Positions 1-64,000 of a DNA stretch of 64,000 bases are shown here, one piece after another (the stretch's first letter is position 1; every line of letters begins with the position of its first letter). Location: the NCBI RefSeq assembly GCF_003590945.1, contig NZ_QYUK01000011.1, positions 2,946,909 to 3,010,908 of the forward strand, given 5' to 3'. The stretch comes from Oleomonas cavernae (GTDB taxonomy: Bacteria; Pseudomonadota; Alphaproteobacteria; Zavarziniales; Zavarziniaceae). The notes below the pieces were generated by a model. It searched no databases and was not told the DNA's origin. It saw only the letters and a program-made list of their open reading frames with translations. A program made the translations under genes and the position numbers.

Positions 1-536
1 ATCTGGGCGATATCATCTTCTGTCGCCGCTTCCAGGGCGGCGCCCCGCTCGCCCATGACATAGACGCGCAGGGCGCCGTGGGGCAGTTGGGCGCAGATAT
101 CCATGTCGCGCGGCCGGGCCTCCAGCGCGTCGAGGTAGTCGGGGAAGGATTGCCAGTTCCACCTCAGCCCCTCATGCAAGGCAGCGCCGGGGATGTCCTC
201 GACCCCTTCCATCAACTCGATCAGGCGCTGGTGATGTTCCGGCCGCACGGGGGCGAAACCGACACCGCAATTGCCCATGACAGCAGTGGTTACACCGTGC
301 CAGGACGACGGCGCCATGCGGGCGTCCCAGGTCGCCTGGCCGTCGTAGTGGGTGTGGATGTCGACGAAGCCCGGCGTGACCAGCAGGCCGTCGGCGTCGA
401 TGTCCCGGCTGCCGGTGCCCGAAACCCGGCCGACCTCGACGATGCGGCCGTTGGCAACAGCGACATCGGCCCGGCGGGCCGGGCCGCCGCTGCCGTCGAT
501 GACCGTGCCGTTGCGGATCACCAAGTCGAACGCCAT
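1..536 (-). CDS. N-acyl-D-amino-acid deacylase-type amidohydrolase (partial, runs off left edge)
   Basis: The N-terminal 178 residues are present; the C-terminus lies outside the window. The protein starts [17 protein letters not shown] and continues with [16 protein letters not shown], the metal-binding HxH motif of the amidohydrolase superfamily, then [17 protein letters not shown] and a VEDIPG segment typical of D-aminoacylases and related N-acyl-D-amino-acid deacylases. The family hydrolyses N-acylated D-amino acids or related amides with a zinc centre. The ATG has a GGGAGG ribosome-binding site just upstream. A 24-bp palindrome sits between this gene and the upstream marR gene, so repression by that MarR protein is likely (inference). 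The exact substrate cannot be told from this fragment. Confidence 0.8.
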
Positions 537-553
537 CGCCGCCTCCCGGTCTT

Positions 554-577
554 ATTAGTTCGTATTACCTAACTAAT
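554..577. promoter_or_regulatory. Imperfect 24-bp palindrome, probable MarR operator
   Basis: The outer arms ATTAGTT (554-560) and AACTAAT (571-577) are perfect inverted repeats around a 10-base centre. The site is A/T-rich in a very GC-rich background. It lies 17 bases upstream of the amidohydrolase start and just downstream of the marR stop, where a dimeric winged-helix repressor would block amidohydrolase transcription. Confidence 0.55.
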
Positions 578-617
578 ATCCGCCCGCGATGCCGCCGCTG
601 TCAAGCATGGCACGACG

Positions 618-1067
618 CTACTCCAGGAACTGGCGCTCGATGCCGCGCAGCCATTCTTCCCGGTGGGCGCCCAGCGCCTTGTAGGCCCCGCTCAGGGCAG
701 CGCGGAAGGCGGCACGCTCGGCCGCGGGGAGCAGGGCATCGGTCAGGCCGGCCATTTCCGCCTCGAAGGCTTCCAGGCGCTCGCGCCCGGCCTGGGTGAT
801 CTCGACGCGGGAGACGCGGGCATCGCTGGCATCGGCGGCGCTCTCGATCCAGCCCTTCTCGCGCAGGGTGGCCAGCATGGCCGAGACGGTGGGCTTCTTG
901 ATCGCGCCGGCCGCCGCGATGGCCCCCGCATGCTTGGGCCCGCTGTAGAGATAGAGCAGGGTGCGGTACTGGGCGACGCTCAGGTCCGACTTGCGTGCCG
1001 CCTGCTCGAACGCGCGATAGAGCGCCACGATGGCGCGAACCGACAATGTGCGATCGCTTGAACTCAT
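618..1067 (-). CDS. MarR family transcriptional regulator
   Basis: The protein has 149 residues if started at the ATG at 1067 (MSSSDRTLSVRAIVALYRAF); an upstream in-frame start would add only five residues. A winged helix-turn-helix is visible: LSVAQYRTLLYLY, then KPTVSAMLATLREKGWIE as the recognition helix region, and the wing ASDARVSRVEITQAGRERL, which carries the D-x-R motif typical of MarR. It lies 11 bases downstream of the priA stop and upstream of the amidohydrolase on the same strand. The palindrome at 554-577 is a plausible binding site. The ligand is unknown. Confidence 0.85.
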   Translation of the reverse strand: MSSSDRTLSVRAIVALYRAFEQAARKSDLSVAQYRTLLYLYSGPKHAGAIAAAGAIKKPTVSAMLATLREKGWIESAADASDARVSRVEITQAGRERLEAFEAEMAGLTDALLPAAERAAFRAALSGAYKALGAHREEWLRGIERQFLE

Positions 1068-1078
1068 GATCCCCCCGC

Positions 1079-3243
1079 TCACAGGAAATTGTAGGGATCG
1101 ACGTCGACTTGCAAGCGTACCCGGCCGGGAATGGCCTGGGCATCCAGCCAGGGCCGCAGGACCGCCTGGACGTTCAGCCGGCGCGGCGCCCGCACCAGCA
1201 GGCGCACCCGGTAGCGCCCGCGCAGCAGGCTCAAGGGGGCGGGTGCCGGCCCCAGCACGTCGAAGCCGTCGAGATCGCGCGGGGCGGTGCGGGCCAGGGC
1301 GCGGCCGATGGTCATCACCTCGCCCTGGTCGGGGCCGGAGACGATCAGCGCCACCAGCCGGCCATAGGGCGGCATGGCATGGCGCTGGCGCGCCGCCTGC
1401 TCGACGCCCAGGAAGCCGTCGCGGTCGCCCCGGGCGATCGCCCGGATGACGTCGGCGCCGGGATCATAGGTCTGCAGCAGGGCATGGCCCGGCCGCTCGG
1501 CCCGGCCCGCGCGGCCCACCACCTGGGTGACGAGCTGGAAGGTGCGTTCGGCGGCGCGCAGGTCGCCGCCGTCCAGGCCTAAGTCCGCGTCGACCACGCC
1601 GACCAGGGTGAGATGCGGGAAATGATGGCCCTTGGCCACCACCTGGGTGCCGATCACCACATCCACCTCGCGCGTGGCGATGGCCTCGAAGGCCGCCTCC
1701 AGCGCCGCCGGCCCGCCCAGCGTGTCGGAGGCCAGCACCAGGCGCCGCGCCTGGGGATCAGCGAGGCGACCTCCTCGTCGATCCGCTCCACGCCGGGGCC
1801 GCAGGCGGCGAGGCTGTCGGCGGCACCGCATTCGGGGCAGGTCTCGGGCGTCGGCGTGGCATAGCCGCAGTGGTGGCACGACAGGCGCCGCTGGTGGCGA
1901 TGCTCGACCAGCCAGGTCGAGCAATTGGGGCATTCGATGCGGTGGCCGCAGTGCCGGCACAGGGTCAGCGGGGCATAGCCGCGCCGATTGAGGAACAGCA
2001 GGGTCTGCTCGCCCCGTGCCATGGTCTCGGCGATCGCCCGGCCCAGCACCGGCGACAGGAACGCCCCCTTGGACGGCGGATGGATGCGCATGTCGATGCA
2101 GTCGATCCGCGGCATCAGGGCGCCGCCGTGGCGTTCCGGCAGCACCAGGCGGCGATAGCGCCCGGCCTCGACATTGACGATGGTCTCCAGGCTGGGCGTG
2201 GCGCTGGCCAGGATCACCGGGCAGGCCTCGATGGTCGCCCGCACCACGGCCATGTCGCGGGCGTGATAGGCAACGCCGTCATCCTGCTTGAAGCCCTGGT
2301 CGTGTTCCTCGTCGACCACGATCAGGCCCAGGTCCGTGAACGGCAGGAACAGGGCCGAGCGGGCGCCGATCACCAGCGGCACCTGGCCGTCGGCGATGCC
2401 CTTCCACACCCGCCTGCGATCGCGCGACTGCAGCCCCGAATGCCAGACCGCCGGGGCCACGCCGAAGCGGGCGGCGAAGCGCTCGAACAGGCCGGCGGTC
2501 AAGGCGATTTCCGGCAGCATCACCAGGGCCTGGCGCCCGGCCCGCAGCGCCGCCGCGATGGCTTCCGAATAGACCTCCGTCTTGCCCGAGCCGGTGACCC
2601 CGTCCAGCAGGAAGGCGGCATAGTCGTGCGCGGCGACCGCCCGGCGCAGCTCGTCCGCGGCGGCGGCCTGGGCCGGCGACAGGGCCGGTTCGGCAAAATC
2701 GGGATCGGGCCGGGCCAGGGCCGGATCGCTGTCGATCAGCGCAGGGGACAGGGCGCCGGCATCGATCAGGCCGCGCAGCACGCCCGACGAGACCCCCGCC
2801 TGGCGCTGGATCTCGACCGAGGTCATGACCCCGCCCGGGCGCAGCAGCTCGATCACCCGGCGGCGGGCCTCGGTCAGCCGCTCGGGCAGGTGGTCGGTCA
2901 GGCGATAGCCGGTGACCTGGCGCGGCCCGTCACTGTTGGCGGCATTGATGAAGTGGCGCAGCACCATGCCCGGCGGGTTCATGGTGTAGCCGGCCATCCA
3001 GTCGAGGAAGCGGCGCAGCTTCTCGCGCATCGGCACGATGTCGTGGGCGGCGGCGACGGGGCGCAGGCGGGCCGCGGCGATCACCCCCTCGCCCGCCCCG
3101 TCCCAGACCACGCCGGTGATCAGCCGCGGCCCCAGCGGCACGTCGACGAAAGTTCCCGGTGCCAACACCTCGCCATCGGGCGCCGCATAATCGAGCGGCC
3201 CGGCGAAGGGCAAAGGTACCAGAACGGGAAGGCGGGCCGTCAT
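1079..3243 (-). CDS. priA: Primosomal protein N' (replication restart helicase PriA), frameshifted in this sequence
   Basis: PriA is a 3'-5' DEAH-type helicase that reloads the replisome at stalled forks. The first reading frame (3243 to about 1756) encodes the DNA-binding domain, Walker A GVTGSGKTE near residue 215, the DEEH box (VVDEEHDQGFKQ) and the paired zinc-binding cysteines (LCRHCGH, CPNC, CHHCG, CPEC). The remainder, from QARRLVLASDTLGG through GTQVVAKGHHFPHL to the C-terminus, is in another frame. Adding one base to the G-run at 1753-1756 fuses them into a normal 721-residue PriA. The ATG at 3243 follows an AGGTGAAG site. Because the gene is conserved and usually essential, an assembly error is more likely than a real mutation. 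Confidence 0.92.
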
Positions 3244-3382
3244 CTTCACCTAGAGCGCCAACTGGCTTCGACTGGGGCCATCGGCTATGCTGGCCCGGTG
3301 AGGGCGGGGGCGCTCGATGGCGATTTGATTCGCAGCGCCGGCCCGCTTTGCCCTGATAGATACTCCAGCGGAAACCGGATTC

Positions 3383-4039
<657 letters not shown>

Positions 4040-4056
4040 GCCCCGGACCAGCACCC

Positions 4057-4806
4057 ATGACCCCTGAGAGCCCGGAAGTCGCCGAAGCCGCCCCGCCCGA
4101 GGCCGCCGCGCCCAACCGGCGGCGGCTGACCGCGGGCGAGGTGCGGGAATACCTGCTGGCCCATCCGGGCTTCCTGGCCAAGAACCCGGAAGTGCTGGAG
4201 CATCAGGCCCTGCCCGCGCGCGCCGATGCCGATGGCCACCGGGTGGTCGATTTCCAGCGCGCCCTGGTCGACCGGCTGCGCAACGACAATGCCAAGCTGC
4301 GCAGCTTCCAGTCGGAAGTGCTGACCGCCGCCCGTGCCAATGTCTCGGCCCAAGGCCTGGTGCACGAGGCGATTCTGCTGCTGCTCGAGGCTGAATCCTT
4401 CGAGCATCTGATCCATGCCATCACCCTGGACCTCGCCCCCATGCTGGGGATCGATGTCGTTACCTTGAGCGTAGAGACGCTGGAGGCGGCACCCGAGCGG
4501 CCGTCGCTGCAGAATTTCTATCTGGTGCCGCCGGGCACGGTCGACGGCCTGATCGATCCGGGCCGGCTGGTCCGCCTGATCTCGGAGCCGCCCGAAGACA
4601 CGCTGATCTTCGGCCCGGCAACGCCGCTGGTGCAGAGCCAGGCACTGGCCCGCCTCGACATCGGCGGGGAATCGCCCCTGGGGCTGCTGGCCCTGGGCAG
4701 CCGCGAAGCGACCAAGTACGAGCCGGGCCAGGGCAGCGAACTGCTGGGCTTCCTGGCCGGCACCATCGAACGCCTGATCCGGCTGTGGCTGCGGCCGACC
4801 GATTGA
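4057..4806 (+). CDS. DUF484 family protein
   Basis: This 249-residue protein begins with a Pro/Ala/Glu-rich tail, followed by the family's conserved helical N-terminus (VREYLLAHPGFLAKNPEVLEH) and a coiled region (FQRALVDRLRNDNAKLRSF). A GAF-like C-terminal domain follows, including LGLLALGSREATKYEPGQG. DUF484 proteins have no established biochemical function but are commonly encoded immediately before xerC, as here. The xerC start overlaps the end of this gene by 22 bases, so the two are probably translationally coupled. The start ATG follows fsa by 17 bases. Confidence 0.88.
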   Translation: MTPESPEVAEAAPPEAAAPNRRRLTAGEVREYLLAHPGFLAKNPEVLEHQALPARADADGHRVVDFQRALVDRLRNDNAKLRSFQSEVLTAARANVSAQGLVHEAILLLLEAESFEHLIHAITLDLAPMLGIDVVTLSVETLEAAPERPSLQNFYLVPPGTVDGLIDPGRLVRLISEPPEDTLIFGPATPLVQSQALARLDIGGESPLGLLALGSREATKYEPGQGSELLGFLAGTIERLIRLWLRPTD

Positions 4807-5768
4807 CCCCGCCCGCGGGGGCCGCCGCGCCGGCCCTGCTGCCGGCCGCCCCCGACCTTGCCGCCGCCATGGGTGACTGGCTGCGTTACCTCACGACCGA
4901 GCGCCGCGGTTCGGCCCACACGATCGAGGCCTATGGCCGCGACCTGCGCCAGTTTCTCGCCTTCCTGGCCGAGCATCTGGGCGCCCTGCCCGACCTTGCG
5001 GCGCTCGCCCAACTGGGCCCGCGCGATTTCCGCGCCTATCAGGCCCGCCGCCGCACCGGGGGCCAGGGGGCCTCGTCGGCCGCCCGCGGCCTCTCCTCCC
5101 TGCGCGGTTTCTTCCGCTACCTCGACCGCAAGGGCCTGGTCCACAACGCCACGGCCCTGGCCACCCGCGCACCCAAGCGGCCCCACGGCGTGCCCCGGCC
5201 GCTCACCCAGGCGGCGGCGCTGAACACCATCGAGGAGGCCGGCGCCCTGGCCGACGAGGCCTGGATCGCCGCCCGCGACGAGGCGGTCCTCACCCTGCTC
5301 TACGGCTGCGGCCTGCGCATCGCCGAGGCCCTGTCCCTGCGCCGCGCGGCAGCGCCGTTGCGCGACATGCTGCGCATCGTCGGCAAGGGCAACAAGGAGC
5401 GGGTCGTGCCGGTGCTGCCCCAGGTGGCGGCGCGCATCGAGGCCTATCTGCGCTTGTGCCCGCATGCCCTGCCCAAGGACGGGCCGCTGTTCATCGGCGA
5501 GAAGGGCGGGCCGCTGTCGCCCCGTGTGGTCCAGCGTAACCTGGAGCGTCTGCGCGGCGCCCTGGGCCTGCCCGACGATGCCACCCCCCACGCCCTGCGC
5601 CATTCCTTCGCCACCCACCTGCTGGGCGCCGGCGGCGACCTGCGCACCATCCAGGAACTCCTGGGCCACGCCAGCCTGACGACTACACAGCGCTACACCG
5701 AGGTGGATACGGCCCGGCTGCTGGCGGCCTATGAGGATGCGCATCCCAGGGCACGGCGGGGGGAGTGA
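4785..5768 (+). CDS. xerC: Site-specific tyrosine recombinase XerC
   Basis: The 327-residue protein has an N-terminal SAM-like core-binding domain (DWLRYLTTERRGSAHTIEAY) and a C-terminal catalytic domain. The tyrosine-recombinase residues are visible in order: Arg in YGCGLRIAEALSL (near 178), Lys in IVGKGNKERVVPVLP, His and Arg in HALRHSFATHLL, and His and the nucleophilic Tyr in LGHASLTTTQRYTEV (near 304). XerC acts with XerD at dif to resolve chromosome dimers. The DUF484-xerC gene order supports XerC over a mobile-element integrase. The start overlaps DUF484; the true start could be slightly downstream. Confidence 0.93.
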   Translation: MAAADRLTPPAGAAAPALLPAAPDLAAAMGDWLRYLTTERRGSAHTIEAYGRDLRQFLAFLAEHLGALPDLAALAQLGPRDFRAYQARRRTGGQGASSAARGLSSLRGFFRYLDRKGLVHNATALATRAPKRPHGVPRPLTQAAALNTIEEAGALADEAWIAARDEAVLTLLYGCGLRIAEALSLRRAAAPLRDMLRIVGKGNKERVVPVLPQVAARIEAYLRLCPHALPKDGPLFIGEKGGPLSPRVVQRNLERLRGALGLPDDATPHALRHSFATHLLGAGGDLRTIQELLGHASLTTTQRYTEVDTARLLAAYEDAHPRARRGE

Positions 5769-5827
5769 CCAGCCTTATCGATCATCGTCACTGGGCTGAT
5801 GTGAAATGCAAATGTACCGGAGTCCCC

Positions 5828-6307
5828 TCAGTCTTGGCGTTCATCGAAGAGTGATCGGACCTGGGGGCCTGCCGACCACCGGCGGGACAGCCACCCCAGA
5901 AGTTCGGCATAGGCATAGCCAATGAAGATCGTCCCGGGCAGGGCCAGAAGTGCAGTCTTGAACAAGGATATGACTGTACCCACGACAAGCCCAGCGAGTA
6001 GGTGGCCGCCCACCTGTGAGGGTTCGGCGAGAATCAGGACAGCAGTGGCTCCCAGGTTGGCAGCCAAGCCCGCGATAGTGCCGATGATGCAGCCGCGCAG
6101 ACCCGAGGGATGTGGGCCGCTGCCCACGAACCAAATCACGGCCACGGTGATGGCAACGCCTGCCAGTACGAGCCTCCGAAAATCTTTGTCGAGAATGAAC
6201 AGATCGGGCATCAGGACCGTATGTGCCAAAGCATACAAGCCCACACCGGCCAAGCCGAAACCGATGCTTTGAAGGATGCGCGCCCCGGCTTTTACAACGT
6301 GTCTCAT
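5828..6307 (-). CDS. Small integral membrane protein, unknown function (paralogue cluster member 1)
   Basis: The 159-residue product has about four hydrophobic segments: ILQSIGFGLAGVGLYALAHTVL, LVLAGVAITVAVIWFVG, IIGTIAGLAANLGATAVLIL and a last pair around LLAGLVVGTVISLFKTALLALPG. The ATG at 6307 follows an AGGAG site about ten bases upstream. The opening SIGFGL segment matches the protein encoded at 6530-6997, and the GTIAGLAANLGATAVL helix resembles GLVAGLVANLTAAIAI in the gene at 7068-7502. It shares its strand with three similar neighbours. No catalytic motif or named domain is recognisable. Confidence 0.7.
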   Translation of the reverse strand: MRHVVKAGARILQSIGFGLAGVGLYALAHTVLMPDLFILDKDFRRLVLAGVAITVAVIWFVGSGPHPSGLRGCIIGTIAGLAANLGATAVLILAEPSQVGGHLLAGLVVGTVISLFKTALLALPGTIFIGYAYAELLGWLSRRWSAGPQVRSLFDERQD

Positions 6308-6435
6308 AAACCGAAACTCCTGAGCCACGGCGGCATCTCAAGGACGCAACGTTGCCCACACGTGGATGTCGCGCGCCATTTGGCAACCTAAAAGGATACT
6401 CAGCCCTATGCACACTGGGAGAGGTAACTCCCCAC

Positions 6436-6526
6436 CGTCATCCCGGACTTGATCCGGGATCCATCGTCGTGGTGAACGAGATCCCCCCTGTACCGCCATG
6501 GCTCCCAGCTTTCGCTGGGATGACGA
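6436..6526. repeat. Intergenic palindromic repeat element (copy a)
   Basis: The element is bounded by CGTCATCCCGG at the left and TGGGATGACG at the right. Each end is itself a hairpin (TCCCGGACTTGATCCGGGA and CCCAGCTTTCGCTGGG). The interior matches neither of the two clear subfamilies found elsewhere in the window. It lies between two membrane-protein genes. Confidence 0.8.
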
Positions 6527-6529
6527 CTT

Positions 6530-6997
6530 TCAAACCGGGGTTCTCCAAATACGAGTTAGGGCTGCGAACAAGACTGCGCCGATGCCTCCCAAAGGGGCAA
6601 AGCCCAATCCCACTGTTAGAGCGAACAAAACTGCGAGAAGCCCATACTTCAAGTCAGAAAGATCTAGCCGCGTTGGCGTTGGTGCCGACGCAAAAATTAG
6701 AATACCGAAGAGAAAGACTACAGGCGCGAAAAACACCGACCACATGCCCACAACGAACGCATCGGGCCACCATACCCGACCGGATCGCGGCATTCGACAT
6801 TGCCAGCAGAACATCGACGCCAAGGCGACACTGACGCTTGGCCAAGTCGCATAGCTTGGCATTGCCGTCGCGCCGGACGCCGACCAGATGGAGCTTCCCT
6901 TGCCAAACAGATGAAGCGAGTCCAGGAAAATCAGTGCAAGCAGGAACGCCCAAAGGCCGAAGCCTATGCTTTCGACAATATGCACGATCCGCGTCAT
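6530..6997 (-). CDS. Small integral membrane protein, unknown function (paralogue cluster member 2)
   Basis: The product has 155 residues from the ATG at 6997 (MTRIVHIVESIGFGLWAFLL); the open frame extends to a TTG at 7033, but alignment with the neighbouring paralogue favours the internal ATG. Hydrophobic segments run at residues 8-28, about 50-65, about 78-100 and about 112-140 (LLAVLFALTVGLGFAPLGGIGAVLFAAL). The gene is noticeably less GC-rich than its neighbours. The first helix resembles the one at 5828-6307. No enzymatic motif is visible. The palindromic repeat copy a lies immediately downstream. Confidence 0.65.
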   Translation of the reverse strand: MTRIVHIVESIGFGLWAFLLALIFLDSLHLFGKGSSIWSASGATAMPSYATWPSVSVALASMFCWQCRMPRSGRVWWPDAFVVGMWSVFFAPVVFLFGILIFASAPTPTRLDLSDLKYGLLAVLFALTVGLGFAPLGGIGAVLFAALTRIWRTPV

Positions 6998-7067
6998 GGC
7001 CTGAGCGTGGCGCTCAATCCGCGCCAATTTCAACCAAAGGCTGCGGCGGCGGATCGCCGCGCGCGGC

Positions 7068-7502
7068 TCAGCGCCGGCGCTTCACCCATTCACGCACGAG
7101 CAGGCCCAGCAGCAGGGCGTAGAACAGCCCGGTCAGGGCGGCGACCGGCAGGGAGACCGGGCCGGTCTTCACCAGGCCCACGGTGGCGATGACGGCGATG
7201 CCGGCAGGGTCGAGGGTGCTTTCGCCCGAGGCCGGGTTCGCCAGCGAAATGGCGATCGCGGCCGTCAGGTTGGCGACCAGGCCGGCAACCAGACCCAGGG
7301 CGACGCCGCGCAGCGGCGATGGCGCGCCCTGGGCCGGGCTGCCGATCAGCCAGACGATGAAACCCGCGGCGAAGGTCCCCACCAGGGCGGCCTCGCCCGC
7401 TTCCTGCATCACCATGCCGAAATCGGGCAGGGCAGCCATCGCCAGAGCCAGCAGCCCGGTCACGATGGCGGCAAAGCCCAGCGCAGCAGCGACACGCAGC
7501 AT
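7068..7502 (-). CDS. Small integral membrane protein, unknown function (paralogue cluster member 3)
   Basis: The 144-residue protein is almost entirely hydrophobic, with segments FAAIVTGLLALAMAALPDFG, ALVGTFAAGFIVWLIGSP, VALGLVAGLVANLTAAIAIS and LPVAALTGLFYALLLGLLV, ending in a basic tail (REWVKRRR). It starts two bases after the stop of the next upstream gene (7506-8018), so the two are co-transcribed and probably coupled. Its third helix resembles that of the protein at 5828-6307. Function is unknown. Confidence 0.7.
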   Translation of the reverse strand: MLRVAAALGFAAIVTGLLALAMAALPDFGMVMQEAGEAALVGTFAAGFIVWLIGSPAQGAPSPLRGVALGLVAGLVANLTAAIAISLANPASGESTLDPAGIAVIATVGLVKTGPVSLPVAALTGLFYALLLGLLVREWVKRRR

Positions 7503-7505
7503 GGC

Positions 7506-8018
7506 CTAGCCCTTCGCCTTGGGGCGCCAGCGGTCGGCCAGACGGCGGGCGAACAGGCCGGCGACGATGCCGACCGGCCAGGCGCCGACGAAGGCATAGG
7601 CGAGGTCGTTGATGAAATGGTCGATCGCCGCGACCCAGCCGGCCCCGTCGGCCAGGGTCGCCACCACGGCATAGGCCGCCCAGGCGGCAAAGGCGGTGGC
7701 GAGCGCGGTCACGATCACCGTGCCATTGTCGAGCGGGCCGCGGCGCGGCGCGATGGAAAACCACAGCGCGGCCGCGATGACCGCGCCCAGGGCAAAATAG
7801 GGCAAGGCCGCCAGCGGCCGTTCGATCAGGAAGGCGGCAAGGCCGAACAGCAGGCCGAAGGCGGCGGATTCGGCGACCCGCAGGCGGGTGGCGATCCTGC
7901 TGCGCGGCCCCAGCACCGGCCCCCGCTTGGGCGGCCGGCGGAAGGGAATGACGACGCCGCCGGGCGGCGGCGGCTCGGCGCCGCCATGGTCGTGACCGTT
8001 GGGGCGCCAATCCGTCAT
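7506..8018 (-). CDS. Small integral membrane protein, unknown function (paralogue cluster member 4)
   Basis: The 170-residue product has a soluble N-terminus of about 45 residues rich in Pro and Arg (PPPPGG, IPFRRPPKRGP), then four hydrophobic segments including AAFGLLFGLAAFLIERPLAA, ALGAVIAAALWFSIA, VTALATAFAAWAAYAVVATL and a last one around VGAWPVGIVAGLFARRL. It lies three bases after the lpdA stop on the same strand, so it may be carried on the TCA-operon transcript. No catalytic motif is visible. Confidence 0.7.
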   Translation of the reverse strand: MTDWRPNGHDHGGAEPPPPGGVVIPFRRPPKRGPVLGPRSRIATRLRVAESAAFGLLFGLAAFLIERPLAALPYFALGAVIAAALWFSIAPRRGPLDNGTVIVTALATAFAAWAAYAVVATLADGAGWVAAIDHFINDLAYAFVGAWPVGIVAGLFARRLADRWRPKAKG

Positions 8019-8021
8019 CGG

Positions 8022-9791
8022 TTACATCTGTCTGATACGGCCGTCGACGCCCAGGGCCGCCTCGCGCACCGCTTCCATCTCGGTCGGGTGGGCGTGGGGG
8101 GTGCGGGCCAGGTCCTCGGCAGCGCCGCCGAATTCGATCGCGGTGGCGATCTCGGCGATCATGTTGCCGGCATCGGCACCGATGATGTGGGCGCCCAGGA
8201 TGCGGTCGGTGGTGGCATCGGCGATGATCTTGACGAAGCCTTCGGTCTGGGCATTCGCCTTGGCCCGGGCATTGGCCGTGAAGGGGAACTTGCCGGTCTT
8301 GTAGGCGATGCCCGCGGCCGTCAGTTCCTCTTCCGTGCGGCCGACGTTGGCCACTTCCGGCATGGTGTAGATGACGCCGGGAATGGCGTCGTAGTTCACA
8401 TGGCCATGCTGGCCCGCCATGATCTCGACCGCGGCGACGCCCTCTTCCTCGGCCTTGTGGGCCAGCATCAGGCCACCGATGACGTCACCCACGGCATAGA
8501 TGTGGGGGACATTGGTGCGGTAGTGGCTGTCCACGGTGATGAAGCCGCGCGGGCCGGCTTCCACCCCGGCCGCGGCCAGGTTCAGGCCGTCGGTATAGGC
8601 GCGCCGCCCGACCGAGACCAGGACCACGTCGGCCTCGAGGCTCTTGGCCTCGCCGCCCGCGACCGGCTCGAAGGTCACCGTGGCGCCCTTCTTGGTGGGG
8701 GTGACACCGGTCACCTTGGTCGAGAGCAGGAACTCGAAGCCCTGCTTGGCCAGCAGGCGCTGGAAATTCTTGGAGACTTCGCCGTCCATATTGGGGGTGA
8801 TGCGGTCGAGGAATTCGATCACGGTCACCTTGGAACCCAGGCGGCTCCACACCGAGCCCAGTTCCAGGCCGATGACGCCGCCGCCGATGACGATCAGGCT
8901 CTTGGGCACCTTGGGGAGAGCGATGGCCCCGGTGGAGGAGACCACGGTCTTCTCGTCGATCTTGATGCCCGGCAGGGTCGAGACGTCGGAACCGGTGGCG
9001 ATCAGGGTGCGCGCCGCCTTGATGGTACGGGTGCCGCCGGCGTTCAGCGAGACCTCGATGGTCTCGGGCCCGGTGAAGCGGCCGGTGCCCACGATATAGG
9101 TCACCTTGTTCTTCTTCATCAGGAACTCGACGCCCTTGGTCAGTTCCCCGACGACCTTGGACTTGTGCGCCATCATGGCATCGAGGTCGAGTTCGACGCC
9201 CGAGACCTTGACGCCGAACTTGCCCAAGCCGTGCTGGGCTTCCTCGTAGAGTTCCGAAGCGTGCAGCAGGGCCTTGGACGGAATGCAGCCGACGTTCAGG
9301 CAGGTCCCGCCCAGGGTGCCGCGCTTCTCGATGATGGCCGTCTTGAACCCCAGTTGCCCGGCGCGAACGGCCGAGGTGTAACCCCCCGGGCCACCGCCGA
9401 TGATGACCAGGTCGAAGGCATCGTCGCCCGAAACCGCGGCCACGGCCGGGGCTGCCGCGGGGGCTGGTGCCGGCTGGGGCAGCGGGGCGGCGACGACCGG
9501 CGCAGGCGCTACCGGCACGGGCGCCGCGGACGGGGCGCTGACCGCGGCCGTGCCGCTCTCGTCGATGGCGCCAATGACCTGGCCGATGGTGACGGTGTCG
9601 CCTGCCTTGGCGTCGATCCGGGCCAGCACGCCGGCGGCCGGCGCATTCACCTCGACCGCGACCTTGTCGGTTTCAAGCGAGACCAGAACCTCGTCCTTCT
9701 TCACCGCTTCGCCGACCTTCTTCGACCATTGGCCGATGGTGGCCTCGGTGATCGATTCGCCCAGTGCGGGGACTTTCAGTTCGATGGTCAT
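8022..9791 (-). CDS. lpdA: Dihydrolipoyl dehydrogenase (E3) with an N-terminal lipoyl domain
   Basis: The 589-residue protein fuses a lipoyl domain (residues 1-80; lipoylation lysine K43 in [10 protein letters not shown]) through an Ala/Pro linker to a complete E3. The FAD-binding GGGPGGY, the redox disulfide [13 protein letters not shown], the NAD-binding [14 protein letters not shown], the YAVGDVIGG segment and the C-terminal active-site HAHPTEME are all present. E3 re-oxidises lipoyl groups of 2-oxo acid dehydrogenases with NAD+. Its place after odhB marks it as the E3 of the 2-oxoglutarate dehydrogenase complex. Most E3 enzymes lack a lipoyl domain. Here the domain is nearly identical to that of the adjacent OdhB rather than to a pyruvate E2, which suggests local duplication. 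Confidence 0.96.
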
Positions 9792-9831
9792 ATCGTCTCG
9801 CCTTCCGGCCTCAGGCCAGCCTCTATCAGAG

Positions 9832-9912
9832 CGTCATTCCAGCGAAAGCTGGAATCCATGTCGACAAGGGCGCGCTGGCCCAGGATGGATTCCAGCTTTC
9901 GCTGGAATGACG
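9832..9912. repeat. Intergenic palindromic repeat element (copy b)
   Basis: The element is an inverted repeat with ends CGTCATTCCAGC and GCTGGAATGACG, each forming its own hairpin (TTCCAGCGAAAGCTGGAA). The spacer contains GCGCGCTGGCCCAGGATGGA, shared almost exactly with the copy at 30404-30483. It lies between odhB and lpdA, inside the TCA operon. Confidence 0.85.
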
Positions 9913-9920
9913 ACAAACAA

Positions 9921-11145
9921 TTACACGCCGAACAGCAGGCGCTGCGGGTCTTCGATCGCTTCCTTGACGCGGACCAGGAAGGTGACCGCCTCGCGGCCGT
10001 CGACGATGCGGTGATCGTAGGACAGGGCCAGATACATCATCGGGCGGATGACTACCTGCTTGTTGATCACCATCGGCCGGTCCTGGATCTTGTGCATGCC
10101 CAGGATGCCGGATTGGGGCGGGTTGATGATCGGGGTCGACATCAGCGAACCGAAGACACCGCCGTTGGAGATGGTGAAGGTGCCGCCCTGCAGATCCTCG
10201 ATCGCCAGCTTGCCGTCGCGGGCCTTCGTCCCCAGGCGCGCGATCTCCTTCTCGACGTCCTGGAAACCCAGGGCGTCGCAATCGCGCACCACCGGCACGA
10301 CCAGGCCCTGCGGCGAGGAAACCGCGACCGAGATGTCGTAGTAGTTCTTGTAGATGATGTCGTCGCCGTCGATCTCGGCATTGACCGCCGGGATCTCTTT
10401 CAGCGCCTGGACGCAGGCCTTCACGAAGAAGGACATGAAGCCCATCTTCACGCCGTGCTTCTTCTCGAACAGGTCCTTGTAGAGGGTGCGCGCTTCCATC
10501 AGCGCGGTCATGTCGACCTCGTTGAAGGTGGTCAGCATGGCGGCGGTGTTCTGCGCCGACTTCAGCCGTTCGGCGATGCGCTTGCGCAGGCGGGTCATCT
10601 TCACCCGTTCCTCGCGCGCGGCATTGGCGCGCGGGCCCGACGGGGCGGCCGGGCCGGGGCCGGGGCCGGCGCCGCCTGGGCGGCCAGCACGTCCCCTTGG
10701 TGATGCGGCCGTCGGGGCCGGTGGCCGGGATCGCGGCCGGGTTCAGGCCGGATTCGGAAATCAGCTTGCGCGCGGCGGGGCCGGGCTGGGCAGCGGTGGC
10801 GGCGACGGGCGCCGGTGCAGGCTGCGGGGCCGGGGCAGCGACCGGCGCGGGTGCCGGGGTCGGCGCGGGCGCGGCCGGCTTGGGCGCGGCCGGGGCGGCG
10901 GCGGTCGCCGTCTCGTCGAGCGCGCCCAGGATCTGGCCGATGGTCACCGTGTCGCCGGGCTTGGCGTCGATCCGGGTCAGCACGCCGGCGCTCGGCGCGT
11001 TCACCTCGACCGCCACCTTGTCGGTCTCGAGCTCCACCAGGGGCTCGTCGCGCTTCACCGCGTCACCGACATTACGGAACCACTTGCCGATGGTCGCCTC
11101 CGTGACGGACTCGCCGAGCGTCGGGACCTTCAGTTCGATTGTCAT
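9921..11145 (-). CDS. odhB: Dihydrolipoyllysine succinyltransferase (E2 of 2-oxoglutarate dehydrogenase), frameshifted in this sequence
   Basis: The protein has an N-terminal lipoyl domain (K43 in [10 protein letters not shown]), a long Ala/Pro linker, a peripheral subunit-binding domain ([19 protein letters not shown]) and a C-terminal acyltransferase domain with [13 protein letters not shown], which carries the catalytic His and Asp. It transfers the succinyl group to CoA. Two frames encode the parts. Adding one base at the run 10693-10696 (after GRITKG) and one in the run at 10651-10653 restores a 408-residue protein with linker [20 protein letters not shown]. Both are G/C runs, so undercalled homopolymers are likely. 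It is flanked by sucA upstream and, past a palindromic repeat, lpdA downstream. Confidence 0.93.
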
Positions 11146-11191
11146 TTTCTAGCCTCTTCGGCGTGACTGATTACTGATGTTCGGGATTGGA

Positions 11192-14122
11192 TCAAAGGGT
11201 AAGGGCGGTGCCGACCAGCTTCGCCTGCTCTTCGACGTGCTTGCGCAGGGAGCCGGTCGCGGGCGAGGCCGAACCGGCGCGGCCGGCATAGGTGGCGCGG
11301 CCGGGCTTGCTGCGCGCCTTGCCAATCACCCACTCCAGCCATTGCTCGACGAAGAACCAGGCGCCCATGTTGCGCGGCTCTTCCTGGCACCAGACCAGGT
11401 CGGCCTTGGGGAAGCGCTGCATCAGGTTGACCAGGGTCTTGGCCGGGAAGGGATAGAGCTGCTCGACACGAGCGATGTAGATGTTGGACAGGCCGCGCTT
11501 CTCGCGCTCGGCCAGCAGGTCGTAGTAGACCTTGCCCGAACACATCACCACACGCTCGATCTTGGCGTCGGCGACCAGGCGGAAATCGCCGACGATCTTG
11601 GGGAACTCGCCCTTCTCGTCGAAATCGTCGTCGAGGACGCGGTGGAACGAGGTATCGGGGCCCATCTCGGCCAGGCTGGAGACCGCCTTGGGATGACGCA
11701 GCAGCGACTTGGGCGTCATCAGGATCAGCGGCTTGCGGAACTTGCGATGGATCTGCCGGCGCAGGATGTGGAAGTAGTTGGCCGGCGTGGTGCAGTTCGC
11801 GACCTGGATATTGTCCTCGGCGCAGAGCTGGAGATAGCGCTCCAGCCGGGCCGACGAGTGTTCCGGCCCCTGCCCCTCGTAGCCGTGCGGCAGCAGGCAG
11901 ACCAGGCCCGACATGCGCAGCCACTTGGATTCGCCCGAGGTGATGAACTGGTCGAACACGACCTGGGCACCGTTGGCGAAGTCGCCGAACTGCGCCTCCC
12001 ACAGCACCAGGGCGTTGGGCTCGGCCATCGAGTAGCCGTACTCGAAACCCAGCACCGCGGCTTCCGACAGCATCGAGTCGTGGACTTCGAAGGCCGACGC
12101 CTCCTCGCCCAAGTTCTGCAACGGCAGGTAGCGGCCTTCGCTCGCCTGGTCGATCCAGACCGAATGGCGCTGCGAGAAGGTGCCGCGCCCGGAATCCTGG
12201 CCCGACAGGCGGACATGGATGCCTTCGAGCAGCAGCGAGCCGAAGGCCAGCGCCTCGGCCGTCGCCCAGTCGAAGCCCTCGCCCGTCTCGAACATCTTCT
12301 TCTTGGCGTCGAGCACGCGGCGCAGGGTGCGATGCGGGGTGAACTCCGCCGGCACCGTGGTCAGAACCTTGCCGATCTCCTTCAGGGTGCGCATCGACTC
12401 GTCGGTCTCGCCGCGGCGAACGTCGCCGCGCGCCACACCCAGGCCGGCCCAGCGGCCTTCGAACCAGTCCGCCTTGTTGGGCTTGTAACCCTTGGAGGCC
12501 TCGAGGTCGGCTTCCAGCTTGGCGTAGAAGGAGTTGTTCATGCCTTCCGCTTCTTCGGCGGGCACCAAGCCTTCCTCGGCCAGGCGGCGGGCATAGAGTT
12601 CGCGCACCGACGGGTGGGCCGCGATCCGCGAATACATCAGCGGCTGGGTGAACATCGGCTCGTCGGTCTCGTTGTGACCGAAGCGGCGATAGCAGAACAG
12701 GTCGATGACCACGTCCTTGTGGAACTGCTGGCGATACTCGGTCGCCACCTTGGCGACGTGGCAGACCGCTTCGGGATCGTCGCCGTTCACATGGAAGATC
12801 GGCGCCGCCACCATCTTCGCCATATCCGACGGATAGGGCGACGAGCGCGAGAAGTGCGGGCTGGTCGTGAAACCGATCTGGTTGTTCACGATGATGTGGA
12901 TGGTGCCGCCGGTGCGATAGCCGCGCAGGCCCGACAGGCCGAAGCATTCCGCGACTACGCCCTGGCCGGCAAAGGCCGCGTCGCCATGGAGCAGGATCGG
13001 CATGACCTTGGTGCGCTCGGTATCGCTCTTCTGCCACTGCTTGGCCCGCGCCTTGCCCAGCACCACCGGATCGACGATCTCGAGGTGGCTGGGGTTGGCG
13101 GCCAGCGACAGGTGGACCTTGTTGCCGTCGAATTCGCGGTCGGACGAGGTGCCCAGGTGATACTTGACGTCGCCCGAGCCCTGAACGTCGTCGGGATTGG
13201 CCGAGCCGCCCTGAAACTCGGAGAAGATCGCCACATAGGGCTTGCTCATGACATTGGCGAGCACGTTCAGGCGGCCGCGGTGGGCCATGCCCAGCAGGAT
13301 CTCGTCGCAGCCGAGATGGCCGGCGCGCTTGATGATGCCTTCCATGGCCGGGATCACGGCTTCGCCGCCGTCGAGGCCGAAGCGCTTGGTGCCGGTGAAT
13401 TTCTTGTTCAGGAAGTGCTCGAAGCCCTCGGCCTCGATCAGCTTGTTGAGGATCGCCTTCTTGCCTTCGACGGTGAAGGAGATTTCCTTCTCGCGGCCCT
13501 CGATGCGCTCCTGGATCCAGCGCTTCTCGTCAGGGTCGGAGATGTGCATGAACTCGACGCCGATGGTCGAGCAATAGGTCCGGCGCAGCACGACCAGGAT
13601 CTCGCGAACGGTCGCGGTCTCCATCCCCAGCACGTTGTCGATGAAGATCGGGCGGTCCATGTCGGCTTCGCCGAAGCCATAGCTCGCGGGGTCGAGTTCG
13701 GGATGGCGCTTGGGCGGCTCGAGGCCCAGCGGGTCGAGGTTGGCGATCAGGTGGCCGCGGATGCGGTAGGCCCGGATCATCATCAGGGCGCGAACCGAGT
13801 CCAGCGTCGCGGTGCGGACATCGGCGGGGCTGGCCCCCGCGGCCGGGGCCGCCGCCGGCGGCGCCTTGCCGTCGCCCTTGGGCGGGGCCTTGGCCGCGGC
13901 CGGCTTCTCGTCGTCGTCCAGGCCCTTGGGGGTCAGCGGCCAGTCGGCCCGCTTCCATGAGGGGCTCGTGTGACCGTTCAAGGCCTCGCCCAGGGTGCTG
14001 AAATAGCTGGCCCAGGAGGGGTCGACCGAAGCCGGGTCTTTCTGGAAACGGGTGAAGAGATCCTCGATGAAGGCACCATTGGCGCCGTTGAGGAACGAGT
14101 TGTGATCGAGCTGAGTCGTCAT
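11192..14122 (-). CDS. sucA: 2-oxoglutarate dehydrogenase E1 component
   Basis: The 976-residue thiamine-diphosphate enzyme is full length. The start chosen is the ATG at 14122 (MTTQLDHNSFLNGANGAFIE), the usual E1 N-terminus; an upstream in-frame ATG would add 34 uncharacteristic residues. Recognisable segments include MGMAHRGRLNVLANV, LLHGDAAFAGQGVVAE, NNQIGFTT, the TPP-binding GDDPEAVCHVAK, YRRFGHNETDEP and the C-terminal KADLVWCQEEPRNMGAW. E1 decarboxylates 2-oxoglutarate and succinylates the lipoyl arm of OdhB. It is followed 46 bases later by odhB and lies 292 bases from sucD, a gap holding a strong hairpin. Confidence 0.97.
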   Translation of the reverse strand: MTTQLDHNSFLNGANGAFIEDLFTRFQKDPASVDPSWASYFSTLGEALNGHTSPSWKRADWPLTPKGLDDDEKPAAAKAPPKGDGKAPPAAAPAAGASPADVRTATLDSVRALMMIRAYRIRGHLIANLDPLGLEPPKRHPELDPASYGFGEADMDRPIFIDNVLGMETATVREILVVLRRTYCSTIGVEFMHISDPDEKRWIQERIEGREKEISFTVEGKKAILNKLIEAEGFEHFLNKKFTGTKRFGLDGGEAVIPAMEGIIKRAGHLGCDEILLGMAHRGRLNVLANVMSKPYVAIFSEFQGGSANPDDVQGSGDVKYHLGTSSDREFDGNKVHLSLAANPSHLEIVDPVVLGKARAKQWQKSDTERTKVMPILLHGDAAFAGQGVVAECFGLSGLRGYRTGGTIHIIVNNQIGFTTSPHFSRSSPYPSDMAKMVAAPIFHVNGDDPEAVCHVAKVATEYRQQFHKDVVIDLFCYRRFGHNETDEPMFTQPLMYSRIAAHPSVRELYARRLAEEGLVPAEEAEGMNNSFYAKLEADLEASKGYKPNKADWFEGRWAGLGVARGDVRRGETDESMRTLKEIGKVLTTVPAEFTPHRTLRRVLDAKKKMFETGEGFDWATAEALAFGSLLLEGIHVRLSGQDSGRGTFSQRHSVWIDQASEGRYLPLQNLGEEASAFEVHDSMLSEAAVLGFEYGYSMAEPNALVLWEAQFGDFANGAQVVFDQFITSGESKWLRMSGLVCLLPHGYEGQGPEHSSARLERYLQLCAEDNIQVANCTTPANYFHILRRQIHRKFRKPLILMTPKSLLRHPKAVSSLAEMGPDTSFHRVLDDDFDEKGEFPKIVGDFRLVADAKIERVVMCSGKVYYDLLAEREKRGLSNIYIARVEQLYPFPAKTLVNLMQRFPKADLVWCQEEPRNMGAWFFVEQWLEWVIGKARSKPGRATYAGRAGSASPATGSLRKHVEEQAKLVGTALTL

Positions 14123-14385
14123 GTCCGTCAAGCCGCGGCCGATTGGGCCGCTCTCTTTCCTGGCAGCAAAGCCGTTGCCTGAACCGCCGATGGCAAGCCC
14201 ATCTGCCACCAGGTACTGAACCATCTAGGCCGCCGGCCCTACAGTTGGCGGTCTGCCCGCCTTAATCAACCGCGATCGGCGCTTTGTCGACTAAAGAAGC
14301 ACATTCCGCGCAACGCAACGCCAACATAGCCGGAAACTGCAAGAGAGCGGTTCCCGAAAGCCGGGAGCCGCCCCCTCGAAAACCT

Positions 14386-14409
14386 CATGCCGGCCCGGGG
14401 GCCGGCATG
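14386..14409 (-). terminator. Strong GC-rich hairpin in the sucD-sucA gap, terminator or attenuator-like
   Basis: Perfect 10-base arms CATGCCGGCC (14386-14395) and GGCCGGCATG (14400-14409) flank a four-base loop. On the minus strand the hairpin starts six bases after the sucD stop and is followed by GAGGTTTTCG, a short T-run. It probably separates or attenuates sucCD and sucA transcription, or protects the sucD 3' end. Confidence 0.5.
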
Positions 14410-14414
14410 TTCTC

Positions 14415-15292
14415 TCAAAGGCCCTTCAGCACCTGAAGCAGCGTGGTGCCCAGGGCCGCGGGCGAGTCGGCGACGGTGATGCCCGCCGATTTCAGCGCCT
14501 CGACCTTGAAGTCGGCCGTGTCGTTGCCGCCCGAGATGACCGCGCCGGCATGGCCCATGCGGCGGCCCGGGGGGCGGTACGGCCGGCGATGAAGCCGACC
14601 GTCGGCTTCTTCACCTTGGAGGCCTTCAGGAACTCGGCGCCCATCACTTCCGCGTCGCCGCCGATCTCGCCGATCATGATGATCGACTCGGTCTCGGGAT
14701 CGCCCAGGAACAGGTCCAGGCTGTCGACGAAGTTGGTGCCGTTGACCGGGTCGCCGCCGATGCCGATGCAGGTCGACTGGCCCAGGCCCGCCGCCGTGGT
14801 CTGCGCCACCGCCTCATAGGTCAGGGTGCCCGAACGGGACACGATGCCGACCTTGCCGCGCTGGTGGATGTGGCCCGGCATGATGCCGATCTTGCATTCG
14901 CCGGGCGTGATCACGCCGGGACAGTTGGGCCCGATCAGCCGGCTCTTCGAGCCCTGCAGGGCGCGCTTCACCTTGACCATGTCCAGCACCGGAATGCCTT
15001 CGGTGATGCAGACGATCAGCGGAATTTCCGCGTTGATCGCCTCAAGGATCGCGTCGGCCGCGAACGGCGGCGGGACATAGATCACGCTGGCGTTGGCGCC
15101 GGTACGCTCGACCGCGTCAGCGACCGTGTCGAAGATCGGCAGGCCGAGGTGGGTGCCGCCGCCCTTGCCCGGGGTGACGCCGCCGACCATCTTGGTGCCG
15201 TAGGCGATCGCCTGTTCGGAGTGGAAGGTGCCCTGGGCGCCGGTGAAGCCCTGGCAGATGACCTTCGTGTTTTTGTCGACAAGAACGGACAT
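14415..15292 (-). CDS. sucD: Succinyl-CoA synthetase alpha subunit, frameshifted in this sequence
   Basis: This is the ADP/GDP-forming ligase alpha subunit, which binds CoA and carries the phospho-histidine. The N-terminal part has [44 protein letters not shown] and [15 protein letters not shown]. After AGRTAP the frame breaks at the six-G run 14569-14574. One extra base gives [16 protein letters not shown] (with the catalytic His) and a normal C-terminus ending LLQVLKGL, 292 residues in all. The ATG overlaps the sucC stop by one base, so the subunits are translationally coupled. Confidence 0.94.
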
Positions 15293-16461
15293 CAGGCAGC
15301 TTCCTTCACGGCTTTCACGACCTTGGCGGCGGCATCGGCCAGATCGTCGCCCGAGGTGATGGGGAGACCCGACTCGGCCAGGATCTTCTTGCCGAGGTCG
15401 ACATTGGTACCGGCCAGGCGCACCACCAGGGGCACGCTGAGCGAGACTTCGCGCGCGGCCGCGATCACGCCTTCGGCGATGACGTCGCAGCGCATGATGC
15501 CGCCGAAGATGTTGACCAGGATGCCTTCGACATTGGGGTCGGACAGGATGATCTTGAACGCCTCGGTCACGCGCTCGCGGGTGGCGCCGCCGCCCACGTC
15601 GAGGAAGTTCGCCGGCTCGCCGCCGTAGAGCTTGATGATGTCCATGGTCGCCATGGCCAGGCCGGCACCATTGACCATGCAGCCGATGTTGCCGTCGAGC
15701 TTCACGTAGGAGAGCTCGTGCTTGGCCGCCTCGCGCTCCATCGGATCTTCTTCGTCGGGGTCGCGCAGTTCCTGGATGTCCTTGTGACGGAACAGGGCAT
15801 TGTCGTCGAAGTTCACCTTGGCATCGAGGGCGATCAGGTCGCCCGCTTCGGTGACGACCAGCGGGTTGATCTCGATCTGGCCGCTGTCGGTGTCGAGGAT
15901 CGCCTTGTAGAGCTGCTGGACCAGCTTGACGCAGGCGCCGACCTGCTTGTCCTGGAGGCCCAGGGCATAGGCGATGCGCCGGCCGTGGAAGGCCTGGACG
16001 CCGGCTGCCGGGTCGACGCCGACCGAGATGATCTTCTCGGGCGTCTCGTGGGCCACCGTTTCGATGTCCATGCCGCCTTCGGTCGAGGCGATGAAGGCGA
16101 TGCGGCCGCTCTTGCGGTCGAGCAGCGCGGCGAGATAGAGCTCGCGGGCGATCTTGGAGCCGTCTTCAATGTAGACGCGCTTCACTTCCTTGCCCGCCGG
16201 GCCGGTCTGGTGGGTGACCAGGATCATGCCCAGCATCTTGGCGGTGGCGGCCTTCACGTCCTCGATCGACTTGACGACCTTGACGCCGCCGGCCTTGCCG
16301 CGGCCGCCGGCATGGATCTGCGCCTTGACGACCCACACGGGGCCGGGCAGTTCCCTGGCGACTTTCTCGGCTTCATCGGGGGTATAGGCGACGCCGCCTT
16401 TAGGCACGGCGATACCGTATTTGGCCAGCAGGGCTTTGGCCTGATATTCATGGATGTTCAT
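15292..16461 (-). CDS. sucC: Succinyl-CoA synthetase beta subunit (ADP-forming)
   Basis: The 389-residue protein has the standard length. It starts [20 protein letters not shown], has an ATP-grasp domain ([40 protein letters not shown]) and the C-terminal ligase domain with [20 protein letters not shown] and [15 protein letters not shown]. It pairs with SucD to convert succinyl-CoA to succinate with nucleotide phosphorylation. It lies between mdh (114-base gap upstream) and sucD, whose start codon overlaps its stop. Confidence 0.97.
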
Positions 16462-16575
16462 GGGGCATCCTGGGTTGGCTTCCGGGGAGGGCCGCTTGGC
16501 AGCGGATAGGGATGCGCGGCGCCGCCGTTATAGCACTCGTGTTGCACCGCGCAACCAGCATGGCCCTGGTGGACC

Positions 16576-17646
<1,071 letters not shown>

Positions 17647-17704
17647 TCAGCAAGGTTGGCGAAAGTCTAGGGGTTGCGCCAAAAAGTGAACGACACTTGC
17701 CATT

Positions 17705-17722
17705 CGTATCCAACTGGATACG
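17705..17722. promoter_or_regulatory. Perfect palindrome over the HigBA promoter
   Basis: Arms CGTATCC (17705-17711) and GGATACG (17716-17722) surround AACT. A possible -35 (TTGCCA, 17697-17702) and -10 (TACGAT at 17719 or GATAAT at 17722) straddle it, and the toxin start follows within a few bases. This is the expected arrangement for autorepression by a toxin-antitoxin complex. Confidence 0.6.
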
Positions 17723-17730
17723 ATAATGCC

Positions 17731-18042
17731 GTGTACACGATCGAGATGACGCCGACTTTCGCCGACTGGCTGGGTGACCTTCGCGATGCCAAGGCGAAGG
17801 CCCGCATCGTCGCGAGACTTGCCGCCGCGCGCCTTGGCAACCTGGGCGATGTCGAGCCCGTGGGCGGCGGTGTTTCTGAAATGCGTGTCCCCGTCGGACC
17901 GGGCTACCGGGTCTATTTTGCCCGAACCGGAAAGACCGTTCTTCTGTTGATCTGCGGCGGCAACAAAGCCTCGCAGGATAGGGATATCAAAAAGGCCGTT
18001 GAAATGCTCGGCATTTACAGGAAAGGCCCGACCAATGCCTGA
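17731..18042 (+). CDS. higB: Type II toxin, RelE/HigB-like addiction module killer protein
   Basis: Starting at GTG 17731 the product is 103 residues, the family's usual length. It has TPTFADWLGDLRDAKAKARI, ARLAAARLGNLGDVEPVGGGVSEMR and GPGYRVYFARTGKTVLLLICGG, diagnostic of the HigB/RelE-like killer family (PF05973), presumed ribosome-dependent mRNA endonucleases. The open frame extends upstream to 17674, but those residues cross the promoter palindrome and are not family-like. The next possible start is ATG 17746. The antitoxin start overlaps its end by eight bases, so the order is toxin first, as in higBA. Confidence 0.85.
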   Translation: MYTIEMTPTFADWLGDLRDAKAKARIVARLAAARLGNLGDVEPVGGGVSEMRVPVGPGYRVYFARTGKTVLLLICGGNKASQDRDIKKAVEMLGIYRKGPTNA

Positions 18043-18325
18043 CAGACCCATGGCTCTAATTCCGTTCGACCCAGCCCGATTTCTCGATAGCGAAGAAGTC
18101 ATCGCGGAATATCTGACTGCCGCATTGGAAGATCCCGATCCCGATGTTTTTATCGCCGCCTTGGGCGACGTCGCCAAGGCGCGCGGCATGACGCAAATCG
18201 CCCAGGCCGCGGGCCTGGGGCGTGAAAGCCTCTACAAGGCGCTAATGCCGGGCGCCAAACCGCGTTATGAGACCATCCGCAAACTGGTCGATGCCCTGGG
18301 ACTGAAACTCAGCGTTGCGTCGTGA
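18035..18325 (+). CDS. higA: HigA-type antitoxin (addiction module antidote protein)
   Basis: The 96-residue product has the conserved N-terminus of the COG3636 antidote family (PFDPARFLDSEEVIAEYLTAALED) followed by a helix-turn-helix: MTQIAQAAGLGRESLYKAL and PRYETIRKLVDALGLKLSV. It should neutralise the upstream toxin and bind the palindrome at 17705-17722. The ATG at 18035 lies inside the toxin's last codons. The convergent zapE gene ends 10 bases downstream. Confidence 0.87.
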   Translation: MPDRPMALIPFDPARFLDSEEVIAEYLTAALEDPDPDVFIAALGDVAKARGMTQIAQAAGLGRESLYKALMPGAKPRYETIRKLVDALGLKLSVAS

Positions 18326-18335
18326 TGACCCTGGG

Positions 18336-19472
18336 TCAAACCCCGTGCCCGCGCTTCAAATAGTCGTCGGACTGCATCTCGTTGAGGCGGCTCACCGTGC
18401 GCTTGAACTCGAAGGCACCGTCGCCGGTGGGATAGAGCGCCTCCGCCGGGGCGGCGGCCGAGCAGATCAGCTTGGCCTGGGCCTCGTAGAGGGCGTCGAT
18501 CAGGATGACGAAACGCTTGGCCTCGTTGCGGTTTTCCGGGCCGAGCAGGGGAATTTCGTCCAGTACCAGGGTATGGAACTGGCGGGCCAGGGCCAGGTAG
18601 TCGGCCGGTCCCAGGGCGGCGCGGCACAGGTCGGCGAAACTGGCCCGGGCGACGCCGTAGGCCGCGTGCGGGATGGTGACCTGGCGCCCCAGCACCTCCA
18701 AGGTGAAGTCCGGCGCCTCGGACCCCCGCGTCAGGTCGCCGAAGGCCTCGTCCAGGGCCTGCGTCGCCGTCGGCCCCAGGGGCGAGAAATAGACGGTGTG
18801 CCCGGCCAGCCGCTCCATCCGCCAGTCCCGCGCCCCGTCGAGATGGAGGACATCGAGGGTTTCCTCCAGGGTCTTGATGAAGGGCAGGAAGAGCTGGCGG
18901 TTGAGCCCGCCTTCATAGAGTTCGCGCGGTGCCCGGTTAGAGGTCGCCACGACCACCACATTCTCGGCCCACAGCGCCGTGAACAGCCGGCCCAGGATCA
19001 TGGCGTCGGCCACGTCGGTCACCTGGAATTCGTCGAAGCACAGCAGCCGCGCGCCCGCCGCGATGTCGCCGGCCACCACCGGGATCGGGTCGTCGCCGCC
19101 CCGCCTGGCCCGTTCTTCCTCGGACAATTGGCGATGGGCGAAGATGGCGGCGTGCACTTCCTGCATGAAGGCATGGAAATGGACCCGCCGCTTGGACTCG
19201 ACCGGGGCGCCGCGGAAGAACAGGTCCATCAGCATGGATTTGCCCCGCCCCACGCCACCGTAGATATAGAGGCCCTGCGGCGGCTCCTCGTGGCTGCGGA
19301 TGCGCCCGCTCAGCCAGCCGAACAGGCCGCGCGCCGCCCGCGCCGGCGGCGACCACAGGCCCAGGCGCTGATGCAGGATTTCGAGCTTTTCGATGGCGAG
19401 GCGCTGGGCCGGATCGGATAAGACCGCGCCCCTGGCGACCAGATCGGCATAGGCGTCGAGCGGACCGGTCAT
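18336..19472 (-). CDS. zapE: Cell division protein ZapE (AFG1-like ATPase)
   Basis: The 378-residue P-loop ATPase begins MTGPLDAYADLVARGAVLSDPAQ, has Walker A YGGVGRGKSMLMDLFF, Walker B-like LLCFDEFQVTDVADAMI, and the family segments VVVATSNRAPRELYEGGLNR and RFVILIDALYEAQAKL. ZapE interacts with FtsZ in E. coli; the mitochondrial homologue AFG1 acts in protein quality control. The ATG at 19472 was chosen over an in-frame start 16 codons upstream because family alignment starts here. In many alphaproteobacteria this gene lies near mdh/sucCD, as here. Confidence 0.92.
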   Translation of the reverse strand: MTGPLDAYADLVARGAVLSDPAQRLAIEKLEILHQRLGLWSPPARAARGLFGWLSGRIRSHEEPPQGLYIYGGVGRGKSMLMDLFFRGAPVESKRRVHFHAFMQEVHAAIFAHRQLSEEERARRGGDDPIPVVAGDIAAGARLLCFDEFQVTDVADAMILGRLFTALWAENVVVVATSNRAPRELYEGGLNRQLFLPFIKTLEETLDVLHLDGARDWRMERLAGHTVYFSPLGPTATQALDEAFGDLTRGSEAPDFTLEVLGRQVTIPHAAYGVARASFADLCRAALGPADYLALARQFHTLVLDEIPLLGPENRNEAKRFVILIDALYEAQAKLICSAAAPAEALYPTGDGAFEFKRTVSRLNEMQSDDYLKRGHGV

Positions 19473-19604
19473 GCCGTCATCCCGCGGTTCCCCGTGCCCG
19501 TCGCCATGCCCACCATCCAACCCTCACAAAGTGGAGATTGGATAGCCGGCTATGGCGCGTTGCACAAGAACGGCGGTACCGTCGGGATGACCCTTTGCGA
19601 TCAG

Positions 19605-19787
19605 TCAGTCGGCAGCAGCGGCGAGGACGGCTGTCACCTCGACAGCCACCACCTCGACAGGCACCACCTCGGCCACCGGCACGTCGGCCTTGGGCGCCGG
19701 GAAGGCGATGACATAAGCGCCGCCGTCGGTGGCGACGTATTGGAGTTGCATGGGCGGGGTCACGGTCTGGTCGGTTGGGTCGGACAT
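19605..19787 (-). CDS. Small hypothetical protein (60 residues)
   Basis: A well-placed GAGGAG ribosome-binding site precedes the ATG, which supports translation. The product begins MSDPTDQTVTPPMQLQYVAT, has a central segment GGAYVIAFPAPKADV and ends in a low-complexity Val/Glu/Ala tail (VAEVVPVEVVAVEVTAVLAA). The tail is encoded by imperfect short DNA repeats containing CACCTCG. It has no signal peptide and no recognised domain. It lies between zapE and the DUF502 gene on the same strand. Confidence 0.5.
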   Translation of the reverse strand: MSDPTDQTVTPPMQLQYVATDGGAYVIAFPAPKADVPVAEVVPVEVVAVEVTAVLAAAAD

Positions 19788-19883
19788 GGTAATCGTCTCC
19801 TCAACTTCACCCTCGGCCGGGACGCTACCAGCGTCCGGGTTCCGCGGCCACTCAAATTATTGCGCTGCGGCACCCCCAGCCGC

Positions 19884-20546
19884 TCAGGCCGGCGGCGGAT
19901 CGCGCCGCTCGCCCCGCTCATAGGCCAGGTTGTCTGGCGCGGTGGTGCCGCCCGAGAGGATGAACTGCATGGCGTCGTTGGCGCTCCAGTCCAGCCACAC
20001 CAGCCTGTCGGTCGGCACCAGTTCCATATAGCCGGAGGTCGGGTTAGGCGCCGTGGGAACATAGACGGCGGCGATCTCGCGCCCGCTGTCGGTCGCGATG
20101 AAGGTCTTGGTGACGAAGCCGATGGCCTTCATGTCGGGCGACGGGAATTCGATCAGCACCACCCGCTGCTGGCCCGCCGGGGCGGTCTGGAACGAGGCGA
20201 TCAGCTTGCGCACCGCGCCATAGACCGACTCGACAAAGGGGATGCGCGCCATCAGGCGGTCGAAATAGCTCCACAGCCGGCGTCCGATCACGGCCGTGGT
20301 CAGGGCCCCCAGGATGTAGAGGGCGACCAGGGTGACGACGGCGGCCAGGGCGCTCTGGAACCAGGGCTGCAACAGGAACTGGGCGATCCCCGGGGCATCC
20401 GGGTTGATCGCCTGGGCCAGGCCCGCCACCACCGGCCGGCCCGCCGCGACCAGGAAATCGAACAGCAGGCTGACCACCCACAGGGTCAGCAGCAGCGGCA
20501 GACTGGCCAGCAGACCGGCGACGATGTTACGACGTATGCGTTCCAT
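19884..20546 (-). CDS. DUF502 family membrane protein
   Basis: The 220-residue protein has two N-terminal membrane segments (IVAGLLASLPLLLTLWVVSLLFDF and ALAAVVTLVALYILGALTTAVIG) and a soluble domain with the family signature IPFVESVYGAVRKLIASFQ, then VVLIEFPSPDMKAIGFVTK and YVPTAPNPTSGYMELVP. DUF502 proteins are widespread in proteobacteria and plants (COV-like) without a settled biochemical role. The start at ATG 20546 lies 41 bases from the divergent MBL hydrolase start. Confidence 0.9.
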   Translation of the reverse strand: MERIRRNIVAGLLASLPLLLTLWVVSLLFDFLVAAGRPVVAGLAQAINPDAPGIAQFLLQPWFQSALAAVVTLVALYILGALTTAVIGRRLWSYFDRLMARIPFVESVYGAVRKLIASFQTAPAGQQRVVLIEFPSPDMKAIGFVTKTFIATDSGREIAAVYVPTAPNPTSGYMELVPTDRLVWLDWSANDAMQFILSGGTTAPDNLAYERGERRDPPPA

Positions 20547-20587
20547 GGTTGCTGATTTTACCCCAGGCGCGGAGACAGGCACGCATT

Positions 20588-21244
20588 ATGGCCCTCAAGT
20601 GCGGCATCATTCCAGTCACCCCCTTTGCCCAGAACTGTTCGCTGATCTGGTGCGACGAGACCATGAAGGGCGCCGCGGTCGACCCCGGCGGCGATCTCGA
20701 CAAGATCCGCGCCGGGATCGCCCAGACCGGCGTCACCCTGGAAAAAGTCCTGCTGACCCATGGCCACCTGGACCATGCCTCGGCCGCGGGCGAACTGGCG
20801 GCGGAAGCCGGCGTGCCGATCGAGGGGCCTCACGAGGAGGATCATTTCCTGATCCATACGCTGGGCCAGCAGGGCCAGGCCTATGGCTTTCCGCGCTATC
20901 CCGATTTCACCCCGACCCGCTGGCTGAACGGCGGCGATACCGTAACCCTGGGCAAGCTGACCCTCGAGGTGCGCCACTGCCCGGGCCATACGCCGGGACA
21001 TATCGTGTTCTTCCACGCCCCCTCGAAGCTCGCCATCGTCGGCGACGTGCTGTTCCGCGGCTCGATCGGGCGCACCGACTTCCCACGCGGTGACCACGCC
21101 ACCCTGATCCGCTCGATCACCCAGGAATTGTGGCCGCTGGGCGCCGACGTCACCTTCATCCCCGGCCACGGCCCGATCTCGACCTTCGGCGAGGAACGGC
21201 AGTCGAACCCCTTCGTCGGGGACCGGGCGCTCGCGGCGGGATGA
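20588..21244 (+). CDS. MBL-fold metallo-hydrolase, glyoxalase II-like (YcbL type)
   Basis: The 218-residue protein starts MALKCGIIPVTPFAQNCSLI. It has the metal-binding THGHLDHASAAGELA, the third-ligand region HCPGHTPGHIVFF, IVGDVLFRGSIGRTDFPRGD and a closing IPGHGPISTFGEE. This matches short glyoxalase II-like hydrolases of the YcbL type, which hydrolyse thioesters such as S-lactoylglutathione; the actual substrate is unknown. The TGA overlaps the following LysR start (ATGA), so the two are coupled. Confidence 0.9.
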   Translation: MALKCGIIPVTPFAQNCSLIWCDETMKGAAVDPGGDLDKIRAGIAQTGVTLEKVLLTHGHLDHASAAGELAAEAGVPIEGPHEEDHFLIHTLGQQGQAYGFPRYPDFTPTRWLNGGDTVTLGKLTLEVRHCPGHTPGHIVFFHAPSKLAIVGDVLFRGSIGRTDFPRGDHATLIRSITQELWPLGADVTFIPGHGPISTFGEERQSNPFVGDRALAAG

Positions 21245-22155
21245 GCTTTTCCCTGCGCCAGATCCAGTATTTCGTGGCGGTGGCCGAGAACGGCTCCGTC
21301 AGCCGGGCGGCGCATCAACTCTCGGTCTCGCAATCGACCATCACCGAAGCCGTGCAGGAGCTGGAGCGGGATCTTGGCCTGAAACTGATGGAACGCCAGG
21401 CGCGCGGCGTCGCCCTCACCCACAAGGGCCACCATTTCCTGCGCCACGCCACCAAGATCCTGGCGGATGTGGCCGATGCCAGGCGCGCCCTGGCCGAGGA
21501 TCGCGAGCGGGTGACCGGCGCCATCCATGTCGGCGTCACCTCGCTGGTGGCGGGCTATGTCCTCTCGGACCTGCTGGCGCGCTTCCGCCGGGCCTATCCG
21601 GCGGTGGAGGTTTCGGCGGTCGAAGACAACCGGGATTACCTGGAACACCTGCTGGTCAACGGCGAACTGGATGTGGCGGTGGTCGTGGTGGTGGCCGATC
21701 GCGGCGACCAGGGCGCCCTGCAGGCCGAGATCCTGGAAGTCTCGCCCTATCGCCTGTGGCTGCCCCTGGGCCACCGCCTGGCCGCCGAGGCCGAGATATC
21801 CCTGGCCGAGATCGCCCAGGAACGCCAGGTGGCCCTGTCGATCGACGAGATCGAACAGACGGCGGAGGCCTATTGGCGGCGCCACGGCGGGCGGCCCACG
21901 GTCGCCTTCCGCACCCGCTCGGTCGAGGCGGTGCGCAGCCTGGTGGCGACCGGGGCGGGCCTCGCCATCCTGCCCGACCTGCTCTACCGCCCGTGGTCGC
22001 TGGAAGGCGACCGCATCGAAGCACGGCCGATCGCCGAAGCCCTGCCCACGGTCCAGGTCGGCATCGTCTGGCGCCGCGGTTCCACCCTGCCCCAGCCCGC
22101 CCGCAATTTCATCGAAATCGCCCGCAATCAGCGATTGATGAAAGGGCGTGGGTAA
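21241..22155 (+). CDS. LysR family transcriptional regulator
   Basis: The 304-residue protein has an N-terminal winged helix (SLRQIQYFVAVAENGSVSRA, STITEAVQELERDLGLKLME) and a periplasmic-binding-like effector domain (GAIHVGVTSLVAGYVLSDLL; VRSLVATGAGLAILPDLLYR). It starts at the ATG that overlaps the MBL hydrolase stop. It is convergent with the downstream polyamine-type ABC operon, with a palindromic repeat between them, so its target is not evident from context. Confidence 0.92.
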   Translation: MSFSLRQIQYFVAVAENGSVSRAAHQLSVSQSTITEAVQELERDLGLKLMERQARGVALTHKGHHFLRHATKILADVADARRALAEDRERVTGAIHVGVTSLVAGYVLSDLLARFRRAYPAVEVSAVEDNRDYLEHLLVNGELDVAVVVVVADRGDQGALQAEILEVSPYRLWLPLGHRLAAEAEISLAEIAQERQVALSIDEIEQTAEAYWRRHGGRPTVAFRTRSVEAVRSLVATGAGLAILPDLLYRPWSLEGDRIEARPIAEALPTVQVGIVWRRGSTLPQPARNFIEIARNQRLMKGRG

Positions 22156-22162
22156 CCTCTCT

Positions 22163-22278
22163 CGTCATCCCCGCGCAGGCGGGGATCCACCGTCGTCCAA
22201 GGCTGGGGCAGTAAACCAGTATTCTCTGCCGAACCCGGATTGCCCCTTCAGTGGATCCCCGCCTTCGCGGGGATGACG
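22163..22278. repeat. Intergenic palindromic repeat element (copy c)
   Basis: The ends are CGTCATCCCCGC and GCGGGGATGACG, each forming a short hairpin (ATCCCCGC..GCGGGGAT). The interior of about 70 bases differs from the other copies. It lies between convergent genes, the LysR end and the ABC ATPase end. Confidence 0.8.
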
Positions 22279-22305
22279 AATTGGGACGGAGATGACAGAG
22301 TTGGC

Positions 22306-23451
22306 TTAATCCGGCAGCACCGCGACGGTGGCGCTGTCGCTCCAGCCGATTGTGATCGTCGCACCTTCCGCCGGTAGCGCGTCGATCGCCTCCATCGCCA
22401 GGTTCACGGCCAGACGCATGCCGCTGCCGGTGACCACGGTCAATTCGGCATGGGTGCCCAGAAAGATTGCGGCTTCGACCGTCGCGGCCCAGGCATTGTC
22501 GCCGGGCACGGCGGTCACCCGGGTCTGTTGCGGGCGCAGGGCCAGCAGCACCGGATCCCCCTGCACCAGCGGGCGGTCGCCGACGCGGTGACGGATCGCG
22601 CCGTCGGGCGTGTCGATCAGGGCGATGCCGCGGTCCAGCGCCGAAACCGTGCCGTCGATGAAATTGCTCTTGCCCAGGAAGTCGGCGACGAAGCGGCTTT
22701 CGGGACGGTCGTAGAGGTCGCGCGGGGCGCCGACCTGGACGATGCGCCCGGCGCGCATGATGGCGATCCGGTCGGACATCGCCATCGCCTCCTCCTGGTC
22801 GTGGGTGACGTTGACGAAGGTGGTGCCCAGGCGCTTGTGCAACTGCCGCAGTTCGAGCTGCAATTCGTGGCGCAGCTTCTTGTCGAGCGCGCCCATGGGC
22901 TCGTCCAGCAGCAGGACCTGGGGCCGGAACACCAGGGCGCGGGCCAGCGCCACGCGCTGCTGCTGCCCGCCCGAGAGCTGCCTGGGACTGCGCTTCGCCA
23001 GCGGTTCGAGGCGCACCAGCGACAGGGCATCGGCCACGCGGGCCTCGATCTCGTCGCGGGGCAGCCCGCGCACGCGCAGGGGATAGGCGATGTTGTCGGC
23101 AACATTCATGTGCGGGAACAGGGCGTAACCCTGGAAGACCACGCCGAAATTGCGCTTTTCCGGCTGCAAGGCCGCAATCGAGCGGCCGTCGACGAAGATG
23201 TCGCCATGGCTGGGCGCCACGAACCCGGCCAGCGCCATCAACAGCGTGCTCTTGCCCGAGCCGGACGGCCCCAGCAGGGTGAGGAATTCGCCCGGCGCCA
23301 CGGTCAGGTCGATATCATCGAGCGCCTTGAAGTCGCCGTAGAACTTGGACAGGCCGTAGAGCCGCACCTCCTGGCCCGCGGCGCCGACCACGGCGGCGGC
23401 CTCGCTGTGTCCCACACCAATGCTGCCGGCGACGGTGACATCCGCCATCAT
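22306..23451 (-). CDS. ABC transporter ATP-binding protein, spermidine/putrescine type (PotA-like)
   Basis: The 381-residue ATPase has Walker A LLGPSGSGKSTLLMALAGF, the Q-loop GYALFPHMNV, the signature RQLSGGQQQRVALARAL, Walker B VLLLDEPMGALDKKLR and the H-loop VTHDQEEAMAMSDRIA. A C-terminal TOBE-type regulatory domain (about residues 265-381) is typical of PotA and other importers of this class. The ATG at 23451 overlaps the permease stop (ATGA). It energises uptake through the two permeases encoded upstream; the exact substrate is inferred. Confidence 0.93.
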   Translation of the reverse strand: MMADVTVAGSIGVGHSEAAAVVGAAGQEVRLYGLSKFYGDFKALDDIDLTVAPGEFLTLLGPSGSGKSTLLMALAGFVAPSHGDIFVDGRSIAALQPEKRNFGVVFQGYALFPHMNVADNIAYPLRVRGLPRDEIEARVADALSLVRLEPLAKRSPRQLSGGQQQRVALARALVFRPQVLLLDEPMGALDKKLRHELQLELRQLHKRLGTTFVNVTHDQEEAMAMSDRIAIMRAGRIVQVGAPRDLYDRPESRFVADFLGKSNFIDGTVSALDRGIALIDTPDGAIRHRVGDRPLVQGDPVLLALRPQQTRVTAVPGDNAWAATVEAAIFLGTHAELTVVTGSGMRLAVNLAMEAIDALPAEGATITIGWSDSATVAVLPD

Positions 23452-24245
23452 GCCTCCTTCAGCCGCAAGAGGCCGCGGATGAGATAGATCAGGGCGACGA
23501 GAACCGTCACCGCGATGAGAATGGTCGAGACCGCCGCCACCGCCGGATCGATATTGTCGCGGATGTCGGACCAGATCTTGCGCGGCAGGGTATAGACGCT
23601 GCGCGACGACACGAACAGGGTTACGATGATCTCGTCCCACGAGATCACGAAGGCGAACAGGGCGCCGGTGAACAGGCCGGGCCTGATATTGGGCAGGACC
23701 ACGTCGCGCGAGGCGCGCAAGGCGCCCGCGCCCAGGCTGCGCGCCGCCTGGGCGATGCGCGGGTCGAGGCCCTCGAGCGAGGCGCTCACCGTCATGAAGA
23801 CGAAGGGCAGGCCCAAGATGGCATGCGAGAGGATGACACCGAACATGGTGTCGAACAGGCCCAAGGTCACCCAGGTGCGCGACAGGGCGAGCGCGGTCAC
23901 CACCGGCGGCACGATCATGGGCATCAGGGCCAGCACGCCGATCACCCGCGCGGCCCGCCCGCCCAGGTGCCACAAGCCGATGGCGGCAGAAGCCCCCACC
24001 AGGGTGGCGATGATCGTCGCGCCCACGCCGACCATGGCGCTGTCGCCCAGGGCCGAGAGCCAAGCCTCGTTGGTGAACACCGTCTCGTAATGGCGCAGCG
24101 AATAGACGCCGTCGGGCATCGAGAGATAGCGCTCGGGCGAGAGCGACAGCGGCACCGAGATGAACATCGGCGCCAGCAGGAAGCCGCAGATGATCCAGGC
24201 CACCGTCAGGGTCAGGAGCCGCGCGGCCGAAAAGCGCCGCTCCAT
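23448..24245 (-). CDS. ABC transporter permease, spermidine/putrescine type (PotC-like)
   Basis: The 265-residue inner-membrane protein has about six membrane segments (LTLTVAWIICGFLLAPMFIS; VGVGATIIATLVGASAAIGL; VLALMPMIVPPVVTALALSR) and the EAA-loop region EGLDPRIAQAARSLGAGALR that contacts the ATPase. It is the second permease of the importer. It overlaps its neighbours by one base upstream and four bases downstream, so translation is coupled. Confidence 0.93.
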   Translation of the reverse strand: MERRFSAARLLTLTVAWIICGFLLAPMFISVPLSLSPERYLSMPDGVYSLRHYETVFTNEAWLSALGDSAMVGVGATIIATLVGASAAIGLWHLGGRAARVIGVLALMPMIVPPVVTALALSRTWVTLGLFDTMFGVILSHAILGLPFVFMTVSASLEGLDPRIAQAARSLGAGALRASRDVVLPNIRPGLFTGALFAFVISWDEIIVTLFVSSRSVYTLPRKIWSDIRDNIDPAVAAVSTILIAVTVLVALIYLIRGLLRLKEA

Positions 24246-25087
24246 CAGCCCAGGCCCTTCTTCAGGCCGACGGTGCGCGCCATGATCCCGATCAGTGCCA
24301 GGGTCAGCAGCAGCAGGACCACCGACTGCGCGGCGCCGAAGCCCCAGCGCACGGTCTGCAGGATGGCGACGGAAACCGATTCCGCCAGCATCACCACGCG
24401 CCCGCCGCCCAGGATCGCCGGCGTCACATAAAAGCCCAGCGCAAAGACGAAGACGATGACCGTCGCGGCAAAAGCCCCGGGCAGGGTCAGCGGCAGATAG
24501 ACCCGCAGGAAGGTGGTCGACGCCCCGGCCCCTAAGCTGCGCGAGGCGGCCAACACGCGGGGATCGATGCCCTTCATCACGGCAAAGATCGGCAGCACCG
24601 CATAGGGGATCAGATAGTGGACCATGCCGATGATCACGCCCAACTCGTTGCGCACCAGGGGCAGCGGTTCATCGGTAATGCCGACCGCCATCAACCACTG
24701 GTTCACCAGGCCCTGGTCGCGCAACAAGATGAGCCAGGAGAAGGCGCGCACCAGCACGGAAATCCACAAGGGCACCAATACGGCGACCAGCAGCAGCTTC
24801 TGGTGCCGCTCGCCCGCATTGGCCATGGCATAGGCGACGACGAAGCCCAGGCCCACCGCGAAGACCGTGGTGATCGCGCAGATGCGCAAGGTCGTCAGCA
24901 GCACGCGCACCGGCCCGGCCGCGGTCGCCAGGCGCTCGTAGTTGCCGAACCCGAGGTCGGGATCGGTCACACTGAGCAACAGGACATTGCCCAGCGGCAG
25001 CAGGTAGAGGAAGACCACGATCAGCAGGATGGGGGCGACGAACCACCAATAGGGATCGAGGCGGCCGCGCGCATCGCGCGCCGCCAC
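24245..25087 (-). CDS. ABC transporter permease, spermidine/putrescine type (PotB-like)
   Basis: About 280 residues, with six membrane segments beginning WWFVAPILLIVVFLYLLPLG and an EAA loop MKGIDPRVLAASRSLGAGA. The start is uncertain. The longest frame opens at ATG 25198, which would overlap the binding-protein gene by 86 bases. GTG 25087 and TTG 25123 are better placed. GTG 25087 is used here because it leaves the conserved WWF region intact. It pairs with the PotC-like permease to form the channel. Confidence 0.9.
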   Translation of the reverse strand: MAARDARGRLDPYWWFVAPILLIVVFLYLLPLGNVLLLSVTDPDLGFGNYERLATAAGPVRVLLTTLRICAITTVFAVGLGFVVAYAMANAGERHQKLLLVAVLVPLWISVLVRAFSWLILLRDQGLVNQWLMAVGITDEPLPLVRNELGVIIGMVHYLIPYAVLPIFAVMKGIDPRVLAASRSLGAGASTTFLRVYLPLTLPGAFAATVIVFVFALGFYVTPAILGGGRVVMLAESVSVAILQTVRWGFGAAQSVVLLLLTLALIGIMARTVGLKKGLG

Positions 25088-25112
25088 CTCGAACCGTCGA
25101 ACGGTGCTGACC

Positions 25113-26216
25113 TCAGCCGGCAATCGCGTCGAGCCAGGTGCCCAGGGCCGCGTCGTAATTCTCGGCGTACCACTGCTCGTTGCGGATGATGCCGGCATCG
25201 AGGTTCGAGGTCGGGTTCAGGCGCTTCTGCGCCTCGGACAACAGGGCCAGGGCCTTGGGGTTGGCCGGGCCGTTGCCCATGAGGTCGAGCAGCTTGACCT
25301 GCTTCACCGGATCCTGGGTCGAGGCGATGAAGGCCATCGCGTCCTTCAGCTTCTTGCCGCCCTTGGGCAGCACCCAGGCGCCGGCGGTGGCGATCTGGCC
25401 GTTCCAGGTCCAGGTCACGCGACCCTTGGTGTCGCGTTCCAGCACGCTCGACCGGGTGCTCCAGATATTGCCCATGACCACTTCGCCGTCGAGGAAGAGC
25501 TGCTGCGACGAGGCGCCGCTTTCCCACAGGACGAGGCTGTCGCCCAGCGACTTCACCATGTCGACGACCAGCTTCATGTCGATGGGATAGATCTCGTCGG
25601 GCTTCTTGCCGGCGGCCATCATGCAGGCCTCGGGCATGCCCAAAAACCATTTCCACATGGTGCGCTTGCCGGGGAATTTCTTCAGGTCGAAGAAATCGGC
25701 CCAGGAGGTCGGTGCTTCAGGCACCTTGGTCTTGTCATAGGCGATGACGTTGGAATAGACGTAGTTGCCGACGGCCAGATCCCATTGGTTCCACGGGAAC
25801 AGGGCGGTTTTGTCGACCACCGTATAGTCGATCGGCTCGCAATAATTGGGGCCCAGTTGCAGGCCATAGAAGCCGTCGCCGTCGGAGACGTCCCAGATGA
25901 CGTTCTTCTCGTCGACCATCTTCTTGATGTTGCCGGGCAAGGGGCCTGCGCCGTCGATCGCGACCTTGGTGCCGGTCGCCTTGGTGAAGGGCTGACACCA
26001 GGCTTCGTCATAGGCCTTGATGGCATCGCCGCCGAAATTCGAGATGGTGATCTCGCCGGCCGCGGCCTGTGCCGGGCGGCCGCCCAGGCTGGCCCCGGCG
26101 ACACCGACGCCCAGCATGGCGCAGATGCCCAGAAAGTCCCGGCGGCTGACGGCGCCCTTGGCATAAAGCTCGCGCGCGATCGCGAGGCTGTCCTCGCGAT
26201 GAAGTTTCTGATCCAT
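25113..26216 (-). CDS. Extracellular solute-binding protein, spermidine/putrescine type (PotD-like)
   Basis: The 367-residue product from ATG 26216 has a twin-arginine signal, SRRDFLGICAMLGVGVAG, and a cleavage region GRPAQAAAGE. The mature protein has the family 1 binding fold: ITISNFGGDAIKAYDEAWCQ, IIRNEQWYAENYDAALGTW, and KVPEAPTSWADFFDLKKFPG, which recurs in PotD/PotF-like proteins. The Tat signal suggests folded export. It is the first gene of the importer operon. The ligand could be a polyamine, opine or related cationic compound; nearby puuA/puuD-type genes favour a polyamine. Confidence 0.92.
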   Translation of the reverse strand: MDQKLHREDSLAIARELYAKGAVSRRDFLGICAMLGVGVAGASLGGRPAQAAAGEITISNFGGDAIKAYDEAWCQPFTKATGTKVAIDGAGPLPGNIKKMVDEKNVIWDVSDGDGFYGLQLGPNYCEPIDYTVVDKTALFPWNQWDLAVGNYVYSNVIAYDKTKVPEAPTSWADFFDLKKFPGKRTMWKWFLGMPEACMMAAGKKPDEIYPIDMKLVVDMVKSLGDSLVLWESGASSQQLFLDGEVVMGNIWSTRSSVLERDTKGRVTWTWNGQIATAGAWVLPKGGKKLKDAMAFIASTQDPVKQVKLLDLMGNGPANPKALALLSEAQKRLNPTSNLDAGIIRNEQWYAENYDAALGTWLDAIAG

Positions 26217-26353
26217 GCCGGTCTCCACCGATCCCCATGAGATAGCTGGGCTGGGTTGCTGGGCTGCCCAACGATAAGGCATGATCAGGCTAATGCACAT
26301 TTTGTGCGCTGCACGATGATGAAATCCAAACCTTCAGTTAAGCAGCGGCAAAA

Positions 26354-27663
26354 CTAACGGCAGGTGGCGTCGAACTGCGGGATCGAATGGTCGGGGCGGT
26401 CTGTTGGCCGGCCGCCGCGCATCAAGCGGCCGTGGGCGTCGGACGGCGGCGGCAGGGAACGGGAAACGGTCAGCAGCAGGCTGGCCACCAGCGGACTGGC
26501 ATAGGAGGTACCGCTGATATGCTCGACCGTGCCGTCGGCCGCGCTGATGGCGAGGCCGGCCCCCGGCGCCGCCACCCCCGGTGCCGCCAACGGGGCCGAT
26601 TGCGGCCACAAGCGGCCCAGGCGATCGACGGCGGCAACCCCGACCACGCCGGGATAGGACGCCGGATAGGCGGGCGCGGCAGCGGGGCCGCCGTTACCGG
26701 CGGCCGCAACCAGGCGCAGGCCCGCGGCAGAGGCGCGCCTGACCACTTCCCGCAACAGGGGGTATCGGGTCCGGCGAGGCTGATATTCACCACCGCCACT
26801 TTTTCGGAAACCATCCAATCCAGGGCGGCGGCAATCGCGGTCGCCGAGGCCATCGCCCGGCCGTCGATCGATTGCACTGCCGCCGCATAGAACACCTCAG
26901 CCTTCGGGACCAGCCCGGCCATGACCGGCCCCTGTCCGGCCATCAGGCTGGCCACGATGGTGCCATGACGCGACTCCGCCGGGCTGCCGTCGAGGTCGGC
27001 CGCCCCGTAGGACTGGATCACGGCCCCGAGCAGCGTTGGCGCCCCGAGATCGATCGGTGTGTCGATCACGCCGATCCGCAGGCCCGCCGCGCAATCCCCG
27101 GCGGCGGCGCTCCAGCCCATCAGGCGGGCCGGCCACAGGAACTCGCCCGACAGCGGGGCCGGCGGCTCGGCACTGCTCGCTCCCTCGAGGCCGTAGAGCC
27201 CGTTGAGACCGACCTCGCTGCGCGGCAGGGCGGCCCGAATGGCGGCGATCGCCTCGTCCATGTCCCGGGGCGGCAGAACCCGGACACGGATCACGGTGAG
27301 GCCCAGGGCCGCGAGGCGCCGTTCACGGATGATGGGATAGCCAAGGGCGCGCAAGGCCGGATAGTCAATGTCCGGCGCGGTGATCACGACCTCGCCCGCG
27401 ACCGAGCGGTCGCGCCCGCCCCCGGCGCCATCGGCGCCACTGTCGCCGCCGCCGTTGTCGTCGCTGCCGCTGTCGTCGCTGCCGCTATCGTCACTGCCGC
27501 TGCCGCTATTGCTGCTGCCGCCGTCGTCCCCGCCCGAACCCGATCCGCCGCCGCCGTCCGAGCCATGGCCGCTCGAATCGCCGCCGCCTTTGGCCCAGGC
27601 GGGCGCGACCGCCCCGCCAAGCAGGCACAACACGGCGAGCAATCGGCAAAGACGCCCCGTCAC
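26354..27663 (-). CDS. Secreted S8 family serine peptidase (subtilase), frameshifted in this sequence
   Basis: The GTG start overlaps the anti-sigma stop (GTGA). A signal peptide (CRLLAVLCLLGGAVAPAWA) is followed by about 60 residues of Gly/Ser/Asp low complexity, a prodomain-like region (ITAPDIDYPALRALGYPIIR) and the catalytic domain. The triad is Asp in RIGVIDTPIDLG, His in ESRHGTIVASLMAG and Ser in GTSYASPLVASLL. The frame breaks after SLAGPDTP at the five-G run 26758-26762; one extra base joins it to LLREVVRRASAAGLRLVAAAG and gives 436 residues. It is the third gene of an ECF sigma/anti-sigma operon, so it is either a regulated output or a protease acting on the anti-sigma factor (inference). 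Confidence 0.88.
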
Positions 27664-28184
27664 GGCCCGACCAGAACGGTCTCGAGAGTGCCGTCGATCG
27701 ACCGGCAGACCACCGCGCGCGTCGCCCGATCGGTCGAGACCATCAGGCGGCAGGCGCCGGGCAGCGCCGCGGCAGCCTGGGCGGCCAGCACCTCGCCGTC
27801 GGGCAGGGTCAGGCGTTCGGGCACCCCGGCCGCCGTCGCCTCGCTGCCCGCCGGGGCGTAGGCCGGCGCCGACGGCCCGCGCTCCAGGGCGAAGGAGATG
27901 GCGACCGCCGTCACGGCCAGCGCCGCCGCCGCGGCCATCCAGCGGGTGGCCGGCATCGGCGGGCGGCGGATCCGTGCGGCCAGGGCGATCGGCACCGGCT
28001 CGGGCGGGGCCGCGTCGCGGGCGATGGCCAGCACCGCCGCCGAGGCGACGAAGGCATCGAAGCGTGCCTTGACCTCGGCATCGAAGCTCAAGGCGGCAGC
28101 AACGGCATGCTGCTGGCCGGCGGCCAGCGCGCCGTCGGCCATAATCATCAAGGTTACGTCGTCGATCTTTTCCAGGGTGGTCAC
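27660..28184 (-). CDS. Transmembrane anti-sigma factor
   Basis: The 174-residue product starts at GTG 28184, overlapping the sigma gene stop (GTGA). The N-terminal 75 residues resemble anti-sigma domains (DDVTLMIMADGALAAGQQHA). One membrane helix lies near residues 82-100 (MAAAAALAVTAVAISFALE), and a short periplasmic tail follows with two cysteines (GACRLMV, RAVVCRSIDG). It should hold the ECF factor at the membrane until an envelope signal releases it. It has no zinc-binding HxxxCxxC motif. Confidence 0.8.
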   Translation of the reverse strand: MTTLEKIDDVTLMIMADGALAAGQQHAVAAALSFDAEVKARFDAFVASAAVLAIARDAAPPEPVPIALAARIRRPPMPATRWMAAAAALAVTAVAISFALERGPSAPAYAPAGSEATAAGVPERLTLPDGEVLAAQAAAALPGACRLMVSTDRATRAVVCRSIDGTLETVLVGP

Positions 28185-28693
28185 GTCCGGCCCTCCATCT
28201 GCAATGTCCTGGCCAGGGCCAGGCGGGCCCGGGCGAGGCGCGAGCGTACCGTGCCGGCGGCAACGCCCAGGATCTTCGCAACCTCGTCATGATCGAGGTC
28301 TTCGATGGCACAAAGCAGGATCACTTCACGATGATCATCGGTCAGGCCGTCGATCGCGCGCCAGATGTCGATGGCACTAGGCGCGTCGTGCGGTGCCGTG
28401 GCCGCCGCATCGGCGCGATCGAACAGTGCCGCCCCGGTCTCGGCATTGCGTTGCACCCGCTGGCCACGGCGCAGCACATCGATCCAGGTGTTGCGGACCA
28501 CCGTATAGCACCAGGCCGGCCCGATGCTGACCGACAGATTGGTATCGACATGGCGCAGCATACGCTCGCAAGCCTCCTGCAATAGGTCGTCACCGCGATC
28601 GTCCGAGCGTGCCAGGCGGCGGGCGAACCGCCGCAGGCTTGGCAACAGATCGAGCAATATTTTCCGGCCGCTTCCCGTCCGCACCATCAGCAC
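28181..28693 (-). CDS. ECF-type RNA polymerase sigma factor
   Basis: The 170-residue protein has region 2 (RRFARRLARSDDRGDDLLQEACERM with AWCYTVVRNTWIDVLRR) and region 4 (LTDDHREVILLCAIEDLDHDE, ILGVAAGTVRSRLARARLAL). It lacks region 3, as expected of an extracytoplasmic-function sigma factor. It heads an operon with its anti-sigma factor and a subtilase, each joined by 4-base GTGA overlaps. A divergent exported repeat protein starts 125 bases away and may share its control. No certain autoregulated promoter was recognised in the intergenic region. Confidence 0.92.
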   Translation of the reverse strand: MLMVRTGSGRKILLDLLPSLRRFARRLARSDDRGDDLLQEACERMLRHVDTNLSVSIGPAWCYTVVRNTWIDVLRRGQRVQRNAETGAALFDRADAAATAPHDAPSAIDIWRAIDGLTDDHREVILLCAIEDLDHDEVAKILGVAAGTVRSRLARARLALARTLQMEGRT

Positions 28694-28817
28694 CCAAACC
28701 CGCCTTTGCCAGTGATAACGTCGCTCCCGGGCGGCGCGTCCCTGTTCAGAAAAAAATATTTCGGCCGCCCGGGGCGGAGCAGCGGCGCGCCGGTCGTCGT
28801 CTCAGGAGGTGTGGTGG

Positions 28818-29270
28818 ATGACCACGCGCACCAACCGGAGACTTCCGATGACTTCATTACTCAAACTGGCCGGCGGCGTCACCGCCGCCCTGATCATCAC
28901 CGCCGCGCCGATCGGCTTCAGCCTGCAGCATGGCTTTACCGGTCTCGCAAAGGCCGAAGCCCGCGAGAGCGGTAGCGGCGGCCATGGCGGCCATGGTGGC
29001 GACAGTGGCCGCGGCGGCGACGATCACGGCGGCAGAAGCACCGGCCACGGCGGTGATGATGGCGCCGGCGACGACCATGGCGGCACGAGTGCCGGCCACG
29101 GCAGCGACGACGGGGCCGGCGACGACCACGGCGGCGATGATGCCGGCGGCCTTGCAGGCGATGACGACGGGACCGCGGATCAAGGCGCCGGCGATGCGCC
29201 CGGGACCGTACCTTCGGGCGGCGGCGATGACGACGGCACGCCCGATCAGGGGCCTGGCGAGGCCAGCTGA
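28818..29270 (+). CDS. Exported Gly/Asp/His-rich repeat protein, unknown function
   Basis: The ATG at 28818 follows an AGGAGG site eight bases upstream; 150 residues result. An N-terminal export signal (LLKLAGGVTAALIITAAPIG) is followed by about 100 residues of low complexity built from roughly 17-residue units containing GHGGDDGAGDDHGG and GHGSDDGAGDDHGG, then two copies of a GDDDGT-DQG motif. Such Asp/His-rich sequence could bind divalent cations (inference). It is divergent from the ECF sigma operon, whose subtilase carries a similar Gly/Ser/Asp-rich stretch. No domain family is recognised. Confidence 0.65.
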   Translation: MTTRTNRRLPMTSLLKLAGGVTAALIITAAPIGFSLQHGFTGLAKAEARESGSGGHGGHGGDSGRGGDDHGGRSTGHGGDDGAGDDHGGTSAGHGSDDGAGDDHGGDDAGGLAGDDDGTADQGAGDAPGTVPSGGGDDDGTPDQGPGEAS

Positions 29271-29354
29271 ACGGGCACGCCGGTCCCAACCGCGGCCCGT
29301 CTCGACGGGCCGCGGCCGGCGGGGCATGCTGGCGCTCGATAGGCTGGCGCCCCG

Positions 29355-30371
29355 GTGGGCACCGGCCGCCATCGGTCGGAGGCGAACCTGAGCAAGCGTA
29401 TCGACGGCCCGCGGGCGGCCCAGGTGTTTCGCGGCGCCGTCTCGGACGGGGACCTGCGCCTGCTGCGGGTGTTCAAGACCGTGGTCGACCATGGCGGCTT
29501 CTCGGCCGCGGAGGTCGCGCTGAACAAGTCGAAATCGGCCATCAGCCTGGACATGTCGCACCTGGAGCAGCGCATGGGCACCAAACTGTGCGTCCGCGGC
29601 CGGGCCGGCTTCAAGCTGACCGACGAGGGCCAGATCATCTACCTCGCCGCCCTGCAACTGTTCACCGATGTCGACAAGTTCCGCGACCGGGTGGCCAGTG
29701 CCGTGCGCTGGCTGTCGGGCCGGGTGTCGATCCTGCTGGTCGACAATATCGTCTCGGTCGCCGCCGGGCCGATGACCCGCGCCATCGGCGACTTTGCCCG
29801 GCGCTACCCCAAGGTCGAGGTGAAGGTCGAGTCCGCCACCCCGAACGGCGTCGAGCAGGGCGTGCTGGAGGGCGAGGCCGACATGGGCATATCCGTCGTC
29901 CCGCGCGAAGTCTCGTCGCTGGAAATGATCCCGCTGTTTCGCGAGGAACTGCGCCTCTACTGCGGGCGCAATCACGAACTGGCCAGCCACAACTTGGGCA
30001 CCGTCGCGCCCGACCTGGTGAAGCAGCACCGCCTGGTCATGCCCGGGGTGACCGAGGATCCGGGCTTCGGCGCCCTGGTCGCCGGCTTTCCCACCGGGGC
30101 CCGGGCCAGCAACATCGACAGCCGCATCCTGCTGGTGCTGAGCGGCGCCTTCCTGGGCTTCCTGCCGCCCCATTACGCCGCCCCGTGGCTGGAGAGCGGC
30201 GAGCTGATCGAGATCCTGCCCCACCATTTCACGACGCAGAACACCTTCTACGTCCTGTTCAAGAAATCGAGCCGCCACAGCGCGGCGGCGCAGACCTTCC
30301 TGAGCATCGTCCTGGACAGTTTCGAAAAGGCCAAGCAGATGAAGGTGAGCCGGCTGGGCCAACTCGCCTGA
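29355..30371 (+). CDS. LysR family transcriptional regulator
   Basis: The 338-residue frame opens at GTG 29355; the conserved helix-turn-helix starts only at residue 31 (SDGDLRLLRVFKTVVDHGGF, KSAISLDMSHLEQRMGTKL), so a downstream start is possible. The effector domain contains GRVSILLVDNIVSVAAGPMT, GVLEGEADMGISVVPRE and LSGAFLGFLPPHYAAPWLES. It follows the exported repeat-protein gene by 84 bases on the same strand and is convergent with pyrF. Its targets are not evident. Confidence 0.88.
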   Translation: MGTGRHRSEANLSKRIDGPRAAQVFRGAVSDGDLRLLRVFKTVVDHGGFSAAEVALNKSKSAISLDMSHLEQRMGTKLCVRGRAGFKLTDEGQIIYLAALQLFTDVDKFRDRVASAVRWLSGRVSILLVDNIVSVAAGPMTRAIGDFARRYPKVEVKVESATPNGVEQGVLEGEADMGISVVPREVSSLEMIPLFREELRLYCGRNHELASHNLGTVAPDLVKQHRLVMPGVTEDPGFGALVAGFPTGARASNIDSRILLVLSGAFLGFLPPHYAAPWLESGELIEILPHHFTTQNTFYVLFKKSSRHSAAAQTFLSIVLDSFEKAKQMKVSRLGQLA

Positions 30372-30403
30372 TACCGCTGGGCCTGCCAGCTTGCGATCTC
30401 TGT

Positions 30404-30483
30404 CGTCATCCCGGCGAAGGCCGGGATCCATTGTGACATCGCGCGCTGGCCCAGAATGGATCCCGGCCTTCGCCGGGATGACG
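30404..30483. repeat. Intergenic palindromic repeat element (copy d)
   Basis: The ends are CGTCATCCCGGCGAAGGCCG and CGGCCTTCGCCGGGATGACG. The spacer carries CGCGCTGGCCCAGAATGGAT, nearly the same as copy b (9832-9912), so these two form one subfamily. It lies between the convergent LysR and pyrF genes and could serve as a bidirectional terminator. Confidence 0.87.
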
Positions 30484-30505
30484 GATAGGGAGTAAGGCGA
30501 CCCGC

Positions 30506-31228
30506 CTATAGCGCCGCGGCGATGTCGTCCAGGATGGCGCGGGCTTTGTCGGCCGGCTTGTCGCTGCGCAGGATGTCGCGGCCGACCACCACATGGTCGG
30601 CGCCGGCGCGGATCGCCTCGCCCGCGGTCATCACCCGCTTCTGGTCGTCCTTGGGGCTGTCGGCCGAGCGGATGCCGGGGGTCACGATGCGGAAATCGGG
30701 GCCGAGCAAGGCGCGCAGGCGGGCCGCCTCGAAACCGGAGGCGATGACGCCGTCGGCGCCCGCTTCCTTGGCCTTGCGCGCGCGATATTCGACCAGGTCG
30801 GCCAGCGGCATGGTGAAGCCCATGTCGGTCAGGTCGTTCTGGTCGATCGAGGTCAGCACCGTCACCGCCAGGATCAGCGGCTTGCGGGCATGGGCCTGGC
30901 TGCGGGCGGCGACAGCGGCGCGCACGATCGGGGCATCGCCGGTCACGGTCAGGAATTCCGCCCCCGTGCGGGCGATATTGGCGGTGGCGTTGCCCACCGT
31001 CGCGGCGATATCGGCCAGCTTGGCGTCGAGGAAGACCTTCTTGCCCAGCCGGAAGAATTCATCGATCAGGCCAAGTCCGCCACCGAAGACCTGCTGCAAC
31101 CCGATCTTGTAGAACGAGACCGTGTCGCCCAGGGCCGCGACGATGTTGCGCGCGTCGATCATGTTGGGCACGTCGAGCGCCACGATCAGGCGATCGCGCA
31201 ACGGCACGTCAAGGCGCCTGGACGACAT
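30506..31228 (-). CDS. pyrF: Orotidine 5'-phosphate decarboxylase
   Basis: The 240-residue TIM-barrel enzyme makes UMP from OMP. The start ATG 31228 gives MSSRRLDVPLRDRLIVALDV. The catalytic Asp-Lys array is in KKVFLDAKLADIAATVGNA, and the phosphate-binding end is ITPGIRSADSPKDDQKRV-like (VTPGIR) and ADHVVVGRDILRSDKP. It begins eight bases after the stop of the glutamine-synthetase-like gene, so a pyrimidine gene shares a transcript with putative polyamine catabolism genes. That arrangement is unusual. Confidence 0.94.
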   Translation of the reverse strand: MSSRRLDVPLRDRLIVALDVPNMIDARNIVAALGDTVSFYKIGLQQVFGGGLGLIDEFFRLGKKVFLDAKLADIAATVGNATANIARTGAEFLTVTGDAPIVRAAVAARSQAHARKPLILAVTVLTSIDQNDLTDMGFTMPLADLVEYRARKAKEAGADGVIASGFEAARLRALLGPDFRIVTPGIRSADSPKDDQKRVMTAGEAIRAGADHVVVGRDILRSDKPADKARAILDDIAAAL

Positions 31229-31236
31229 GTCGGGGC

Positions 31237-32577
31237 TCACACGTTCAAGAGCAGATGCTCGCGTTCCCATGCGGATATCACCTGTTGGTAGGCGTCGTGC
31301 TCGGCCTGCTTGACTTCCATCAAGAGGGTGACGAATTCCTCGCCCAGCACTTCGCTCAAATCGTCGGAACCCTTCAGCTTGTTCAGGGCGTCGGGCAGGT
31401 AGCGCGGTAAAGCAAACTTCAGGCGATACGCACTATTGGTGATCGGGTCGGTCGGTTCAAGCTCGTTGACCATGCCGATATAGCCGCAGGCCAGTGACGC
31501 CGCGATGACAAGATAGGGATTGGCATCGGCCCCGGGCACCCGGTTCTCGACCCGGCGGCCGTCCGGCGCGCTTTCGGGCACGCGCAGGCCGGTGGTGCGG
31601 TTCTCGCGCCCCCAGTGGAGGTTGATCGGCGCCGACATGAAGCGGGTCAGCCGGCGATAGGAATTCACGTTCGGCGCGATCAGCGGCATGGCCGCCGACA
31701 GGTGCTTCTGCAGGCCGGCGATATGGGCATGGAACAGCGGCGTGTCGTTGCCCTCGGCGTCCGAGAACAGGTTGCGCCCGGTCTTGATATCCACCACCGA
31801 CTGGTGGATGTGCATGGCGCTGCCCGGTTCCTGGGAATAGGGCTTGGCCATGAAGGTGGCATAGACGCCGTGCTTCATCGCGGCCTGGCGCACCGTGCGC
31901 TTGAACATGAAGGCCTGGTCGGCCATCGACATGGGGTCGGCATGGTTGAAGTTGATCTCGCACTGGGCGCGACCGGCCTCGTGGATCAGGGTGTCGACAT
32001 CCAATTCCTGCGCCTCGCAGAAGCGGTAGACATCCTCGAAGATCGGATCGAACTCGTTGACCGCATCGATGCCGTAGGACTGGCTGCCGGTCTCGGCCCG
32101 GCCCGAGCGGCCGATCGGCGGCTGCAGCGGATAGTCGGGGTCGACATTCTTGGCGCAGAGATAAAATTCTAGCTCCGGCGCCACGATCGCGCGCCAGCCC
32201 TTGGCGGCGTAGAGGTCGATCACCCGGCGCAGCACCTGGCGCGGCGCGATCGACACCGGCCGGCCGTCGCGATAGACACAGTCGTTGATCACCTGGGCGG
32301 TGGGATCCTCGTACCAGGGCACCACGCACAGCGTGTCGGGGTCCGGGCGCAGGATGACGTCGGGCTCGGTCGGGTCGGTAACTTCGGAATCGATGAATTC
32401 GCCCGTCACCGTCTGCGAGAAGATCGATTCCGGCAGGCGCAGGGAATTGTCGGTCTGGCTCTTCAGGAATTTCGAGGTCGGCAGGATCTTGCCGCGGGCG
32501 ACCCCCGAAATATCGGGCACCAGGCATTCCACCTCGGTGGTGCGCCGTTCGGACAGCCAGCTTTCAAGCCGCGACAT
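31237..32577 (-). CDS. Glutamine synthetase family protein, PuuA-like (gamma-glutamylputrescine synthetase type)
   Basis: The 446-residue protein is from the GS III-like/PuuA branch rather than GlnA. Visible GS motifs are VAPELEFYLC, GRAQCEINFNHADPM, GSAMHIHQSVVD, NRTTGLRVPESAPDG and RRVENRVPGADANPYL. PuuA ligates glutamate to putrescine. The upstream gene encodes a PuuD-type amidase, and a polyamine-type importer lies nearby, which supports this role; other amines are possible substrates. The start at 32577 overlaps the PuuD-type gene by 14 bases. Confidence 0.88.
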   Translation of the reverse strand: MSRLESWLSERRTTEVECLVPDISGVARGKILPTSKFLKSQTDNSLRLPESIFSQTVTGEFIDSEVTDPTEPDVILRPDPDTLCVVPWYEDPTAQVINDCVYRDGRPVSIAPRQVLRRVIDLYAAKGWRAIVAPELEFYLCAKNVDPDYPLQPPIGRSGRAETGSQSYGIDAVNEFDPIFEDVYRFCEAQELDVDTLIHEAGRAQCEINFNHADPMSMADQAFMFKRTVRQAAMKHGVYATFMAKPYSQEPGSAMHIHQSVVDIKTGRNLFSDAEGNDTPLFHAHIAGLQKHLSAAMPLIAPNVNSYRRLTRFMSAPINLHWGRENRTTGLRVPESAPDGRRVENRVPGADANPYLVIAASLACGYIGMVNELEPTDPITNSAYRLKFALPRYLPDALNKLKGSDDLSEVLGEEFVTLLMEVKQAEHDAYQQVISAWEREHLLLNV

Positions 32578-33370
32578 GACCTCTCCCTTTACCTGCTGAA
32601 GCCGCCCCGGCCCGCCTGGCCGCGGCATGACTGCGGGCCGCGTCGCCAAAGGCCTGGAACAGGCGCATCGACACCGGATTTTCGCTCGCCCGCCATTCGG
32701 GATGCCATTGTACCGCGAGGACGAGGCCCGGCGCATCCACAACCGTCACCGCCTCGATCTGGCCGTCCGGTGCCACCGCCTCGATGCGCAGGCCAGGGGC
32801 CAGCCGGTCGATGCCCTGGGCATGAATGGAATTGACCGTGATCTCGGGCACCCCGACCAGGCCCTCGAACACCCCGCCCGGCGTCAGCCTGACCGGGTGG
32901 GCCGGGCCGTACTTGACCGGGATCGGCTGGTCCTCGGGCGCCCGGTGATCCAGGCGGCCATCGATTTCGTGGACATTCTGGAACAGCGTGCCGCCCAGGG
33001 TCACATTCAGCTCCTGGAAGCCGCGGCAGATCGCGAACACCGGCACGCCCCGCGCGACGGCACGGGCGATCAGCGGCAGGGTGGTGGCATCGCGCTGCTC
33101 GTCATGCAGGGTGCCGGGCTGGCTGGCCTCGCCGCCATAGCGGCCGGGGTGCACATTCGACGGGCTGCCGGTGACGAGCAGGCCGTCGAGCGCATCGAGC
33201 AGGGCATCGGGGTCAAGCGGCGTGGGCAGGCTGGGGATCACCAGCGGCAGGCCGCCGGCCCCGTCGACCACCGCGGCGATGTATTTCTCGCCCACGATAT
33301 TGAAGGGATGACCCTCGATCGTGCGGGCGCAGGCCGGGATGCCGATAAGGGGAAGTTCGCTGGTCGCCAT
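32564..33370 (-). CDS. Gamma-glutamyl-gamma-aminobutyrate hydrolase family protein (PuuD-like)
   Basis: The 268-residue class I glutamine amidotransferase-like hydrolase has the nucleophile region PVFAICRGFQELNVTLGGTL, IPACARTIEGHPFNIVGEKY near the N-terminus and the catalytic His/Glu in LAVQWHPEWRASENP. PuuD releases GABA from gamma-glutamyl-GABA in the Puu putrescine pathway. It is the first gene of the puuD-puuA-pyrF run. The oxidase and dehydrogenase (PuuB, PuuC) are not in this window. Confidence 0.9.
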   Translation of the reverse strand: MATSELPLIGIPACARTIEGHPFNIVGEKYIAAVVDGAGGLPLVIPSLPTPLDPDALLDALDGLLVTGSPSNVHPGRYGGEASQPGTLHDEQRDATTLPLIARAVARGVPVFAICRGFQELNVTLGGTLFQNVHEIDGRLDHRAPEDQPIPVKYGPAHPVRLTPGGVFEGLVGVPEITVNSIHAQGIDRLAPGLRIEAVAPDGQIEAVTVVDAPGLVLAVQWHPEWRASENPVSMRLFQAFGDAARSHAAARRAGAASAGKGRGHVAA

Positions 33371-33432
33371 GCCCAACGGCTAGCACGGCCCTCGAGGCGG
33401 CGGCAAGCGCCGCGCGGCGCCCGACCGGCGGC

Positions 33433-34104
33433 TCAGCGCTCGTGACGCAGGCCCGTCGTCCCCGGCGGATCGTTGAACACGAACAGGGCCGAGCTGAAGT
33501 CGCCGCCCTGCTTGATGTCTTCCAGCGTCACCACGGTATTGATGCCCTGGGCGTCGAGAACCTGCCACTGGCGGAACTCGAAGGGGTTTTCCGTGAAGAT
33601 CAGGGTCAGTTGGCCGTCGTCGCGATGCTCGGGCGCCACCATGGTGACGCCGAAGGCTTGGCTGTCCCGCGTCACCTCGGTCACTTCCAGCCCGTCGGTC
33701 AGGCTGATCCTGTCGCGCACCAGCACGCCGATGGGCGTGCGGCCCAGGGGGTAGCGGTCGACCTGCTTGATTTCCTTGTCGTAGACGCACAGCCAGGTGC
33801 CGTCGGCCACGATCAGCAGGGGCACGGGCGGGTCGTATTCGAAGCGCAGGCGGCCCGGCCTGCTCATGTAAAGCTTGCCCTGGGCCATGCCGCCGGTCGA
33901 GTCGACCTGGGTGAAGCGGGCCTCCATGGTGCGAATGCCGTTGAACAGGCCTTCCACCCGGGCGATGTCGGCCTTGTCCTTGTCGTTGAGCGTGGCGGCG
34001 GCGAAGGCCGGGCGGATCAGCGGCAGGGCGGCGAGGCCCAGGCCAAGACCCAGCAGGCCGCGGCGCGAGATGGAAGATCGGGGGAAACGGTAGAGCGTGG
34101 ACAT
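33433..34104 (-). CDS. lolA: Outer-membrane lipoprotein carrier protein LolA
   Basis: The 223-residue product from ATG 34104 has an Arg-Arg export signal (SSISRRGLLGLGLGLAALPL) and a LolA fold: ARVEGLFNGIRTMEARFTQVD, GKLYMSRPGRLRFEYDPPVP, DGTWLCVYDKEIKQVDRYPL and a C-terminal FVFNDPPG. LolA carries lipoproteins across the periplasm from LolCDE to LolB. In alphaproteobacteria it often lies near ftsK; here ftsK is about 9 kb away. The Tat-like signal is unusual for LolA, although the RR may be fortuitous. Confidence 0.87.
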   Translation of the reverse strand: MSTLYRFPRSSISRRGLLGLGLGLAALPLIRPAFAAATLNDKDKADIARVEGLFNGIRTMEARFTQVDSTGGMAQGKLYMSRPGRLRFEYDPPVPLLIVADGTWLCVYDKEIKQVDRYPLGRTPIGVLVRDRISLTDGLEVTEVTRDSQAFGVTMVAPEHRDDGQLTLIFTENPFEFRQWQVLDAQGINTVVTLEDIKQGGDFSSALFVFNDPPGTTGLRHER

Positions 34105-34250
34105 GGGCGCAACTTGGGTGAGCATGGTGGCCAAAGCAAGGCCGAAGCCTCATCCCCAAGAAACACCTCCGGGACAGCCCCGTTCCGGACATGGCCGGGG
34201 CGCGGTGCCGCACCTTGGCACTGCCGCTCCCCGCCTTGTGCCCAAAACCT

Positions 34251-34348
34251 CGTCATCCCGGCCTTGAGCCGGGATCTCATGACAGGTAAGCGGCGGAAAC
34301 ACTGGCCGAAAGATCCCGGATCTGCGCTACGCTTCGTCCGGGATGACG
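34251..34348. repeat. Intergenic palindromic repeat element (copy e)
   Basis: The ends are CGTCATCCCGGCCTTGAGCC and TCCGGGATGACG. The core includes AACACTGGCCGAAAGATCCC, shared with copies f and g, which defines a second subfamily. It lies between lolA and the matR-like gene, close to the 3' end of the latter. Confidence 0.87.
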
Positions 34349-34359
34349 CCGCAACGAGG

Positions 34360-35043
34360 TCAGGCAGCGGCAAAGCCGACCTTGCCGATGGTGGCGATCA
34401 GGTCGCTGAAGCGTTCGCCCTGGATCACCACGTGGCCGCGGGCGAGGCGTTCGGCGGCGTCCGTATCCTGGGCCTTGAGCGCGGCGACGATGCCCTCGTG
34501 CTCGGCCAGCGAGGTGCCCAGGCGGTTGCGCACGCGCAGTTGCAGGCGGCGATAGGGCTTCAGGCGACGGTTCATCGCCATGCACTGCTCGATCAGGAAG
34601 CCATTGTGACTGGCGTTGTAGAGCGCGAAGTGGAAGCGCTCGTTTTCGTAATAGTAGCCGTCGTGATCGGTGGCGGCCGCCGCATGGCGGCAGGCCTCCA
34701 GCGCTTCATCGAGCGCCGCGATGTCGGCCGCGGTGATCCGGCGCGCCGCCAGGCGGCCGGCCATGCCTTCCAGTTCGCCCATCACCTCGAACATTTCGAC
34801 CAGCCGGTCGAGGCCCACCTCGGCGACGATCGCGCCGCGCCGGGGACGGATCTCGACCAGGCCCGAATTCGCCAGTTGCATCAGCGCTTCGCGGATCGGC
34901 GTGCGCGAAACGCCGTAGCGTTCGGCCAGCACCGTCTCGTCCAGCCGTGTGCCCGGCAGCAGCGCACCGGAGACGATTTCGTTCTCGATTGCATCACGGA
35001 GCCGGGTGCCGGTGCTGATCGAGCTGTCGGCCTGTGTGTTCAT
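34360..35043 (-). CDS. GntR family (FCD domain) regulator, MatR-like malonate repressor
   Basis: The 227-residue protein has a GntR winged helix (TRLRDAIENEIVSGALLPGT, RYGVSRTPIREALMQLANSG) and a helical FCD ligand domain with the usual metal/ligand histidines (NERFHFALYNASHNGFLIEQ, AEHEGIVAALKAQD). It is divergent from a TRAP transporter-malonyl-CoA operon, as MatR is in rhizobial mat clusters. A palindrome, TTGTATACAA, lies 11 bases upstream of its start. Starts at 35043 or 35052 are both possible. Confidence 0.88.
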   Translation of the reverse strand: MNTQADSSISTGTRLRDAIENEIVSGALLPGTRLDETVLAERYGVSRTPIREALMQLANSGLVEIRPRRGAIVAEVGLDRLVEMFEVMGELEGMAGRLAARRITAADIAALDEALEACRHAAAATDHDGYYYENERFHFALYNASHNGFLIEQCMAMNRRLKPYRRLQLRVRNRLGTSLAEHEGIVAALKAQDTDAAERLARGHVVIQGERFSDLIATIGKVGFAAA

Positions 35044-35052
35044 AATTTCCAT

Positions 35053-35066
35053 TCTTGTATACAATA
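35053..35066. promoter_or_regulatory. Probable MatR operator
   Basis: The perfect palindrome TTGTATACAA (35055-35064) within TCTTGTATACAATA resembles the TCTTGTA/TACA-type site recalled for rhizobial MatR and the general TNGTNNNACNA pattern of FadR-subfamily GntR repressors. It sits just upstream of the regulator and 114 bases before the transporter gene, so it can control both directions. Confidence 0.65.
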
Positions 35067-35177
35067 CTATTGACTGTGTCGACGAATTGGCATTTTCATG
35101 ATGCACGGAGAGAAACAAACCGACAAGCGGCGTCATGCAACGGCAGGCGTTCGCGCCGGTCCTGGGAGGGAAAAACA

Positions 35178-36200
35178 ATGTCCGTGACTCGTCGCCTGAT
35201 CCTGCGCACCGCTGCAGCACTGCCCCTCGTCGCCGCCGGCGCGCGTTTTGCGCCCGCCCGGGCCGCGACCACCCTGAAGATCTCGCACCAGTTCCCCGGG
35301 GGCACGATCGACGAGGGCGATTTCCGCGACCGGCTCTGCCGCAAGTTCGCCGCCTCGGTCACCGCCGCCACCAATGGCGAACTCGATTTCCAGATCTATC
35401 CCGGCTCGTCGCTGATGAAGACGAACGCCCAGTTCTCGGCCCTGCGCAAGGGTGCCTTGGACCTCAGCCTCTACCCGATCTCCTATGCCGGGGGCGAGGT
35501 GAAGGAGCTGAACATCGGCCTGATGCCGGCACTGGTCTCGTCCTACGACCAGGCGGTGCGCTGGAAGAAGGCGGCGATCGGCCAGGCCTTCACCAAGATC
35601 CTGGAGGAGAAGGGCGTCGTCATCGTCGCCTGGGTCTGGCAGGCGGGCGGCATCGCCAGCCGCACCGGCGCCGTGGTCAACCCCGCCGACGCCGCCGGCC
35701 TGAAGATCCGCGGCGGCTCGCGCGAGATGGACCTGATGCTGAAGGAGGCCGGCGCCGCCGTCGTCACCATGCCGTCCAACGAACTCTACATCGCCATGCA
35801 GACCGGGGCGGTGGACGCGGCCATGACCTCGTCGACCAGCCTGATCTCGTTCCGGCTGGAGGAACTGGCCAAGAACCTGACCACGGGCCGCGACCGCGCC
35901 TTCTGGTTCATGCTGGAACCCTTGATCATGTCCAAGGCGATCTTCGACGCCCTGCCCCAGAACCAGCGTGACGCGATCATGAAGGCCGGCGAGGAGGCCG
36001 AGACTTTCGGCCAGGAACAGGCCAAGAAGGACGATGCGGCCGTGGCCGAGATCTTCGGCAAGGCGGGGGCGGGCATTCACGACATCGACAGTGCCGCGCT
36101 GGAGAAATGGAAGGCGATCGCCGCTGCCAGCGCCTGGAAGGATTACGCCGACAAGGGCGAGAGCTGTGCCGAACTGCTGAAGCTGGCGGAGGCCGTGTGA
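35178..36200 (+). CDS. TRAP transporter solute-binding protein (DctP/MatP type), probable malonate
   Basis: The 340-residue product follows a GGGAGGG ribosome-binding site. It has an export signal (RRLILRTAAALPLVAAGARF) and the DctP fold: LKISHQFPGGTIDEGDFRDR, the carboxylate-binding region GLKIRGGSREMDLMLKEAGA, VVTMPSNELYIAMQTGAVDA and FWFMLEPLIMSKAIFDALP. It delivers the ligand to the QM permease. The genes that follow decarboxylate and activate malonate, so malonate is the likely substrate, as for MatPQM of Sinorhizobium. Confidence 0.92.
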   Translation: MSVTRRLILRTAAALPLVAAGARFAPARAATTLKISHQFPGGTIDEGDFRDRLCRKFAASVTAATNGELDFQIYPGSSLMKTNAQFSALRKGALDLSLYPISYAGGEVKELNIGLMPALVSSYDQAVRWKKAAIGQAFTKILEEKGVVIVAWVWQAGGIASRTGAVVNPADAAGLKIRGGSREMDLMLKEAGAAVVTMPSNELYIAMQTGAVDAAMTSSTSLISFRLEELAKNLTTGRDRAFWFMLEPLIMSKAIFDALPQNQRDAIMKAGEEAETFGQEQAKKDDAAVAEIFGKAGAGIHDIDSAALEKWKAIAAASAWKDYADKGESCAELLKLAEAV

Positions 36201-36760
36201 TGTCCCACGGCTTCGAACTGGCCAAGGTCGAGCCGGAACGCCTGGACGCGGCCGCCTTCCCGGTGGCCGCCGCCTTCGACCACGCGCTGAAACTGGTGAA
36301 CAAGGTGGTCTACGTCGTCTCGTCGCTGGCGATCGTGGCGGCCTCGCTGATCCTGACCTCGTCGGTGATCGTGCGCTATGTGTTCCACGCGCCGACCGAC
36401 TGGCAGGACGAAGCCTCGGTCTTCCTGCTGGTCGGCGCCATCTTCATGTCGGCGGCGGGCGTCCAGGCCGTGCGCGGCCATGTCGCCATCGATCTGTTCG
36501 CCAACCGGTTGGGGCTGGTCGGCGAACGGATCCGCCGGGTGATCATCGACGTGGCCTCGCTGGCCTTCTGCGCCTTCTTTGCCTGGAAGAGCTGGATGCT
36601 GTGCCACGAGGCCTGGGTCGACGACCAGGTGACCTCGTCGACCTGGGGCCCACCCCTGTGGATCCCCTATGCGGTGATGAGCATCGGCATGACCCTGCTG
36701 TGCCTCCAGATCACCTTGCAGGTCTTCACCGCGAAAGCCCATGGGGGAAAACGGTCATGA
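36200..36760 (+). CDS. TRAP transporter small permease (DctQ/MatQ type)
   Basis: The 186-residue protein has four membrane segments: VVYVVSSLAIVAASLILTSS, SVFLLVGAIFMSAAGVQAV, VIIDVASLAFCAFFAWKSWM and PYAVMSIGMTLLCLQITLQV. The family motif RGHVAIDLFANRL is present. The start overlaps the stop of the binding-protein gene by one base, and its end overlaps the large permease start by four bases. A soluble N-terminus of about 30 residues precedes the first helix. Confidence 0.92.
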   Translation: MSHGFELAKVEPERLDAAAFPVAAAFDHALKLVNKVVYVVSSLAIVAASLILTSSVIVRYVFHAPTDWQDEASVFLLVGAIFMSAAGVQAVRGHVAIDLFANRLGLVGERIRRVIIDVASLAFCAFFAWKSWMLCHEAWVDDQVTSSTWGPPLWIPYAVMSIGMTLLCLQITLQVFTAKAHGGKRS

Positions 36761-38109
36761 GCGAAGCAGCCATCGGCATTCTCTATGGCGGCGCGACCCT
36801 CGTCGCCTTCCTCTCGGGCCTGCCCATCGCCTTTGCCCTGGGCGTCGTGGCGATCGCCTTCATGGCCGTTTTTATGCCCACGGCCTCGCTCGACATGGTG
36901 ACGCAGAACGTCTACGAGGAAATGTCCTCGATCATCCTGCTGACCATCCCGCTGTTCATCCTCAAGGGGGCCGCGATCGGCAAGTCCAAGGCCGGCCTCG
37001 ACCTCTATTCGGCCCTGCATGCCTGGATGCACAAGATCCCGGGCGGCCTTGCCATCGCCAATGTCTTTGCCTGCGCGGTCTTTGCCGCCATGGCCGGCTC
37101 GTCGCCCGCGACCTGCGCCGCCATCGGTTCCGCCGGCATCCCCGAGATGCGCCGGCGCGGCTATTCTGGCTCGTTTGCCGCGGGCGTGATCGCCGCCGGC
37201 GGCACCCTCGGCATCCTGCTGCCGCCCTCGGTCACCATGATCTTGTTCGCCGTGGCGGCCGAGCAGTCGCTGGGCCGGCTGTTCCTCGCGGGGATCGGGC
37301 CGGGCCTGTTGCTGGTCTCCATGTTCGCGGTCTATGCCGCCTGGCGCTTCCGCCGGGAATATGCCCAGGCGAAGAAGGTCTACCAGGGTGGCGGGCCGGC
37401 CTCGCCGCTGCTGGCCGAGGATAGCTACAGCCTGCGCGACAAGATGTCGGCCCTGCCGCGGGTGCTGCCCTTCGTGGTGCTGCTGACCGGCGTCATGATC
37501 GCGCTCTATGGCGGCTTTGCCACGCCGTCGGAAACCGCGGGCCTGGGCGCCATCCTGGCCCTGGTGCTGATCGCCATCGTCTATGGCGCCTGGCGGTTGA
37601 AGGACCTGGAGCCGATCTTCACGGCCACGCTCAAAGAGTCGACCATGCTGATGCTGATCGTCGGCATGTCGCTGCTCTATGCCTATGTCATGAGCTATCT
37701 GCACATCAGCCAGAGCGCCGCCCAGGGGATCGTGGCGATGGAATTGCCGCGCTGGGGCCTGCTGGCGGTGATCCTGGTCTTCGTCGTCGTCCTGGGCTTC
37801 TTCCTGCCGCCGGTGTCGATCATCCTGATGACCGCGCCGATCATCCTGCCGCCGCTGAAGGCCGCCGGCTTCGACCTGGTGTGGTTCGGCGTGGTCATGA
37901 CCATCGTCATGGAGATGGGCTTGATCCACCCGCCCGTCGGCCTCAACATCTTCGTGATCAGGAACATCGCACCGGACATTCCCTTGCGCGACGTGATCTG
38001 GGGCACGATTCCCTTTGTCGGGCTGATGCTGTTCGCCACCGTGCTCTTGTGCTTCGTCCCCGGGATCGCCACGTGGTTGCCTGATCATTTGATGGGAACC
38101 GTGCCATGA
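36757..38109 (+). CDS. TRAP transporter large permease (DctM/MatM type)
   Basis: The 450-residue integral membrane protein of the DctM family has about twelve hydrophobic segments. Family landmarks are LPIAFALGVVAIAFM, LLTIPLFILKGAAIGKS, AGSSPATCAAIGSAGIPEM, GGTLGILLPPSVTMILFAV, YGGFATPSETAGLGAI and LIHPPVGLNIFVI. It conducts substrate uptake driven by an ion gradient. It is coupled by ATGA overlaps to the small permease upstream and to malonyl-CoA decarboxylase downstream, which ties the transporter to malonate use. Confidence 0.94.
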   Translation: MSEAAIGILYGGATLVAFLSGLPIAFALGVVAIAFMAVFMPTASLDMVTQNVYEEMSSIILLTIPLFILKGAAIGKSKAGLDLYSALHAWMHKIPGGLAIANVFACAVFAAMAGSSPATCAAIGSAGIPEMRRRGYSGSFAAGVIAAGGTLGILLPPSVTMILFAVAAEQSLGRLFLAGIGPGLLLVSMFAVYAAWRFRREYAQAKKVYQGGGPASPLLAEDSYSLRDKMSALPRVLPFVVLLTGVMIALYGGFATPSETAGLGAILALVLIAIVYGAWRLKDLEPIFTATLKESTMLMLIVGMSLLYAYVMSYLHISQSAAQGIVAMELPRWGLLAVILVFVVVLGFFLPPVSIILMTAPIILPPLKAAGFDLVWFGVVMTIVMEMGLIHPPVGLNIFVIRNIAPDIPLRDVIWGTIPFVGLMLFATVLLCFVPGIATWLPDHLMGTVP

Positions 38110-39551
38110 GTTCATCGGGCTTTTTCAGCGGGCTGATGCAGACGATCTCGACCCGCAGCCGGGCGATGTTCGCGCGCAAGGATCCGCTGGCCCTGACCGC
38201 CGACGTGCGGCCCGACTTTGCCGTGCTGTTCGAGGCGCTGCTGTCGGGCCGGGGCGAGGCCTCGGGGGTGGCCCGGGCGCGTGAGATCCTGGACCTGTGG
38301 CAGGCGGTGGACGACGTGCAGAAGCGCGACTTCCTGTGCCTGCTGGCGCGGGATTTCGGCCCGCCACTGGACCGGCTGGAGGCGGCGATCGATGCCTATC
38401 GCGCCGAACCCGGCCCGGCCACTTTGGGCAATCTGCACAAGGTCTCGGAGCCACGGCGGCAGGAGTTGCTGCGCCGCCTGAACCTGGCGCCGGGCGGCAT
38501 CATCACCCTGGTCGCCATGCGCGAATTCCTGCTGCAGGCCAAGCGCGACGAGCCCATCCTCGACGCCCTCGACGATGATTTCGAACATCTGTTCTCGAGC
38601 TGGTTCAACCGCGGCTTCCTGGTCCTGCAGCGCATCGACTGGTCGACCCCGGCCAATGTGCTGGAGCGCATCATCCGCTACGAGGCGGTGCACCAGATCC
38701 ATGGCTGGGACGAGTTGCGCCGTCGCCTCGCCCCGCCCGACCGCCGGCTCTATGCCTTCTTTCACCCGCAACTGATCGAAGACCCGCTGATCTTCGTCGA
38801 GGTCGCGCTGGCACAGGACATTCCGGCAACCATCCAGGGGGTGCTGGCCGAACAGCGCGACCAGGTCGACCCCGCCCGGGCGACCACCGCGGTGTTCTAT
38901 TCGATCTCGAACACCCAGGTCGGCCTCAAGGGCATCTCCTTCGGCAATTTCCTGATCAAGCAGGTGGTCGAGGAACTGCGCCGCGAACTGCCGACCGTCA
39001 CCACCTTCGTTACCCTGTCGCCGGTGCCGGGCTTTGCCCGCTGGCTGGCCGAGATCCGCAGCGACGACACCGAGCGTTCGGCCTTCCTGTCCTGGTCCGA
39101 GCGCGAAGCCCTGCAGGCCCTGGACCGGCCGGACTGGACCTTGTCGCCCGCCACCAGCGAGGTGGTGAACAGCGTGCTGGCCCGGGCGGCCGCCCATTTC
39201 ATGCTGAAGGCCCGCGACCGCAACGGCCGTGTGATCGACCCGGTTGCCCGCTTCCACCTGGGCAATGGCGCGCGGCTGGAGCGTGTCAACCCGCTGGGCG
39301 ACCGTTCGATGAACGGCATGCGCCAGTCCCACGGGCTGATGGTCAACTATCTCTACGACCTGGCCGACATCGAGAAGAACCATGAAGCGCTGGCGACCCG
39401 GGGCGAGATCGTCGCCTCGCCCGCCGTGCATGCCTTGTTGCAGCGTCCCGAGGACCCGGAAGCGGCCGTGCGGCGGCACACCCCGCGCCTGCGCCTGGGC
39501 AATCTTTCCCGTTCGAGGCGCGAGTCGCGCGCCACAGAGGCCAAGTCATGA
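38106..39551 (+). CDS. Malonyl-CoA decarboxylase (MatA type)
   Basis: The 481-residue enzyme converts malonyl-CoA to acetyl-CoA and CO2. It has the helical N-terminal domain (RDFLCLLARDFGPPLDRLEA; LRRLNLAPGGIITLVAMREF) and the GNAT-like catalytic domain: YEAVHQIHGWDELRRRLAPP, HPQLIEDPLIFVEVAL, ATTAVFYSISNTQVGLKGIS, FGNFLIKQVVEELRREL and TFVTLSPVPGFARWL. A Ser/Arg-rich tail ends the protein. It lies between the TRAP permease and matB genes with 4-base overlaps on both sides. Confidence 0.94.
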   Translation: MSSSGFFSGLMQTISTRSRAMFARKDPLALTADVRPDFAVLFEALLSGRGEASGVARAREILDLWQAVDDVQKRDFLCLLARDFGPPLDRLEAAIDAYRAEPGPATLGNLHKVSEPRRQELLRRLNLAPGGIITLVAMREFLLQAKRDEPILDALDDDFEHLFSSWFNRGFLVLQRIDWSTPANVLERIIRYEAVHQIHGWDELRRRLAPPDRRLYAFFHPQLIEDPLIFVEVALAQDIPATIQGVLAEQRDQVDPARATTAVFYSISNTQVGLKGISFGNFLIKQVVEELRRELPTVTTFVTLSPVPGFARWLAEIRSDDTERSAFLSWSEREALQALDRPDWTLSPATSEVVNSVLARAAAHFMLKARDRNGRVIDPVARFHLGNGARLERVNPLGDRSMNGMRQSHGLMVNYLYDLADIEKNHEALATRGEIVASPAVHALLQRPEDPEAAVRRHTPRLRLGNLSRSRRESRATEAKS

Positions 39552-41080
39552 GCAACCATCTGTTCGATGCGATCCGCCACCGCCTCCCCGCCGCGGACAA
39601 GGTCTTCATCGAGGCGGGCGCCCGCCCGGCCGTGACCTATGGCGAGGTGGTCGGCCGGTCCGCCGCCCTCGCGCATGCGCTGGTGGAGCTGGGCGTGCTC
39701 CCGGGCGACCGGGTGGCGGTGCAGGTCGAGAAGAGCGTCGATGCGATCATGCTGTACCTGGCCTGTGTCCGCGCCGGGGCGGTGTTCCTGCCGCTCAACA
39801 CGGCCTATACTTTGAACGAACTGGAATATTTCATTGGCGATGCGCAGCCTCGCCTGGTGGTGGTGACACCCGATCGCGCCGATACCATCGCCCCGCTGGC
39901 ACAGCGCCTGGGCGCCCGATGCGAAACGCTGGGCACGGCGGGCGACGGCAGCCTGCTCGAGAAGGCGGGTGCGGCAACGGGCGATTTCAGCGATGTCGCG
40001 CGCGGTCCCGACGACCTCGCCGCCATCCTCTATACCTCGGGCACCACCGGCCGCTCCAAGGGCGCCATGCTGTCCCACGACAACCTGGCCTCCAACGCCC
40101 TGACGTTGGCCGACTATTGGCGCTTCACCGCGCAAGACGTGCTGATCCATGCCCTGCCGATCTTCCACACCCACGGCCTGTTCGTGGCGACCAACGTGGT
40201 GCTGCTGACCGGCGCCTCGATGTTCTTCCTGGCGAAATTCGATCCCGACGAGATCTTCCGCCTGATGCCGCGGGCAACCTGCATGATGGGCGTGCCGACC
40301 TTCTACGTCCGCCTGGTCGGCCATCCCGGCCTGACCCAGGCGGCGACCGCGCACATGCGCCTGTTCGTCTCCGGCTCCGCGCCCCTGCTGGCGGAGACCC
40401 ACCGTGCCTTCTTCGAGAAGACCGGCCACGCCATTCTGGAACGCTACGGCATGACCGAGACCAACATGAACACCTCGAACCCGTATGGCGGCGACCGGGT
40501 GCCCGGTACCGTCGGCTTCCCCCTGCCCGGCGTTTCCTTGCGCATCGCCGATCCCGAGACCGGTGCCCCTCTGGCCCAGGGCGAGATCGGCATGATCGAG
40601 GTCAAGGGCCCCAATGTCTTCAAGGGTTACTGGCGCATGCCCGAGAAGACCGCGGCCGAATTCCGCCCCGACGGCTTCTTCATCACCGGCGACTTGGGCA
40701 AGATCGACACCCGCGGCTATGTCCACATCGTCGGCCGGGGCAAGGACCTGGTGATCTCGGGCGGTTACAACGTCTACCCCAAGGAAGTGGAAGGCGAGAT
40801 CGACCGCCTGAAAGGCGTGACCGAAAGCGCCGTGATCGGCCTGCCCCACCCGGATTTCGGCGAAGGCGTCACCGCGGTCATCGTGAAGAGCGGCGAGGCG
40901 CCGATCGACGAGAAGGCGGTGCTGGGCGCGCTCGACGGCCGCCTGGCCAAGTTCAAGCAGCCCAAGGCGGTGATCTTCGTCGAGGAATTGCCCCGCAACA
41001 CCATGGGCAAGGTCCAGAAGAACGTCCTGCGCGACACCTACAAGGATATGTTCGCCCCAAAGAACCGCGCCAGTGCCTAG
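39548..41080 (+). CDS. matB: Malonyl-CoA synthetase (MatB)
   Basis: The 510-residue adenylate-forming enzyme activates malonate with ATP and CoA. ANL motifs are visible: the P-loop region AILYTSGTTGRSKGAMLSHD, ILERYGMTETNMNTSNPYGG, GFFITGDLGKIDTRGYVHI and the hinge GRGKDLVISGGYNVYPKEVE, with the catalytic lysine near the C-terminus in LPRNTMGKVQKNVLR. The placement after a malonyl-CoA decarboxylase gene makes MatB the natural assignment over a fatty acyl-CoA ligase. It is convergent with a methyltransferase gene whose stop overlaps its end by four bases. Confidence 0.94.
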   Translation: MSNHLFDAIRHRLPAADKVFIEAGARPAVTYGEVVGRSAALAHALVELGVLPGDRVAVQVEKSVDAIMLYLACVRAGAVFLPLNTAYTLNELEYFIGDAQPRLVVVTPDRADTIAPLAQRLGARCETLGTAGDGSLLEKAGAATGDFSDVARGPDDLAAILYTSGTTGRSKGAMLSHDNLASNALTLADYWRFTAQDVLIHALPIFHTHGLFVATNVVLLTGASMFFLAKFDPDEIFRLMPRATCMMGVPTFYVRLVGHPGLTQAATAHMRLFVSGSAPLLAETHRAFFEKTGHAILERYGMTETNMNTSNPYGGDRVPGTVGFPLPGVSLRIADPETGAPLAQGEIGMIEVKGPNVFKGYWRMPEKTAAEFRPDGFFITGDLGKIDTRGYVHIVGRGKDLVISGGYNVYPKEVEGEIDRLKGVTESAVIGLPHPDFGEGVTAVIVKSGEAPIDEKAVLGALDGRLAKFKQPKAVIFVEELPRNTMGKVQKNVLRDTYKDMFAPKNRASA

Positions 41081-42528
41081 CGGGCCGGGTCAGGTGCCTG
41101 CCTGGCCGCCTCCCTCTCAGCGCGCCGGGCCGCCCGCTCCTGCTCGAAGGCGGCACGCTTCTGCGCCCGCCGGGCGTCGATGGTGGCCCAGTTTTCCTCC
41201 AGCATCCGCCGTTTCAGGTCCTTGCGTTCCTTCGGGTCGGGGCCTAGGCCCGCCTCGGGATCCGGCGCCGACGGGGGATAGCAGAACTCCCTGCCGGTAG
41301 CGGTCGGCGATCCCGCCCGCTGGCCCTCGTCGATCTTCAAATCGACCAGGATCCGATAGGCGGGGCCTGCCGCGGGGGCTCCGTCCGCCGCCGGCCGGGA
41401 CTGGTCGGCGGTTTCCTTCACCGACAGCGCCCAGCCGCCCAGCCCGGACACCGCCTGGATCCTCGGCGCGGGCAGGGGACGCGGCGACAGAAGCCAGATC
41501 ATCTGCGACCGGTAGAAACGCAGGCGCAGGGCGACGGCAAGCCCCGCCGCCTCGAAGATCGCTTCCATCTGCCCGGCGGAATAGGTGTTGAGCCAATGCG
41601 CGGTCGGCATCGATCCGTCGTCGGTCCGGCCTTCCGCGATGTTGTAGGTGCAGACGACCCGCTTGCCCGCCTGCGCGCACTGGGCCAGCACCGCACCGGG
41701 GTCGTGCAGATACTCGAACACGCCCAGCAGGAACACGAAATCGACCTCGGCCAGCCAATCGGCGCCGAGCGCCGACCGATTGAGATCGATAATGCGCGTG
41801 CGCCCGTCGCGGGCGCCGATATCCACCGGCACGTAGTGCGACGGCTGAGCCGCCGCCTCCAGGTACATGGCGCCGCAGCCGATATCCATGATGCGTGATG
41901 CGACAGGTGCCAGCCGGGCAGCGACATCGGCCCGTTCGCGCCACTTGTCGGAATGGAACTCCCAATTGCCGCCCAGCCCTGAGAGGCGAAACTTCTCCCG
42001 CTGGCGGCGGCCGCGGCGGCCGTGACGCTTGAGCAGGCCTGCAGCCGGCCGCTGCAGCCACCAGGCATCGCGCCTGGTGCTGCGAATAGGTGTCAGGAGA
42101 TACAGGCAGGCGTGGTGAACGATGAGCTGCACCTTGACCTCGAAGCCCGCGCCCGCCGCGACGGCCTCGAACCCGTCCATGGTATAGTGCCTGGGCCGGT
42201 CCTCCCCCGGCAAGGCGGCCAGTTCCTTGCCGTAGACGACGCAGGCGACCGGCACCCCTGCATCATAGGCTGCGCCGAGCGTGGCCGCGAGATCGATGGT
42301 TTCCACGCTGCCGCACAGGGAGACCAGATCCACCCCCGTCGGCAGCCCGCCGCCGGATACCGCCTCGCCCGAAGCGGGATTGGCGCCGATCGCCTCGCAG
42401 AGCCCGTCGAACCCGCTGCCCCAATCCAGCAGATTCAGACCTTTCGGCAGCATGAGCGAGAAGTACATGCCGATGCCGGCTTCCAGACAAGCAGAAGGGT
42501 CCGACCCTTCGTCAGCCGAAGTCTCCAT
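41077..42528 (-). CDS. Class I SAM-dependent methyltransferase with an apparently duplicated N-terminal domain
   Basis: The 483-residue protein has a clear C-terminal methyltransferase fold at about residues 210-345 (SRIMDIGCGAMYLEAAA, VPVDIGARDGRTRIIDLN, DFVFLLGVFEYLHDP). The first 150 residues look like a second, degenerate Rossmann domain: GLNLLDWGSGFDGLCEAIGA, a missing acidic motif II, then VSLCGSVETI and a strand pair near VKVQLIVHHACLYLLTP. The C-terminal 60 residues are strongly charged (RAQKRAAFEQERAARRAERE). The substrate is unknown. Sugar or surface-polysaccharide methyltransferases sometimes have this architecture, but nothing nearby supports that. Confidence 0.75.
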   Translation of the reverse strand: METSADEGSDPSACLEAGIGMYFSLMLPKGLNLLDWGSGFDGLCEAIGANPASGEAVSGGGLPTGVDLVSLCGSVETIDLAATLGAAYDAGVPVACVVYGKELAALPGEDRPRHYTMDGFEAVAAGAGFEVKVQLIVHHACLYLLTPIRSTRRDAWWLQRPAAGLLKRHGRRGRRQREKFRLSGLGGNWEFHSDKWRERADVAARLAPVASRIMDIGCGAMYLEAAAQPSHYVPVDIGARDGRTRIIDLNRSALGADWLAEVDFVFLLGVFEYLHDPGAVLAQCAQAGKRVVCTYNIAEGRTDDGSMPTAHWLNTYSAGQMEAIFEAAGLAVALRLRFYRSQMIWLLSPRPLPAPRIQAVSGLGGWALSVKETADQSRPAADGAPAAGPAYRILVDLKIDEGQRAGSPTATGREFCYPPSAPDPEAGLGPDPKERKDLKRRMLEENWATIDARRAQKRAAFEQERAARRAEREAARQAPDPAR

Positions 42529-42649
42529 ACCGTTTCCCCCAAGGCTGTCCGATATGGACAGCCACCCTCACGACGGGAATGTTACTTGGGGTTGCGCGGT
42601 CGTTACAGCGGGAAATGGGCCGGTTCGCCCTCAATCGGCGTGCCCGCGC

Positions 42650-42991
42650 CTAGCGCGCCGGCGCCTTCTTCACGTATGTCTGGTCGGCATATTCGGTGAA
42701 GGCATCGAAGTGCTCGCGCAGCACGTCGACCTTGCCGTTGATTTCAGCGCGGAAGGCATGAAGCTCCTCTCGCAAATCGCCAAGCTCACCGCGCAGTTCA
42801 CCGACTTCGCCCTTGATCTCGGCGCGGAAGGCATAGAGTTCCTCCCGCAGCGCACGGTTGTCGGCCTTCGCTTCGGCCCGCGCATCGGCGATCGCCTCGC
42901 GCATCTCGCCACGCGAGGGCTTTTCGGCGAGTTCGGTGCGAATGGCGAGAAGCTCATCGAGGATGCGATTGAGGATCGGCTGGTCGGTCAT
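42650..42991 (-). CDS. Small coiled-coil protein, unknown function
   Basis: The 113-residue protein is almost entirely alpha-helical and charged. Two related copies of an LREELYAFRAEIKGEVGEL / LREELHAFRAEINGKVDVL unit flank a GELGDLREEL segment, giving heptad-like periodicity. It begins MTDQPILNRILDELLAIRTE and ends QTYVKKAPAR. The gene lies between the methyltransferase and ftsK on the same strand, with only 71 bases to the ftsK end. No enzymatic domain is visible; a dimerising or tail-fibre-like coiled coil is possible. Confidence 0.6.
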   Translation of the reverse strand: MTDQPILNRILDELLAIRTELAEKPSRGEMREAIADARAEAKADNRALREELYAFRAEIKGEVGELRGELGDLREELHAFRAEINGKVDVLREHFDAFTEYADQTYVKKAPAR

Positions 42992-43062
42992 GACACGATC
43001 ATAGCCCAGAAATCCGGGCGAGGTAAAAGCGGAAATGCGCGCCAAGATAGCGCAAATTCCAC

Positions 43063-45542
43063 CTATAATACCCGCTCGCCGGCCTCGTTGATCAGGACTT
43101 CGCGCTTGCCGACATGGTTGGGCTTGCCGACGATGCCGGCCGCTTCCATCTGCTCGATGATGCGGGCGGCGCGGTTGTAGCCGATCTGCAGGTGGCGCTG
43201 GATGAAGCTGGTCGAGGCCTTGCCCTCGCGCGCCACCAGGGCCACCGCCTTGTCGTAATTGTCGTCGCCGGTCGAAGCACCGGCCATGCCGTCTTCCAGC
43301 GCCTCCATGCCCTCGGGTTCCTCGGTGACGGCATCGACGTAACTGGGCTCGCCCTGGGCCTTCAGGAAGGCGATCACCGCCTCGACTTCGCCGTCCGAAC
43401 AGAACGGGCCATGGACGCGGGTGACGCGGCCGCCGCCGGCCATGTAGAGCATGTCGCCCTGGCCCAGCAACTGCTCCGCCCCCTGCTCGCCCAGGATGGT
43501 GCGGCTGTCGATCTTGGAGGTGACCTGGAACGAGATGCGGGTCGGGAAGTTCGCCTTGATCGTGCCGGTGATGACGTCGACCGAGGGCCGCTGGGTCGCC
43601 AGGATCAGGTGCATGCCGGCCGCCCGCGCCATCTGGGCCAGGCGCTGAATGGCCCCTTCGATGTCCTTGCCGGCGACCATCATCAGGTCGGCGAATTCGT
43701 CGACGATGATGACGATGAAGGGCAAGGGCTCCAGCGGGATCGCCTGTTCCTCGAAGATCGGCTTGCCGGTCGAGGGTTCGAAGCCGGTCTGCACCGTGCG
43801 CTTCAATTCCTCGCCCTTGGCCTTGGCTTCGGCGATGCGGGCATTGTAACCGGCGATATTGCGCACGCTGAGGCGCGACATCTTGCGATAGCGATCCTCC
43901 ATCTCGCGTACCGCCCATTTCAGCGCCACCACTGCCTTGCCCGGCTCGGTCACCACCGGCGCCAGCAGGTGGGGGATACCCTCGTAGACCGAGAGTTCGA
44001 GCATCTTGGGATCGACCATGATCAGCTTGCACTGGTCGGGCGGCAGCCGGTACAGGATCGACAGGATCATGGTGTTGATCGCCACCGACTTGCCCGAGCC
44101 GGTGGTACCGGCGACCAGCAGGTGGGGCATGCGCGACAGGTCGGCGACAATGGGCGTCCCACCGATGTCCTTGCCCAGGGCCAGCGTCAGGGCCGAGGCG
44201 GTCTTCTCGTATTCCTGGGACGAGAGGATTTCCGACAGCCACACCGTCTCGCGCTTCACATTGGGCAGTTCGATACCGATGACGTTGCGCCCCGGCACGA
44301 CCGAGACGCGGGCCGAGATGGCGCTCATCGAGCGGGCGATGTCGTCGGCCAGGCCGATCACCCGGGCCGACTTGGTGCCCGGCGCGGGTTCGAGTTCGTA
44401 GAGCGTCACCACCGGCCCGGGGCGGACCTTGACGATCTGGCCGCGCACGCCGAAATCCTCGAGCACGGATTCGAGCAGGCGGGCATTGGCCTCCAGCGCC
44501 TCCTCGTCGATCGCATCCTTGGCATCGACACGCGGCGGCGGCTGCTTCAGCAGGGACAGGGGCGGCAGCTGGTGCTGGTCCTCGGGCCCCAGGTCGAGGG
44601 CGGCCTGGGTCTCCTCGACCGCGCGCTTGCCGGGCCTGGCCACCTTGGGCGCGCTGGCGACCAGCTTGCGGGTGTCGGGCGGCGCCTCGGCCACCACATC
44701 CTCGCGCAACGGACGAACCCTGGGGCCGCCGCTTCCGGTGCCGGCGAGGGGTCGACGAAACGCGGCTCGACCCGCTCGCGCTTAGGGCCAGGGGCGCGGC
44801 GCGGCGGCGCCTCCTGGGCGTCGGCATCGCGGCTGTGCAGGCGCAGGTCGGGCATCGCCTTGTCGCGCCGGCCCCACAGGCGGGTGGCATGGCCGACCAG
44901 CCACTGGCTGCTGTGACGGCCGACGCGCGTCGCCCGGGCGGCACCACGGCCCAGGGCCCGCCATTCGCCCAGGGAAAGCCCCATCGCCGAGACCAGCACC
45001 ATCAGGCACAGCAGGATCAGCACCAGCGACAGGCCGCCGCCCTCCAACCCCAGGCCGATGGCGGCGAAGAACTGCCGGGCGCCGGGTTCCGCCACCGCAC
45101 CGATCATGCCGCCCAGGCCGCTGCGCAGGGGCCAGCCGTCGGGGATCGAGAAGCCGTTGACGCCGGCAGCACCCAGGGTGAGCGCCAAGGGCGCCAGGCC
45201 GAAGTTCAGCCACCACAGGCGCAGGCCGCGATGGGAAAACAGGCGCCAGGCCCAGGCCAGCAGGATCAGCGGCAGCAGGCCCGCGGCAATCCCCAGCCAC
45301 TGGATCGCCAGGTCGGCGACATGGGATCCCAGGGGGCCGATCAGGTTGCGGGTCGGGGCATCGGTCTCGACGTTGAAACTGGCATCGCCCGACGAATAGC
45401 TGACCAGGGCCAGGCCCAGCCCGGTCGCCAGGGCGAACAGGCCCAGGCCCATGATCTCGGCCAAACGGCTTTGCACCGCCCGGCCGAACGCCGCCGGGAA
45501 CAGGCGCAACTTCTCAGACGATGTACCGGCCGTGTTGGCCAT
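43063..45542 (-). CDS. ftsK: DNA translocase FtsK, frameshifted in this sequence
   Basis: Four to five membrane helices lie in the first 210 residues ([60 protein letters not shown]), then a Pro/Ala linker and the motor domain with Walker [20 protein letters not shown], Walker [16 protein letters not shown] and [20 protein letters not shown]. The C-terminal gamma domain ([20 protein letters not shown]) reads KOPS sites. The frame breaks in the linker; one extra base in the run 44722-44725 gives [14 protein letters not shown] and an 826-residue protein. FtsK couples septation to chromosome segregation with XerCD. Confidence 0.95.
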
Positions 45543-45671
45543 GCCTGACCTCAAGGGGTGCCTGACCGCAAGGGGCCGCGAATCAACTGCCCGGCACCCA
45601 CGGCGCCGGAACGAATCAACAACCGAAAACTACACGCCGGCGGGCGACGGGGCCAGAGGCGTCATTTTTGC

Positions 45672-46010
45672 CTAGATCGCCTCGCTGCCGCGCTCGCCCG
45701 TGCGGATGCGGCAGAGATCTGGCAGGTCCATCACGAACAGCTTGCCGTCGCCCAGCTTGCCGGTGCGCGCGGTGCGCTCCAGCGTTTCCAGCACCAGGGG
45801 CAGTTGCGCATCGTCGACCGCGATGTCGATGCGCAATTTCGGCACGAAGGCGATCTGGTATTCGGCCGAGCGATAGGTTTCGGTGTGGCCGTGCTGGCGC
45901 CCGAAGCCGATCACCTCCGATACCGTCATGCCGCTGACCCCGATGCCGTCGAGCGCCGCCCGCACGGGTTCGAGCTTGAAAGGCTTGATGATCGCAAGGA
46001 CGAGCTTCAT
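45672..46010 (-). CDS. P-II family nitrogen regulator (GlnB/GlnK-like)
   Basis: The 112-residue protein starts MKLVLAIIKPFKLEPVRAAL. The T-loop is GFGRQHGHTETYRSAEYQIA, with the modifiable tyrosine at the usual place (AEYQ), and the ATP-binding TGKLGDGKLFV and C-terminal RIRTGERGSEAI are present. PII proteins report 2-oxoglutarate and nucleotide status. It stands alone: neither glnA nor amtB is adjacent, and ftsK follows after 129 bases. The changes from the canonical T-loop (GRQHGHTET for GRQKGHTEL) are minor. Confidence 0.93.
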   Translation of the reverse strand: MKLVLAIIKPFKLEPVRAALDGIGVSGMTVSEVIGFGRQHGHTETYRSAEYQIAFVPKLRIDIAVDDAQLPLVLETLERTARTGKLGDGKLFVMDLPDLCRIRTGERGSEAI

Positions 46011-46110
46011 GGGGCCTGAGTCTAGGGTGCGGCGCACAAACAGGATAGGAGAATTAAAGCGCAAGATCTGCCAAGTGTGCTTGGGCCCGGCTTGCTATCA
46101 TCGCGCCCGC

Positions 46111-46665
46111 ATGACGACACACGGCCACATCCTGTTCGACACCGCCATCGGCGCCTGCGGCCTGGCCTGGGGCCCGCACGGCATCACCGGTGCGCAATTG
46201 CCCGAGGCGAGCGAGGCCGCCGCGAGCACCCGCCTGCGCCGGCGCTTCCCCGGCAGCGTCGCAATGGCGCCGACACCGGCAATCGCCGATGCGATCACCC
46301 GCATCCAGGCGCTGCTGGCGGGTGCTCCGGCGGACCTCGCCCCCATCGAACTGGACTTGGGCCCGGTGCCGGACTTCAACCGCAGGGTCTATGCCGTCGC
46401 CCGGGCCATCCCGCCCGGCCGCACGCTGACCTATGGCGAGGTTGCGACCAGGCTGGGCGACCCGCTGCTGGCGCGGGACGTGGGGCAGGCCCTGGGCCGG
46501 AACCCCTTCCCGATCATCGTGCCCTGCCACCGGGTGCTGGGCGCCGGCGGCAAGCTGGTCGGCTTCTCGGCGCCGGGCGGTACCAACACCAAGCGCCGCC
46601 TGCTGGAGATCGAGGGCGCCCGCATCGGCCCCGCCCTGCCCCTGTTCGACACGCATGCCAATTAG
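46111..46665 (+). CDS. ogt: Methylated-DNA--protein-cysteine S-methyltransferase
   Basis: The 184-residue protein has the Ada/Ogt C-terminal domain: DFNRRVYAVARAIPPGRTLT, YGEVATRLGDPLLARDVGQA, the active-site NPFPIIVPCHRVLGAGGKLV with its alkyl-accepting cysteine, and GFSAPGGTNTKRRLLEIEG. It repairs O6-alkylguanine by a suicide transfer. There is no AlkA/Ada regulatory domain, so ogt is the fitting name. It is divergent from the PII gene by 100 bases. Confidence 0.93.
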   Translation: MTTHGHILFDTAIGACGLAWGPHGITGAQLPEASEAAASTRLRRRFPGSVAMAPTPAIADAITRIQALLAGAPADLAPIELDLGPVPDFNRRVYAVARAIPPGRTLTYGEVATRLGDPLLARDVGQALGRNPFPIIVPCHRVLGAGGKLVGFSAPGGTNTKRRLLEIEGARIGPALPLFDTHAN

Positions 46666-46711
46666 CCCTTGCGCGGAAGAAATGCTGATCGTCCACTGTC
46701 TCTTGATGGCG

Positions 46712-46809
46712 CGTCATCCCGGCCTCGAGCCGGGATCTTGTGACGCGGAGGTGCCGAGAACACTGGTCGCAAGATCCCGGATAACGGCTGTGCCGTTTCC
46801 GGGATGACG
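46712..46809. repeat. Intergenic palindromic repeat element (copy f)
   Basis: The ends are CGTCATCCCGGCCTCGAGCC and TTTCCGGGATGACG. The interior carries TGACGCGGAGGTGCCGAGAA and AACACTGGTCGCAAGATCCC, matching copies e and g. It lies between ogt and the AraC gene. Confidence 0.87.
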
Positions 46810-46854
46810 AGTTGAGAATAGTGGCGCGGGCCAACCAGCCCGGAGGATTGCCCC

Positions 46855-47709
46855 ATGGGCGCGCTGACCATCGTTGCGAACAAGCCGTCGATGACGGTGA
46901 TCGACTACCGCTGCACCGCGGGGCCGGAGGATCGGCCCTTCGTCGAATGCCATGCGGGGTTCTCGCTGTCCTATGTCCGCAAGGGCAGCTTTGCCTGCCA
47001 CAGCGGCAGCGCCACCCATGAGCTGGTGGCCGGCGCCCTGATGGTGGGGGCGCCCGGCCGCGAATACATGTGCAGCCACGACCATCACCAGTGCGGCGAC
47101 GAATGCCTGTCGTTCCAATTGGGCGACGAGCTGGTCGAGGCGATCGGCGGCCCGCCGCAGATCTGGCAGGCCGGCAGCGTCCCGCCCCTGCCCGAGCTGA
47201 TGGTGCTGGGCGAATTGGCGCAGTCCGTCGCCCGGGGCAACAGCGACGTGGGCGCGGACGAGATCGGCATGCTGCTGGCCGCCCGCTTCGTCGAGCTGCT
47301 GACCGGTGCCAAATCGAGCGCCACCGACGCCCAGGCCCGCGACCGCCGCCGCGCCGTGGCCGCCGCCCTGTGGATCGATGCCCAGTCCCACGAGACGGTC
47401 GACCTGGAGGGTGCGGCGCGCGAAGTGGGGCTCAGCCCGTTCCACTTCCTGCGCCTGTTCACCCGCGTGCTGGGCGTCACCCCGCATCAATACCTGGTGC
47501 GCTCGCGCCTGCGCCGCGCCGCAGGCATGCTGGCCGACGACAGCCGCCCGATCACCGACGTGGCCTATGATGTCGGTTTCGGCGACCTGTCGAATTTCGT
47601 GCGCACCTTTCACAAGGCGGCCGGTGTCTCGCCCCGGCGCTTCCGCCAGATGGCCCGGGGCGACCGCAAGATCCTCCAAGAACGGCTGCGCCCTCCCGCC
47701 CTAAGGTGA
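46855..47709 (+). CDS. AraC family transcriptional regulator
   Basis: The 284-residue regulator has a cupin-like N-terminal ligand domain ([40 protein letters not shown] with several His and Cys) and a C-terminal double helix-turn-helix: [20 protein letters not shown] and [20 protein letters not shown] with SPRRFRQMA. It lies 25 bases upstream of the VOC gene on the same strand and probably co-regulates it. The His/Cys-rich sensor segment [12 protein letters not shown] could bind a metal (inference). Confidence 0.9.
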
Positions 47710-47734
47710 CCTCCTCGACCACGGAGGTTACCCC

Positions 47735-48097
47735 ATGTACGATCACATCGGCCTGAAGGTGAAGGATATCGAGGCCAGCGTGTGCTTCTATGAAGCCGCC
47801 CTTGCCCCGCTCGGCATCGTCTTGTGCTCGCGCGACGACAGCGGCGCCGGCTTCGGCCCGCCCGATGCGCCGGCCCTGTGGCTCTATGCCGCCAGCAACG
47901 CCAAGGGTCCCGGCCTGCACATCGCCTTCAAGGCGGGCGACCACAAGGCGGTCGACCGGTTCCACCGCGCCGGGCTGAAGGCCGGCGGCGGCGACCATGG
48001 CGCGCCCGGCCTGCGCGCCGACTACAGCCCGACCTATTACGCCGCCTTCCTGCTCGACCCCGACGGCAACAACGTCGAAGCCGTATGCCTGGATTGA
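47735..48097 (+). CDS. VOC (glyoxalase/dioxygenase superfamily) protein
   Basis: The 120-residue single-module protein begins MYDHIGLKVKDIEASVCFYE and ends FLLDPDGNNVEAVCLD, the standard metal-ligand pattern of the vicinal oxygen chelate fold (His near the start, Glu near the end), with GLHIAFKAGDHKAVDRFHRA between. Its reaction is unknown; relatives include glyoxalase I and ring-cleaving dioxygenases. The GST gene follows after 10 bases, which fits a detoxification operon headed by araC. Confidence 0.9.
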   Translation: MYDHIGLKVKDIEASVCFYEAALAPLGIVLCSRDDSGAGFGPPDAPALWLYAASNAKGPGLHIAFKAGDHKAVDRFHRAGLKAGGGDHGAPGLRADYSPTYYAAFLLDPDGNNVEAVCLD

Positions 48098-48107
48098 GGA
48101 ACCCGCC

Positions 48108-48764
48108 ATGACCCAGATCATCCTGCACCATTACCCGGACTCGTTCTTCGCCGAGAAGATCCGCCGCATCCTGGCCTTCAAGAATGTGCAATGGCACAGC
48201 GTCGAACAGCCGATGATCATGCCCAAGCCGGGCCTGACCGCGCTCACCGGCGGCTATCGCCGGGTGCCGGTGCTGCAGATCGGCGCCGACATCTATTGCG
48301 ACACCGCCTGCATCGCCAGGCGCCTGGAACGCTTGGCGCCCACGCCACCGGTCCTGCCCCGCGCCCTGGCCGGCCTGGCCGCGACGGTGGAGGATTGGGC
48401 CGACCGGCGCCTGGTCTCGCTGATCGGCCCATCTGTCGTGGTGGCGCGCATGGCAACCCTGCCGTCCGGCTTCCTCGAAGACCGCGCGGCCATGACCCCG
48501 GGCTTAAGCGAGAAGGCCTTGCGCTTTGCCGCCCCCCACGGTTGGCCCCAGGCCCTGGCCGCCTTCGACCGGCTCGACGCCCAGCTCGACCACAGCGCCT
48601 TCCTGCTGGGCGAGGGCTTCACCCTGGCCGATGCCGCCTGCTTCCATCCCCTGTGGTTCGCCAAGAGCGTGCCGGCCCTGTTCGCCGCGGTGAGCGCCAG
48701 GCCCGCCCTGGCCGCCTGGTTCGCCCGGATCGAGGCCTTCGGCCCGGCGATGCCAGGCCGATGA
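48108..48764 (+). CDS. Glutathione S-transferase family protein
   Basis: The 218 residues have a thioredoxin-like N-terminus (QIILHHYPDSFFAEKIRRIL, GYRRVPVLQIGADIYCDTAC) and an all-helical C-terminal domain (LLGEGFTLADAACFHPLWFA). The stop overlaps the start of the next frame (48761), which encodes a domain usually fused to the C-terminus of this GST subfamily. One extra base near 48755-48760 would fuse the two, so this gene may be the front part of an interrupted longer protein. Substrate unknown. Confidence 0.88.
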   Translation: MTQIILHHYPDSFFAEKIRRILAFKNVQWHSVEQPMIMPKPGLTALTGGYRRVPVLQIGADIYCDTACIARRLERLAPTPPVLPRALAGLAATVEDWADRRLVSLIGPSVVVARMATLPSGFLEDRAAMTPGLSEKALRFAAPHGWPQALAAFDRLDAQLDHSAFLLGEGFTLADAACFHPLWFAKSVPALFAAVSARPALAAWFARIEAFGPAMPGR

Positions 48765-49078
48765 CACAGGACGAGGCCCTGACTATTGCCCGCAACAGCC
48801 AGCCGGCGGCGCTGGACGGCGATACCACCGGCGACAGGGTCGCGGTCACGGCCGACGATTTCGGCACGGAGAAGACCGTGGGCACGCTGGCCCGCCTCAC
48901 CGCCGACGAGATCACGCTGCACCGCCACGACCCCGCCCTGGGCGACATCGCGGTGCATTTCCCGCGAATCGGGTACAGGATTCAGCGCGAACAGGGAGCG
49001 ATGGAGCCTGGCCTTGGCGGTGGAGACTATTCTGCGCTATCCCGACCGGCGGCTGCGGCAGCCGGCGGCCGTCCTTGA
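48761..49078 (+). CDS. Probable C-terminal extension domain of the GST-like protein, in a shifted frame
   Basis: The 105-residue frame begins MTQDEALTIARNSQPAALDG and contains DRVAVTADDFGTEKTVGTLA and DIAVHFPRIGYRI. That pattern is familiar as the C-terminal domain of some long bacterial GST-like proteins. It is out of frame with the GST by exactly one missing base, as with other interrupted genes in this window. Residues after HFPRIGYRI overlap the next gene and are not family-like. It may instead be a genuine separate gene coupled by ATGA overlap. Confidence 0.55.
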   Translation: MTQDEALTIARNSQPAALDGDTTGDRVAVTADDFGTEKTVGTLARLTADEITLHRHDPALGDIAVHFPRIGYRIQREQGAMEPGLGGGDYSALSRPAAAAAGGRP

Positions 49079-49516
49079 GCTGTTCAATGAGGCCCTGCGC
49101 GCGCTGGCCTGGTCGCTTCACCGCACCATGCTGGCCGCACAGGGCGTCGGCATCACCGCGCCCCACGTCGGTATCCTGCAACGGCTGGTGGTGATCCAGC
49201 TCGACCCCGCATTGCCGCCGCAATTCTATGTCAACCCGGTGGTGACCTGGGCCTCGCCGGAGAGCGCCCGCCACCTGGAGGGCAGTGTTTCCATGCCCGG
49301 CGTAACCGAGCGGTGGAACGCCCGGCCCGCGTCACCGTGCGCTACCAGGACCTGGACGGCGGCCCCCAAGAGATCACCGCCGACGGCTTCCTCGCCACCT
49401 GCCTGCAGCACGAGATCGACCAGCTCGACGGCATCTTCTGGCTCGACCGCCTCTCCCGCCTCAAGCGCGACCGGGTCGTGAAGCGTTACGAGAAGCTGGC
49501 CCGATTGCAGGCGTGA
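49014..49516 (+). CDS. Peptide deformylase-like protein with altered metal-ligand motifs, frameshifted
   Basis: The start TTG 49014 gives [17 protein letters not shown], the typical deformylase N-terminus; GTG 49020 is an alternative. The motifs are [11 protein letters not shown] (motif 1), EGSVSMPGV (motif 2, where the metal-binding Cys of EGCLS is Ser) and [13 protein letters not shown] (motif 3, where the second His of HExxH is Gln). A missing base at the G-run 49311-49312 interrupts the frame after GVTER; with it the protein has 167 residues. The family of deformylase-like paralogues with these changes is recurrent in alphaproteobacteria, so loss of canonical metal binding is probably ancestral and not a decay sign. 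Function unknown. Confidence 0.8.
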
Positions 49517-49531
49517 GGGACCAACCTCAAT

Positions 49532-49644
49532 CGTCATCCCCTGACCGCCCCCCCAATCGTCATCCCGGCCTTGAGCCGGGATCTTTCGTCCAGTGTTCCC
49601 GGTGCCTCGGCGTCACGAGATCCCGGCTCAAGGCCGGGATGACG
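49532..49644. repeat. Intergenic palindromic repeat element (copy g), with an extra half-copy
   Basis: A complete element (49558-49644) with ends CGTCATCCCGGCCTTGAGCC and GGCTCAAGGCCGGGATGACG is preceded at 49532 by a partial CGTCATCCCC. Its core, read on the reverse strand, contains TGACGCCGAGGCACCGGGAA and AACACTGGACGAAAGATCCC, so it is the same subfamily as e and f in opposite orientation. It lies between convergent genes. Confidence 0.87.
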
Positions 49645-49658
49645 AGAAGTATTGCACC

Positions 49659-50051
49659 CTATTGGAGCCGCCCCAACAGCCAATCCCGCAGCGCCACCGC
49701 ATTGTTACGGCCCTCGTCCTTGGCGGCATAGAGCAGGGTGACCGGCCCGCGCGCCACCTCGTCCAGCACCTGCCGCACCGCCGCCGCCGCCGGGCCTGCC
49801 AGTTCCGCCGCATAGTCGACGGTGAAGGCCACCCAGGCCGCATCGGACGCAGGATAGGCGGGATCGCCGTGAACCCGCTTGCGCAAGCCATCGCTGGGCG
49901 CGATCTCCTTCAGCCACAGGTCGATCTTGCCCGCCGCGCGCGAGATGCCGCGCGGCCACAGCCGATCGACCAGCACGCGAAAGCCATCATGCGCCGCCGG
50001 CGCCGCATAGACCCGCTTGACCTGGATGGCGGGCCGGGCCTTGGCACTCAT
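49659..50051 (-). CDS. DUF488 family protein (YeaO-like)
   Basis: The 130-residue protein has the family signature VKRVYAAPAAHDGFRVLVDR, LWPRGISRAAGKIDLWLKEI, APSDGLRKRVHGDP and VTLLYAAKDEGRNNAVALRDWL. DUF488 proteins are small, often conserved, with no settled function. The start ATG overlaps the stop of the upstream thioesterase gene (ATGA). Confidence 0.9.
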   Translation of the reverse strand: MSAKARPAIQVKRVYAAPAAHDGFRVLVDRLWPRGISRAAGKIDLWLKEIAPSDGLRKRVHGDPAYPASDAAWVAFTVDYAAELAGPAAAAVRQVLDEVARGPVTLLYAAKDEGRNNAVALRDWLLGRLQ

Positions 50052-50533
50052 GCCGCCCCGCCCAGCACCAGCAGGGTGGAGGTGCCATGGCCCAGCAGCT
50101 TGCCCTGCGCACTCTTCACCCAGGCCTCAGCGGTGATGATCTGCCGCCCCTGGTTCACCACCTTGGCCTCGCAGCGCACGCGGCCGCCGTCGGCCAGAAT
50201 GGGCCGCGAGAAATTGCCCTTGGTCTCCACCGTGGTGTAACCCACCCCGGCCGGCAGCAGCGAATGGGCGGCGCAGCCCGCGGCACTGTCGACCAGGGTG
50301 AGCAGCCAGCCGCCATGGACGGTGCCGGCGGGATTGAGCAGATGCGGCCCGGTCTCGCCCTCGAACACCGCGCTGCCGTCGCCGACCTCAGTCAACCAGA
50401 AGCTGAGGCTGCGGCAGATCGGCGGATGCGGCACCCGCCCGTCGATGATCCCTTGCAGGACCTGGCGGCCCGTCAGCCCCGCGATCTCGTGGGCCCCGGC
50501 CACGCCGTACCGCAACTCGCCCTCGCCCGCCAT
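50048..50533 (-). CDS. PaaI family hotdog thioesterase
   Basis: The 161-residue hotdog-fold protein has LLNPAGTVHGGWLLTLVDSA (the HGG-LxDxA motif of PaaI thioesterases), followed by VETKGNFSRPILADGGRVRC and GQGRQ-like VVNQGRQIITAEAWV. It would hydrolyse an acyl-CoA thioester; the substrate is unknown. It is divergent from a MarR gene with only 46 bases between the starts and two overlapping palindromes in that gap. DUF488 is translationally coupled downstream. Confidence 0.88.
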   Translation of the reverse strand: MAGEGELRYGVAGAHEIAGLTGRQVLQGIIDGRVPHPPICRSLSFWLTEVGDGSAVFEGETGPHLLNPAGTVHGGWLLTLVDSAAGCAAHSLLPAGVGYTTVETKGNFSRPILADGGRVRCEAKVVNQGRQIITAEAWVKSAQGKLLGHGTSTLLVLGGAA

Positions 50534-50552
50534 GATCCCGCTTTCCTTGCAG

Positions 50553-50574
50553 CTACAAACTATGTAGATACATA
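50553..50574. promoter_or_regulatory. Overlapping palindromes in the thioesterase-MarR gap, probable MarR operator
   Basis: TATGTA-GA-TACATA (50561-50574) is a perfect inverted repeat, and CTACA (50553-50557) pairs with TGTAG (50563-50567). The A/T-rich 46-base gap must hold both divergent promoters, so a MarR dimer here would control both genes. Confidence 0.6.
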
Positions 50575-50579
50575 TATCA

Positions 50580-51065
50580 ATGACCAAGCCCGCACAATCC
50601 CCCAGGCCCCGGCCCCCGCGCAGCTTGCGCAGCGACGCCACCCGCGTGCTCGACGAATGCCCCGCCTGGCACCTGCGCCTGGCCGCGCGCAAGATCACGG
50701 TCTTCCTCGATGCGCACTTGGCACCCAGCAGCCTGACCACCGCGCAATTCGGCCTGATGTCCCTGCTGGCGGCGGCCCGCGACGACACCCTGGGCGCCCT
50801 GGCCCAACGCGCCGGCCTCGACCAATCCACCCTGTCGCGCAACCTCGACACCCTCGCCCGCCTGGGCTGGGCCGAGATCACCACAAGCACCCGCGACCGC
50901 CGCAAACGCGCGGCATGGCTGACCGAGGCGGGGGCACGGAAACTGGCGGCCGCGATGCCGCTGTGGCGGGCGGCGCAGGAGGCCGTGGCGGGGGTGGTGG
51001 ATGTGGTGGTGGCTAGGCAGGCCGGAGAGTCGGCACAAGCGTCGCGGTTAAACCGCGAGAATTAA
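50580..51065 (+). CDS. MarR family transcriptional regulator
   Basis: The 161-residue protein has LTTAQFGLMSLLAAARDDTL, a recognition helix region LGALAQRAGLDQSTLSRNLD and a wing EITTSTRDRRKRAAWLTEAG with the D-R-R pattern. It starts 46 bases from the divergent thioesterase. Its final residues (VVVARQAGESAQASRLNREN) are near the boundary where base composition drops, so the C-terminus may have been altered by whatever inserted the following segment (inference). Confidence 0.88.
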   Translation: MTKPAQSPRPRPPRSLRSDATRVLDECPAWHLRLAARKITVFLDAHLAPSSLTTAQFGLMSLLAAARDDTLGALAQRAGLDQSTLSRNLDTLARLGWAEITTSTRDRRKRAAWLTEAGARKLAAAMPLWRAAQEAVAGVVDVVVARQAGESAQASRLNREN

Positions 51066-51267
51066 AAAATCCGCTTAGGATTCGCTTGGCGTTCGAAGCA
51101 GAAGTAGAGAAGATCCAGTTCGAATGACGAGATCTAGCCAGATTGCGCCGTTCGCCAGTAAGGGCAAAGCTGGAAACCGGAAGCGGTGGGGCTCAGGCAG
51201 CATCGCAAGGGGGTTACTGGCCTGTCATTCTTCGACGTTCGATTGTGGTAGTCGAATCAGGGGGCAC

Positions 51268-54200
51268 ATGACAACGCACATCACCGCTAGACTGGCGTGG
51301 CACGACGACGGATGGAATGGTGCAATCTGCAGAAAACCAGAGCGCAATACCTATTGTGTCGGATGCAAGTCATATCCCGGCGACGTTATCGCTCGCGAGC
51401 GCGATTTGGCACTCGAACAAAGATTGGCCGGGCGAGCAGCTAGCAAACTTGAAGGGTATGTCCCGCCTTGCAGCTATAGTTACAACGCGTTCGGTCTTGA
51501 TGAAGCGCCAGCCGCCGCCAACCCGCCGGATTTCTTCTTTGGCGGCGCCACGCGGCACAAATGGTCTCTCCCCCCCGCCACTGTCAGCACTTGGCCATAT
51601 GAGGCAATGTATTCAGATGAGGTTAGGCAATCTGGCTATCTTGACAACGATATTCGCAAGGACTTAGTCAATAAATTCTACAAACCAATTGAGGACGACT
51701 GTCCAAACAACCTTATCTTCTACTATGTGAACTATTCCAATCCACTGTCCGAGGATAATGCACCCCGTTATGTAATGATTGGCGTGTCGCGCATTACGCA
51801 AGTCAGCGAGGAACGGCGCTACGAGAATGTGAATGAGAACGTCGGTAAGCGCTATGCCGGTGGGATGATCTGGGCGCGCGACATTTCCTCAGCCTATCCC
51901 GAAGAGGGCGTCCGACTTCCCTATCATCGCTATCGCGATGATCTAGAAACGCTCGAAAGCTTTGCGGTCATTCCTGAACGGGCCGCGCTCTGCAAATACG
52001 GCTCCAAGCATCTAAGCGACGACGATGCTATCGGATTGCTCGAGCAGTTCCTCGCCAAAGTCAGGTTGCTCAAGGCCAGTGGTGACATTTCTGAGGACTG
52101 GAATATCCGCGAAGCTTGGCTGCTGAAGTCGATAGCCGGTCTGTGGAAGCACCGTGGACTATACCCTGGGCTGCTAACGACATTGACTGTCATCGGCGCT
52201 GTCCAACTGATCGATACGGCGAAAGCGCTTTGCATCAAGCAAGGGCACGCCGCTGCGCACGCTGCTATTTTTGGCGCTCTAGAGACCGGTGATTTCAGAG
52301 GATTGGCGACTGTGCTGACCCCCGCTGAAAGCAAGAAGATCTCGCGCAGCTGGCTATTGTTAGAGGATGGTGCGCGATTGCTGCTGCGCGACATACTGCC
52401 TCGGCTAGAGTTGTCAGCGGAAGCGATGGCCGCGATTGCGTCCAAACAATGGACCGAAGGTGGTGTCGAGGTCCGCCCTGAGGAGATCATCAAAAATCCC
52501 TACCTCCTCTGCGAACTCTATTGCGGCGAGGACGCGTCGGACCGCATTCCCTGGGGCACTATTGATCGCGGAGTCCTGCCCTCACCGGACGTCGGGGCGC
52601 CGCTAGCGGGCATCGACTATAACGATGCTGGTCGCTTCCGTGCCCTTTGCGTCGAGCATCTTCGTCAAGAGCCCAAGCATAACTTCCGGTTGGCGCGCGA
52701 CCTCATAGTTGAGATCGCTCAGCGTATGGAGCGGCTACCCGCATGGAAACAGGCCACATTCAGCGAGCGCTATTTCGACGTCGATGCCAACATCCTGTCA
52801 GGCGCACTGACTTTACAGTCGACCGACGAGGGCCAGATTGTTTATCTGAAATCGGTCTTTGAGGACGAGCGCTATGTCGAGGAAGTGTTGCAGCGCTTGG
52901 TGACTCGACCCAGCATCGAATTGCGTCGCCCGCTGATCATGGCGGACTGGAACAGCTGGGTACACAAGTCGGGTAGCATGCTGGCACAGCAGGGCGGCGC
53001 AGACTATCGCGACGCAACCCGCGAACAGGCGGGCATCTGCGAGCGCCTGTTCCTCCGACCGCTATCGGTCGTTACGGGTGCAGCCGGCACCGGCAAAACG
53101 ACAGTCATCCAGGCACTGATACACGCCGTCCGGCGATCCGAGGGGGAAGGCGCAAATATCCTCGTCCTAGCGCCGACCGGTAAGGCAGCAGATCGCGCAC
53201 GAGAGGTACTTGAGGACGCCAAGTTGCAGCGCGTCGAAACAGTGACGGTGCATTCCTTCCTCGCGAGGCATGGTTGGCTCAACGACAACCTCACCTTTAA
53301 GCGGCGAGGCGGCAAGCTGGCTGAGGTCGGGACGCTTGTGCTTGACGAGGCGTCGATGCTTGATCTGGAGCTGGCAGCAGCACTAATGCGTGCGGTCAAT
53401 TGGCAGACCGTCCGCCGGCTAATCTTGGTGGGAGACGCCAACCAGCTACCGCCTATCGGGCGTGGGCGCGTATTCGCCGACGTCATTCGCTGGCTCAGCA
53501 CCAACTATCCCGAAAGCTTCGGACGCTTGACGATCAACCTTCGGCAGTTGCTGACCCGAGCCAGAGGAGAAGGCAGTGCGATCGTCGAGTTATCGCGGCT
53601 CTTCATCCTTCAGGATATCGAGATCACTACCGACGGCAAAGATGACTGGGACCAACCAACAAGCCTCGCCGAGGAGAAGCTGATTGAACGCATCCACGCC
53701 GGCGGCCTTGTCGATCGCGATTTGGACGTTGTCTACTGGGATGATCCCCAGCGGCTCGCAGACACCCTTATTGGCGCGATTGAGACGAAGATGCGTGGTG
53801 GAGGGTCAGACGACAAAGGCCGGCCTGATCAGCTCTGGCGAACCTCACTGGAACGCGATCCGACAGCGTTCCAGATTTTGACACCACATCGAGGGGAGAT
53901 GCATGGTGTCGAGGCGCTCAATGAGGCGTGTCAGACGCACATCGCCGATTTCGTGATTTCCCGCGTCGGGGCAATCGATGGCATCACTCTGAACGATAAG
54001 GTCATTCAGATCTGCAATAGACCAAAGTCGAATCCGATCTGGGCCTACGACAACAACACGCGTGAGAAGTGCAGAGTCGAGATCTTTAATGGCGAAATAG
54101 GAATTGTACGCAACTTCGGCTTCGACAATCGCCTTTGGGAGACAATTCGAACTGGCTATGGCCCCAGGCTGAAGCGATTTGCGGTACAGTTCACACGCAA

Positions 54201-54915
54201 GCCCGGCATCACGGTCGGCTACGGCAAGGATGTGCCGCATGGTGGACGATACCTGCGCAACGAACGTGTCGAGGATAATCTGGAACTTGCCTATGCGGTG
54301 TCGATCCACAAGGCTCAGGGCAGCGAGTTCGCCCATACATTTGTGATCATTCCGGCGAGCCACAATCGCCCAGTCTCGGCTGAGCTGATCTATACCGCTC
54401 TGACACGCGCTAGCCGGCATTGCACCTTGCTGATAGAGCGAGACATCACCAGTCTTTTGAACGCCCGGCGGCGGGAAAACGCGCAAACTCCGCAAATAAA
54501 CTCGTCGATGTTCGGATATTTGCATCTCGCCAAACAGCAACTGCTCGAACGGCGTAGCTGGTATGAATCCGGCAAGATCCATGAGGCGCTGACCGGTGAC
54601 ATGCTGCGCTCCAAATCGGAAGTAATCATCGCCAACCTGCTGCATGAACGTGGCATACCATTTCGCTACGAACAGCCCTTGTTCGCGGGGGACGGCACAA
54701 TAAAGCTTCCGGATTTCACTGTCACTATCGCTGGGCGCACCTTCTTCTGGGAGCATCTCGGCATGCTCGACCAAACCAACTATGCGGAGGATTGGGCGGC
54801 AAAGGAGGCGTGGTACCAGCGCTGGTTCCCCGGACAGCTTGTTACAACCAAGGAAAGCGGGCGGCTTAGCCGAGATGCCGAAGGGTTGGTAACCAAACTA
54901 TCATCAGCCGCATGA
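51268..54915 (+). CDS. Large RecD-like SF1 helicase with C-terminal PD-(D/E)xK-like nuclease domain; putative defence protein
   Basis: The 1215-residue protein starts at ATG 51268 after a GGGGG site. Residues 1-100 include HDDGWNGAICRKPERNTYCV and a CxxC (YCVGCKSYPG). About 100-590 is a large region of unknown fold. A RecD-type ATPase core follows: Walker A VVTGAAGTGKTTVIQAL (near 604), LVLDEASMLDLELAA (693), LVGDANQLPPIGRGRVFADV (722), SIHKAQGSEFAHTFVIIP (1011) and LIYTALTRASRHCTLLIERD. The C-terminus has RSKSEVIIANLLHERGIPF (E1118), LPDFTVTIAG (D1149) and FFWEHLGML (E1162), a PD-(D/E)xK-like array in which the usual lysine is not in place. The gene is clearly more A/T-rich than its neighbours and stands alone. 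Phage or plasmid defence is inferred; repair is the alternative. Confidence 0.8.
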   Translation: MTTHITARLAWHDDGWNGAICRKPERNTYCVGCKSYPGDVIARERDLALEQRLAGRAASKLEGYVPPCSYSYNAFGLDEAPAAANPPDFFFGGATRHKWSLPPATVSTWPYEAMYSDEVRQSGYLDNDIRKDLVNKFYKPIEDDCPNNLIFYYVNYSNPLSEDNAPRYVMIGVSRITQVSEERRYENVNENVGKRYAGGMIWARDISSAYPEEGVRLPYHRYRDDLETLESFAVIPERAALCKYGSKHLSDDDAIGLLEQFLAKVRLLKASGDISEDWNIREAWLLKSIAGLWKHRGLYPGLLTTLTVIGAVQLIDTAKALCIKQGHAAAHAAIFGALETGDFRGLATVLTPAESKKISRSWLLLEDGARLLLRDILPRLELSAEAMAAIASKQWTEGGVEVRPEEIIKNPYLLCELYCGEDASDRIPWGTIDRGVLPSPDVGAPLAGIDYNDAGRFRALCVEHLRQEPKHNFRLARDLIVEIAQRMERLPAWKQATFSERYFDVDANILSGALTLQSTDEGQIVYLKSVFEDERYVEEVLQRLVTRPSIELRRPLIMADWNSWVHKSGSMLAQQGGADYRDATREQAGICERLFLRPLSVVTGAAGTGKTTVIQALIHAVRRSEGEGANILVLAPTGKAADRAREVLEDAKLQRVETVTVHSFLARHGWLNDNLTFKRRGGKLAEVGTLVLDEASMLDLELAAALMRAVNWQTVRRLILVGDANQLPPIGRGRVFADVIRWLSTNYPESFGRLTINLRQLLTRARGEGSAIVELSRLFILQDIEITTDGKDDWDQPTSLAEEKLIERIHAGGLVDRDLDVVYWDDPQRLADTLIGAIETKMRGGGSDDKGRPDQLWRTSLERDPTAFQILTPHRGEMHGVEALNEACQTHIADFVISRVGAIDGITLNDKVIQICNRPKSNPIWAYDNNTREKCRVEIFNGEIGIVRNFGFDNRLWETIRTGYGPRLKRFAVQFTRKPGITVGYGKDVPHGGRYLRNERVEDNLELAYAVSIHKAQGSEFAHTFVIIPASHNRPVSAELIYTALTRASRHCTLLIERDITSLLNARRRENAQTPQINSSMFGYLHLAKQQLLERRSWYESGKIHEALTGDMLRSKSEVIIANLLHERGIPFRYEQPLFAGDGTIKLPDFTVTIAGRTFFWEHLGMLDQTNYAEDWAAKEAWYQRWFPGQLVTTKESGRLSRDAEGLVTKLSSAA

Positions 54916-55331
54916 GAAACGTCACACTGTCTCTTGTAGGTGCAGTCAGTTTGAGGTCAGCTTTTGGTGATTCGAATAATGAGAAATGACGACTGGGCGG
55001 AGACAGGACTATTTGGTCTCAACTGCAAGGTATCCGTCTTGTACCAAATCCAGAGACGGGCTGCGCCAGCGATTGAATCTGCCCGCATTACCGGAAGGTT
55101 AAGAGAAATAGCGGACAGCCCGCGATTTTAAATGCTGGACCGCACCGCGGCGATAAGTGCACCAGACGGCTCGACCACACTTCGTAAGACCTGGGCATGC
55201 GGGTCAAGGCAACCCGGGCGTTGGGCGGACAGCGGCGCTCGGAAGCTCCCCAAGCGGGGCCGGGGGACAGCCAAGGGCACGAAGCGGTAACCAGATAAGC
55301 GCCGCCGTCCACCTCCTCCACCGCGCGCCCC
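54916..55331. other. Non-coding right flank of the helicase island
   Basis: There is no convincing gene in 416 bases. The first half is A/T-rich like the helicase; the base composition returns to the GC-rich background from about 55140. The short open frame on the minus strand at 55088-55321 has no family resemblance or ribosome-binding site. No integrase, tRNA or clear direct repeat was found. Confidence 0.6.
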
Positions 55332-55907
55332 TCACGTCAGGTCGTGCAGGTCCTTGCTCATCGGCGCCCCCACCACAAAATCCGAGAACAAGACCTTCAG
55401 CCCCGCACGCTCAGGGGTGCAGCACATCGGCCCGACGCGGTAGGCGGCCGCGGCCGGGAACGGGCAGAGGCGGACCAGGGGCCAGCGCTGGCCGTCGGCC
55501 GAGGCCTGGAGGCGGAGGACGCCGGCCGCCACCGTCAGGCGCAGCCGGAAATCGGCGGGATCGCCCGTGAAGGGGCCGGTGGCCCAGTCCGACTGGCCGA
55601 GTGTCAGCACACTGCCCAGCAGGGCCTCGCCGTCCGACCGTTCGATGCCGGCCTTGAGCCAGGTCGCAGCATTGAGGCGCACCATCAGGCCGGCCTGGTC
55701 GTAGAGGCTCTCGTAGGCGGCGCGCACCCGCAGCGTGGCGGTGAAGTCACCCGCCGTGTCACAGCCGAAGAAATGGCCGCTGTCGCGGGTGAAGCCGTAA
55801 TGGGTCTCGCGCCAGAAATCGGTGGCGGCGTCGGTGACGACGCTGAGGGCACCCTTGTCGAGGCGCCAGGCACGCGGCTCGTTGAGCCATTGGCATCGGT
55901 CGAACAT
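55332..55907 (-). CDS. DUF1349 domain-containing protein
   Basis: The 191-residue product from ATG 55907 (MFDRCQWLNEPRAW) has the concanavalin-like fold of DUF1349: TDFWRETHYGFTRDSGHFFG, FTATLRVRAAYESLYDQAGL, MVRLNAATWLKAGIERSDGE and a C-terminal GPMCCTPERAGLKVLFSDFV. Family members are sometimes annotated as regulators or glycan-binding; the role here is unknown. It is the first ordinary GC-rich gene after the helicase island. Confidence 0.88.
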   Translation of the reverse strand: MFDRCQWLNEPRAWRLDKGALSVVTDAATDFWRETHYGFTRDSGHFFGCDTAGDFTATLRVRAAYESLYDQAGLMVRLNAATWLKAGIERSDGEALLGSVLTLGQSDWATGPFTGDPADFRLRLTVAAGVLRLQASADGQRWPLVRLCPFPAAAAYRVGPMCCTPERAGLKVLFSDFVVGAPMSKDLHDLT

Positions 55908-56081
55908 GGGGGCGCCTTCCGCTGGGGTGCGGCCATCATCGGGCATCGCGGGCGCGGGGCAATCAGCCTCGCGGTGGACACCTGAGAGTCCTCATGGCGG
56001 GAACGGTTGCGAGGCGGGCCGCTGGTCCCCTCCGCCCGTTTGGAGATGCCGGCGATTTACCCCCTCGACCTCCTCACCCAA

Positions 56082-56106
56082 CCCTCTCCTCCCGCGGAGG
56101 AGAGGG
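56082..56106. terminator. Perfect GC-rich hairpin in the YkgJ-DUF1349 gap
   Basis: Arms CCCTCTCCTCC (56082-56092) and GGAGGAGAGGG (56096-56106) flank CGC; a short CTTT follows on the plus strand. The sequence resembles the CTCACCCAACCCTCTCC-type intergenic repeats common in proteobacteria. It may stop minus-strand transcription leaving the ykgJ gene. Confidence 0.5.
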
Positions 56107-56151
56107 CTTTGCGCGCCGGCCAGAGCGGCAAGCGGGCCGGTAGAAGTGGTA

Positions 56152-56451
56152 TCAGGCGGGGAGGCCGTGGTGGGCGCGGGCCATCAGGCAGGCCTCGTCG
56201 CCGGGCTCGCAGTCGCGGCACACGATGGGTCTCACAGGATAGATGCTGCAGGCGGCGGTCTTGCCGATGTCGCCTTTGAGGGCGGTGCAACGGTTGCCGT
56301 CGCAGCGCATCCGGCCGGCCGCGTCATCGACGAAGGCGGGCGGGATGCGGGCGATGGTCTCGTCGTCTTCCAGGGTGAAGCGCGGCCATTCCGGGGAATA
56401 GGCACAGCACGCGCCGCACGCCTGACAGTCGTAGGAAGCCTGTCCGATCAC
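56152..56451 (-). CDS. YkgJ family cysteine cluster protein
   Basis: The 99-residue protein has the conserved cysteine pattern CQACGACC near the N-terminus, then MRCDGNRCTAL, ACSIYPVRPIVCRDCEPGDEAC, consistent with an Fe-S or zinc cluster. The GTG start overlaps the stop of the upstream DUF6481 gene (GTGA). The function of the family is not established. Confidence 0.9.
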   Translation of the reverse strand: MIGQASYDCQACGACCAYSPEWPRFTLEDDETIARIPPAFVDDAAGRMRCDGNRCTALKGDIGKTAACSIYPVRPIVCRDCEPGDEACLMARAHHGLPA

Positions 56452-56891
56452 TTCCGCGCTTTGCGCGCCGCATAGCGGGCGTCGCGGGCGGCCTTGCGGG
56501 CGGCGCGCTGCGCCTCTTGCTCGATGATCATGGCCTCGTATTCGGCGGCGCGGGCGGCGGCCTCCAGGGCCTGCTGCTCGGCCTGGGCGGCGGTTTCGCG
56601 GGCCAGGCGTTCGGCCTCCTCGGCGGCCTGGGCCTGCGCCGCGGCCAGGGCGGCGGCGGCGGCGGCCGCCTCCTCCTCGGCGCGCTGGCGGGCTTCCAGC
56701 TCGCGGGCGGCCTCGCGTTCGGCCAGGCGCGCCTCGCGGGCGGCGGCGATGGCCGCGCGCTCGGCCAGGCGGGCCTGCTTCTCAGGGTCGTCGGCGCTCA
56801 GCTTGGTGCGCAGCTTCTCGAGCGCCGACTTGCGGGCCGAGTTGGCGGTCTGAAGGCGTTCGTTGAAACCCTGTTCTTTAAATCGGCTCAT
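56448..56891 (-). CDS. DUF6481 family alanine/charged coiled-coil protein
   Basis: The 147-residue protein from ATG 56891 starts MSRFKEQGFNERLQTANSAR. It is a long single helix of Ala, Glu, Arg and Lys (EREAARELEARQRAEEEAAA) ending in a basic tail (KAARDARYAARKARK). The N-terminal motif (RFKEQGFNERL-ANSARKSALEK) is the family signature. The role is unknown; similar proteins accompany ribosome or envelope genes in alphaproteobacteria. It is coupled to the ykgJ gene. Confidence 0.82.
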   Translation of the reverse strand: MSRFKEQGFNERLQTANSARKSALEKLRTKLSADDPEKQARLAERAAIAAAREARLAEREAARELEARQRAEEEAAAAAAALAAAQAQAAEEAERLARETAAQAEQQALEAAARAAEYEAMIIEQEAQRAARKAARDARYAARKARK

Positions 56892-57090
56892 GTGTCCTGC
56901 GTTTTCCGTCGTCAAAGGGCCCGCCCGTCATCCCGGCGGCTTCGTCCGGGCCGAAGGGCCCGTCTGATGGTGGCGTGAATACCGCCCTGAAATACAGGGC
57001 GCAGCGCACCATGGCAAGGCCCGCCGCGACCATGCACCCCACCCGCGCCCCCTGGACATGGCGCCCCGCGCGCGCAATATCGCCTGCATC

Positions 57091-58353
57091 ATGAGCCAGA
57101 ACCCGCCAGCATCCACCGGCCCCGCGCCCAGCTTCGTGACCGATGCCCTGATCGTGGGCGGCGGCATGGCCGGCCTCACCGCCGCCATCGCCCTGGCCCG
57201 CGCGGGCCTGAGCGTCGTCCTGGTCGACGAGCAACCGCCGCCGCTCACCGTCACGCCGGAATTCGACGGCCGCGTCTCGGCCATCACCCATGCCTCGGTG
57301 CAATTGTTCAAGGCCCTGGGCGCCTATGCGGCGATGGCGCCCTTCGCCCAGCCGATCCTGGATATCCGCGTCTCCGACGGGCGCCCGGGCGAGCGGCCCT
57401 CGCCCCTGTTCCTGCATTTCCACCATGGCGACGTGGGGCCGGAACCCTTCGGCGTGATGCTGGAGAACCGCCACACCCGCATCGGCCTGATGCAGACCCT
57501 GGCCGGCCTGCCCCAGGTCACGGTGCTGGCGCCGGCCCAGGCAACGGTGGTGGAGCGCACCCCGGCCGGGGTGCGCGCGGTGCTGGCCGACGGCCGCACC
57601 ATCGCCGCGCGCCTGGTGGTGGCCTGCGACGGCAAGGCCTCGCCCCTGCGCGCGGCGGCCGGCATCAAGACCGTGGGCTGGGATTACGGCCAGGTCGGCA
57701 TCGTCACCACGGTCGAGCACGAGAAGCCGCACCACGGCGTCGCCCACGAGCATTTCCTGCCCTCGGGCCCCTTCGCCATCCTGCCCATGACCGGCAACCG
57801 CTCGTCCCTGGTGTGGACCGAACGCAAGGACCTGGCGCCGGCCCTGATGGCGCTGGGCCACGAGGCCTTCGACGGCGAGGTGCGCCGGCGCTTCGGTGAT
57901 CACCTGGGGCGGGTGGTGTCGGTCGGCCCGCACTTCTCCTATCCCTTGAGCTTCCACATGACCACGCGCTTCGTCGATACGCGCCTGGCACTGGTGGCCG
58001 ATGCCGCCCATGCGGTCCACCCCATCGCCGGCCAGGGCCTGAACCTGGGCCTGCGCGACATCGCCGCCCTGGCCGAGGTGCTGGCCGACGGCAAGCGCTT
58101 AGGCCTCGATCCCGGCGACGGCGAGGTGCTGGCCCGCTACGAGCGCTGGCGCCGCACCGATTCGCTCATCATGGGCTCGGTCATGGACGGGCTGAACCGG
58201 CTGTTCTCCAACGATGCCGCCCCCGTGCGCCTGATGCGGGACCTGGGCCTCGCCGCGGTGAACCGCCTGCCCGGGCTGAAGCGCTTCTTCATGCACCACG
58301 CGCGCGGCACCGTGGGCAAGCTGCCCCGCCTGCTGGAAGGCAAGCCGCTTTAG
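57091..58353 (+). CDS. UbiH/UbiF/VisC/COQ6-type FAD-dependent hydroxylase
   Basis: The 420-residue flavin monooxygenase has the FAD-binding [21 protein letters not shown], the mid-domain [18 protein letters not shown] and the second FAD motif [20 protein letters not shown], followed by [15 protein letters not shown]. Such enzymes hydroxylate the ubiquinone ring; which carbon cannot be deduced. The ATG at 57091 was chosen over an in-frame start 11 codons upstream because the family N-terminus begins near the FAD motif. Confidence 0.92.
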
Positions 58354-58359
58354 GGGGCC

Positions 58360-58725
58360 TCACCGGTCCCGGCTGAGGCCCTTGGCGTCCAGCGCCGCGA
58401 GGTAGGTGGCGAAGAGTTGCGCCTGGTCGGCGCCCAGCCGCCGCAGCACTTCCCACGAGAAGATGCCGGTGTCGTGGCCGTCGTCGAAATGGATGCGGAT
58501 GGCATAGTTGCCCACCGCCTCCACCGCGTTGATGCCCACGGCCCGCTTGCCGGCCACGATCTGCTTGGTATCGGGGCCGTGGCCCTGGACCTCGGCCGAG
58601 GGGCTTTCGACCCGCAGCAGTTCGGCAGCGATGACATCGCGGCGGCCGTCGTCCCAGTCGATCTCGATGCGTTTCTCGGGCCGCTTCACGCGGATTTCGA
58701 GCGGCCAGAAGGCGATGGCGGCCAT
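58360..58725 (-). CDS. DUF971 domain-containing protein
   Basis: The 121-residue product from ATG 58725 has [60 protein letters not shown] and [20 protein letters not shown], the complete DUF971 pattern. The domain also occurs in gamma-butyrobetaine hydroxylase and in MRP/ApbC-linked Fe-S proteins, so a metal-trafficking role is possible (inference). The start lies two bases after the Trm112-like stop once that gene's frame is corrected. Confidence 0.88.
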
Positions 58726-58727
58726 GG

Positions 58728-58948
58728 TCAGGCCGTGGCCGTGGGGGGGCCGCCGGCTCGTCGTCCAGCTTGCGCGCCTCCTCGACCAGCATGATCGGGA
58801 TGCCGTCGCGGATGGGATAGGCCAGGCGGCCGGCATCCGAGATCAGCTCGGCACGCTCGCGGTCGAAGCGCAGGGGCTGGCGCGAGACCGGGCAGACCAG
58901 GATTTCCAGCAGCTTGGGGTCGACGGCACTATCGGCGGGGGCGCTCAT
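58728..58948 (-). CDS. Trm112 family protein, frameshifted near its C-terminus
   Basis: The protein begins [20 protein letters not shown] and continues [20 protein letters not shown] and [20 protein letters not shown], the short Trm112/YcaR pattern, though only one of the usual cysteines (LVCP) is seen. The natural end follows LDDEPAA: one extra base in the seven-G run 58743-58749 gives a TGA at 58730-58728 immediately before the DUF971 start, for a 73-residue protein. As given, the frame runs on through DUF971 as meaningless sequence. The start overlaps nothing; the LON-domain gene ends 10 bases upstream. Confidence 0.88.
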
Positions 58949-58958
58949 GGGGTCGCTT

Positions 58959-59629
58959 TCACTGCATCGGGGTTTGCGGGTCGCCGTGCCGGCCGGCCAG
59001 GGCCATTTCCAGCAGGGTCACCATCATGTCGGCCCGGGCCATGACGTCGCCCGCCTCCAGCAGCGCCTGTTTCTCGGGCGGCGCGAAGGGGCAGATCATG
59101 GCCAGGGCATTGATCAGGGTTTCGGCCGGGGCCTGCTCGATGGCGTGCCAGTCGGCCGCCAGGCCGTGCATCTCGAGATAGCCCTTGAGCGCCGGGCCCA
59201 AGCGCTCGCGGTTCACCGCAGCGTCGGGCGCCGTGCCCGGGGCCAGGTCGGCGGCGAATTCGTCGTAATTGGCCAGCACCTTGCGGTAGGGCGTCACCCG
59301 CGCCAGTTCCTGGCCGATGCGGAAACGGCAGACCCCGGTCAGGGTGATCAGGAAGCGGCCGTCGTCGGTCTCGGAAAAGGCGGTGATCTTGCCCAGGCAG
59401 CCCACCGTGTAGACCGCCGGCACATTGGCCCGGCTGTTGGCCTCGGTCGGCTGGACCATGCCGATCATGCGCTCGGCCGCCAGGGCGTCGCGCACCATGG
59501 CGAGGTAGCGCGGCTCGAAGATGTTCAGGGGCAGGCGCCCGCGCGGCAGCAGCAGGGCCCCGAGAGGGGGAAGATCGGCAGGATCTGCGGCAGCTCGTCG
59601 ATGCTGGCGGGGCCGACCTGGGCGGACAT
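58959..59629 (-). CDS. LON peptidase substrate-binding domain protein, frameshifted in this sequence
   Basis: The protein begins [24 protein letters not shown] and continues, after the break, [60 protein letters not shown] and [20 protein letters not shown], the Lon N-terminal (PUA-like) domain. No protease domain follows, as in the short YcaO-like LON family. One extra base in the run 59558-59561 joins the frames to give 223 residues. The thioredoxin-like gene ends 21 bases upstream, so they are co-transcribed. Confidence 0.9.
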
Positions 59630-59650
59630 GACCTTCCCCCCACCTCAGGC

Positions 59651-60604
59651 TTACGAGAACAGGATCGAGGACAGGCGGCGGCGCCCCTCGATCGCCAGGG
59701 GATCGTCGAACCCTAAGGCCTCGAACAGCTTGACCAGTTGCTTGCGCGCCGCCTCGTCGTTCCATTTGCGGTCGCGCTTGACGATTTCCAGCAGATGGTC
59801 GAGCGATGCCTCGTTGCGGCCGGCGGCGTGCAGGCCGATGGCCAGGTCCAGGCGGGCCTGATGGTCGGCCGGGTTGGCGGCCACCGCCGCCTCCAGCGGG
59901 CCCAGGTCGCCGACATTCTCGGCCTCGCGGGCCAGGGCCAGGGCCGAGCGGGCGCTCGCCACCTCGGCATCGCCCTGCTTGTCCTCGGCCACCGCCGCCA
60001 GGAATTCATCGGCCTCGTCCAGCGCACCGCGGGCGACCGCCAGCTTGGCGAGGCCGGCCAGGGCATGGGGGTGCTGCGGCTCGGCCTGCAGCACCTCGGC
60101 ATAGGCGCCTTCGGCCTCCTCCGGGCGGCCTTCGGCGATCGCCGCCTTGGCGAAGTCCAGCGCCTCCTCGATGGGCGAGGCACCGCCGCCCGACAGCTTG
60201 ATCAGGCGCTCGACGAAGGTCTTCACCTGGCTGTCGGGAACCGCACCGGTGAAGCCGTCGACCGGCTGGCCCTGGAAGAAGGCATAGACCGCGGGGATCG
60301 ACTGGATGCGCATCTGCTGCGCGATCTCGGGGTTCTGGTCGACGTCGATCTTGGCCAGGCGCACGGCGCCGGCGGCGGCCAGCACGGCCTTTTCCAGGGC
60401 CGGGCCCAGTTGCTTGCACGGGCCGCACCAGGGTGCCCAGAAATCGACGATGACCGGGACCTGCTGCGAGGCCTCGATCACATCCTTGCGGAAGTTGGCG
60501 AGGCCGACATCCTTGATCAGCTCGGCCGCCGAGGGGGCCGGGCCGCGGGCCGAAGGGGCGGCGCCACTGGGGGACTGGCCGATAAGCGTTTCCATGGGTT
60601 TCAT
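59651..60604 (-). CDS. cnoX: Thioredoxin-TPR fusion protein (CnoX/YbbN type)
   Basis: The 317-residue protein joins an N-terminal thioredoxin domain (VPVIVDFWAPWCGPCKQLGP, active site WCGPC intact) to C-terminal TPR-like helices (EEAEGAYAEVLQAEPQHPHA, LAKLAVARGALDEADEFLAA, DHQARLDLAIGLHAAGRNEA). E. coli CnoX is a redox-protecting holdase that feeds GroEL and DnaK, and it has lost one active-site cysteine; here both cysteines remain. ATG 60604 or 60595 could be the start. It is grouped with the LON-domain gene. Confidence 0.9.
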   Translation of the reverse strand: MKPMETLIGQSPSGAAPSARGPAPSAAELIKDVGLANFRKDVIEASQQVPVIVDFWAPWCGPCKQLGPALEKAVLAAAGAVRLAKIDVDQNPEIAQQMRIQSIPAVYAFFQGQPVDGFTGAVPDSQVKTFVERLIKLSGGGASPIEEALDFAKAAIAEGRPEEAEGAYAEVLQAEPQHPHALAGLAKLAVARGALDEADEFLAAVAEDKQGDAEVASARSALALAREAENVGDLGPLEAAVAANPADHQARLDLAIGLHAAGRNEASLDHLLEIVKRDRKWNDEAARKQLVKLFEALGFDDPLAIEGRRRLSSILFS

Positions 60605-60708
60605 TCCGTCTCTACCACTCGACGACATTTCTAGACGCCTGCGCCGGTCAATACACCAGCATTTCACGTCCCCTTAAGATGGGGCGCAAGGGCGTCGCTG
60701 CAAGCCGC

Positions 60709-61251
60709 TCAGGCCGGCCCGCCCGCCGTCGCCTTGGCCGCGGCCCGCGCGGCGCTGACCGTGGCGACATCGACCATCACCGGCGCATGGCCCACGGCGC
60801 CCAGGAAGCGGCGGAAGTCGTCGCGCCCGATCACCGTGGTGCGGTCATTGCGCAAGGGATGGAAGTGCAAGGGATCGAAGCCCATCAGCCCCTCGTCCAG
60901 CACCAGGCGGACAGCCTTGGCCGATTCGTTGATCAGGCTGAACGGCGTGACCGAGCCCGGCGTCACCCCCAGGACCTCGACCATGGCTTGCGCGGAGGCG
61001 AAGGACAGCCGCGGCGCACCCAGGTGCTTTTCCAGGGCGGTCAGGTCGACCCGCACCTCCTCCTGCGCCACCACCAGCCAGAAGCCGCCCTTGCGGTCCT
61101 TCAGGAACAGGTTCTTGGCGTGGCCGCCCGGCAATTGGCCGCGCAGGACCTGCGCCTCCTCGACCGTGTGGGCGGCATCGTGGGCGATGGTACGATGCGC
61201 GATCGACAGGGCGTCGAGCCGCGCGAAGAGGTCGAGATCGGTGGCGGGCAT
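60709..61251 (-). CDS. Prolyl-tRNA editing protein (YbaK/ProX deacylase family)
   Basis: The 180-residue protein has the YbaK/ProRS INS-domain fold: HRTIAHDAAHTVEEAQVLRG, GGHAKNLFLKDRKGGFWLVV, APRLSFASAQAMVEVLGVTP and GSVTPFSLINESAKAVRLVL. The domain hydrolyses mischarged tRNA such as Ala-tRNA(Pro); the ProX branch is typified by GHAKNLFL and VTPFSL. It lies 110 bases from the tRNA-Gly gene, divergently. Confidence 0.9.
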   Translation of the reverse strand: MPATDLDLFARLDALSIAHRTIAHDAAHTVEEAQVLRGQLPGGHAKNLFLKDRKGGFWLVVAQEEVRVDLTALEKHLGAPRLSFASAQAMVEVLGVTPGSVTPFSLINESAKAVRLVLDEGLMGFDPLHFHPLRNDRTTVIGRDDFRRFLGAVGHAPVMVDVATVSAARAAAKATAGGPA

Positions 61252-61360
61252 GGCCGGAAACTAGCGCAAACAGACCCGAAAAAACACGCTTGCAATCATC
61301 AAATCCCTGCGTATAGTCCCGGCTCTCGACGCGGGGCGCATATAGCCCCGCAACGCCAGA

Positions 61361-61435
61361 GCGGGCGTAGCTCAGGGGTAGAGCACAACCTTGCCAAGGT
61401 TGGGGTCGAGGGTTCGAATCCCTTCGCCCGCTCCA
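61361..61435 (+). tRNA. tRNA-Gly (anticodon GCC)
   Basis: The gene folds as a standard cloverleaf: acceptor GCGGGCG (61361-61367) pairs with CGCCCGC (61425-61431). The anticodon stem is CAACC/GGTTG with loop TTGCCAA (61391-61397) and anticodon GCC at 61393-61395. The T-loop is TTCGAAT, the discriminator is T and an encoded CCA follows (61433-61435). Confidence 0.97.
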
Positions 61436-61464
61436 AATTTCCAGGAAAATCAAAGATTTATAAG

Positions 61465-61485
61465 AAGCCCTTCGGGGCTTTTTTT
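61465..61485 (+). terminator. Rho-independent terminator of the tRNA-Gly gene
   Basis: The stem AAGCCC (61465-61470) and GGGCTT (61475-61480) with a TTCG tetraloop is followed by a T-run. It lies 30 bases after the tRNA, in plus orientation. Confidence 0.92.
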
Positions 61486-61605
61486 GCTTACGGGGCTTCT
61501 CGAAGGCGGGCATGTAAGCGACTTGTAAGCACCGGAAAGCGTGAAGGTGGATATCACGTCGCGCCAGCGGCAGCCTTTTGCTGACCGCGTCATCTGCAAG
61601 GGAAC

Positions 61606-62622
61606 TCATGGGCCATGCCGCCCCCGTTTCGTGCGGGGAGCCAGCGACTTGTCGCCTGCCTTCCACGCCTTGACGTTCTGCGCCTTCCATCGCAACGCCG
61701 GAGAGACCTCGACAGCGGCGCGTACAATGTCAGGTACCTCCAGAGAGGAGGCATCTATCTCGCCCCGCTCCAGCACGGCATCCAGAAATGCCTTCTCACC
61801 CGCTGTAAACTGAAACAGCGGTGCGAGCTTTTGTCGGCACTCGCCCGTAACCCTCTCGATCCAGGCGGCCGGGCCGCCGAAGGCATCGAAATACCGCTCG
61901 CGCAAACACATGGTCAGTTTGCCGGTGATGTCACCGACTTCGCACCCGATAGCGTCCGGTGAGGCTGTTCGCCAGTCGAAGCTCTTGGCGCTGGCACCGA
62001 TCATCAAGGTGGCCGTCTTGATCTTCGCCCAGTCGAGGTCCGGCATCGCGATGATTCGGTGCGCATCGAACAGATCGCGCGCGGTGCGCCGCGTGACCAG
62101 CGCGACCATCTTGCCGGCGACGATCTCATGGATGTCGAGAACGGGCACGTTCATGGCCTGATAAGAACCGATCGCCACCGATGACATGCGGTCTACCCCA
62201 TAGAGGGGGCCACGATAGAGATAGTTGATGTCGATCTCGATGGTCCCTGCCCCACCCAGCGCGGAGGCATAGCGATAGATCCATTTACCGCCGGCATGCT
62301 CGGCGGGCTCTCGCCGAGCGGTGTAACCTTTCGATTCCATCAGCCGCTCGATCCGGTCCTCCAGTGCCGGCCGGTCCGCGTCCATCTGCTCTTTCTCAAC
62401 CGCGCCGACATAGTTGACATCGATATCGACCGAGAGACGGTCCAGGTTGGCATGGAAGACGTTGAGCGCCGTCCCGCCCTTCAGGGCGATTCGCGGCCCG
62501 ATCAGCGTATCGGCGCCGAAGGCATCGAGAATGTCGATCAGCCGGATCACCCGCTCCAGCGTCGCTGGCTGAAGCTGTCGCTCAGCCGCGATGTCCCGAA
62601 GGTTTTCACGGGACACGACCAT
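61606..62622 (-). CDS. AbiEii-type nucleotidyltransferase toxin
   Basis: The 338-residue protein has the nucleotidyltransferase signature IALKGGTALNVFHANLDRLS, followed by VDIDVNYVG (the G-G-T and D-x-D catalytic array of the AbiEii/AbiGii family), with VPVLDIHEIVAGKMVALVTR and TARDLFDAHRIIAMPDLDWA. AbiEii toxins stop growth after phage infection by modifying tRNA in characterised cases. Its start abuts the antitoxin stop. The pair lies just past tRNA-Gly, a common insertion point. Confidence 0.9.
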   Translation of the reverse strand: MVVSRENLRDIAAERQLQPATLERVIRLIDILDAFGADTLIGPRIALKGGTALNVFHANLDRLSVDIDVNYVGAVEKEQMDADRPALEDRIERLMESKGYTARREPAEHAGGKWIYRYASALGGAGTIEIDINYLYRGPLYGVDRMSSVAIGSYQAMNVPVLDIHEIVAGKMVALVTRRTARDLFDAHRIIAMPDLDWAKIKTATLMIGASAKSFDWRTASPDAIGCEVGDITGKLTMCLRERYFDAFGGPAAWIERVTGECRQKLAPLFQFTAGEKAFLDAVLERGEIDASSLEVPDIVRAAVEVSPALRWKAQNVKAWKAGDKSLAPRTKRGRHGP

Positions 62623-63435
62623 TCACATACCCTCAAACGTGGCGTCAACGACCCGGGCCGGGAGAAGCACGCGCCATGGTTCGACGAGCACCGCGTCGCC
62701 GGGCTCGGCGCCCAGCGCATAGTGCTTCGAGCGCGGGAGCTGTTCCCGCAGGCGCGCCAGGACGTCATCCGTCACGCCCAGCATCGCGCGCCGCGTCTCG
62801 AGCCACCAGCCGGCGACTGAGGCGAGCGACCGCGTCCCCAGCCGTTCGACATAGCCGGCGATCTTCGTTGGATCGAGATAGCGCATCAGATCAAGCGATT
62901 TCAGAACCTCCTCGACACCGCCCGCGAGATCCGGCCGGTGCAGAACATCCACGACGGTGCGCTCCACAGCGGTCACACGGATCGCGACCCCCTGCCGATC
63001 CATCGTCATGGTCAGGTCGTCAGCCCTGCCCGCCTCCACCAAGGCTTTCGGTGGATTGATGAAGCGACAGGCGCCGAATGGCAGGTCCACGAGCTCTGTC
63101 CGGCCCGCGCTGATGAGTTGGACCTCGTTGAATTCGGAATAGGCTATGCCGTGCAGCTCCAGTGCAGAGTGATATCCAAGAACGCCATCCCGGCGGAGCT
63201 TGCTCGCCGCGGCGAAGCGGTCAACCACCATCCGCTCCGCCGGCAGGTGGGCCGGCACCGCTGCGAACACCTCGCGGCTGAGACGCTTGATGTTGCCAAC
63301 CCTGAGGTGATGCCTGAGCAAGCTGGTAACATTGGCGGCACTCGTCGGATGACCAAAGACGGCCGCAAACTCCGCCCGGGTGAAGACCGGGTGAGCTGAA
63401 AGGAAACTGGCCGTCTTGTGTTGGCGAGATTGCAT
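62623..63435 (-). CDS. AbiEi-type antitoxin / transcriptional regulator
   Basis: The 270-residue product from ATG 63435 (MQSRQHKTASFLSAHPVFTR) has an N-terminal winged helix (EFAAVFGHPTSAANVTSLLR) and an AbiEi C-terminal domain (RDGVLGYHSALELHGIAYSE, AVERTVVDVLHRPDLAGGVE). AbiEi normally binds its own promoter and neutralises AbiEii in a type IV manner. The antitoxin gene precedes the toxin gene, as usual, with zero bases between. The upstream 60 bases are A/T-rich and probably hold its promoter. Confidence 0.88.
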   Translation of the reverse strand: MQSRQHKTASFLSAHPVFTRAEFAAVFGHPTSAANVTSLLRHHLRVGNIKRLSREVFAAVPAHLPAERMVVDRFAAASKLRRDGVLGYHSALELHGIAYSEFNEVQLISAGRTELVDLPFGACRFINPPKALVEAGRADDLTMTMDRQGVAIRVTAVERTVVDVLHRPDLAGGVEEVLKSLDLMRYLDPTKIAGYVERLGTRSLASVAGWWLETRRAMLGVTDDVLARLREQLPRSKHYALGAEPGDAVLVEPWRVLLPARVVDATFEGM

Positions 63436-63752
63436 CGAGTTATCAATCTTGTACCTGAATGGGTAAAATATTGCCATTCTACTTCATAATTATCAACTCT
63501 CCGATCCTCGGGCCCAGCCCTATCTGCCACGCAGTCATTGCAATAAATGACCCCGAGAAGCTAAAAATTACCCCTTATGGTACGATTTATAAAACTAGCC
63601 ATAACGCTACGCAAACACCATCGCTTCGACATCGGGGCCAGCACCCGGACCAGACCCACGCTCCCTGCGCGTAGCATAACCGTCACAACCATTCCGCTTG
63701 CCGGCGCCAGCCAAGGCGCTAGGCTATTCGCGCTATGGTTGGGAGAAACCTT
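63436..63752. other. A/T-rich intergenic region between abiEi and the lipoprotein gene
   Basis: There is no convincing gene in 317 bases; short open frames here have no ribosome-binding site or family resemblance. The first 160 bases are clearly A/T-rich and presumably hold the AbiE promoter. The last 60 bases lead to the lipoprotein's GGGAGA site. Confidence 0.6.
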
Positions 63753-64000
63753 ATGGTTCGAATTCTTGCGGTTCTGCTTGCACTGGGAGTCGCGGCTTGC
63801 TCGACGCAGACGCCAAGCGTTTATTCAAACTACGCCGACAATACGGTGGCGCTGAGGAAGCTGGATCAGGCGCGGACGCGCGCCGCGACCATCACGGATC
63901 AAAGCAATTTCGATGAAGGCTGCCGCATGGTCGGGCCGATCAAGGTCTCGGGCAACCGAACCCTGGCGACCTTCATCCGCGACTCGTTCAACGACGAACT
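63753..64000 (+). CDS. Putative lipoprotein (partial, runs off right edge)
   Basis: An ATG at 63753 follows a GGGAGA ribosome-binding site. The start is MVRILAVLLALGVAACSTQT, a lipoprotein signal whose lipobox is GVAAC with cysteine 16. The 82 visible residues continue with YSNYADNTVALRKLDQARTR, and no domain is recognised before the window ends. Confidence 0.8.
   Translation, partial: MVRILAVLLALGVAACSTQTPSVYSNYADNTVALRKLDQARTRAATITDQSNFDEGCRMVGPIKVSGNRTLATFIRDSFNDE

Follow-up and report, generated by a model that had tools for sequence, protein, structure and literature searches.

Three overlapping genes for an ECF sigma factor, a membrane anti-sigma factor and an exported subtilase lie here divergently from a gene for an exported Gly/Asp/His-rich repeat protein. 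This raises the question of whether the four genes form one unit or are neighbours by chance, and of what such a unit would do at the cell envelope. The window is hereafter the whole stretch of DNA analysed, 64,000 nucleotides (64 kb) in length. The sigma gene and the gap ahead of it are located as follows.

28181..28693, minus strand: ECF sigma factor of 170 aa, GTG start, matching Pfam Sigma70_r2 and r4
28748..28763, no strand: AT-rich block in the divergent gap between the sigma and repeat-protein genes, found by eye, a candidate regulatory site only

Pfam matches above cut-off placed PF04542 at residues 16–79 and both PF08281 and PF04545 within residues 109–160, and the region 3 model was absent from the eight Pfam matches listed for this protein. 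By its domains the protein is an ECF sigma factor, with regions 2 and 4 and without region 3. It is 50% identical, by sequence comparison, to its counterpart in G004, a genome of the same genus. Inspection of the sequence revealed a GTGA overlap at both joints, sigma/anti-sigma and anti-sigma/subtilase, as the first-pass annotation had described; its pairing of a sigma factor with a one-helix anti-sigma factor was likewise borne out, by the Pfam matches and by a single hydrophobic helix in the second protein. An AT-rich block of similar kind was seen by eye in the equivalent gap of G004. The block of the window did not match the promoter motif of relatives that is described below.

27660..28184, minus strand: membrane anti-sigma factor of 174 aa, in which a single transmembrane helix separates a predicted helical domain in the cytoplasm from a periplasmic part

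The hydrophobic helix lies at about residues 82–100, and the topology predicted for the protein, a single membrane crossing with a domain in the periplasm, fits a membrane anti-sigma factor. No Pfam match was obtained for the window protein, and NCBIfam anti-sigma models matched it weakly, below cut-off. Its Cys145 and Cys160, in the periplasmic part, are the two invariant cysteines, a C-terminal pair present in 68 of 68 anti-sigma sequences; a Trp and a C-terminal tail common to most relatives are both missing from it. The AF2 model of a homologue (L163) has four N-terminal helices (pLDDT mostly above 80), a transmembrane helix (106–125) and a periplasmic domain (146–225), well predicted as a helix and five strands. 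The best structural match of the helical domain was RslA (3hug, Z 7.1 over 58 residues, a score that helical bundles may commonly reach), and comparison with ChrR (2q1z) gave Z 4.6. For the periplasmic domain, no convincing relative was found in Pfam, NCBIfam or the PDB. Foldseek/VIA matches near Z 5 (pyruvate carboxylase, VirB8, NTF2-like) were taken as common arrangements and set aside.

28818..29270, plus strand: exported Gly/Asp/His-rich repeat protein of about 150 aa (ATG at 28818; GTG at 28809 also open)
29019..29171, plus strand: three 17-residue units, each starting DDHGG
29163..29186, plus strand: C-terminal motif 1, DDGTADQG (G000:C11:2976071)
29229..29252, plus strand: C-terminal motif 2, DDGTPDQG (G000:C11:2976137)

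The best start of the repeat protein is the ATG at 28818, with AGGAGG just ahead of it. The divergent exported protein of roughly 17-residue units had been correctly recognised: DDHGG occurs three times, at residues 58, 75 and 92 (numbering from the Met at 28848), and the gene holds a 51-bp tandem repeat of 2.5 copies with 82% matches. The 103 residues past the leader include 22 Asp and 7 His. A DDGT(P/A)DQG family was defined in the present analysis: its members have a leader, repeats of Gly and acidic residues and, at the end, DDGT(P/A)DQG motifs, as a rule two of them. On these sequence features the window protein is a member of this small exported family. The family was found in 7 of 385 alphaproteobacterial genomes, with two motifs in the window, G168, G043, G170, G267 and G343 and a single one in G004. 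Its gene adjoins the operon in three of them (two genera); in the four others it adjoins a two-component system and not the operon, and one of these four (G267) has a sole subtilase locus, of another type. Neither the window protein (RTX models included) nor two family members tried had a Pfam match, and no convincing relatives of the repeat proteins were found in Pfam, NCBIfam or the PDB. Across the family, Gly and acidic residues are conserved and His is not, which weakens the earlier suggestion that the Asp/His repeats bind metal.

26757..27663, minus strand: exported pro-subtilase, first piece, with signal peptide, Gly/Ser/Asp-rich segment, propeptide and catalytic Asp and His
27409..27588 (approximate ends), minus strand: low-complexity stretch of Gly, Ser and Asp that separates the signal peptide from the propeptide, read off the translation
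about 26753..26766, minus strand: frame-change site, a C run on this strand
26354..26760, minus strand: subtilase second piece, in another frame, with the oxyanion-hole Asn and GTSYASP

The description of the third gene as an exported subtilase held for its signal-peptide-like start and its Gly/Ser/Asp stretch, but the gene is not intact. The first frame (start 27663, stop 26470, 397 codons) holds the catalytic Asp and His, whereas the Ser motif GTSYASP lies in a separate ORF (26818–26354) in a different frame, so that in this assembly the triad is split over two frames. Each piece matched Peptidase_S8 (PF00082) above cut-off, at profile positions 3–122 and 135–251 of 288, which classes the protein in subtilase family S8. 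A sequence error is the probable cause of the split, as sucB and ftsK, within the same window, are both frame-split too and the subtilase gene is open in several relatives (G004, G043, G170, G343 and G309). Another E2-like gene of the assembly (C11:1427750-1429017) is also in two pieces, and past the frame change the coding composition is kept (GC3 0.84), both motifs (Asn and Ser) are present and the gene ends normally. The subtilase of G168 is frame-split as well, at a different place in the gene. Programmed frameshifting was rejected, since the split site differs between the window and G168 and the genes of the five relatives are open, and it was further ruled out by the splits elsewhere in the same assembly. 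A search of the genome yielded no second intact copy. Other subtilase matches in the genome were one distant subtilase-like match (C11:1258225) and a weak one.

The model of the G004 subtilase (mean pLDDT 87) matched pro-Tk-subtilisin with Z 36.4 over 324 residues, and its propeptide elements (E8–16, H22–28, E30–38, E43–50, H56–66, E71–79) aligned with those of that enzyme. This homologue is predicted to be a canonical pro-subtilisin, with a beta-alpha-beta-beta-alpha-beta propeptide ahead of the catalytic domain and, in the model, a low-complexity segment N-terminal to the propeptide. Among 21 relatives, of which one (L190) is frame-split, the Asp and His of the triad are invariant and the Ser of GTS is at least 90% conserved. 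Eleven opposite-strand subtilases have low complexity, which in some (e.g. L080, L164) may reflect an over-long ORF start.

A conserved association of the genes in related genomes was looked for as a preset test, and it was found. The layout in G004 is identical to that of the window, a DDGT(P/A)DQG family member lies downstream of the subtilase in G168, and Alpha-, Beta- and Gammaproteobacteria repeatedly show the basic plan of ECF sigma, anti-sigma, pro-subtilase and exported Gly-rich protein (Caulobacter, Sphingomonas and Massilia being among the matches listed), which upholds the view that the four genes belong together. The search for relatives kept the best 80 matches, and the genome survey, scoring at most four candidates per genome, gave a count of at least 43 of 385. 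Of 126 distinct subtilase loci (the window not counted), 86 had an ECF sigma of a broad related clade within the DNA retrieved for them, on the strand opposite to the subtilase in 76 (nearly all divergent) and on the same strand in 10. An exported Gly-rich protein was encoded within 2.5 kb in 42 of these 86 loci and farther out in three, versus none of the 40 loci without a related sigma. By the criterion of the detection script, 44 of the 86 core loci had no Gly-rich neighbour; this detector gave some doubtful matches (L106, L148, L152) and missed the partners of L094, L117, L127 and L144. The association is more than local chance.

At divergent-type loci the partners are Gly/Ser/Ala-rich, not acidic, and none of the six tested had a Pfam match above cut-off. 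In the reverse view, with 1.5-kb flanks searched on either side, the family model found a subtilase at 5 of 36 related-sigma loci, a count that takes in the locus of the window. Because related ECF sigmas mostly have no nearby subtilase, their clade extends beyond the module; the sigma model is broad too, scoring high also on ECF genes of this kind, and several related sigma loci without a subtilase still carry a similar promoter motif. The low complexity said to be shared by the two exported products is real. Matching of their composition within a locus is supported only modestly (partial r 0.26, 58 of 5000 permutations), because automatic segmentation is noisy.

The promoter motif, GGAATAAA or GGATGAAA, 13–14 bp and CGTT, was trained solely on sigma upstream regions and used at a threshold score of 14 or more. 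In relatives, 32 of 44 Gly-rich genes and 44 of 86 subtilases had it in their upstream regions; among 1780 random pieces it occurred in 17, and among the upstream regions of 173 other genes in one. Only the counts for non-sigma genes are independent, since the matches in sigma upstream regions (71/87) come from the model's own training regions. The Gly-rich genes of relatives are predicted often to carry the sigma factor's own control signal. At the divergent start of the window, the best scores were −2.8 and 0.0, with no recognisable copy (the best score in the whole 64 kb was 14.0, at 46673), and G004 has no copy in its sigma/repeat gap, although its subtilase is open. With predicted promoters upstream of many relatives' exported genes and none in the window, sigma-dependent expression of the exported genes, which had been anticipated, holds by prediction only and outside the window. 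GGAAT-N16/17-CGTT resembles the EcfG general-stress promoter, and cross-recognition may occur.

On balance, we consider it probable that the locus belongs to a recurrent, ECF-controlled envelope module of Proteobacteria whose outputs are the subtilase and the Gly-rich exported protein. Computed support comes from the gene layout and its recurrence, from the motif at the relatives' sigma, subtilase and Gly-rich genes, and from the pro-subtilisin fold in G004. The sigma factor would be held at the membrane by the one-helix anti-sigma factor, whose folded periplasmic domain with its invariant Cys pair may be the sensor, and upon release would transcribe its own operon and the exported outputs. 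One output would be the subtilase, made as a pro-enzyme, and the other a Gly-rich low-complexity protein acting outside the inner membrane. We infer that the subtilase is an effector maturing or trimming Gly-rich or other envelope proteins, not the trigger of the switch, and that the operon copy of the window is intact in the living cell. Points against the module view are the missing motif in the window and G004 and the frame-split subtilases of the window and G168, together with the 44 core loci lacking a Gly-rich neighbour, the related sigmas that mostly have no subtilase close by, and the four family genomes in which the repeat gene adjoins a two-component system. Tentatively, the ECF switch might build an extracellular protease-loaded matrix, in which subtilase and Gly-rich partner, having like low-complexity segments, co-assemble. 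The protease would then be placed or activated on a polymer that it shapes, and its low-complexity segment would be shed together with the propeptide.

The subtilase is predicted to share its side of the membrane with the periplasmic domain of the anti-sigma factor, and could itself be the switch: a periplasmic site-1 cut of the anti-sigma factor would lead to regulated intramembrane proteolysis and positive feedback, the Gly-rich protein being a bystander target. Linkage of the genes in 86 of 126 loci and the predicted single helix with a folded periplasmic domain are consistent with such a role, as is the proteolytic control proposed for ECF54, which has subtilases in its genomic context (PMC8999054). 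ECF54, however, is proposed there to act without an anti-sigma factor, and the subtilases with a predicted sigma-dependent promoter of their own (44/86) resemble target genes; we regard a switch role as unlikely. The two frames of the subtilase gene, the lack of a promoter match in the sigma/repeat-gene gap and the missing Trp and C-terminal tail of the anti-sigma factor could also mean that the operon is decaying in this genome, through a real frame change and promoter loss, with only the sigma factor, anti-sigma factor and repeat protein still made. We doubt this, as the split sucB, ftsK and E2-like genes point to sequence errors, the frame past the change keeps its composition, motifs and end, and G004 is also without the motif though its subtilase is open.

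The Asp and His content past the leader would suit an Asp/His metal-binding buffer, in an operon answering metal stress, and the paired DDDGT(P/A)DQG ends resemble DxDGxxD calcium loops. That role is nevertheless quite improbable, given a family that conserves Gly and acidic residues rather than His, divergent-type partners that are not acidic, and the lack of Pfam matches for the window protein and two family members. Very improbable is a chance placement of the repeat gene as an unrelated neighbour of the operon: its position beside a two-component system in four of the seven family genomes would fit, but in three genomes, from two genera, it adjoins the operon, and operons of this kind show a strong general enrichment of exported Gly-rich genes. 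In sum, what the first-pass annotation observed was largely right and is partly confirmed, and its interpretation is partly supported.

The module view can be set beside known systems. As in the ECF sigma/class I anti-sigma pairs SigL-RslA, SigE-ChrR and RpoE-RseA, a two-domain ECF sigma is paired with an anti-sigma factor predicted to have an N-terminal helical domain and a membrane helix; unlike them, the locus has a predicted periplasmic domain (a helix and five strands, with the two invariant cysteines) for which no confident structural match was found, and recurrent subtilase and Gly-rich exported neighbours. The G004 homologue shares propeptide and catalytic domain with the S8 pro-subtilisins (pro-Tk-subtilisin, pro-subtilisin E), from which the module's enzymes differ by a Gly/Asp/Asn/Ser-rich segment or other extension ahead of the propeptide and by a gene tied to an ECF sigma. 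In gene context the locus is like ECF54 (PMC8999054) in having a subtilase gene near the sigma gene; the anti-sigma gene overlapping the sigma gene sets the present locus apart. Some loci among the relatives recall type I secretion/RTX adhesin systems: one has an HlyD-family gene in its vicinity (L079), another a gene for an RTX protein (L124) and a third a gene for a large DUF5801 protein (L038); reading of the window ORFs at 22–34 kb revealed no such genes. In the literature we found nothing on an ECF sigma, anti-sigma and subtilase in genomic context, nor a sigma-run subtilase with a like Gly-rich partner, and the 2021 ECF reclassification may list the module.

A set of exported Gly-rich low-complexity proteins of Proteobacteria would now be tied to a regulator, a predicted promoter motif and a protease, and through that tie their function becomes testable in common laboratory strains of Caulobacter, Sphingomonas or Massilia. 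In Gram-negative bacteria, the apparently unstudied subtilase may act together with an ECF switch.

Computation showed the linkage and recurrence of a module consisting of an ECF sigma factor, a one-helix anti-sigma factor, a pro-subtilase and an exported Gly-rich protein, as well as a promoter motif common to relatives and a pro-enzyme fold. In the window, the first three genes are joined in that order by two GTGA overlaps on the minus strand, and an exported repeat protein with 17-residue units is encoded divergently, both as the first-pass annotation had described:

28693-28181, minus strand: ECF sigma gene (Pfam sigma regions 2 and 4)
28184-27660, minus strand: anti-sigma gene (no family in the Pfam search)
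start at 27663, minus strand: subtilase gene (Pfam Peptidase_S8)
28818-29270, divergent from the operon: exported repeat protein (no family in the Pfam search), with three 17-residue units (DDHGG...) and two C-terminal DDGT(A/P)DQG motifs

The subtilase had been annotated as one exported protein. Its signal peptide and catalytic motifs are present, but the assembly holds them in two frames. The starting frame (27663 to a stop at 26470) encodes the signal peptide, a low-complexity segment, the propeptide, Asp and His, and the remainder, including GTSYASP, lies in the ORF 26818-26354, which retains coding composition and the catalytic motif. The frame changes at a run of C (26753-26766). Indel errors in the assembly are the best reading, because other genes are split too: sucB (2-oxoglutarate dehydrogenase E2; 9921-11150, minus strand, one frame matching the profile at 1-145 and another at 171-403), besides which no further match in the genome passed the sucB cut-off, an ftsK-like gene (43063-45554, minus strand, two frames, break near 44.7 kb), and a second E2-like gene, found in two pieces at 1427750-1429017 of the same contig. 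The subtilase is open in G004 (a genome of the same genus), G043, G170, G343 and G309; in G168 it is split between frames close to a G run, at a position other than the window's.

Elsewhere in the window, GC content falls to 0.54-0.60 between 51000 and 55000, possibly a foreign insertion, where a 1263-aa ORF lies at 51124-54915. By eye, a gene pair at 61606-63477 (minus strand) resembles an AbiE-type toxin-antitoxin system, nucleotidyltransferase plus regulator.

A sigma search over 96 genomes led to G004, whose sigma factor is about 50% identical and whose four genes are arranged as in the window; by reading, the flanks differ from the window's. With an alignment of four subtilases as query, family members turned up in no fewer than 43 of 385 alphaproteobacterial genomes, a count that includes the window's genome, and at 80 or more loci that record titles place in Alpha-, Beta- and Gammaproteobacteria and Nitrospirales (the best 80 listed). 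We fetched 129 loci with their surroundings and removed three duplicates (L041, L076, L093). This genome-context survey of co-occurrence supported the association: at 86 of 126 distinct loci, the window's not counted, the fetched DNA encoded a sigma belonging to a broad related clade (140 bits or more); a different sigma was present at 20 loci and none at the other 20. Sigma and subtilase genes lay on opposite strands at 76 of the 86 loci, nearly always divergently, and shared a strand at the other 10, with the sigma gene upstream at seven of these (L037, L038, L114, L155, L156, L163 and L190, the last from G168). A low-complexity segment was present in the subtilase at all seven upstream same-strand loci, versus 11 of the 76 opposite-strand ones.

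Three Microvirga loci (L121, L128, L139) have family subtilases with low-complexity N-terminal parts and no ECF sigma in the fetched DNA. At L077, L085, L087, L088, L089, L158 and L166, a conserved exported protein resembling an outer-membrane barrel is encoded on the other strand from the subtilase, mostly directly downstream (sole Pfam trace, for L077, a weak LptD match below cut-off). Genes of another conserved protein family lie no more than 4.5 kb from the subtilase at L043, L075, L083, L096, L145, L164, L168 and L173.

Exported Gly-rich ORFs, called by a fixed script with a near zone of 2.5 kb, were found within that zone at 42 of the 86 broad-clade loci and farther out at three, one of these being the partner-type gene of L156 itself; the same script found none at the 20 loci with another sigma and none at the 20 without sigma. 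Behind its signal peptide, the partner of the divergent type carries ...AQ(L/V)LGGGG(L)GG..., and it often lies 3' of the subtilase. Among co-directional loci, L038, L155 and L156 have Asn/Gly-rich neighbours and a FecR-type protein whose tail is Gly-rich (assigned by Pfam in L038, by similarity in the other two), the window, L037, L163 and L190 have Asp/Glu/Gly-rich neighbours, and no Gly-rich neighbour was found at L114. At L163, subtilase and neighbour also have a similar leader. Composition matching, corrected for catalytic-domain distance, gave a partial r of 0.26, a value that 58 of 5000 permutations attained; the segmentation was noisy. One Gly-rich exported protein near the subtilase in L038, L155 and L156 has a conserved GKLNGF..NASPNS domain, and a CHASE2-domain gene lies beyond the Gly-rich proteins of L038.

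A DNA pattern for DDGT(P/A)DQG matched seven of the 385 class genomes (the reversed pattern, as control, gave one match among those listed). Two of these seven were the sole matches in a phylum sample of 398. The seven represent three genera, and all belong to the 43 subtilase genomes. Family members carry a leader and Gly/acidic repeats, and their C-terminal motif is double (one copy in G004). Metal binding by Asp/His repeats had been suggested; His is not conserved across the family. The repeat gene adjoins the operon in the window's genome, G004 and G168. The linkage is real, and it is not universal, because in the other four genomes (G170, G267, G043, G343; L217-L220 in that order) the gene lies elsewhere, adjoining a response regulator and a histidine kinase (domains Pfam-checked for G267 only). 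The regulator of the protein may have been exchanged there; the sole subtilase locus of G267 has another kind of sigma.

Upstream regions of 87 sigma genes yielded the motif GGAATAAA (or GGATGAAA), 13-14 bp, CGTT, also written GGAAT-N16/17-CGTT; 71 of the 87 scored above the 99th percentile of shuffles, a partly circular figure. At opposite-strand-sigma loci, the 49 kb surrounding the sigma-subtilase gap contained 116 matches and the other 811 kb 92. In an independent test, which asked for a score of at least 14 within 260 bp upstream, the motif preceded 32 of the 44 Gly-rich genes and 44 of the 86 subtilases; in the controls, it was present in 17 of 1780 randomly drawn pieces and ahead of 1 of 173 other genes. 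It can also occur at related ECF genes without a nearby subtilase. No good match was found between the sigma and repeat genes of the window or of G004; by eye, the two gaps have an AT-rich block in common.

Without its low-complexity part, the G004 subtilase model (pLDDT 87) aligned with unprocessed pro-Tk-subtilisin, a pro-enzyme of like fold, at Z 36.4 over 324 residues. The low-complexity segment is therefore placed ahead of the propeptide and, judging from the model, would depart with it on maturation. The L163 anti-sigma model has four N-terminal helices, a membrane helix and, on the periplasmic side, a domain of one helix and five strands that is predicted well. RslA was the closest structural match to the N-terminal part (Z 7.1 over 58 residues), in an arrangement that may be common among helical bundles. 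Two Cys, on neighbouring strands in this model, are found in 68 of 68 anti-sigmas (the window's, plus 67 selected out of 83 candidate genes by a sequence filter on N-terminal DG).

The components of the module are of known kinds. Its nearest published parallel found is ECF54, with subtilases in the context, for which, according to PMC8999054, control by proteolysis has been put forward; unlike ECF54 as described there, without anti-sigma, the window's operon has an anti-sigma gene. No paper on the module was among the literature matches listed, a coverage outside which the main ECF classification lay.

A periplasmic signal would act on the periplasmic domain of the anti-sigma factor and free the sigma factor, which would then transcribe its own gene, the pro-subtilase gene and the Gly-rich gene. 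The subtilase might instead be the trigger, making the site-1 cleavage; we consider this unlikely, since a predicted sigma-dependent promoter of its own is often found upstream of it. For that reason the subtilase is rated as a probable effector over a trigger, and as effector the matured enzyme would act on exported proteins, either the Gly-rich one or others.
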